From: a virus
Direction: 5' to 3' (one strand)
IMG/VR virus record: IMGVR_UViG_3300025012_000281
Span: 1-23,726 of that record
Length of the DNA stretch: 23,726 nucleotides
This document shows positions 1 to 23,726 of the stretch, piece after piece. Every line of letters begins with the position of its first letter. Position 1 is the stretch's first letter. The notes under the pieces are model-generated. The model was not told where the DNA came from. It saw only the letters and a program-made list of their open reading frames with translations, and ran no database searches. Position numbers and translations under genes: made by a program.

Positions 1-115
1 GAAATTAGAAAGGGAATTGAGAGTTAACCATTATCAGGTGAGACAGTTTTACAGCCACAATGGAAAAACGCATTTTTTCGATGTTTTTAAACCATTAACA
101 GAGGAGTTTAAAACC

Positions 116-931
116 ATGAGTAAACTTGCAGCGGCTAAAAAACTCGCACAGGAAAAGAAACAATCAATCAATATCCAAACCAAACCGGCATTATCTCTTG
201 AAGGATTTGCAGCTGTCAAGGAAGTCAAACAATCTCTTGATGCTATTATTTCCCGGTTAATGGTCATTGAGGCGCAATTGACAGAAAACAACGCAAAATT
301 GGAAAAACTGCACAGTATTACGTTCAATAACAATAACGATCAAATTATCACTCTCTTGAAAAATCTTGTTGATTTGAACGTGAAAACAAAACAGGTTGAA
401 TCAGTAAAACCTACTGAACAAAAGAAAGAAGAGGAAACAACAAATAACAATCTTCCGGGTAATGCTTTCAAACAATTTCAAAAGTATTTTTCCGGGAATG
501 TCACCGAAGAAAATTTCAATCTTGCTTTTAAAGGCTGTGATTTTTCCACGATTGAAACAATGGAAACAACACTGAAAGCAGTGGAAAAGAAAAATCAAGA
601 TAATGGTAAAGGGTTTATCTGTGCAAGAAAAAGCAAAAAGCAATTTGTTTCTGCACTTTGGCAAACCTATATTGATACCAAAGGGAAAACAGAAACGGCA
701 AAGGGAGAAAAGGGAAAAGGGAATTCTCCTGTTTTCAGTGTTTCAACCTTTGCTAAAAATCTGGGAATTGAAAAAAGCACGATTAAAGATATTTTGGAAA
801 TGGTTGATGGTTATGATTGCTTCGGTGATGCCGAGGAAAATGAAATTTTGGATATCATCCTTGAAGAAAACGAGGACGTAGATGATAATGCTTATTCCGA
901 ATTTATTGAATTCTGCAAAGCAAAGTTTTAA
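116..931 (+). CDS. Phage protein with coiled coil and possible HTH
   Basis: I do not recognise the family. The start chosen is the ATG at 116 because GAGGAG lies at 101-106, the spacing and wording used by most genes here; it gives 271 aa. The frame is open to the left edge and has a TTG at 17, so a longer protein cannot be excluded. The N-terminal third is Lys/Ala/Gln-rich with heptad-like leucines, suggesting a coiled coil, followed by a polar Lys/Glu/Asn linker. The last part has a helix-turn-helix-like stretch (FSVSTFAKNLGIEKSTIKDI) and a strongly acidic tail. A DNA-binding or DNA-mimic-like role is possible but is inference only. Confidence 0.7.
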   Translation: MSKLAAAKKLAQEKKQSINIQTKPALSLEGFAAVKEVKQSLDAIISRLMVIEAQLTENNAKLEKLHSITFNNNNDQIITLLKNLVDLNVKTKQVESVKPTEQKKEEETTNNNLPGNAFKQFQKYFSGNVTEENFNLAFKGCDFSTIETMETTLKAVEKKNQDNGKGFICARKSKKQFVSALWQTYIDTKGKTETAKGEKGKGNSPVFSVSTFAKNLGIEKSTIKDILEMVDGYDCFGDAEENEILDIILEENEDVDDNAYSEFIEFCKAKF

Positions 932-946
932 CCGTTAATTGATTTA

Positions 947-990
947 TAGAATCCCTTATTGATTTATTAATTGACTGATAGGGGATTCTA
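947..990. repeat. Stem-loop, TAGAATCCC family, copy 1
   Basis: TAGAATCCC at 947-955 pairs with GGGATTCTA at 982-990, and the stem can be extended inward through wobble pairs. It lies between the first gene and the start at 1034. There is no T-run after it on the + strand, so it is not a clear intrinsic terminator. The same arm sequence recurs at 1717-1752. It could be an mRNA stabiliser, processing site or weak terminator. Confidence 0.7.
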
Positions 991-1033
991 TTAAATTCAT
1001 TAACGCAACACCACAGAAAGGAGAAATAACAAA

Positions 1034-1363
1034 ATGAACAAACTTGAATTGAAACGAAAACAATTACAGGAGCAAAAGGAAAAGAAACAATTAACACCGG
1101 AAACAAAACAGGAATTGAATAGGTTTGAAAAAAATGAATATAGGCTTTTTGGACTTTTGCAGTTATTGGCAGATAAAGGTTTAATCAATCACAATGAAAT
1201 ACAAGAATATTGTATTGAGGGAATTCAGGTTATTAAACCTGTAAAAGAAAAGAAACAAATGGAAGATATTATAGAATTGAGTCCAGAGGATGAGATACGG
1301 GATAAACCCAAAAGCAAATTGGAAATCATGAAAGAAAAAATCAAACAACGGAAAGGAGTTTAA
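1034..1363 (+). CDS. Charged small phage protein, unknown function
   Basis: A 109-aa protein of no recognised family. The ATG at 1034 has AAAGGAG 8 nt upstream. It is very rich in Lys, Glu and Gln. The first 30 residues look like a continuous charged helix, followed by a short hydrophobic patch (RLFGLLQLLADKGLI), an acidic middle and a basic C-terminus. It follows the hairpin at 947-990 and is read in the same direction as the first gene. Confidence 0.6.
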   Translation: MNKLELKRKQLQEQKEKKQLTPETKQELNRFEKNEYRLFGLLQLLADKGLINHNEIQEYCIEGIQVIKPVKEKKQMEDIIELSPEDEIRDKPKSKLEIMKEKIKQRKGV

Positions 1364-1459
1364 AAAATAAAACATAATGTAAGATACTGTTTACTGTCTT
1401 CCCCCTTACACTTTCTCTTTATACTAAATTCAATAATTCAAGAAAAAGGAGTTTATAAA

Positions 1460-1534
1460 ATGATTCAATTCTTTTATTCTTTGTTTCTGTGCATCCTGTT
1501 TATTCTGTGCATAGGTTTTATTCTTTCGTTTTAA
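1460..1534 (+). CDS. 24-aa hydrophobic peptide
   Basis: The reading frame MIQFFYSLFLCILFILCIGF plus four residues is essentially one transmembrane helix. It is preceded by AAAAAGGAGTTTATAAA, the same leader used by its neighbours at 1563, 1896 and 2081, which is the main argument that it is translated. Role unknown; possibly a small membrane-active or regulatory peptide. Confidence 0.5.
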   Translation: MIQFFYSLFLCILFILCIGFILSF

Positions 1535-1562
1535 ACCAATAACCAAAAAGGAGTTTATTTAT

Positions 1563-1709
1563 ATGAAAAAAATAAAAATAAAATTTCTTTGCGGGTGTGG
1601 TCTGTATAATTACACCTTGCAGGATTGGTTGTGTCATTTTAAATACCGTGGATTTATCCGTGGTATGCGCCATTTACTGTTGACCAAAATCGAAATAAAC
1701 ATCAATTAA
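1563..1709 (+). CDS. 48-aa basic small protein
   Basis: The ATG at 1563 follows AAAAAGGAGTTTATTTAT, a strong ribosome binding site. The product is 48 aa, basic, with a Cys-Gly-Cys near residue 10, a third Cys at 24 and an Arg/His-rich centre. No family recognised. It lies 28 nt after the hydrophobic peptide gene and is followed by the stem-loop at 1717-1752, so the two are probably co-transcribed. Confidence 0.5.
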   Translation: MKKIKIKFLCGCGLYNYTLQDWLCHFKYRGFIRGMRHLLLTKIEININ

Positions 1710-1716
1710 ATGTTTA

Positions 1717-1752
1717 TAGAATCCCTTTACCATTTAAAACAAAGGGATTCTA
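1717..1752. repeat. Stem-loop, TAGAATCCC family, copy 2
   Basis: A perfect 12-bp inverted repeat, TAGAATCCCTTT at 1717-1728 and AAAGGGATTCTA at 1741-1752, with a 12-nt loop. It starts 8 nt after the stop codon at 1709. Its outer arm matches the hairpin at 947-990. No T-run follows, so termination is uncertain. Confidence 0.75.
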
Positions 1753-1794
1753 AGGTAGGGTTTACCATAGGTCTAAGGCTTATCGTTTAATACA

Positions 1795-1808
1795 AGGCAA
1801 ATTTGGAA
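1795..1808 (+). promoter_or_regulatory. AGGCAAATTTGGAA motif, copy 1
   Basis: A 13-base core GGCAAATTTGGAA contains the palindrome CAAATTTG, and a TATAAA follows 6 nt downstream. An identical core sits at 2386-2398, again followed by TATAAT. Both are in non-coding DNA. Possible operator or phage-specific promoter element; two copies are too few to decide. Confidence 0.3.
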
Positions 1809-1847
1809 GCCCTGTATAAAGAATATGTTTAAGTATTTAAAAATGAA

Positions 1848-1871
1848 TTTATTGGTAATTAGACCAATAAA
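1848..1871. promoter_or_regulatory. Inverted repeat upstream of small gene
   Basis: TTTATTGGT at 1848-1856 and ACCAATAAA at 1863-1871 form a perfect 9-bp stem with a 6-nt loop. It lies about 25 nt before the start at 1896 and just before its ribosome binding site. It could be an operator or a structured 5' leader. Confidence 0.5.
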
Positions 1872-1895
1872 TAATAAAAGAAAGGAGTTATTACC

Positions 1896-2051
1896 ATGCC
1901 AGTTACTATCGATGGAAAAACGTTCACCAGCTCAAGAGATTACTGGACATGGAAAATTGAGACAGCAAAGGAAAAGGAGCAAGAGGCATTAGCACTACAT
2001 ATCTTTTTATCTAACTGGCAACCTGTGTTGCTGGACAGAACAAAACATTAA
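1896..2051 (+). CDS. 51-aa small phage protein
   Basis: The ATG at 1896 is preceded by AAAGGAGTTATTACC. The 51-aa product has a short Ser/Tyr/Trp-rich beginning, a charged helix (Lys/Glu, residues 20-31) and a hydrophobic C-terminal stretch with Trp. No family recognised. The leader is nearly identical to that of the next gene, suggesting a cluster of co-regulated small early genes. Confidence 0.5.
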   Translation: MPVTIDGKTFTSSRDYWTWKIETAKEKEQEALALHIFLSNWQPVLLDRTKH

Positions 2052-2080
2052 ACAAACAATAAAGAAAGGAGTTATTAGAT

Positions 2081-2263
2081 ATGAAAAATACAGGATGTCA
2101 GAACTATATGAGGAAAGAAGCAAAGGATAAACGGAATATCAATAGCCGATTAAATCAGAATGATTATAAACAATCCATTGTCGGTAAGGTAACAGGGAAA
2201 CGTATTGTATCCTTCCCCTCTGTGTTTTCCCTTGGATGGCTTGGAAAGGTAATCAATGGTTAA
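2081..2263 (+). CDS. 60-aa basic small protein
   Basis: The start at 2081 follows AAAGGAGTTATTAGAT. The product is a 60-aa basic protein with a polar N-terminal half rich in Lys/Arg/Asn and a hydrophobic C-terminal half (SFPSVFSLGWLGKVI). No known family. It is the last of the four tiny genes and is followed by a long non-coding stretch. Confidence 0.5.
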   Translation: MKNTGCQNYMRKEAKDKRNINSRLNQNDYKQSIVGKVTGKRIVSFPSVFSLGWLGKVING

Positions 2264-2812
2264 TTGTTTATCGGTGATAATGGCAGGGGATTGATTCAGG
2301 GTTTAATGGCTCTATTCGGTCCTCTGCCATTCCTTATCTAAAAACTAATATCCTGATAATGGTTTCAACATTAAATGGATTGTAGGGCAAATTTGGAACA
2401 AATAGAATATAATTCATTTTCTGATATTATTATTTAATTGAATTAAATATCATGCCAAAAACAATTGAATTAAATGAAATAAATAATTCATACCAATAAT
2501 CCCACCGTATAGAATTTTTTAAAATCCCGAGGCTAAGAGGTAGCGTAACAAAATTCTGATAAAAATAATAAACTGCTTTATTCAAGGTATGTTTATATAG
2601 ATATAGGCAGCCCGTAGATTTTTTAGTATTTTTATTTTTTAGTTTATTCAAAATTTTTTATAATCAAAGATTCCTTCCCTAGTCTATCCTCTGTAGTCTT
2701 CTGGTTTTTGTCATATACTTTCTTTTGTTTTCCATATTCTATAAAAATAAATCTCTATTTAAAATTTTATAAAAAATTTGGTTATTATTTTAATTCAAAT
2801 ATTATTTTATAT
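2264..2812. other. Non-coding AT-rich stretch with one stem-loop
   Basis: No convincing gene is present. A stem-loop is formed by 2279-2289 (AATGGCAGGGG) and 2321-2331 (CCTCTGCCATT), 11 bp with one wobble pair and a 31-nt loop; no T-run follows. The second GGCAAATTTGGAA motif is at 2385-2398. The rest is very AT-rich and leads into the promoter at 2813. The one leftward frame here starts with TTG and has no ribosome binding site. Confidence 0.6.
2385..2398 (+). promoter_or_regulatory. GGGCAAATTTGGAA motif, copy 2
   Basis: It shares the 13-base core of the motif at 1795-1808, followed 9 nt later by TATAAT. It sits in non-coding DNA. A regulatory role is inferred from repetition and the -10-like sequence only. 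Confidence 0.3.
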
Positions 2813-2841
2813 TTGACCTGAAAAATAAAGAGAGAGATAAT
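2813..2841 (+). promoter_or_regulatory. Sigma70-type promoter for the 2877-5462 operon
   Basis: TTGACC at 2813-2818 and GATAAT at 2836-2841 are 17 bp apart, each with five of six consensus bases. Transcription would start near 2848, some 15 nt before the AAAAGGAGGT ribosome binding site of the first operon gene. This suggests immediate recognition by host RNA polymerase. Confidence 0.7.
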
Positions 2842-2876
2842 GGATTAAAGTAAAATTAATAAAAGGAGGTGATTAA

Positions 2877-3038
2877 TTGAATTTAGTATGCAATCACTCG
2901 TTTATTGTTATGGATAAGGAAATAAAATGTATGTATTGTTCTGTTATTTTAAAATGTAATAAATTATTTATTTGTATGGGGATTGAATCTGGTATCTGTA
3001 ATTATTGTAAGGAAAAGGAGGTAATCAAAAATGAATGA
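2877..3038 (+). CDS. 53-aa Cys-rich zinc-ribbon-like protein
   Basis: The start is the TTG at 2877, chosen because AAAAGGAGGT ends 6 nt upstream and no ATG is near. The 53-aa product has Cys pairs C-M-Y-C and C-N-Y-C plus further Cys/His residues, a likely small zinc-binding fold. It is the first gene after the promoter at 2813. Its stop overlaps the next start by 8 nt, pointing to translational coupling. Function unknown. Confidence 0.6.
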   Translation: MNLVCNHSFIVMDKEIKCMYCSVILKCNKLFICMGIESGICNYCKEKEVIKNE

Positions 3039-3291
3039 TTTTGTATGGGATGGTTGTTTCAGAATGGGAATGGAATTATTTGAAGAATTACAGGAAGGTC
3101 GGATACATTTATTTTGTAATAAATGCAACGTGCATAAAAGTAATATGGTAAGGATTTATGGTATAGACCCGGATGATGCTGCTTTGTTAATTGAAAACTG
3201 CCCGTCCTGTTCTTGTAATCCTGATTATAAAATGGAAAGGTTTTATTTTAACGAAAACGGATTATTAATCGAAGAAGAACATTATATCTAG
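3031..3291 (+). CDS. 86-aa zinc-ribbon-like protein
   Basis: The ATG at 3031 has AAAAGGAGGT upstream, inside the end of the previous gene. The product carries CNKC near residue 29 and CPSC near residue 57, two pairs spaced as in zinc ribbons, within an otherwise acidic protein. Likely a zinc-stabilised small phage protein involved in nucleic-acid or protein contacts; no specific family is recognised. It is the second gene of the rightward operon. Confidence 0.65.
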   Translation: MNDFVWDGCFRMGMELFEELQEGRIHLFCNKCNVHKSNMVRIYGIDPDDAALLIENCPSCSCNPDYKMERFYFNENGLLIEEEHYI

Positions 3292-3324
3292 AAATTAATT
3301 TTATTATAAGGAGGACATATCCTT

Positions 3325-3609
3325 ATGAGTCAGTTTTCCAGTGCAAGAAATAGCAGTCAGAAAAAGGAAATCAAAAAGAAACTTTTTAAAAAATATGGTT
3401 CGAGAAAAAAAGCACCATGTTTCTATTGCCGAGAAAAATTACCCTTTCATTTGGCAACGATTGAACATCTTCATCCATTATCCTTGGGGGGAAACTGGCA
3501 TTTTTTGAATTTACAAATTGCTTGCAGTTCTTGAAACAATGAACGTGCTACGGGTCCGTGGCAAAAATACAAACAAAAATGGGATGACTTTTATGCAGAA
3601 AATAATTGA
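3325..3609 (+). pseudogene. HNH endonuclease interrupted by in-frame TGA
   Basis: The reading frame starts at 3325 (AAGGAGG upstream) and encodes an HNH homing-type nuclease. It has the zinc pair C32-x2-C35, the metal/catalytic E47-H48 in TIEHLHPLSLGG, N62 and C67. The fourth zinc Cys of the family (aCxxCN) falls on residue 70, which is TGA at 3532-3534. Beyond it the frame continues with the expected NNERATGPW ending and stops at 3607-3609, 94 codons in all. One base change from TGC or TGT explains the stop. It may be a nonsense mutation, sequencing error or readthrough; the truncated 69-aa form would lack half of one zinc site and probably be inactive. Confidence 0.75.
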
Positions 3610-3632
3610 TTTATTATTTTGGAGAAAATTAA

Positions 3633-3809
3633 ATGTGTGTTAGTGAATCTCGTTATTGGTATTCTGAACCTTTTCAGGAACCTAAATTACAAACTCCTTT
3701 TATTCCATGTTGTTTCTCCGATGATTTGGAAGGAGAATATACAGATGAAGAGTGTGCTTCGATTGCCATGTATTATGAATTACCGGAAGAGAAAAATACG
3801 GATTGTTAA
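3633..3809 (+). CDS. 58-aa acidic protein, unknown function
   Basis: The ATG at 3633 is preceded by GGAG at 3620-3623. The 58-aa product is acidic, with a CC pair at 26-27 and Cys at 41 and 58. No family recognised. It was preferred over the longer overlapping frame in this region because it has the ribosome binding site and ends just before the next gene's AAGGAG. Confidence 0.5.
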   Translation: MCVSESRYWYSEPFQEPKLQTPFIPCCFSDDLEGEYTDEECASIAMYYELPEEKNTDC

Positions 3810-3820
3810 GGAGAAGAATA

Positions 3821-4393
3821 ATGAGAATATTAATTTCCTGTTTAGTTATTACTTTATTAAGTTTTGGAATTTGTTTTGCGGAGAAATATAATAGGGAAAA
3901 GCATTTTGGTAATGGCTGGATTGACACCGATAACAACGGGAGGGACACAAGGCAGGAAGTTCTAATTGAGGAAAGTATTATTCCTGTTCGATTTGATAAA
4001 AATGGAAAAGTAGAATGGGGAATCTGGATTTGCAGATATACCGGAAGTATTATTACAAATCCTTCTGAATTGGATATAGACCATTTTATTCCTTTAAAAG
4101 AAGCATGGATTTCTGGCGCTGATAAATGGAGTCAGGAAAGACGTATTGAGTATGCAAATTATCTTGCTGACCCAAATCATTTAATTGCAGTCACAGCCAA
4201 GAGTAATCGGGAAAAGGGAGCTAAAAACCCGTCTGATTGGATGCCATTGATTAATAGAGTAGAATACAGAATTCTTTGGATAATGATAAAAGAAAAATGG
4301 GGATTATGTTTTGATAAAAAAGAACGTGAATGGTTTGAAGATACTTATGTAAGAACTATTTTTTCTAAAAACCAAATATGTGAGGAACAATAA
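3821..4393 (+). CDS. Exported HNH nuclease (DUF1524/GmrSD-C-like)
   Basis: The 190-aa product, started at ATG 3821 after AAGGAG, begins with a Sec-type signal peptide: Arg-Ile, a hydrophobic core, and a likely cleavage after FGICFA (residue 20). The mature part matches secreted HNH nucleases. It has the N-terminal block GWIDTDNNGRDTRQEVL (32-48), the catalytic LDIDHFIPLKEAW (84-96, with D87-H88), the block RRIEYANYLADPNHLIAV (107-124) and the NREKG motif (129-133). These are the positions of the DH, N and H/N residues expected of a beta-beta-alpha-metal active site. It would cleave DNA or RNA outside the cytoplasm. It sits between small unknowns and a papain-like gene. A longer frame from a TTG at 3803 is less likely because it would hide the signal peptide. 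Confidence 0.8.
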   Translation: MRILISCLVITLLSFGICFAEKYNREKHFGNGWIDTDNNGRDTRQEVLIEESIIPVRFDKNGKVEWGIWICRYTGSIITNPSELDIDHFIPLKEAWISGADKWSQERRIEYANYLADPNHLIAVTAKSNREKGAKNPSDWMPLINRVEYRILWIMIKEKWGLCFDKKEREWFEDTYVRTIFSKNQICEEQ

Positions 4394-4394
4394 A

Positions 4395-5060
4395 ATGGAA
4401 TTCTGTCTAAACATTGAACCACATTTACAACCCTACCCAAAGAAAAATCCCGGTGGGGATTGTTTTGCTTGTGCCACTACTGCTGCAATCAATTATTTAT
4501 TTCCAGAAAACAAAGTAACCTTTGATGAGGTCTTTGAGGCATTTAAAGATAAGCAAGGACATTTATGTAATTCATGGGATTTTTACCATTTTGCTTTTTA
4601 TGCTTTGTGCAATCACCAAAATGATAGAACCGTTGATATTTATACTGATTGTGTTCTTCCTAATTTTTATACAAGCAGATTCAATCCTAATTTTTATCAT
4701 TTTGAACCTGCAAGGGAATATACTGATAGAATAGAAGGTTTATTGAGAAGTGGTTGGGTTATTTTAACAAGTATATCAATGAGTGGTACTGGTCCTTATG
4801 ATGAGAAACTTATGTTTAAAGGAACAGACCATATTGTTATCGTGGATGGAATTAAAAAAGTATGGGTAAACCAATATGATGAAAATAATAATTTCATTTG
4901 TGCTTCACAAGAAGAGTTTATCCACGTTGTTTGTTCTGCTAAAGGTAAATTTTGGGTAAAGGGAAGAGACTGGTTTAGAAAATATGGTGCAGCTGCATGG
5001 TGGCAAATAAGAAAAGATGATAGAACATACATTGATGAAAAGGAATTAAATAATGAATAA
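4395..5060 (+). CDS. Papain/C39-like fold protein, conserved in phages
   Basis: 221 aa, starting at ATG 4395 with GAGGA at 4382-4386, directly after the nuclease stop. GGDCFACATTAAINYL (20-35) resembles the catalytic Cys helix of papain-like/C39 enzymes, and GTDHIVIVDG (143-152) provides a His (H146) and Asp (D151) in the usual order. The end is aromatic-rich with GAAAWW (198-203). It has no signal peptide and no membrane segment. The Cys-His-Asp layout suggests a cysteine peptidase, amidase or transferase, but the substrate is unknown; function is inference, while conservation of this architecture in phage proteins is from memory. Confidence 0.55.
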   Translation: MEFCLNIEPHLQPYPKKNPGGDCFACATTAAINYLFPENKVTFDEVFEAFKDKQGHLCNSWDFYHFAFYALCNHQNDRTVDIYTDCVLPNFYTSRFNPNFYHFEPAREYTDRIEGLLRSGWVILTSISMSGTGPYDEKLMFKGTDHIVIVDGIKKVWVNQYDENNNFICASQEEFIHVVCSAKGKFWVKGRDWFRKYGAAAWWQIRKDDRTYIDEKELNNE

Positions 5061-5331
5061 ACAAGGAAGAAAAGAAATTAAAAGGAAAGTTTTAAAGGTA
5101 GCCAAGACTGCTATTGTGGTTACTCATAAAATAAGCATATTTGGTTTGAAAGCCTATCTGAATTACCATACCGGAGAAGTGACCAGCACTATTAAAATTA
5201 TCCGTATTGCCTTGATTGCTCTCTTGGCTATTCATGATTACTATTTCAATTCAATGGAAGAGGAAAACAAGGCTTTTGATACCCCATTCAGGATTGTAGA
5301 GAAATATGATAAAGAAAGGGTTATTGTATGA
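5053..5331 (+). CDS. 92-aa protein with one membrane segment
   Basis: The ATG at 5053 overlaps the end of the preceding gene by 8 nt. The N-terminus is strongly basic (KEIKRKVLKVAK), a weaker hydrophobic stretch runs from 19 to 35, and a clear hydrophobic segment spans about 46-62 (TIKIIRIALIALLAI). The C-terminus is charged. It is likely inner-membrane associated. It overlaps the lipoprotein gene by ATGA, so the two are coupled. A holin or spanin role was considered but not supported. Confidence 0.6.
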   Translation: MNKQGRKEIKRKVLKVAKTAIVVTHKISIFGLKAYLNYHTGEVTSTIKIIRIALIALLAIHDYYFNSMEEENKAFDTPFRIVEKYDKERVIV

Positions 5332-5462
5332 AACTAATTCTTTTATTCCTTATGACTTTTATTTTGTATGGTTGTGTTTTGGAAAAAGAACGTGCTAGAA
5401 GGGATTTTGATGAAAGATTAGAGGATGGAATTATAATAAATTATACGCTTTTTAAGTTCTAA
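5328..5462 (+). CDS. 44-aa lipoprotein
   Basis: The start codon overlaps the previous stop as ATGA at 5328-5331. The product begins MKLILLFLMTFILYGC: a basic N-terminus, hydrophobic core and a lipobox L-Y-G-C with the lipidated Cys at residue 16. The mature part is only 29 aa and is charged. Such tiny phage lipoproteins are often outer-membrane spanins or superinfection-exclusion/receptor-blocking proteins. Last gene before the terminator at 5527. Confidence 0.7.
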   Translation: MKLILLFLMTFILYGCVLEKERARRDFDERLEDGIIINYTLFKF

Positions 5463-5526
5463 TATTCAGAATTATTGGTATGTTTTACTGGAATATTCAT
5501 TATTTTATAGTGATTATAGACACAAA

Positions 5527-5575
5527 TATAGCCCCTTTCCTATGATTTGGAAAGGGGCTATATTTTATAGTTTTT
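5527..5575. terminator. Bidirectional intrinsic terminator
   Basis: TATAGCCCCTTTCC (5527-5540) and GGAAAGGGGCTATA (5549-5562) form a perfect 14-bp stem with an 8-nt loop. T-rich sequence follows on the + strand, and A-rich sequence precedes, serving the other strand. It lies between the rightward operon ending at 5462 and the leftward gene ending at 5565. Confidence 0.9.
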
Positions 5576-5750
5576 CTTCCATATCTTGTTTTGATTTATC
5601 AAATACTTCTTCAATGTATTTATCATGTCTATACATATTTATATGATTAATCACTCTTTTTGCAAATTCTTCTGCATCCGCTGTTATATAATATTTTCCA
5701 TTATTTTGCATGTGTTTTATTCCATTTATAATATCCTCTCCTGTATACAT
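5565..5750 (-). CDS. 61-aa small phage protein
   Basis: Last gene of the leftward array. The start is the ATG at 5750, since AGGAG precedes it on the minus strand; an upstream in-frame ATG at 5771 has no ribosome binding site. The product (MYTGEDIINGIKHMQNNG...) is hydrophilic with a Lys/Glu-rich end. No family recognised. Its 3' end abuts the convergent terminator. Confidence 0.6.
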   Translation of the reverse strand: MYTGEDIINGIKHMQNNGKYYITADAEEFAKRVINHINMYRHDKYIEEVFDKSKQDMEEKL

Positions 5751-5751
5751 A

Positions 5752-5946
5752 TTATGTTTTCTCCTGAACATAGAGTATAAAATCTTTTTCCACGTATTTT
5801 ATTATTGATGTTTCAGAAACAGGCATTATGTATTGTGGGTAATCCTTATTTAATTTAAAATTGTTTTGTATTAATTGTTCTCTGATAAAAACATAGTCTT
5901 CTGCTTTGTCTTTATCAATTTTTATTTCTGCTAATTTCATACTCAT
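5752..5946 (-). CDS. 64-aa small phage protein
   Basis: The start is the ATG at 5946 (MSMKLAEIKI...), with GGGAG 8 nt upstream on the minus strand; a longer frame reaching 5973 overlaps the preceding gene more and lacks a binding site. It overlaps the SLOG-like gene by 32 nt. The acidic/basic mixed 64-aa product has no recognised motif. Confidence 0.55.
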   Translation of the reverse strand: MSMKLAEIKIDKDKAEDYVFIREQLIQNNFKLNKDYPQYIMPVSETSIIKYVEKDFILYVQEKT

Positions 5947-6361
5947 TACAAAGACTCCCGTCAGGAAAAACAATTAATAAATCCATTTCTTTTTGCTTTG
6001 CTATTCTGATTGATTGCCAGCAACCCTTCCTGATATTTTCTGAATAACTGTGAGGTGTGGCTAAAAGAAAATCAGATTTAATAGCCATATTACTTCTTCT
6101 ACTGGTGGAATCCATCATAGGGTCAAGAATAACCGATGCTTTGCATAAAGCCCTATTGGTTCTATCTTTTGGTGGATGAATAATTATTTTATTAAATAAA
6201 TCAAAATTTAAACACATTCTATGAAATTCTTCTTCACCGCCAATGAAATCTTCATGCCTGATTGTTTTTATAATTTCTTTATTTTTGACCAAGAATTCTT
6301 GTACTTTAAGTTTTTGTGGTAGTGTCATTCCGTACTTCGTTGAAGAAAACCATAATTTCAT
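5915..6361 (-). CDS. SLOG/DprA-like Rossmann protein
   Basis: 148 aa with AGAGGA upstream. The motif order fits SLOG-superfamily proteins (LOG/DprA/TIR-related nucleotide-binding Rossmann folds): GGEEEFHRM (41-49), a conserved IIHPPKDRTNRAL strand-loop (60-72), RRSNMAIKSDFLLATP (88-103, matching the R-N...sDxLiAxP pattern), and GCWQSIRIAKQ (113-123) followed by VFPDG (131-135). These usually bind nucleotides or nucleotide-derived ligands. The phage role is unknown; candidates include nucleotide salvage or nucleotide-signal sensing or degradation in defence and counter-defence. The family call is a pattern match by eye. Confidence 0.55.
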   Translation of the reverse strand: MKLWFSSTKYGMTLPQKLKVQEFLVKNKEIIKTIRHEDFIGGEEEFHRMCLNFDLFNKIIIHPPKDRTNRALCKASVILDPMMDSTSRRSNMAIKSDFLLATPHSYSENIRKGCWQSIRIAKQKEMDLLIVFPDGSLCNEYEISRNKN

Positions 6362-6490
6362 TTATTCCTCTCTTATAATTTGTAATCTGATATATCCATC
6401 TTTTAGCACGCAATAAGATTTTATCCATTGTTTTTTTGATTCTCTTTCAAGAATCTTTTTACAATAAGGGCATTTATATTTTTTCCGCAT
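6362..6490 (-). CDS. 42-aa single zinc-knuckle protein
   Basis: The frame MRKKYKCPYCKKILERESKK begins with a C-P-Y-C pair, followed by a third Cys at 27. Upstream is GATGGA, a weaker binding site than most, inside the end of the preceding gene. The stop is 1 nt from the next start at 6361, suggesting coupling. Likely a miniature zinc-binding protein. Confidence 0.5.
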   Translation of the reverse strand: MRKKYKCPYCKKILERESKKQWIKSYCVLKDGYIRLQIIREE

Positions 6491-6701
6491 TTGGAAAATC
6501 CATCTTTAATTGTTGTTCGTTCTCATATACAACAAAGAAATTATTTTCAAAATCTTCCCATTCTTTATATTTTTCTTCATTCATCAAAACAATATATCTT
6601 TTATCTTCTGTAAATAAAACTGTTACATTTGTTCCTTTCATAAGCCAAAGGGTAAACCTCGTATATATTTTAGTAATATAATTATTAAACCATTGTCTCA
6701 T
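6474..6701 (-). CDS. 75-aa small phage protein
   Basis: The start at 6701 (MRQWFNNYITKIYTRF...) is chosen because GGAGGAATAAA lies directly before it; a longer frame to 6749 has no binding site. The N-terminus is basic and aromatic, the C-terminal half acidic with Phe/Tyr/Asn. A possible peripheral-membrane amphipathic helix is at the N-terminus. Function unknown. Confidence 0.55.
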   Translation of the reverse strand: MRQWFNNYITKIYTRFTLWLMKGTNVTVLFTEDKRYIVLMNEEKYKEWEDFENNFFVVYENEQQLKMDFPNAEKI

Positions 6702-6702
6702 T

Positions 6703-6957
6703 TTATTCCTCCGAATATTTTTCAGCAACCATAGAAGCGTAATGAGCAATTTTTACAAAGTCTCTTCTTTGTTCCCCTTCACGCACATTTTTTCCATAAC
6801 GTGCAAGGTACTTTTTAATAGTGGTTAGAAAATCACTAATTTCCCACTCAGAAACTTGGTCTTCTCCTTCATCTCCATATTGAGGAACAGTATAATTTTC
6901 AATATGAAGAAGAACTTCATCAGAAAACTTTTTCCAATTTTCTCCTCGTTTACTCAT
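6703..6957 (-). CDS. Conserved phage hypothetical, YTVPQYGD type
   Basis: 84 aa, with AAAGGAAA upstream. It contains HIENYTVPQYGDEGEDQV (18-35), followed by a helical TTIKKYLARYGKN region and RRDFVKIAHYASMVAEKY near the end. I recognise this pattern as a recurrent phage protein of unknown function often found among early genes. Soluble and helical. It overlaps the next gene upstream by 4 nt. Confidence 0.65.
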   Translation of the reverse strand: MSKRGENWKKFSDEVLLHIENYTVPQYGDEGEDQVSEWEISDFLTTIKKYLARYGKNVREGEQRRDFVKIAHYASMVAEKYSEE

Positions 6958-7217
6958 TTTATTTTCCTTTCCATTTTGAGTTTTACTTTTCCTTCTTTAA
7001 TTTTATCATTCATAGATTTTTTAATTTCTTCTACATAATCAATAACTACTTTATTTGCTTCTTCAGGCGTCATAAAGATAAGTTGTTCCTCCCCTTTTCT
7101 GGCCTGAATCCAATCTTGTTTATTTCTAAGTCTCACTTGTACTGAATATTTTGTGACCATTTTGCCGTTTTCTTTAATATAAACCTTGCACGATTTTATG
7201 TTGCCACGCTTTATCAT
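6954..7217 (-). CDS. 87-aa basic phage protein
   Basis: Start ATG at 7217 overlaps the stop of the upstream gene as ATGA, typical of this array. The product has a beta-rich N-terminal half (KVYIKENGKMVTKYSVQVRL) and a long Lys/Glu helix at the end. No family recognised. The pattern resembles small single-domain nucleic-acid-associated proteins, but this is not decisive. Confidence 0.6.
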   Translation of the reverse strand: MIKRGNIKSCKVYIKENGKMVTKYSVQVRLRNKQDWIQARKGEEQLIFMTPEEANKVVIDYVEEIKKSMNDKIKEGKVKLKMERKIK

Positions 7218-7384
7218 TTAAAGTGCCCCCCTGGTTTTTTATGTTTATCAATCTTAAAACAATTTGTATAAAAAAATCTGTAGCAATATTTAGGAAGAAA
7301 ATGGATATAAACGCCTTTCCAATATTTTCCAAAACTAAAAAACATAATATTACTATTGAACCATGATTTAAAATTATACCACAT
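7214..7384 (-). CDS. 56-aa basic aromatic protein
   Basis: The start is ATG 7384, preceded by AAAGGAG. The longer frame to 7429 would run through the end of the upstream gene. The product is basic and rich in Phe/Tyr/Trp/Lys (MWYNFKSWFNSNIMFFSFGK), and ends in HKKPGGHFK. It could sit on the membrane surface. Function unknown. Confidence 0.5.
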   Translation of the reverse strand: MWYNFKSWFNSNIMFFSFGKYWKGVYIHFLPKYCYRFFYTNCFKIDKHKKPGGHFK

Positions 7385-7397
7385 TAAACATTCTCCT

Positions 7398-7760
7398 TTA
7401 TTTTCCAATGGTAAAATTAAATGGACCAAAAATAAGGGTATATAATGTTGTGGTGCTTTTAACTTTTATCATTTTAGTTTTGCTTATTGATAAATAATAA
7501 TTTGTTCTTTCTGTTCCTTCTTCATTTTGTTTAGCCCAAATTCTGTCACCTTTTTCTGAAGCAAATGCAATTGCAAATAGGTATTTACCTATATTAAATA
7601 TTTTGTAATTTTTACATTTTTTTAATTTGTCAAATTTATCCAAAGGAATGGTTTTATTTTCTTTTATAGTGTCATTACCACTAACACATTCATCTAGGTT
7701 GCAATATGGTTCCTCTTTGTCATGGTGTTCACAATGACCATGATAACATTCTATACTCAT
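7398..7760 (-). CDS. 120-aa phage protein with Cys/His-rich N-terminus
   Basis: AAAAAGGAG precedes the ATG at 7760. The first 25 residues hold CYHGHCEHHD and two more Cys (C20, C25), a likely metal-binding cluster. The rest is a beta-rich soluble domain with WAKQNEEG and a closing TLIFGPFNFTIGK. Unrecognised family. It sits next to a membrane protein gene with no overlap (1 nt apart). Confidence 0.6.
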   Translation of the reverse strand: MSIECYHGHCEHHDKEEPYCNLDECVSGNDTIKENKTIPLDKFDKLKKCKNYKIFNIGKYLFAIAFASEKGDRIWAKQNEEGTERTNYYLSISKTKMIKVKSTTTLYTLIFGPFNFTIGK

Positions 7761-8009
7761 TTAAATATTCTCCTTTTTAATTTTATAAGCACAAAAAACA
7801 ATAAAACCAATAAACAGAGCAACCCAATATTTTTTAAAGAAAAAGTAAATATAGAAACCATCATTTCCAAGAATATAATGAATCACAAAATAAGCTACAG
7901 TAAAACCAATGCCCAAAAGAAAACCAATAAAAACAATAAGAGTACATACCCAGAAAAAATTAACTTGTATTTCCCCACTCTTGTTTTTTGATGTTAGCTC
8001 CCAATTCAT
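7761..8009 (-). CDS. 82-aa membrane protein, two helices
   Basis: ACGGAG is placed 7 nt before ATG 8009. Hydrophobic segments at about 18-46 and 62-76 give two predicted membrane helices, with polar termini and a basic C-terminus (YKIKKENI). It overlaps the upstream gene by 4 nt. A small integral membrane protein of unknown role; a holin is possible by size and topology, but it is not next to any lysis gene. Confidence 0.65.
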   Translation of the reverse strand: MNWELTSKNKSGEIQVNFFWVCTLIVFIGFLLGIGFTVAYFVIHYILGNDGFYIYFFFKKYWVALFIGFIVFCAYKIKKENI

Positions 8010-8332
8010 AATTGTTCTCCGTCAGCATTGTAAATTACTGTCTCTCTTGTGAAAGTGGTATAAATACCACCCCCCCAAGTGGTATCAGTAATCATATTAT
8101 AAGAAACTTTATCCGTTTTAACTAAATAATGAATTTGACAGCCAGCAAGAATCATGTTTCCAATTTCTACATACCAATTTGTTGATTTTGCATTTGGCTT
8201 AATTCCCAAAACAGTTTGGGCATCATGAACAGCTTTAACAGTACCAAAGACGGAACGATATTGTTTTCCATCAGGAGCAACAAAATAATTATCTGTTGTA
8301 ATCAAACATTTATCACCAATATTAATGTTCAT
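8006..8332 (-). CDS. Conserved phage protein, APDGKQYRSVFGTV type
   Basis: 108 aa, with GGAGAATAAATAAA before ATG 8332. It is beta-rich and contains CLITTDNYFVAPDGKQYRSV, NAKSTNWYVEIGNMILAG and CQIHYLVKTD, conserved blocks I recall from phage proteins of unknown function. Two Cys residues occur at 9 and near 65. Probably a soluble small domain; no catalytic motif visible. Confidence 0.65.
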   Translation of the reverse strand: MNINIGDKCLITTDNYFVAPDGKQYRSVFGTVKAVHDAQTVLGIKPNAKSTNWYVEIGNMILAGCQIHYLVKTDKVSYNMITDTTWGGGIYTTFTRETVIYNADGEQL

Positions 8333-8337
8333 TTTAT

Positions 8338-8514
8338 TTATTCTCCATAAATGGTTTTATTCCTGTGAAAACCGGGAACACTAAGTTTATAATTTAAATC
8401 TTCCTGACAATTATCACAACCTTTTAAAATTGTTTTTGGAATAATTTGATTTGAATTAATCAATAATTCTTTAACCAAACCACATTTAGGACATTCAAAT
8501 TCACGAATAGCCAT
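8338..8514 (-). CDS. 58-aa FmdB-like zinc ribbon
   Basis: Start ATG 8514 with AATGGAG upstream. The product MAIREFECPKCGLVKELL... has the N-terminal strand followed by C-P-K-C-G, then C-D-N-C at about 33-36, as in FmdB-type single zinc ribbons, whose usual start is a short Tyr-rich strand and CxxCG. It lies 5 nt upstream of the preceding gene's start in transcription order. Likely a small zinc-binding regulator or structural protein. Confidence 0.6.
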   Translation of the reverse strand: MAIREFECPKCGLVKELLINSNQIIPKTILKGCDNCQEDLNYKLSVPGFHRNKTIYGE

Positions 8515-8652
8515 TTATTTCTCCATTGAATTCATTTCATATTCTTCACAATGACCAAATGAATCTATGGTAATTTCATCAGCAGAATGACAACATCGTT
8601 TATTTTCATTCCATTTGCAGGTTGTTGCTTCACAACAATAGACACTAATCAT
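8515..8652 (-). CDS. 45-aa DUF1540-like Cys-rich protein
   Basis: The frame MISVYCCEATTCKWNENKRC continues with a CHSADEITI stretch and a final Cys near residue 35. This pattern, C...C.xN....C.a..I.I......C, matches DUF1540-type small metal-binding proteins. It overlaps the upstream gene by 8 nt. Function of the family is unknown. Confidence 0.55.
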   Translation of the reverse strand: MISVYCCEATTCKWNENKRCCHSADEITIDSFGHCEEYEMNSMEK

Positions 8653-8869
8653 TTCTTGTTTCCTTTCCAGTAAACTTTTCTTTTAGGGTGGTCATAAATC
8701 TTTTAAGCCAATGTTCAGTCATTTTTGATGATAATCTTCTTATGTCCCAAAGGTGTTTGTTTACATCGGCGGTACAACTTGAGCAAATTTGTTTTATTTT
8801 TTCAGTTTGGTATTCTTTATTTAAATCTTCTAAATGTGTTCCTGTTTTTCCACAAATATTACAAGCCAT
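8645..8869 (-). CDS. 74-aa zinc ribbon phage protein
   Basis: The start is ATG 8869 (MACNICGKTG...), preceded by AAAGGAAATTTT; a longer frame to 8884 lacks this spacing. CNIC at 3-6 and CSSC near 29-32 form a zinc ribbon, followed by a helical, positively charged half (WDIRRLSSKMTEHWLKRFM). It may be a small nucleic-acid-associated protein. It lies 11 nt after the glycosyltransferase gene's stop at 8881. Confidence 0.6.
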   Translation of the reverse strand: MACNICGKTGTHLEDLNKEYQTEKIKQICSSCTADVNKHLWDIRRLSSKMTEHWLKRFMTTLKEKFTGKETRND

Positions 8870-8880
8870 AAAATTTCCTT

Positions 8881-9696
8881 TCAAGTTTTATAATCATAAA
8901 TATATTTATCAGGGTATTTCAAGGCATTGACCAAATGAATTAATCTATCATCATCCTTGTCTTCTATAATGTTATCCCACAGTCTTGCGATTCTGCCTTG
9001 TGGATTTAAAACCCATTTATCTAAAGGCCAATTAGGGTCATTGAATGGGGTTTTATAAACTGGATTCCACTTAGGAATAGACTGTTCAATTCCTCCCCAT
9101 TTTTCAGTCATATATTGTTTATTCAAAGCAAATGATTTTCTTGATTTTAAAGCATAAATTGGATTTTTTCTAACAGTAGAAGAATATTCATGTAAAAATA
9201 AATCTTTATTTCCTTTACTGTGTAAATAATTAATTCCTGAAAGTTTTACCCTCAGTCTATAATCATCATCTTCACAATAATTCACAATATTTTCATCAAA
9301 AGTACCAACAATATCAAAACACTTTCTACTTACATAAAAACAATTAAATTGGTGGGAAGATTCTACAAAATCATATTTTTCTATTTTATAAATAAATTCT
9401 TCCCAAAACCCAGATAAAAAAGCAGTATCACTACCAACCAAAACAACACCATCAAAATCATTTTTTAAAAATGCTTCTCGTAAAATAATATTCCAACCAC
9501 CCGAAACATACCAATTATTTTTTCTTCGCAAATAAATAGAAAGATTATCTCTGTGTTTATTTATAATTGGTTCCATTTCAGGATGACGAAATCCCTGCCA
9601 TAAAACACATTTATCTACATTTTTAGGCCATGAAGAAATACATTTATCCAATAATTCTGGATTGGAAAACGCAAGTGTAGAAATTAAAATCTTCAT
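8881..9696 (-). CDS. GT-A family 2-like glycosyltransferase
   Basis: 271 aa. Start ATG 9696 follows GGAATGAAA, a weak site, two codons after the in-frame TGA of the upstream methyltransferase. The N-terminal strand ILISTLAFSNPELLDKCI, the VLVGSDTAFLSGF block with its D at 90 (metal-binding DxD-like), and GTFDENIVNYCEDDDYRLRV (131-150, with the E-D acceptor-side motif) are typical of GT2 enzymes. It would transfer a nucleotide-sugar moiety in the cytoplasm. Its acceptor is unknown. The neighbouring methyltransferases and GT2-GT9 fusion suggest that it works in a small glycan-building or glycan-decorating set. Confidence 0.8.
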   Translation of the reverse strand: MKILISTLAFSNPELLDKCISSWPKNVDKCVLWQGFRHPEMEPIINKHRDNLSIYLRRKNNWYVSGGWNIILREAFLKNDFDGVVLVGSDTAFLSGFWEEFIYKIEKYDFVESSHQFNCFYVSRKCFDIVGTFDENIVNYCEDDDYRLRVKLSGINYLHSKGNKDLFLHEYSSTVRKNPIYALKSRKSFALNKQYMTEKWGGIEQSIPKWNPVYKTPFNDPNWPLDKWVLNPQGRIARLWDNIIEDKDDDRLIHLVNALKYPDKYIYDYKT

Positions 9697-9699
9697 TTT

Positions 9700-10224
9700 T
9701 CATTCCATTATCTTTTGAACGATTAAAATACAATTGTAATCATCGTTTTCAAAATGTTCTTCAGAATGAATGATATAAAGGCTATATTCTTTGCAAAATG
9801 TTTTTACCTTTGAAATATTGCTAAGGATGTTTGTTACAAAGTTCATTCCAAATTCAGCATATTTATGTTCTGTATTTCTTATTTTTGTTTTTTGTCTATA
9901 AATGGATTCATCGGGAAAAAGGAGACAAAGATAACCATTTGGTTTAATAACTCTAAGCCATTCAATTAATACATCTTGTGGATTTAAAAAGTCCTCAATT
10001 ACATGACTACTAAAAATGTACGATAAACTATTATCAGAAAACATGGATAAATCTCTTGCATCTCCTTCTATATTTTGTGGGTCATCCCCCACTGAACTAT
10101 ATTTATCGGGCAAATCAAAGGTGATTGCAGTAGGAGTTATGGCATCACCACCATAACCAATATCTAAGCCCGTTCCCTGACAGTATTCAGTAAATAAATG
10201 GCGGTGCTTGTTTGTTTCAGACAT
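9700..10224 (-). CDS. SAM-dependent methyltransferase (type 11-like), short
   Basis: 174 aa; AAAGGAGATTTAAA precedes ATG 10224. Motif I reads GLDIGYGGDA (19-28); IEGDARDLSMFSDNSLSYIF (52-71) holds the acidic end of strand 4 and the region after it; and a VIEDFLNPQDVLIEWLRVIKP helix and loop follow (75-95). This is the order of class I methyltransferases of the Methyltransf_11 kind. The substrate is unknown. It is shorter than usual, with the usual helical cap reduced. It ends with TGA two codons before the next gene's start, in the same frame. Confidence 0.7.
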   Translation of the reverse strand: MSETNKHRHLFTEYCQGTGLDIGYGGDAITPTAITFDLPDKYSSVGDDPQNIEGDARDLSMFSDNSLSYIFSSHVIEDFLNPQDVLIEWLRVIKPNGYLCLLFPDESIYRQKTKIRNTEHKYAEFGMNFVTNILSNISKVKTFCKEYSLYIIHSEEHFENDDYNCILIVQKIME

Positions 10225-10245
10225 TTTAAATCTCCTTTATTATAT

Positions 10246-10941
10246 TTAAAATTCCCATTTATTTTTAGAAAATAGACCACAGAATTCATCCATAACGCCC
10301 ATTCCGAAAAATGCTTTTTGTGGTGGTTGAATGGAAGTCCAACTATAACCACCAAGTTTGTTGATTATTTTCCAATAATCAGGACAATTCATTGCGGTAA
10401 TATGGTGTGGGTTTCCTCTCCTATCCCCACCGGCATCATTTACAATGGTTCCAACATTTAAAAGAAAACCATATTTGGTTACTCGCATGATTTCAGAAAT
10501 AGCATTTTCCATTTTGTTTTTTGGAATCATGGAAAGAACACCCACACAATAGGACCAATCAAATTGGTCATTATCATAAGGCAGTTTATTTCTCAAATCA
10601 CAGAATTCCAAATCAATATTAAATCTTTCTTTTGCAATTATTCTTCCTGATTCAGAAAATTCACAACCTTCAGCTTTATATCCTTTATCTCTGAATTGCT
10701 GAACCATGCTGCCAGCACCAGCACCAACGTCAAGAATTGTAAAATCATTATCACCAATAAAATTATTAAACAAACGAGTAAAATAATTAATCAATTGGTG
10801 AGCACTTTTATCAATTCTGGCAGGATTTACACCATCAGAATATAGCCAATAATCTGAATTGAACGTTCTTTCAGGATAACCAGTTTTATCAAAGTTTTCC
10901 TTTTTCTTTTCCACAACGATTTGTCTTTCAGGATAAGGCAT
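10246..10941 (-). CDS. SAM-dependent methyltransferase
   Basis: 231 aa; ATG 10941 follows AAAGGAGAAAAAGTA. Motif I is FTILDVGAGAGSMVQQF (67-83), followed by YKAEGCEFSESGRIIAKERF, where E of GCEFS binds the ribose in class I methyltransferases, then DLRNKLPYDNDQFDWSYCVG (motif IV region) and a C-terminal domain with aromatic residues. It resembles sugar-chain or small-molecule methyltransferases encoded beside glycosyltransferases. An O-methylation of a glycan is a reasonable inference, but the target is not shown. Confidence 0.75.
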   Translation of the reverse strand: MPYPERQIVVEKKKENFDKTGYPERTFNSDYWLYSDGVNPARIDKSAHQLINYFTRLFNNFIGDNDFTILDVGAGAGSMVQQFRDKGYKAEGCEFSESGRIIAKERFNIDLEFCDLRNKLPYDNDQFDWSYCVGVLSMIPKNKMENAISEIMRVTKYGFLLNVGTIVNDAGGDRRGNPHHITAMNCPDYWKIINKLGGYSWTSIQPPQKAFFGMGVMDEFCGLFSKNKWEF

Positions 10942-10957
10942 TACTTTTTCTCCTTTG

Positions 10958-11086
10958 TTAGATTTTTACCCATTTATTCCAAGGAAATTTCCTAATCAGC
11001 TTATATCTTACACCACAAATACATCTGAACTCATCACCAATTTTTGCTTCTTTTGGTCTATAGCCTTTACAATTATGATAACTCAC
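10958..11086 (-). CDS. 42-aa zinc-ribbon peptide, GTG start
   Basis: The GTG at 11084-11086 overlaps the stop of the large glycosyltransferase gene as GTGA, with GAAAGGGG upstream. The product, M/V-SYHNCKGYRPKEAKIG, carries C-x-C-G near residues 22-25 and a basic, Trp-containing end. Small zinc-binding protein of unknown function, translationally coupled to the upstream gene. Confidence 0.5.
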   Translation of the reverse strand: MSYHNCKGYRPKEAKIGDEFRCICGVRYKLIRKFPWNKWVKI

Positions 11087-12627
11087 AATTTTGTACCCCT
11101 TTCAAATTTATCAATAACCATTTCCAAAGTAATATTTTCCAAACAATAAATTTTATCTCTTTTGCATTTTGTAAATACCTTTGGTGCTTCTTCCAAATCA
11201 TGGTGACAACCAGCACAAGGGTTTTTTGTTTTATCCAACCATACTACATTTGTAATTTTCCAATTGTGTACCCGCAAGTGGGGTGAAGTGCAACCAAAAA
11301 TCAAAAATGTTGGAATATTCATTGATTGTGCAAAATGGGCTAAACTTCCGTCCATTCCCAAATACATATCAGAATTATTAATTAAATTCATTGTTTGTTG
11401 GAATGTTGTTTTCCCAACTAAATTTAAACCAACGCCCAAATAATAAGATGGATTAGAACCAACTTCAATAATTGTTTTGTCTTTATATTTTTCTTTTACA
11501 TATTCAATGAATAATTTCCATCTATCCAAAGGCCATGTTCTACTTTCCCAACTTCCTTCTGAATTGACAATTATTGTATTATCTTTTTTCTTATTGTTTT
11601 TATCAATCCCGTAATAGACAGGTTTTCCTTCACCCTCTTTTAGAATAACACCAGCAGTTTCAGCATAAGCATTAATTGGATGGATATTTGGTTTTCTTTC
11701 ATATACCAGATTTAAATCAATAGTTAAGTCATATTGAAATTTATGCTTTAAGCCTTTTCCGTATTCAATAATATAAGGATTATTCACCAAACCTTGAGGA
11801 CAAGATGTTTCAAAGAATATTTGACAACTAGGATATTTTTCTTTTAAAAGCGGAAGAATACCAGTTACTAAGAAAGTGTCACCAATTGCTCCATCCCGAA
11901 TAACTAATATTCTCATAGGCTCAAATTTCCTTGTTTTAAGATATTTCTTCCATCTTTCTCTTAAAAATAAATTATTTTCCATTTCAATTTTTTTGAAATC
12001 AATGTCCACTTTTTCATTTTTAAAAGACTGATGATGTAAATGCAAAATATTTATATCAATACATTCAGCAATTTTATAACCATAATTTCTCAATCTAAGG
12101 GATAAATCAGCATCTTCACAAAAAGCGAAGTTCATGTATTTTTCTTCAAACAAACCACCAACCGTATTGACATAATCGCGATTCACAATGAAACAAGAAC
12201 CCTCGATATAATCAATTCCTTGGCTTTTCCTTGGACAACCTTTCCCATCTGAACCCAAGTAGCCATAAGCCTGTCTTGGGCCAATCTGGGCTAATCCAAA
12301 GTGTTCTTCCATTATATGGATAAACTTGTAATCCCATCCTTTTGTTTTAATAATTAAATCATTATTCAAAACGCAGAAATATTTTGATTTAGTGGAATTG
12401 AAAATATTATTATGTGCTTTGATAAATCCAAGGTTTTCTTTGTTTCTGACATATTTGATTTTTTTATGTTTTAACGAGGAAAGGTATTTTTTGGTATCTG
12501 GTCTTGAGGCATTATCAGAAATAATAAGAAGGTAATCTTCAGTGACGGTATTTTCAAGAATGGATTCAATACATTTCTTTGTTACCTCTAGTTGGTTATA
12601 AACCAATAATGAAATAATTAATCGCAT
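11083..12627 (-). CDS. GT2-GT9 fusion glycosyltransferase
   Basis: 514 aa; ATG 12627 follows AAAGGAAAAATAA. Residues 1-235 form a GT2 domain: an ISLLVYNQLEVTKKCIESIL start, DNAS at 38-41, the NND triad at 88-90, and FAFCEDADLSLRLRN at 167-181. Residues from 238 form a GT9 heptosyltransferase-like domain: MRILVIRDGAIGDTFLVTG (238-256) matches the family's N-terminal galGD motif, and GMDGSLAHFAQSMNIPTFLI near the end matches the donor-binding region. GT9 enzymes usually transfer heptose to lipopolysaccharide. The two activities in one chain would add two sugars in sequence. An internal Met238 with AAGGAA upstream could also give a separate GT9 product. The family calls are by motif. Confidence 0.8.
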   Translation of the reverse strand: MRLIISLLVYNQLEVTKKCIESILENTVTEDYLLIISDNASRPDTKKYLSSLKHKKIKYVRNKENLGFIKAHNNIFNSTKSKYFCVLNNDLIIKTKGWDYKFIHIMEEHFGLAQIGPRQAYGYLGSDGKGCPRKSQGIDYIEGSCFIVNRDYVNTVGGLFEEKYMNFAFCEDADLSLRLRNYGYKIAECIDINILHLHHQSFKNEKVDIDFKKIEMENNLFLRERWKKYLKTRKFEPMRILVIRDGAIGDTFLVTGILPLLKEKYPSCQIFFETSCPQGLVNNPYIIEYGKGLKHKFQYDLTIDLNLVYERKPNIHPINAYAETAGVILKEGEGKPVYYGIDKNNKKKDNTIIVNSEGSWESRTWPLDRWKLFIEYVKEKYKDKTIIEVGSNPSYYLGVGLNLVGKTTFQQTMNLINNSDMYLGMDGSLAHFAQSMNIPTFLIFGCTSPHLRVHNWKITNVVWLDKTKNPCAGCHHDLEEAPKVFTKCKRDKIYCLENITLEMVIDKFERGTKL

Positions 12628-12908
12628 TTATTTTTCCTTTGTTTTATTTCTTCTATTTTTCTTTGTTTTTTTCTTTTATAACTGTCCGAGTTTCTTTTAC
12701 GCAAACAGACACGACAAAGAAGATTGCTACTCTTTTCCAAACTTGGGAGCCATGTTTTTTTATTTAATTCACAACCACATTTTTTACATTTAGGTTTTCC
12801 TGTGTAACCACGTTTATGACTTCCAGTATGACAATCGAGTAATCTTTTTTGAAAAAATATCTTACCACATTCTTTACATTTAAATTCACCAAATTTTCTT
12901 TCACTCAT
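12618..12908 (-). CDS. C2H2 zinc finger plus zinc ribbon protein
   Basis: 96 aa; AAAAGGAATAAATAAA precedes ATG 12908. It contains a textbook C2H2 spacing, C11-x2-C14-x12-H27-x3-H31, followed by a second zinc site C41-x2-C44 ... C65-x2-C68. The remainder is highly basic (RKRNSDSYKRKKQRK). A nucleic-acid-binding role is likely. Prokaryotic C2H2 fingers are uncommon. It overlaps the GT fusion gene by 10 nt, so they are co-transcribed. Confidence 0.65.
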   Translation of the reverse strand: MSERKFGEFKCKECGKIFFQKRLLDCHTGSHKRGYTGKPKCKKCGCELNKKTWLPSLEKSSNLLCRVCLRKRNSDSYKRKKQRKIEEIKQRKNKCD

Positions 12909-12921
12909 TTATTTATTCCTT

Positions 12922-13110
12922 TTATTCTTCCCCCTTTGGAAGATAGTGACTTTCAATAATCAACGCCCCTACATTACCATGTAACCACTTAGGCTCAACT
13001 TTTATTATATAAATATTATGTTCATCTTTTATTTGTTTAAAGAAATCAGATAATTTTTCATGTATTATTTTTTCTACATTTATTGTTACTTCTACTTTAC
13101 CGTTTGCCAT
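12922..13110 (-). CDS. 62-aa small phage protein
   Basis: Start ATG 13110 with AAGGAGTATATATT upstream. Beta-alpha-beta pattern: VEVTINVEKII, a helix HEKLSDFFKQI, and IYIIKVEPKWLHG, ending with an acidic tail. Probably a small single-domain ferredoxin-like or dimeric fold. No family recognised. Confidence 0.55.
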   Translation of the reverse strand: MANGKVEVTINVEKIIHEKLSDFFKQIKDEHNIYIIKVEPKWLHGNVGALIIESHYLPKGEE

Positions 13111-13136
13111 AATATATACTCCTTATTAATACAAGA

Positions 13137-13187
13137 TGAAAAAGATAAAAGAAAAGGGAACAAGTTTACCAGACTCATTCCCTTTTC
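13137..13187 (-). terminator. Intrinsic terminator after the AT-hook protein gene
   Basis: GAAAAGGGAA (13151-13160) and TTCCCTTTTC (13178-13187) pair perfectly. Reading leftward, the stem is followed by a T-rich stretch (complement of 13137-13150, reading TTTTATCTTTTTC). It lies downstream of the gene ending at 13230 on the minus strand. Confidence 0.8.
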
Positions 13188-13229
13188 ATGGTGCCTTCTC
13201 TTTAAAAATTAAATAGAATAATAAAACAA

Positions 13230-13619
13230 TTACACAGAAACTTGTTTCATTTCAGTTTTTGCCTGTTGTAAACTCTGCCTAAAAGGTTTCAACATCTTCA
13301 CAAGATTCTGGCAACAAGTACGCGCATCTTTAGCCGCACTTTTATTGCTTTTCTCAATCAGAGCGCCAACATTTTCAGCCAAAGTATTGAATTGGGATTC
13401 CATAGCTTCAAATTGATTTTTAAGCGCCTTAGCATTTTTTTCGGTAATCTCGTTACGAATACCAGGTTTACGACCACGGCCTTTTACTTCCTTGATAACC
13501 GGAGCAGCAGCTTTTTTACCTTTGGCAGGTTTCGCTTCTTCAACCGGAACCACTTCAGCAGCTTTTTTAACTTTACCTTTGGCCGGGGCTTTCACCTCTT
13601 CTTTTTTAGCTTTAGCCAT
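13230..13619 (-). CDS. Lys/Ala-rich AT-hook nucleoid-like protein
   Basis: 129 aa; a strong AAAGGAGAAAGAC precedes ATG 13619. The N-terminal half is a low-complexity Lys-Ala-Pro-Val tract like histone H1 tails or Hc1-type proteins and contains the AT-hook core KGRGRKPG at 46-53. The C-terminal half is helical (IRNEITEKNAKALKNQFEAM and on), with one CC pair, and could form a coiled-coil oligomer. It would bind the minor groove of AT-rich DNA, which this genome has in abundance. A role in compaction or transcription control is inferred. It has its own strong ribosome binding site and a terminator, suggesting high, separate expression. Confidence 0.65.
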   Translation of the reverse strand: MAKAKKEEVKAPAKGKVKKAAEVVPVEEAKPAKGKKAAAPVIKEVKGRGRKPGIRNEITEKNAKALKNQFEAMESQFNTLAENVGALIEKSNKSAAKDARTCCQNLVKMLKPFRQSLQQAKTEMKQVSV

Positions 13620-13642
13620 TGTCTTTCTCCTTTGATTTCATG

Positions 13643-14083
13643 TTAGGGTTGGGTTTTAAATAAACCTACTGGTTTGCCATACTCTTCGTGCAATACAATA
13701 ATCATTGAATTAACTGCTTGCCCAAAGAAACTATTGATACGATGAAACACACTTCTTGGATAGAGTTTCTTTATGGTGTTAAAAATTTCACGGTCAACGA
13801 ATCCAATTTCAGGAAAATTAACTTTTTTAACACCCTTACTCGGAATGACCATTTCCGATTTGTCAATTATCATATCTAAGTCTGTCTCATTCAGTTTAAA
13901 TCTATTTAAATCTTTTATTGGAACATTGTCAACAAAATTTTTATCATCGGCGTAAAAAAAAGCGAATGATTTGTTATCGGTTAAGCAAAACCCTGAATAA
14001 TACAATGGTTTTTGATTGAGAACATATTCCAGCGGATTGTCTTCTTTCTTCTTTAAAAATAGTTTCTTTGTTTTCTTAGCCAT
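13643..14083 (-). CDS. 146-aa phage protein, unknown function
   Basis: GAAAGAGGAAAACCT precedes ATG 14083. N-terminus strongly basic (MAKKTKKLFLKKKEDNPLEY), followed by an alternating beta/alpha domain with EIGFVDREIFNTIKKLYPRS (91-110) and a hydrophobic strand SMIIVLHEEYGKPVGLF. No known motif was identified. It lies 23 nt upstream of the AT-hook gene and is probably in the same transcript. Confidence 0.55.
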   Translation of the reverse strand: MAKKTKKLFLKKKEDNPLEYVLNQKPLYYSGFCLTDNKSFAFFYADDKNFVDNVPIKDLNRFKLNETDLDMIIDKSEMVIPSKGVKKVNFPEIGFVDREIFNTIKKLYPRSVFHRINSFFGQAVNSMIIVLHEEYGKPVGLFKTQP

Positions 14084-14107
14084 AGGTTTTCCTCTCTTTC
14101 ATTTTAT

Positions 14108-14830
14108 TTAATAGTAATCCCCATTTTTTAGTTTCTCTGCCTCATCTTTATCCATTCCAGCATAATAGACATTATTAAAAAAATTGCTAATGTCTATTGT
14201 TTTAAAATCTTTAATATAATCATCAAACGTATATGTATAATTGCCGTTATCTTTTAGCAAATATTTCCAATGTTCGTGTTTTATCAGTTCGTTTAAACGC
14301 AACATGAATAATTGATTAAAAAAATCCTTTGGACCCCAATCACTACAAGCATGGTGTGGTGGAAAAATACTTTTAACATAAAAACCATTGTTTGCTTTCA
14401 TTCCTTTTTTCATATAACAAATGCCACTAAAGGTTATAACTTTGTTTACCAATCTGTTTTCCCTTTTGACTATTTTTTTGTAGTGTAATCCAGAATAACA
14501 TTCATAAGCAGTACAGGTGTAACATATGCCGAGTTCCTTTATCATATTATCATGACGACCAGTATATAACATATCCAGTAATTTTGGAAAAAGTAAAGAT
14601 TTTAAAAAATAAGGAATTAAATCTAAGGGGTCTTGACCACTATCAATAATTTCTTGTACGTCTTTTTTATTAAAATGGGCAGCTATTTCAAATAATACCC
14701 AAGTTCTTCTTTCCTTTTCTTCCTCAGTCATAAGTGGCATAGAAGAAAAACATTCTTTCTTCTTCTTCAATTCAACTTTTTTCCAATCTGGTAACTTTAA
14801 AAAATTTTCCACAGTCAATTGCTTTGCCAT
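14108..14830 (-). CDS. 240-aa phage protein with Cys-rich centre
   Basis: TATGGAGATTTATAT precedes ATG 14830. It is the first gene after the promoter at 14862-14890. The N-terminal ~80 residues are charged and helical. The centre has ICYTCTAYECYSG (about 101-113) and HHACSDWG (about 159-166), possibly a metal site with four or more Cys. The C-terminal part is polar and aromatic. I do not recognise the family. Confidence 0.6.
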   Translation of the reverse strand: MAKQLTVENFLKLPDWKKVELKKKKECFSSMPLMTEEEKERRTWVLFEIAAHFNKKDVQEIIDSGQDPLDLIPYFLKSLLFPKLLDMLYTGRHDNMIKELGICYTCTAYECYSGLHYKKIVKRENRLVNKVITFSGICYMKKGMKANNGFYVKSIFPPHHACSDWGPKDFFNQLFMLRLNELIKHEHWKYLLKDNGNYTYTFDDYIKDFKTIDISNFFNNVYYAGMDKDEAEKLKNGDYY

Positions 14831-14861
14831 ATATAAATCTCCATAAAAGTTATTTTACTCA

Positions 14862-14890
14862 ATTTTATGGCTTGAAATGCTCATTGTCAA
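14862..14890 (-). promoter_or_regulatory. Sigma70-type promoter for leftward genes below 14830
   Basis: On the minus strand TTGACA (complement of 14885-14890) is followed after 17 bp by TAAAAT (complement of 14862-14867): six of six and five of six consensus bases. A start near 14855 would give a 25-nt leader to the gene at 14830. It lies in the 67-nt gap after the 598-aa gene. Confidence 0.7.
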
Positions 14891-14897
14891 CATAAAT

Positions 14898-16694
14898 TTA
14901 AAAATCATTATCTTCTTTTATATAATATCTCCAAAGATTCTCAAATTCATAGTCCTCTTGTCTTTTGTTTTCAATAAAATTTTGCCAATTTGCATGGCTA
15001 CAAATGTCTTTTACCATAACAATATTTCTAGCTCTATCATCTAGCAAATATTGCAAATATTCTTTTGTTATTGTATTTTTTCCTTTAAAACTAAGACCAC
15101 ACATATCCCTTTTGTTAAAGATTGCATCGTCAAGCAAATCATTTAAAAAAGAAACTAAACGATATTTATTTTTATTATATTGTTCTTTTCCTTGTTCCTT
15201 GTCTGGATACATTGAAACAAAAATTCTAGCCCATTCTTGTTGCGCTGCTTCATATTTATCATTCTTTTTTACTTCCTTATAAAATAACATATCCCTGAAA
15301 TTTTTTTCCTCTTCCTGTGAAAATATTTCAAAAACATTCCTTTTATTCATTTCAACGGTCAATAAGTCTAGTAATTTTATTTTTTTCAAATGTTTAAAAC
15401 ACCTAAATTCTGAAAAATTATTCAGTCTTTTGATAGCTGAACAAAAATTATTATTGCTAATATTTTTAACAAGGGACCAATAGCTAACAGCTACAACAGT
15501 GTGCATATATGTTTTATTATTTAAATTAGTATTTGTATGACTAAATTTTTTATTATCCATTTTATTAAAAATATTTAATATATGGCTAGTATTCTTATAA
15601 TCCAAAGTTTTATTGTTTTCAAAAATTTCCAAAAACATATCAAAAAGTTTTTGCTGGATAAAACCATAAGTTTTGTTTTCTCTGTTTTTAAACAAATCAT
15701 TCAAAGAACAACCGTAACGCATACCAAATTGAGCATCCAAGGTTTTTATCTCAGGGTTGGTCAAATGTTTTGTTTCTTTATATTTGTTCAAAATATTTTT
15801 AATATTGCTTGGTATTTCAGATTCAAAAGTTATTTTTGTTTTTTTAAATTTATCCCGCAAAGCGGGGTTTCTTTCAGGGAACAAAGATTTTATTTCTTTT
15901 GATTCAAAATTTTCTTTACGTTTCAAAATTAATCGCATAGGTTTATTCCTTTGCTTTGAAGAAAAAACGCCGGGAACAACAGCCGTGACACGAACGGGGT
16001 TTTTGTTCGTGTCTAAAGACCGAAGGTCTTTTTTATCTTTAAATTTCTTTATCTCTTTAGATAATACATCAGTATTTTCTACTATTATATTAGTAGTATT
16101 ATATACCTTTATAAGGTGTTGAAAATTTGCTTGTAATTCTGGTGAGTTACAAATCAAACTGGTATCCTTAAGAATGCCAATTTTTTTGCATTTTTTTAAC
16201 TTTTTTGAATCATTTTTCTCCAAAATTCTTTTATATCTTTGATTTATTTTTGGTATGTTTGGCAGAATCAGAATCTTATATCCATGCCCCTTTTTGCCTG
16301 ATTTCCAATTTGCCTTAACAATTATTTCTTTTTTTTCAAGTGTCAAAATAAGTCTGGAAACATGATCTATTTGTTCCATCCCTAAATGCCTAGCAATGTT
16401 TTCTCTTTTAAAAAATAAAGGTTTATTAGAGCAGAAATAGTGGTGTGCAAATTTGATGAAATTCTTTTGTAATTGACTAAGGGATTTTATATTATAATTT
16501 TCTTTTAAAATTGAAATGGGGTCTTTTTGTTTTTGCCAAGGAGAATCAGGGAGGGAATTTATAAGAGAACAAAAGTCTTTTCCAAAAGAAATAAGGATAT
16601 TTCTTGGATTTTCAGATTTTTTGTCATTATCAAAAGATGTATTTTTTTCTACTTGCTTTTTTCTTTCCAAAATTTTACTATCATTTAAAGCCAT
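14898..16694 (-). CDS. Winged-helix protein, possible replication initiator
   Basis: 598 aa; AAGGAGTTTAAGGCA precedes ATG 16694. Residues 78-145 read as a winged helix-turn-helix (FIKFAHHYFCSNKPLFFKRE, then the recognition helix region IARHLGMEQIDHVSRLILTLE and a wing KGHGYKILIL). The middle, about 180-300, is low-complexity Lys/Asn/Ser/Pro, then a long helical domain of unknown type follows. This fits phage or plasmid replication initiators and some transcription regulators. The low-complexity linker coincides with a cluster of inverted repeats (15854-16117), as in lambda-type initiator genes that contain the origin. It has no helicase or primase motifs. The functional call is inference. Confidence 0.5.
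   Translation of the reverse strand: MALNDSKILERKKQVEKNTSFDNDKKSENPRNILISFGKDFCSLINSLPDSPWQKQKDPISILKENYNIKSLSQLQKNFIKFAHHYFCSNKPLFFKRENIARHLGMEQIDHVSRLILTLEKKEIIVKANWKSGKKGHGYKILILPNIPKINQRYKRILEKNDSKKLKKCKKIGILKDTSLICNSPELQANFQHLIKVYNTTNIIVENTDVLSKEIKKFKDKKDLRSLDTNKNPVRVTAVVPGVFSSKQRNKPMRLILKRKENFESKEIKSLFPERNPALRDKFKKTKITFESEIPSNIKNILNKYKETKHLTNPEIKTLDAQFGMRYGCSLNDLFKNRENKTYGFIQQKLFDMFLEIFENNKTLDYKNTSHILNIFNKMDNKKFSHTNTNLNNKTYMHTVVAVSYWSLVKNISNNNFCSAIKRLNNFSEFRCFKHLKKIKLLDLLTVEMNKRNVFEIFSQEEEKNFRDMLFYKEVKKNDKYEAAQQEWARIFVSMYPDKEQGKEQYNKNKYRLVSFLNDLLDDAIFNKRDMCGLSFKGKNTITKEYLQYLLDDRARNIVMVKDICSHANWQNFIENKRQEDYEFENLWRYYIKEDNDF
15854..16117. other. Inverted-repeat cluster within winged-helix gene
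   Basis: Five stem-loops: CCCGC/GCGGG (15854-15866); GACACGAAC/GTTCGTGTC (15987-16013); AAAGACC/GGTCTTT (16015-16031), which on the minus strand is closed by a C(TTCG)G tetraloop; CTACTA/TAGTAG (16079-16096); ACCTT/AAGGT (16105-16117). The first three are GC-rich in an AT-rich setting; the last two lie in a stretch of nearly pure A/T. They correspond to residues of the linker, not of a folded domain. Candidate origin. Confidence 0.55.
16653..16681 (+). promoter_or_regulatory. Weak promoter candidate for an antisense RNA
   Basis: TTGCTT (16653-16658) and TACTAT (16676-16681) are 17 bp apart on the + strand, inside the 5' end of the leftward winged-helix gene. Only three and four of six consensus bases match, so chance is a real possibility in AT-rich DNA. 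Confidence 0.2.
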
Positions 16695-16742
16695 TGCCTT
16701 AAACTCCTTGGAAGGTTGGGTAATGGTTTGCCTCTCTTTAAT

Positions 16743-16782
16743 TGGGTGAATCTTCTGGGTGTCAGAGATTCACCCATTTTTT
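16743..16782 (+). terminator. Intrinsic terminator on the + strand, no + gene before it
   Basis: TGGGTGAATCT (16743-16753) and AGATTCACCCA (16766-16776) form an 11-bp stem followed by TTTTTT (16777-16782). It lies in the leader of the leftward winged-helix gene. No rightward gene ends here, so it would stop antisense or read-through transcription. An alternative shorter pairing GGGTG/CACCC is also possible. Confidence 0.75.
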
Positions 16783-16815
16783 CGTCTGGACTTTTATCTT
16801 ATGAAATTCAAAGGT

Positions 16816-17322
16816 TTAAGTCAAACAAATATTTTTGTAAAATGGAGAAAATTGCTTATTAAAACTTAAAATCAATTTATTTTTTTCATTTTTATTATTT
16901 TTTACAAATGGAAGTTTAACTTTTCGTTTAGAATCCTTATTATAATACTGAAAGAACCAAGTAAGTAATAAATGAATAAATTCATCCATGGGCATATAAT
17001 TTCCAGTAATTTCTTTTATAACTTCCTGTAACAAAATATAAAATTCTGCATCTACATTTGTGGATAATATAAATCCACCAGAAATATCAGTGTTAATACC
17101 CTTGGCATTTCTTCTGTAACCTTTTATATCAATAGAATTAATAATCTGCCTCACATTTTCAGGATGGTATTTTTTTTCATAATTCAATAGAAGTCTTTCA
17201 ATCATGACTTTTTGAAATAGTTCAAGGAAGGGACTATCCTTTGGTGATTTATTGAATCTATTGATTAGGTTATACTTTTCCTGCTTTGATACATTTTTTC
17301 TTTGATAAATATTTTTAGACAT
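16816..17322 (-). CDS. 168-aa phage protein, unknown function
   Basis: AAGGAGATATTATA precedes ATG 17322. First gene of the leftward array, directly opposite the terminase start. The N-terminus is basic and polar (NVSKQEKYNLINRFNKS), the centre contains hydrophobic helices (residues 90-130, ILLQEVIKEITG and LLLTWFFQYY), and the C-terminus is Lys/Asn-rich and highly basic. No family recognised. Possibly an early regulator given its position. Confidence 0.6.
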   Translation of the reverse strand: MSKNIYQRKNVSKQEKYNLINRFNKSPKDSPFLELFQKVMIERLLLNYEKKYHPENVRQIINSIDIKGYRRNAKGINTDISGGFILSTNVDAEFYILLQEVIKEITGNYMPMDEFIHLLLTWFFQYYNKDSKRKVKLPFVKNNKNEKNKLILSFNKQFSPFYKNICLT

Positions 17323-17408
17323 TATAATATCTCCTTGCTTTTATCCATAAATTAGGTTAAAAATTAGAATAATGTTTTTATTTTATTGAATAAAGATGAG
17401 GTAATGCC
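17323..17408. promoter_or_regulatory. Divergent intergenic region
   Basis: 86 bp between divergent starts. It carries the ribosome binding sites of both flanking genes (AAGGAG leftward, GATGAGG rightward) and is very AT-rich. A TAGAAT at 17365-17370 could be a -10 element, but no good -35 partner was found; the real promoters may not be sigma70-like. Confidence 0.4.
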
Positions 17409-17930
17409 ATGCCACCAAAATTAAGGTTAAAGTCAAAACGAGAAAAAATCAACAGATTAAATGTTAAAAAACAAAAAATGGCAAAGTATTTGCGAAAAGG
17501 ACTTAAAATAGGTGAAGCAACACTACTTGCAGATGTTTCAAAATCAGAATTAGCAGAAATGCGTTCCGATGTTACTTTTGAAGAATTTATTCAACGTAGT
17601 CAGGCATTGTTGGAACAGGAACAACTAGAGAATATATCTGATGCGGGTTCGTCAGGAACATGGCAAGCATCAGCATGGATGTTGGAAAGATTATTTCCTG
17701 ATAAGTATGGAAAAAAAGACACCATAGAACATAAATATGAAATTAAATTAGTCACATTTCAAAATATTGTTCTTGAAGTTATAAATGAATGTTCCCCACA
17801 AATAAAACAAACAATAATGCAAAGACTTAAAAAAGTGGATACATCCAATCCCTTGCTGATAGAATATCATAGCAAGGCACATGTTGAAGCACATACGGAT
17901 AAAATTATTGATGTTGAATATGATGATTAA
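17409..17930 (+). CDS. Terminase small subunit
   Basis: 173 aa, start ATG 17409 with GATGAGG upstream, 17 nt before the large subunit. The N-terminal 30 residues are basic. A helix-turn-helix follows (KYLRKGLKIGEATLLADVSKS, about 27-47), then acidic and helical segments and the conserved block GTWQASAWMLERLFPDKYGKK (83-103), typical of phage TerS proteins whose middle domain ends with the pattern AxxWxLERxxPxxYG. It would recognise the packaging site and regulate the large subunit as a ring oligomer. Position directly before TerL supports this. Confidence 0.8.
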   Translation: MPPKLRLKSKREKINRLNVKKQKMAKYLRKGLKIGEATLLADVSKSELAEMRSDVTFEEFIQRSQALLEQEQLENISDAGSSGTWQASAWMLERLFPDKYGKKDTIEHKYEIKLVTFQNIVLEVINECSPQIKQTIMQRLKKVDTSNPLLIEYHSKAHVEAHTDKIIDVEYDD

Positions 17931-17947
17931 ATGAAATTGAGGCAAGC

Positions 17948-20530
17948 ATGAAAAAGAAATTTGTTAATACTTCTGCATCATTGTTGGGTAAGGATACTAA
18001 GACATTTCTAAAGGGTGGAATGTCTGATTTACTTTCAGGAATAGATTTACCAACAGATGCTTTGATTCCAAAGAAATCAGAAGATTTTGTTCAGAAAGTA
18101 TTGAAAGACACAAAAGGTGATTTAGTTGTGAATGAACCAGTACATAATATAATGCATAGGTTTATGAGAATAGCAAGGAGAAAAGGCTTTAATAAATATA
18201 TGATTTTAGGCGGGTTCGGATTAGGCAAGTGCTTTGGCAAAGGAACCAAGGTACTTTTGCATGATTGTTCTGTAAAAAATATTGAAGATATTAAGATTGG
18301 TGATTTGTTGATGGGTGATGATGGAACACCAAGAAGAGTTTTAAATTTGGGTAGTGGCAAAGAAGAGATGTATAAAATTACACTCAAAAATGGTGATTCT
18401 TTTGTATGTAATGAGTCTCATATTATGTCCTTTAAAATTTCAAATAAATACAAAACAAAAAAATACTCAAAGTACAATAAAGGAGATATTGTAAATTTAA
18501 ATTTTAAAGAATGGTTGACTTTTCCAGAATATGCTAAGAAAAATTGTTTTAAGTTATATAAATCAAAATTGGAATTTAAAGAAAGTAACACTTTATTAGA
18601 GCCTTATTTTTTTGGTGTTTGGTTAGGTGATGGGCATTCAAATAATCTTGAATTTACTATAAATAACCAAGATGAGGAAATTGCTGATTATCTTTTTGAT
18701 TGGGCAGAAAAGCATAAATTCAAAATAAGGGTGGATGACCAAAAGGGAGATTGCACTAGGTATGGTTTAAATAAAGGAAGGAGTAATTGTAAAAAGTACA
18801 TTCAAAAAACATTTATCATGAAAATAAGCAAGAAAGGAAAAAGAATACCAAAAAACTATTTAATAAACTCAAGGGAAAACAGATTAGAACTTTTAGCGGG
18901 AATGCTTGATACTGATGGTTATAGCTTTGCTAAATGTTTTGAATGGTCTACAAAATATATTGATTTGAGAAATGATTTTCTTTTCCTTTGTCGTTCTCTC
19001 GGTTTTAGATTATCTCATAGAACAAAATATGTTAATGGTGTACCTTATTATGTTGTAGTTGTTAGTGGTGATACACACTTAATACCATGTAAAACTAGAA
19101 AAGCTGTTGAGGAAAGAAAAATAAACAAAAACCCATTGGTTTTTGGTTTTGATGTAGAACCGCTGGGGAAAAAGGAATTTTTTGGTGTTGTTCTTGATGG
19201 TAACAAGCTGTTTTTACTTGAAGACTTTACAGTGGTTCATAACACACAGCAGATTTGTATTGGTTACTCCTTATACAGAATAGCAAAAAATCCAAACATA
19301 CTTATAAAATTAGTTCACGTTTCTGATACAGAGGCAACACATAGATGCCGTTCAATTCGGGATTATATAGAGGGGGATGAAGATTTTAAATCAATTGCAC
19401 CACATATTACACCAACAAATATTTGGGGTTCTGAAAAATTCATTGTTAAAAGAGATTCCCCCGCTGCAAACTGTACCGTTGAATCCCATTCTGTTTTGGG
19501 TACAGGTATTGGTGGTCGTGCAAATTTAATTATTTTTGATGACCCACAAGATTTGAGAACAGCAGTTTATGAGCCAACAACCAGAGTTAAAATTGAAGAT
19601 ACAATTAAGTCGGTATGGATAACTCGATTAATACCTGATGATTCAGAAGCCATTATATTAATCAACAAATGGCATGATTCAGATATAGCATCTTACGTTC
19701 AAAGAAATCCAGCATGGGCATGGATAAGCATTGCTGCTGATGAAAAAACAATGGAACACCTTATTGTAAAGGATTCCTTTGGTAGAAATTTTAAAATTCC
19801 CCTTTGGTCGAAATTTAATAAAGCAGCATTAGAGGATAGAAAAATAACCCTTGGGGAAAGAGATTTTAAAAGAGGTTATTGCTTAATACCTTATTCTGAT
19901 AGTGATAAAACCTTTGGACATTTTGAAAAATGTTGTCATTTTAGTGTTTCTCCAAGAGCAGTAATTGAATTTGAATCAAACTGGATATTTGTTGGTGGTA
20001 TTGACTTTGCTGGCTCCAAACGTCCCGGTACGGTTTTATCCATAGTTGCTGTGCATAGAAAAACTGGATTGAAATTACCGATTGAAATTGTTACGATAAG
20101 GAAGTCCTCAGATTTAACGGGGCATATAATCAGAACATATAGAGAATATGGTGTTGAATTATATTTTGCAGAAAATAACGGTGTTCAGGAAGCCATTATT
20201 GATTTGTTAAAAGCTGCCATGGGGGATGAAAAATTTAAAAAGTATAATATTAAGATTGATGGTTTTCTGACAGGTAGAGGTAAGATGGATATTAATACAG
20301 GTCTTCCTTCTATGGATAAGGAGTTTGAAAATAAAGAATGGATGTTTTGTTTTAATGAAAAACCTGATATAGCTGATGATATGGAACAAAAGCCATGGTC
20401 AAGAATGTATTATGAAATGCTAAATCATCCTTTTCATGAAACTTCTGACATTGCAATGAGTTTATATTTCTGTAGAGAAGCGGCAAAGAAATTGATTAGG
20501 GGTATTGATTCAGGGCCAAATTGCTTTTAG
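17948..20530 (+). CDS. Terminase large subunit with intein
   Basis: 860 aa precursor. Start ATG 17948 follows TTGAGG. Removing the 338-residue intein leaves a 522-aa extein, the usual TerL size. The Walker A is GGFGLGK | T, split by the intein after Lys94; Walker B is NLIIFDDPQD (526-535). In the C-terminal RNase H-like nuclease the metal ligands are D686 (GGIDFAGSKRPGT), E742 (YFAENNGVQEAI) and D834 (HETSDIAMSL). It powers DNA packaging and cuts the concatemer. Splicing must occur before the ATPase can work. The DD in Walker B instead of DE is common in this branch of terminases. Confidence 0.9.
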   Translation: MKKKFVNTSASLLGKDTKTFLKGGMSDLLSGIDLPTDALIPKKSEDFVQKVLKDTKGDLVVNEPVHNIMHRFMRIARRKGFNKYMILGGFGLGKCFGKGTKVLLHDCSVKNIEDIKIGDLLMGDDGTPRRVLNLGSGKEEMYKITLKNGDSFVCNESHIMSFKISNKYKTKKYSKYNKGDIVNLNFKEWLTFPEYAKKNCFKLYKSKLEFKESNTLLEPYFFGVWLGDGHSNNLEFTINNQDEEIADYLFDWAEKHKFKIRVDDQKGDCTRYGLNKGRSNCKKYIQKTFIMKISKKGKRIPKNYLINSRENRLELLAGMLDTDGYSFAKCFEWSTKYIDLRNDFLFLCRSLGFRLSHRTKYVNGVPYYVVVVSGDTHLIPCKTRKAVEERKINKNPLVFGFDVEPLGKKEFFGVVLDGNKLFLLEDFTVVHNTQQICIGYSLYRIAKNPNILIKLVHVSDTEATHRCRSIRDYIEGDEDFKSIAPHITPTNIWGSEKFIVKRDSPAANCTVESHSVLGTGIGGRANLIIFDDPQDLRTAVYEPTTRVKIEDTIKSVWITRLIPDDSEAIILINKWHDSDIASYVQRNPAWAWISIAADEKTMEHLIVKDSFGRNFKIPLWSKFNKAALEDRKITLGERDFKRGYCLIPYSDSDKTFGHFEKCCHFSVSPRAVIEFESNWIFVGGIDFAGSKRPGTVLSIVAVHRKTGLKLPIEIVTIRKSSDLTGHIIRTYREYGVELYFAENNGVQEAIIDLLKAAMGDEKFKKYNIKIDGFLTGRGKMDINTGLPSMDKEFENKEWMFCFNEKPDIADDMEQKPWSRMYYEMLNHPFHETSDIAMSLYFCREAAKKLIRGIDSGPNCF
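18230..19243 (+). other. Intein with LAGLIDADG homing endonuclease in TerL
   Basis: Residues 95-432 of the TerL precursor. It starts with Cys1 in CFGKGTKVLLHD (block A), has block B with N-x-x-H (NESH) where T-x-x-H is usual, and ends FTVVHN with the +1 residue Thr. The homing endonuclease has two LAGLIDADG-type motifs: FFGVWLGDGH (221-230, acid D228) and LLAGMLDTDG (315-324, acid D323). All the elements of a class 1, splicing-competent, mobile intein are present. It sits at the Walker A Lys/Thr junction. Confidence 0.9.
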
Positions 20531-20563
20531 GTATATTAAAATGAAATTATTCAGGAGAAAATT

Positions 20564-20905
20564 ATGATTGGTGCAAGAGTTGATATAGAAACAGCAGATG
20601 ATGGTAGTTTATATGCTCCATTAACATTAAATACTACGCAAGATATTACCTCTTGGTCCTTTGTGGCTTATATCTATCATGAAGATGCCCCAACCACAGT
20701 ATTATTGATTTTGACTGTTACAAAGGATATCACAAATAAAAAAATAATTTTGGAAAAAGATATTGCTGATATTCTTACCGCTTTGGAAAATTATACTGAT
20801 GGATTGAAATATAATGTTTTGTGTAAACCGGGAACAGTAAAACATTATAGATTTTTTAATGGTTCTTTTACATTTGATAATGGTGGTCCGTTGTGGGTGG
20901 TTTAA
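20564..20905 (+). CDS. 113-aa probable virion-associated protein
   Basis: AGGAGAAAATT precedes ATG 20564, 33 nt after TerL. The sequence is beta-rich with alternating hydrophobic residues (PLTLNTTQDITSWSFVAYIY) and an Ile/Lys-rich middle, ending in a Gly/Pro/Trp strand. It lacks signal peptide and membrane segments. The position and beta content suggest a small structural or fibre-associated protein. No family recognised. The next gene begins inside its last codons. Confidence 0.6.
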   Translation: MIGARVDIETADDGSLYAPLTLNTTQDITSWSFVAYIYHEDAPTTVLLILTVTKDITNKKIILEKDIADILTALENYTDGLKYNVLCKPGTVKHYRFFNGSFTFDNGGPLWVV

Positions 20906-21111
20906 TAAATAAAGTGGTTAGTTGGCCTCCTGATTCATTGGGTTCTGTTATGTGGCCTCCTGATTCATTGGGTTCTGTTATGTGGCCTCCCGATTCATTG
21001 GGAATGGTTTATTTACCTTATTTTATTCCTGATGAGGAAGTACCTGAAGGAGATGAAGTGACTTGGCAGGGACAACCTGTAACTTTTAATGGTCAACCTG
21101 TAACTTGGTAG
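20893..21111 (+). CDS. 72-aa repeat protein, GTG start
   Basis: The GTG at 20893 is used because no ATG is available; GGTGG lies 6 nt upstream. The product has three tandem copies of WPPDSLGSVM (third copy diverged) encoded by 30-bp repeats, then an acidic segment and a VTWQGQPVTFNGQPVTW ending with its own short repeats of [TW]xGQPVT. Such Gly/Pro/Trp repeats are seen in phage fibre or small structural proteins. The tail-spike gene follows 15 nt later with a strong ribosome binding site. Confidence 0.55.
   Translation: MGGLINKVVSWPPDSLGSVMWPPDSLGSVMWPPDSLGMVYLPYFIPDEEVPEGDEVTWQGQPVTFNGQPVTW
20923..21002 (+). repeat. 30-bp tandem repeat in coding sequence
   Basis: Units begin at 20923, 20953 and 20983, each starting TGGCCTCC and reading through GATTCATTGGG. 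The first two units are identical; the third has one substitution and diverges after 20 bases. The repeat is in frame and encodes WPPDSLGSVM. Confidence 0.9.
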
Positions 21112-21125
21112 GGAGGAAACAATAA

Positions 21126-23726
21126 ATGGTAAAAAAACTTACCAGTATATTAATTTTTCTGTTATTCATAGCATCAGTCTCTTATTCGATTGAATTGGAT
21201 TCTGATGGAAATAATTATTTGGATACTTCAAAAGGTGGTTTTAATCTTAATCCAGAAACTAACCCTTCTGGTGCTAGAACACTTTTGGTGGTTCCTTCTG
21301 TAACTGATTTAACAAACCATACAGGAAATATAAGTAACCCGCATACAGTTACTAAAACTCAAGTTGGTTTGAGTTATGTGGAGAATATAAAAGTAAATTT
21401 GACGGCAATTATAAATCCACCTGTTACGGCTGATTCCTCCATTGGTTATTCTATTGGTTCCAAATGGGTGAATACTACAAGCAAAATTGTTTGGGAATGT
21501 GTTGATGCCACAGTAAATAATGCAATATGGAAAGAAATAACAATTCAACAATTATCATCTTCTGAAATAAAAACACTTTATGAATTAAATGCAGATACTA
21601 ATGTTTTTACAGACGCAGAAAAAACAAAATTATTTGCAATTGAAGAAAATGCAAATAATTACACTCATCCAGCAAACCACGCTCCGAGTATAATCACACA
21701 AGATGCAAATAATAGATTTGTAACTGATACAGAGAAATCAACGTGGAGCGCAAAACAAGCTGCTTTGGGCTTTACCCCTGAAGATGTTTCTAACAAAAGA
21801 ACTACTTTTCAGATAACACCGGATGATGTACATTATCCAAGTGAGAAACTTGTAAAAGATTCATTGGACGGAAAAGAACCCGCCGACGCAACGATCATTA
21901 AGGAAAGTGAGCTTGCCGCGCTTGAATCCGACCCCACCGTTCCTGGGGCGATTTCTACCCATGCCGGGGAAGCCGACCCGCATACCGGCTACGCGCGGGA
22001 ATCTACACTTGGCAACTCCGCCGGTCTCGATATCGGGATTACGGAAGGGACGGTGGCGGCGGGGGATGACGGGAGGTTCGATCCGCTTGGCGTGTCCGTT
22101 AAAACGGCGGGGGCCGTGGGAGATGGGGGCACAGATGATACATCGGCATTTCAGGCCCTCGTGTCGGCTGGGGCGACCATTAACCTGCCGCCTGGCATCT
22201 ATTATTTGGCATCATCGGTGGTTATCCCCGGCAATGGCAAGCTGATCCTGCGAGGAGCATCCCGGGATAGCGTCATTATCCGTGCCGCACATGGTGTGAC
22301 CGCCTTCGTGACTGCCAACGCTTATCCAGGGGCGACCTTTGCCAAAACAATCGATGTTTCGGGGGTGACGTTCGACGGGGAGCGTGTGCGCGGGACGTTC
22401 CCATATATGTCGTTTGCCACGGACAGTTACGGGATGCTGACGGCGATTCAGGCGGTAGCACAACCCGGCGACCCTGATTCGCGCTTCCGCATCTCGGATT
22501 GCCGGTTCAAGGACATGCCCAACCTTCCGTTTCTGATCGACCATTTCAACAATGTGCAAGTGGATAACTCTATTTTCTACAAGACCCGCGACCCCGGCTT
22601 TCGATTCTGCAATAAGGTCACTTGGGCTCACAACATCACCGAGTTCGGCAGCGATAACGGGGTATCTATTTCTCGCGGTTGCAGGATCGTCGCCGTGACC
22701 GGGAGCCTGTTCAAAGACTGCGAGTCAAACGGGATATGGGTGGCGGGATTCAATCTCGCCCTCTCCGGCACGGCAACGGCGACCGGATCAACCTATAATG
22801 CCGGAGACACCGTGACCCTGACGGCCTTGGCTACGACCTTTTCGAGTAGCTTTCTTGACAATTTGATAACGCTCACCTCGGGCAGCGACGAGGCGACGTT
22901 CAAGGTTATAAGCATTGCATCCGGCACCGCCGCGACCGCCATCTGTGTGACGGCAACCCCTGTGAGCCTGCAAAACACACCGGCGACCTGGTATGCCGCC
23001 CCAGCAACCGGCGTGTCTCAGTTCACTGTCACCGGCAATACCGTGGTCGGGGGGTATTCGTCCAACATCACGGCGGCGGACGGTGGCAGGAACGGGTTGA
23101 TCGCAAACAACACTCTGGTCCGCTCTGGATGGACCGCAGATTCTGAAATTTCCACTACCGGCTCAATCATCACCGGGTCCACGACCCTGACTGTGGCTGA
23201 TGTAACAGGGTTGGCTATCAATGATTTTGTCATCGTGGAGTCCAAGACCTCGTTCGGGCAATACTTCGTCTCCAAAATTACCAACATCGCCGGGACGACA
23301 ATCACCCTTTCCTCTGCGCCAACCGAGACGTTTATCCAGGAGTCAGTGCGAAAGGTCCATCTCAATACCGAATCGGCGCAAATTCGTGTGGCCGGCTCCG
23401 TTGTCGGCCCTGACGTTGCCGGGGAGCGGGTACTAGTCGCGAATAACCTGATGATCGATCCTTCGCGCTTCGGTGTCCAGTTAGGTAGCTCGGCCAACGG
23501 GACGGCAACCGATATTGCTGTACGAGGGAATCAGATGTTTACCCCGCCTTCTGTCTCTACAGCTTCGGCGGCCAGCAGGCACGGTGTTCAGGTGTCGGAA
23601 TCAACCGGGATCCCGCTCAAAAACATCATCGTCGAAACCAACTACTACGAGGGGGCGGGGATGCTGGTCAACCTCTCGCAGCGGGGCGCTTCTCTTAAAA
23701 CCGGCATCCGGATCAAGGACAACGTG
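21126..23726 (+). CDS. Tail-spike-like protein, open at the right edge
   Basis: An unbroken frame of 867 codons from ATG 21126 (GGGAGGAAACAATAA upstream) to the window end, so the C-terminus is missing. It starts with an apparent Sec signal peptide: KK, a hydrophobic core and a possible cut after Ser21. Residues about 60-80 (HTGNISNPHTVTKTQVGL) and 176-215 (KLFAIEENANNYTHPANHAP, IITQDANNRFVTDTEK) are recurrent phage tail-fibre repeats. From about 320 the VKTAGAVGDGGTDDTSAFQAL motif opens a right-handed beta-helix/pectate-lyase-like domain with the repeated N-x-hydrophobic rungs of tail spikes (INLPPGIYYLASSVVIPG). It may bind or degrade surface glycans. From about 21870 the composition turns GC-rich in the same frame. 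Confidence 0.8.
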   Translation, partial: MVKKLTSILIFLLFIASVSYSIELDSDGNNYLDTSKGGFNLNPETNPSGARTLLVVPSVTDLTNHTGNISNPHTVTKTQVGLSYVENIKVNLTAIINPPVTADSSIGYSIGSKWVNTTSKIVWECVDATVNNAIWKEITIQQLSSSEIKTLYELNADTNVFTDAEKTKLFAIEENANNYTHPANHAPSIITQDANNRFVTDTEKSTWSAKQAALGFTPEDVSNKRTTFQITPDDVHYPSEKLVKDSLDGKEPADATIIKESELAALESDPTVPGAISTHAGEADPHTGYARESTLGNSAGLDIGITEGTVAAGDDGRFDPLGVSVKTAGAVGDGGTDDTSAFQALVSAGATINLPPGIYYLASSVVIPGNGKLILRGASRDSVIIRAAHGVTAFVTANAYPGATFAKTIDVSGVTFDGERVRGTFPYMSFATDSYGMLTAIQAVAQPGDPDSRFRISDCRFKDMPNLPFLIDHFNNVQVDNSIFYKTRDPGFRFCNKVTWAHNITEFGSDNGVSISRGCRIVAVTGSLFKDCESNGIWVAGFNLALSGTATATGSTYNAGDTVTLTALATTFSSSFLDNLITLTSGSDEATFKVISIASGTAATAICVTATPVSLQNTPATWYAAPATGVSQFTVTGNTVVGGYSSNITAADGGRNGLIANNTLVRSGWTADSEISTTGSIITGSTTLTVADVTGLAINDFVIVESKTSFGQYFVSKITNIAGTTITLSSAPTETFIQESVRKVHLNTESAQIRVAGSVVGPDVAGERVLVANNLMIDPSRFGVQLGSSANGTATDIAVRGNQMFTPPSVSTASAASRHGVQVSESTGIPLKNIIVETNYYEGAGMLVNLSQRGASLKTGIRIKDNV
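21865..21895. other. Composition breakpoint in the tail-spike gene
   Basis: By eye the gene is about 25-35% GC before this point and about 50-67% GC after, a change within roughly 30 bp. The reading frame is intact across it, between the fibre-repeat part and the pectate-lyase-like part. This is the expected pattern of a domain swap; no target duplication or integrase site is visible. Confidence 0.75.

Follow-up and report, generated by a model that had tools for sequence, protein, structure and literature searches.

A phage gene cassette with a GT2-GT9 fusion and two methyltransferases, a candidate pathway for virion glycosylation

A protein that joins a GT2 and a GT9 glycosyltransferase domain is encoded, together with two class I SAM methyltransferases (MT231 and MT174) and a second GT2-type glycosyltransferase (GT271), on the minus strand of the virus record IMGVR_UViG_3300025012_000281. 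The whole of this 23.7-kb record (23,726 nt) was analysed and is called the window; the cassette occupies positions 8881-12627. Comparison with related viruses, denoted below by contig (L002 and so on), established the genes, their domains and conserved motifs, purifying selection, modular variation and a position in a D3-type structural cluster. On the likeliest reading, for which we consider the chances evenly balanced, the cassette is a cytosolic pathway adding a methylated glycan to the phage's own virion proteins.

The four genes and the GT2-GT9 fusion

An earlier note on this DNA had described a four-gene cassette (a GT2-like gene, two SAM methyltransferases and a GT2-GT9 protein) with a small zinc ribbon between the genes. 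The four genes are real. An AAAGGA(G)-type ribosome-binding site stands before each of the fusion, MT231, MT174 and the 96-aa gene, and both methyltransferases exceeded the Pfam cutoffs. GT271 gave no match in a Pfam scan and matched a PHROG glycosyltransferase family at 7e-10. The set is kept in other phages at 46-80% identity, far beyond chance. When hydrophobic stretches were sought in all four enzymes as membrane helices, none was seen, and the proteins are taken to be soluble. The order on the minus strand, 5' to 3', is the 96-aa zinc-finger-like gene, the fusion, a 42-aa ORF, MT231, MT174 and GT271. The 96-aa gene, which overlaps the start of the fusion with its 3' end, also lies upstream of the fusion in L002, L005, L006 and L058. 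The small zinc ribbon between the genes did not hold up, as the 42-aa ORF was absent from all relatives searched for it, and in L005 and L058 the genes flanking its position abut or overlap. A Lys/Ala-rich histone H1-like protein is encoded near the cassette in the window, and its gene adjoins the cassette in L002, L005, L006 and L058.

Table 1. Features of the window, with positions, strands and the observations that define them
Feature	Position	Strand	Observations
GT2-GT9 fusion, 514 aa	11083..12627	-	GT2 about 1-230, GT9 about 238-510; PF00535 + PF01075
MT231, class I SAM methyltransferase, 231 aa	10246..10941	-	PF13649 46.9 bits
MT174, short class I SAM methyltransferase, 174 aa	9700..10224	-	PF08241 37.3 bits
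GT271, second GT2-type glycosyltransferase, 271 aa	8881..9696	-	GSDT + EDDDYR motifs; phrog_29879
C2H2/zinc-ribbon-like protein, 96 aa	12618..12908	-	weak zf-C2H2 match
ORF between fusion and MT231, 42 aa	10958..11086	-	GTG start; doubtful gene
GmrSD_C/HNH-type nuclease and 226-aa protein	3803-5060		nuclease 196 aa, PF07510
Histone H1-like protein, 129 aa	13230-13619		Lys/Ala-rich
Terminase genes	17409-20530	+	
Intein in TerL, 338 aa	18230-19243		PF05203 + PF05204
Pectate-lyase-like tail-spike gene	21126 to window end		signal-peptide-like N-terminus
GC jump inside the spike gene	21700-23726		GC from about 0.32 to 0.55-0.60

Both halves of the fusion scored over their Pfam cutoffs (PF00535, residues 9-111, 58 bits against 23.3; PF01075, residues 347-472, 35 bits against 22), which bears out the two-domain description. 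Eight fusions were aligned for the motif check, in which the DxN, NND and ED motifs of the GT2 half were looked at. D90 and E171-D172 were invariant in all eight, and D38 and N39 were present in every row covering that part. In the GT9 half, D250, R363, D426 and H431 were invariant in 8/8, as was a C-terminal CxxC..C..C cluster; when aligned to WaaC, R363 falls on the lysine of TRDDK. The earlier note had named non-conserved catalytic residues in the GT9 half as the observation that would speak against it, and the invariance of these residues favours it. For the closest pair, L005/L006, omega was 0.067 for the whole fusion (GT2 half 0.055, GT9 half 0.078), compared with 0.064 for TerL; for MT231 it was 0.158 (window/L002). 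Both halves are under strong purifying selection, equal to that on TerL. Because the catalytic motifs are invariant and omega is low, both domains appear to be kept active, as far as sequence can indicate. The AF2 model of the fusion had a pLDDT of 74 and a pTM of 0.66.

An internal start at Met238 with a ribosome-binding site, proposed in the earlier note as the source of a free GT9 form, was rejected. Of the eight aligned proteins, four have M at this position, two have I and two L, and the preceding AGGA simply falls within Arg-Lys codons.

The nearest solved structure to the GT9 half was the LPS heptosyltransferase WaaF (1psw, 6e-10), and its nearest NCBIfam models were RfaQ and heptosyltransferases III, II and I. 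Like WaaC, WaaF and WaaQ, it has the GD motif with the catalytic Asp and the R/K and D..H donor-site positions. In the fusion, however, the GT9 domain lies behind a GT2 domain, and the scores against the equivalogs for LPS heptosyltransferases I, II and III (31.7, 34.3 and 35.4 bits) were far under the curated cutoffs (185, 135 and 170). The enzymes might extend or methylate precursors of the LPS core or O-antigen in the cytosol, changing the receptor so that other phages are excluded or loss of progeny on debris is prevented. GT2, GT9 and methyltransferase enzymes are indeed the standard ones for O-antigen and core. Against this stand the solubility of the four proteins and the surroundings of the cassette, in which no flippase, polymerase or membrane-anchored Gtr-type enzyme was recognised. 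We regard modification of the host surface as rather unlikely, though it ranks next after the virion.

The second nearest solved structure was that of TibC (4rb4, 5e-05), an autotransporter heptosyltransferase whose four cysteines 339/342/358/370 form an iron finger (PMC4358343). The cysteine cluster of the GT9 half is at a comparable C-terminal place, and TibC/Aah O-heptosyltransferases share with the fusion a GT9-type catalytic domain. On this basis, host proteins such as pili, flagella, adhesins or a defence protein could be glycosylated during infection. Unlike TibC, the fusion has no N-terminal beta-barrel and carries a GT2 domain in that place; its score for hepto_Aah_TibC (TIGR04414) was 21.2 bits, against a curated cutoff of 200. 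The iron finger as a mark of protein heptosylation was also tried and rejected, since an ordinary Mucilaginibacter GT9 protein (L070) has the same four-cysteine cluster, which is therefore not TibC-specific. Host-protein heptosylation is improbable on these observations.

Distribution and exchange of the cassette genes

Relatives of the whole fusion were found on eight IMG/VR contigs (46-66% identity, full or near full length). Five of these came from a first profile scan and the rest through scans with MT174 and MT231; these eight came back when a later scan used independent seeds. Among 50,697 phage records searched, none covers 80% of the fusion. A scan of genome contigs with short seeds gave GT2-type or GT9-type matches only and no fusion, and searches of the phage collection with MT231 and GT271 gave no matches.

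Six records (the window, L002, L005, L006, L058 and L047) look like one AT-rich lineage of siphophages. TerL is 78-89% identical among the first four, and L058 and L047 are tied to them through flanking genes. The second lineage, HK97-type and unrelated to the first, has a GC content of 50-52% and comprises L053 and the contigs L007 and L008, which by sequence are one phage. Identity of the fusion is 53-89% inside the AT-rich lineage and 47-51% between the two. Both lineages are present in sample 3300025012 (L006 and L008).

The fusion is constant in all records, while the methyltransferases are swapped or lost. MT231 is 80% identical in L002 and 57-62% in L005, L058 and L007; it is missing from L006 and L053, and L047 has another methyltransferase in its place. 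Six other viruses encode MT174 at 55-61% identity; L058 lacks it and has instead, upstream of the fusion, a gene of the O-methyltransferase type (PF13578). As fourth gene, the AT-rich lineage has GT271, which four relatives share at 56-61% identity, and L007 and L053 have another GT2-like gene.

In the MT231 tree, L005 joined the unrelated phage L007 (97/96), and a grouping of the window with L005 was rejected (p 0.0007). The closest relative of the window's fusion, by contrast, is that of L005 (66%), ahead of that of L002 (56%), although the test against window plus L002 gave only p 0.07. This contrast points to exchange of single cassette genes between phages. In the MT174 tree, nesting of the L007 gene inside the AT-rich lineage was neither supported nor rejected (AU p 0.25). 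In L002, three endonuclease-like ORFs that are related to one another (10485-11213, 12172-12879 and 14783-15472; HNH/AP2 type by eye) are inserted between and beside the cassette genes, and the first of them had no Pfam match.

The heptosyltransferase-like domain fused to a GT2 domain had been called unusual in a phage. This stands for GT2-GT9, which is rare in phages, but in bacteria fusions of GT9 with other glycosyltransferases are common. GT4-GT9 proteins are common in Omnitrophota, to judge from open frames of ~700-730 aa seen in most of the 30 genomes, and were confirmed by Pfam for two proteins, and one Omnitrophota protein (L084) is a GT2-GT9. The arrangement as an invention of phages was therefore rejected. 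As in the phage fusion, GT9 follows the other glycosyltransferase in these bacterial proteins. The GT2 half of L084, however, has no significant similarity to that of the phage protein, and the GT9 halves share only 28% identity over 112 aa; the fusion is either independent or very old. GT2 halves of the phage fusions matched Omnitrophota with E down to 1e-38, and no match at 1e-32 was obtained in 398 genomes of the phylum of an Aeromonas. These matches are not proof of the host, as the scoring covered only a few candidates from each genome.

The TerL intein of the window starts with Cys, ends with VVHN and interrupts the Walker A motif GGFGLGK/T; TerL of L002, L005 and L006 has no intein. In a 96-kb AT-rich relative (G691), inteins or homing domains occur in DNA polymerase A (PF14890) and another protein (LAGLIDADG_3), at L077:16540-18762 and L072:4975-7071. 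The GC jump inside the window's spike gene marks either a mosaic spike module or an assembly joint, and L006 has a similar rise in a tail-fibre-like gene at the contig end. The GmrSD_C/HNH-type nuclease bears a signal peptide and lies beside a protein that is papain-like by eye; the pair is kept in the phage of L006 (L078:17977-19198). A protein resembling by eye a proteasome beta or HslV-type Ntn hydrolase is encoded in L002 (16042-16599; no Pfam match), L006 (12207-12815) and L058 (4400-4939).

Position in phage genomes and the likely target

In L007 and L053 the cassette lies within the structural cluster, on the strand of the head and tail genes. In L007 it follows the head-closure gene and precedes the HK97-gp10 gene on the same strand. 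Such a place inside a head-tail cluster is not a typical conversion region, which argues against the host-surface explanation. In the window's lineage the cassette is close to the terminase and structural genes but runs divergently from them, so that late expression there would be an assumption; this counts against a virion target.

The same junction is occupied in Pseudomonas phage D3 (genus Detrevirus), where orf12-orf13, a GT9-like gene and a methyltransferase gene, stand between head closure and HK97 gp10. L007 and the D3-type phage PP9W2 are 60% identical in head closure and 59% in the tail tube, and a sialyltransferase-like gene between capsid and connector is common to L007 and D3. Unlike the fusion, orf12 encodes 275 aa without a GT2 domain; there is one methyltransferase, of a different family, and the functions are putative. 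The orf12 copy of PP9W2 matched nothing in a Pfam scan, and its GT9 label rests on annotations of close relatives (several records) and a GLGD-type N-terminus. When this copy was compared with the present GT9 half by BLAST, no significant similarity was found, which also counts against a virion target.

The 96-kb relative looks nearly complete, as genes that are adjacent in the window sit at its two ends. It has a further GT9 gene directly after the tail genes (L072:1443-2348), adjoined by a gene for a second protein with a GLGD-type start, and it encodes a TylF-type methyltransferase. The placements at the D3-type junction and beside tail genes favour action during virion assembly.

Distant relatives of MT174 were counted in favour of virion glycosylation, as they occur in glycan clusters of other phages next to glycosyltransferase genes and a CTP-transferase-like protein. 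An MT174-like methyltransferase in a glycan cluster is seen on the phage contigs L054, L055 and L057 (GC 0.58-0.60). The L054 cluster, the one checked, contains a CTP-transferase-like protein, a PLOD-type glycosyltransferase, a B12-binding radical SAM protein and a GT4; that of L057 also has a GT9.

Phage DNA is a further conceivable target: a base would be hydroxymethylated and glycosylated and the sugar methylated, giving resistance to restriction. Phage glycosyltransferases of diverse folds do glycosylate modified bases, as stated in a passage of PMC12619734 that cites Pyle 2024. The GT2 half matched the T4-type glucosyltransferase family phrog_842 weakly (E 0.03). However, PF00303, the thymidylate-synthase-type family to which the known pyrimidine hydroxymethylases belong, was absent from the 96-kb relative, the contig of L002 and the window, while 9/14 control genomes matched. 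Most of the 96-kb relative was read, and ThyX, dUTPase, a uracil-DNA-glycosylase-type domain, DnaB, DNA polymerase A and RecA were found but no hypermodification enzyme was recognised. Nor does the cassette adjoin replication genes. DNA hypermodification is thus very improbable. The earlier note had left virion, phage DNA and host lipopolysaccharide side by side; the absence of PF00303 disfavours DNA, and the virion is favoured because of the D3-type head-tail synteny, the soluble enzymes and the extra GT9 gene beside tail genes.

Proposed pathway and its meaning

For glycosylation of the virion, the acceptor, the donor sugars, the order of steps and the benefit are our proposal. The pathway would begin with a GT2 enzyme, GT271 or the N-terminal fusion half, attaching a sugar to a protein of the capsid or tail, and the fused halves would then add more sugars in sequence. 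Among the genes of the fusion-bearing phages, none for sugar-nucleotide synthesis was recognised, and the donors must therefore come from the host; the GT9 half probably uses an ADP-heptose-like donor. The two methyltransferases would O-methylate the sugars. With the fusion as a fixed core, exchange of the methyltransferases and the last glycosyltransferase would change the outer face of the coat, and the particle may be shielded from binding molecules or its adsorption tuned.

In mycobacteriophages, glycosyltransferases and an O-methyltransferase modify the capsid and tail tube, according to passages of PMC11600133 and PMC12619734 that cite Freeman 2023. As described there, these modules resemble the cassette in combining glycosyltransferase genes with a methyltransferase in a tailed phage, with the glycan of the cassette likewise proposed for capsid or tail proteins. 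They differ in that their function was tested, and in that the core here is a GT2-GT9 fusion; the likeness drawn here is one of gene types.

A locus with GT9 and methyltransferase genes at the junction of head closure and tail completion is thus seen as the D3-type pair in Pseudomonas phages and as the GT2-GT9 cassette in L007 and L053. This recurrence suggests a wider occurrence of sugar-coated virions; to our knowledge, virion glycosylation has been firmly described for only a few phages. D3 can be cultivated, which opens coating by the junction locus to direct testing. If virions do carry methylated sugars, this would matter for particle stability, the choice of receptor and recognition by binding molecules. 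More speculatively, and on balance doubtfully, the cassette may be a portable one, with a bifunctional GT2-GT9 enzyme building a heptose-containing glycan on virion proteins, traded between unrelated tailed phages and fitted with swappable methyltransferases. If this is true, phages would vary their surface chemistry much as bacteria vary their O-antigens.
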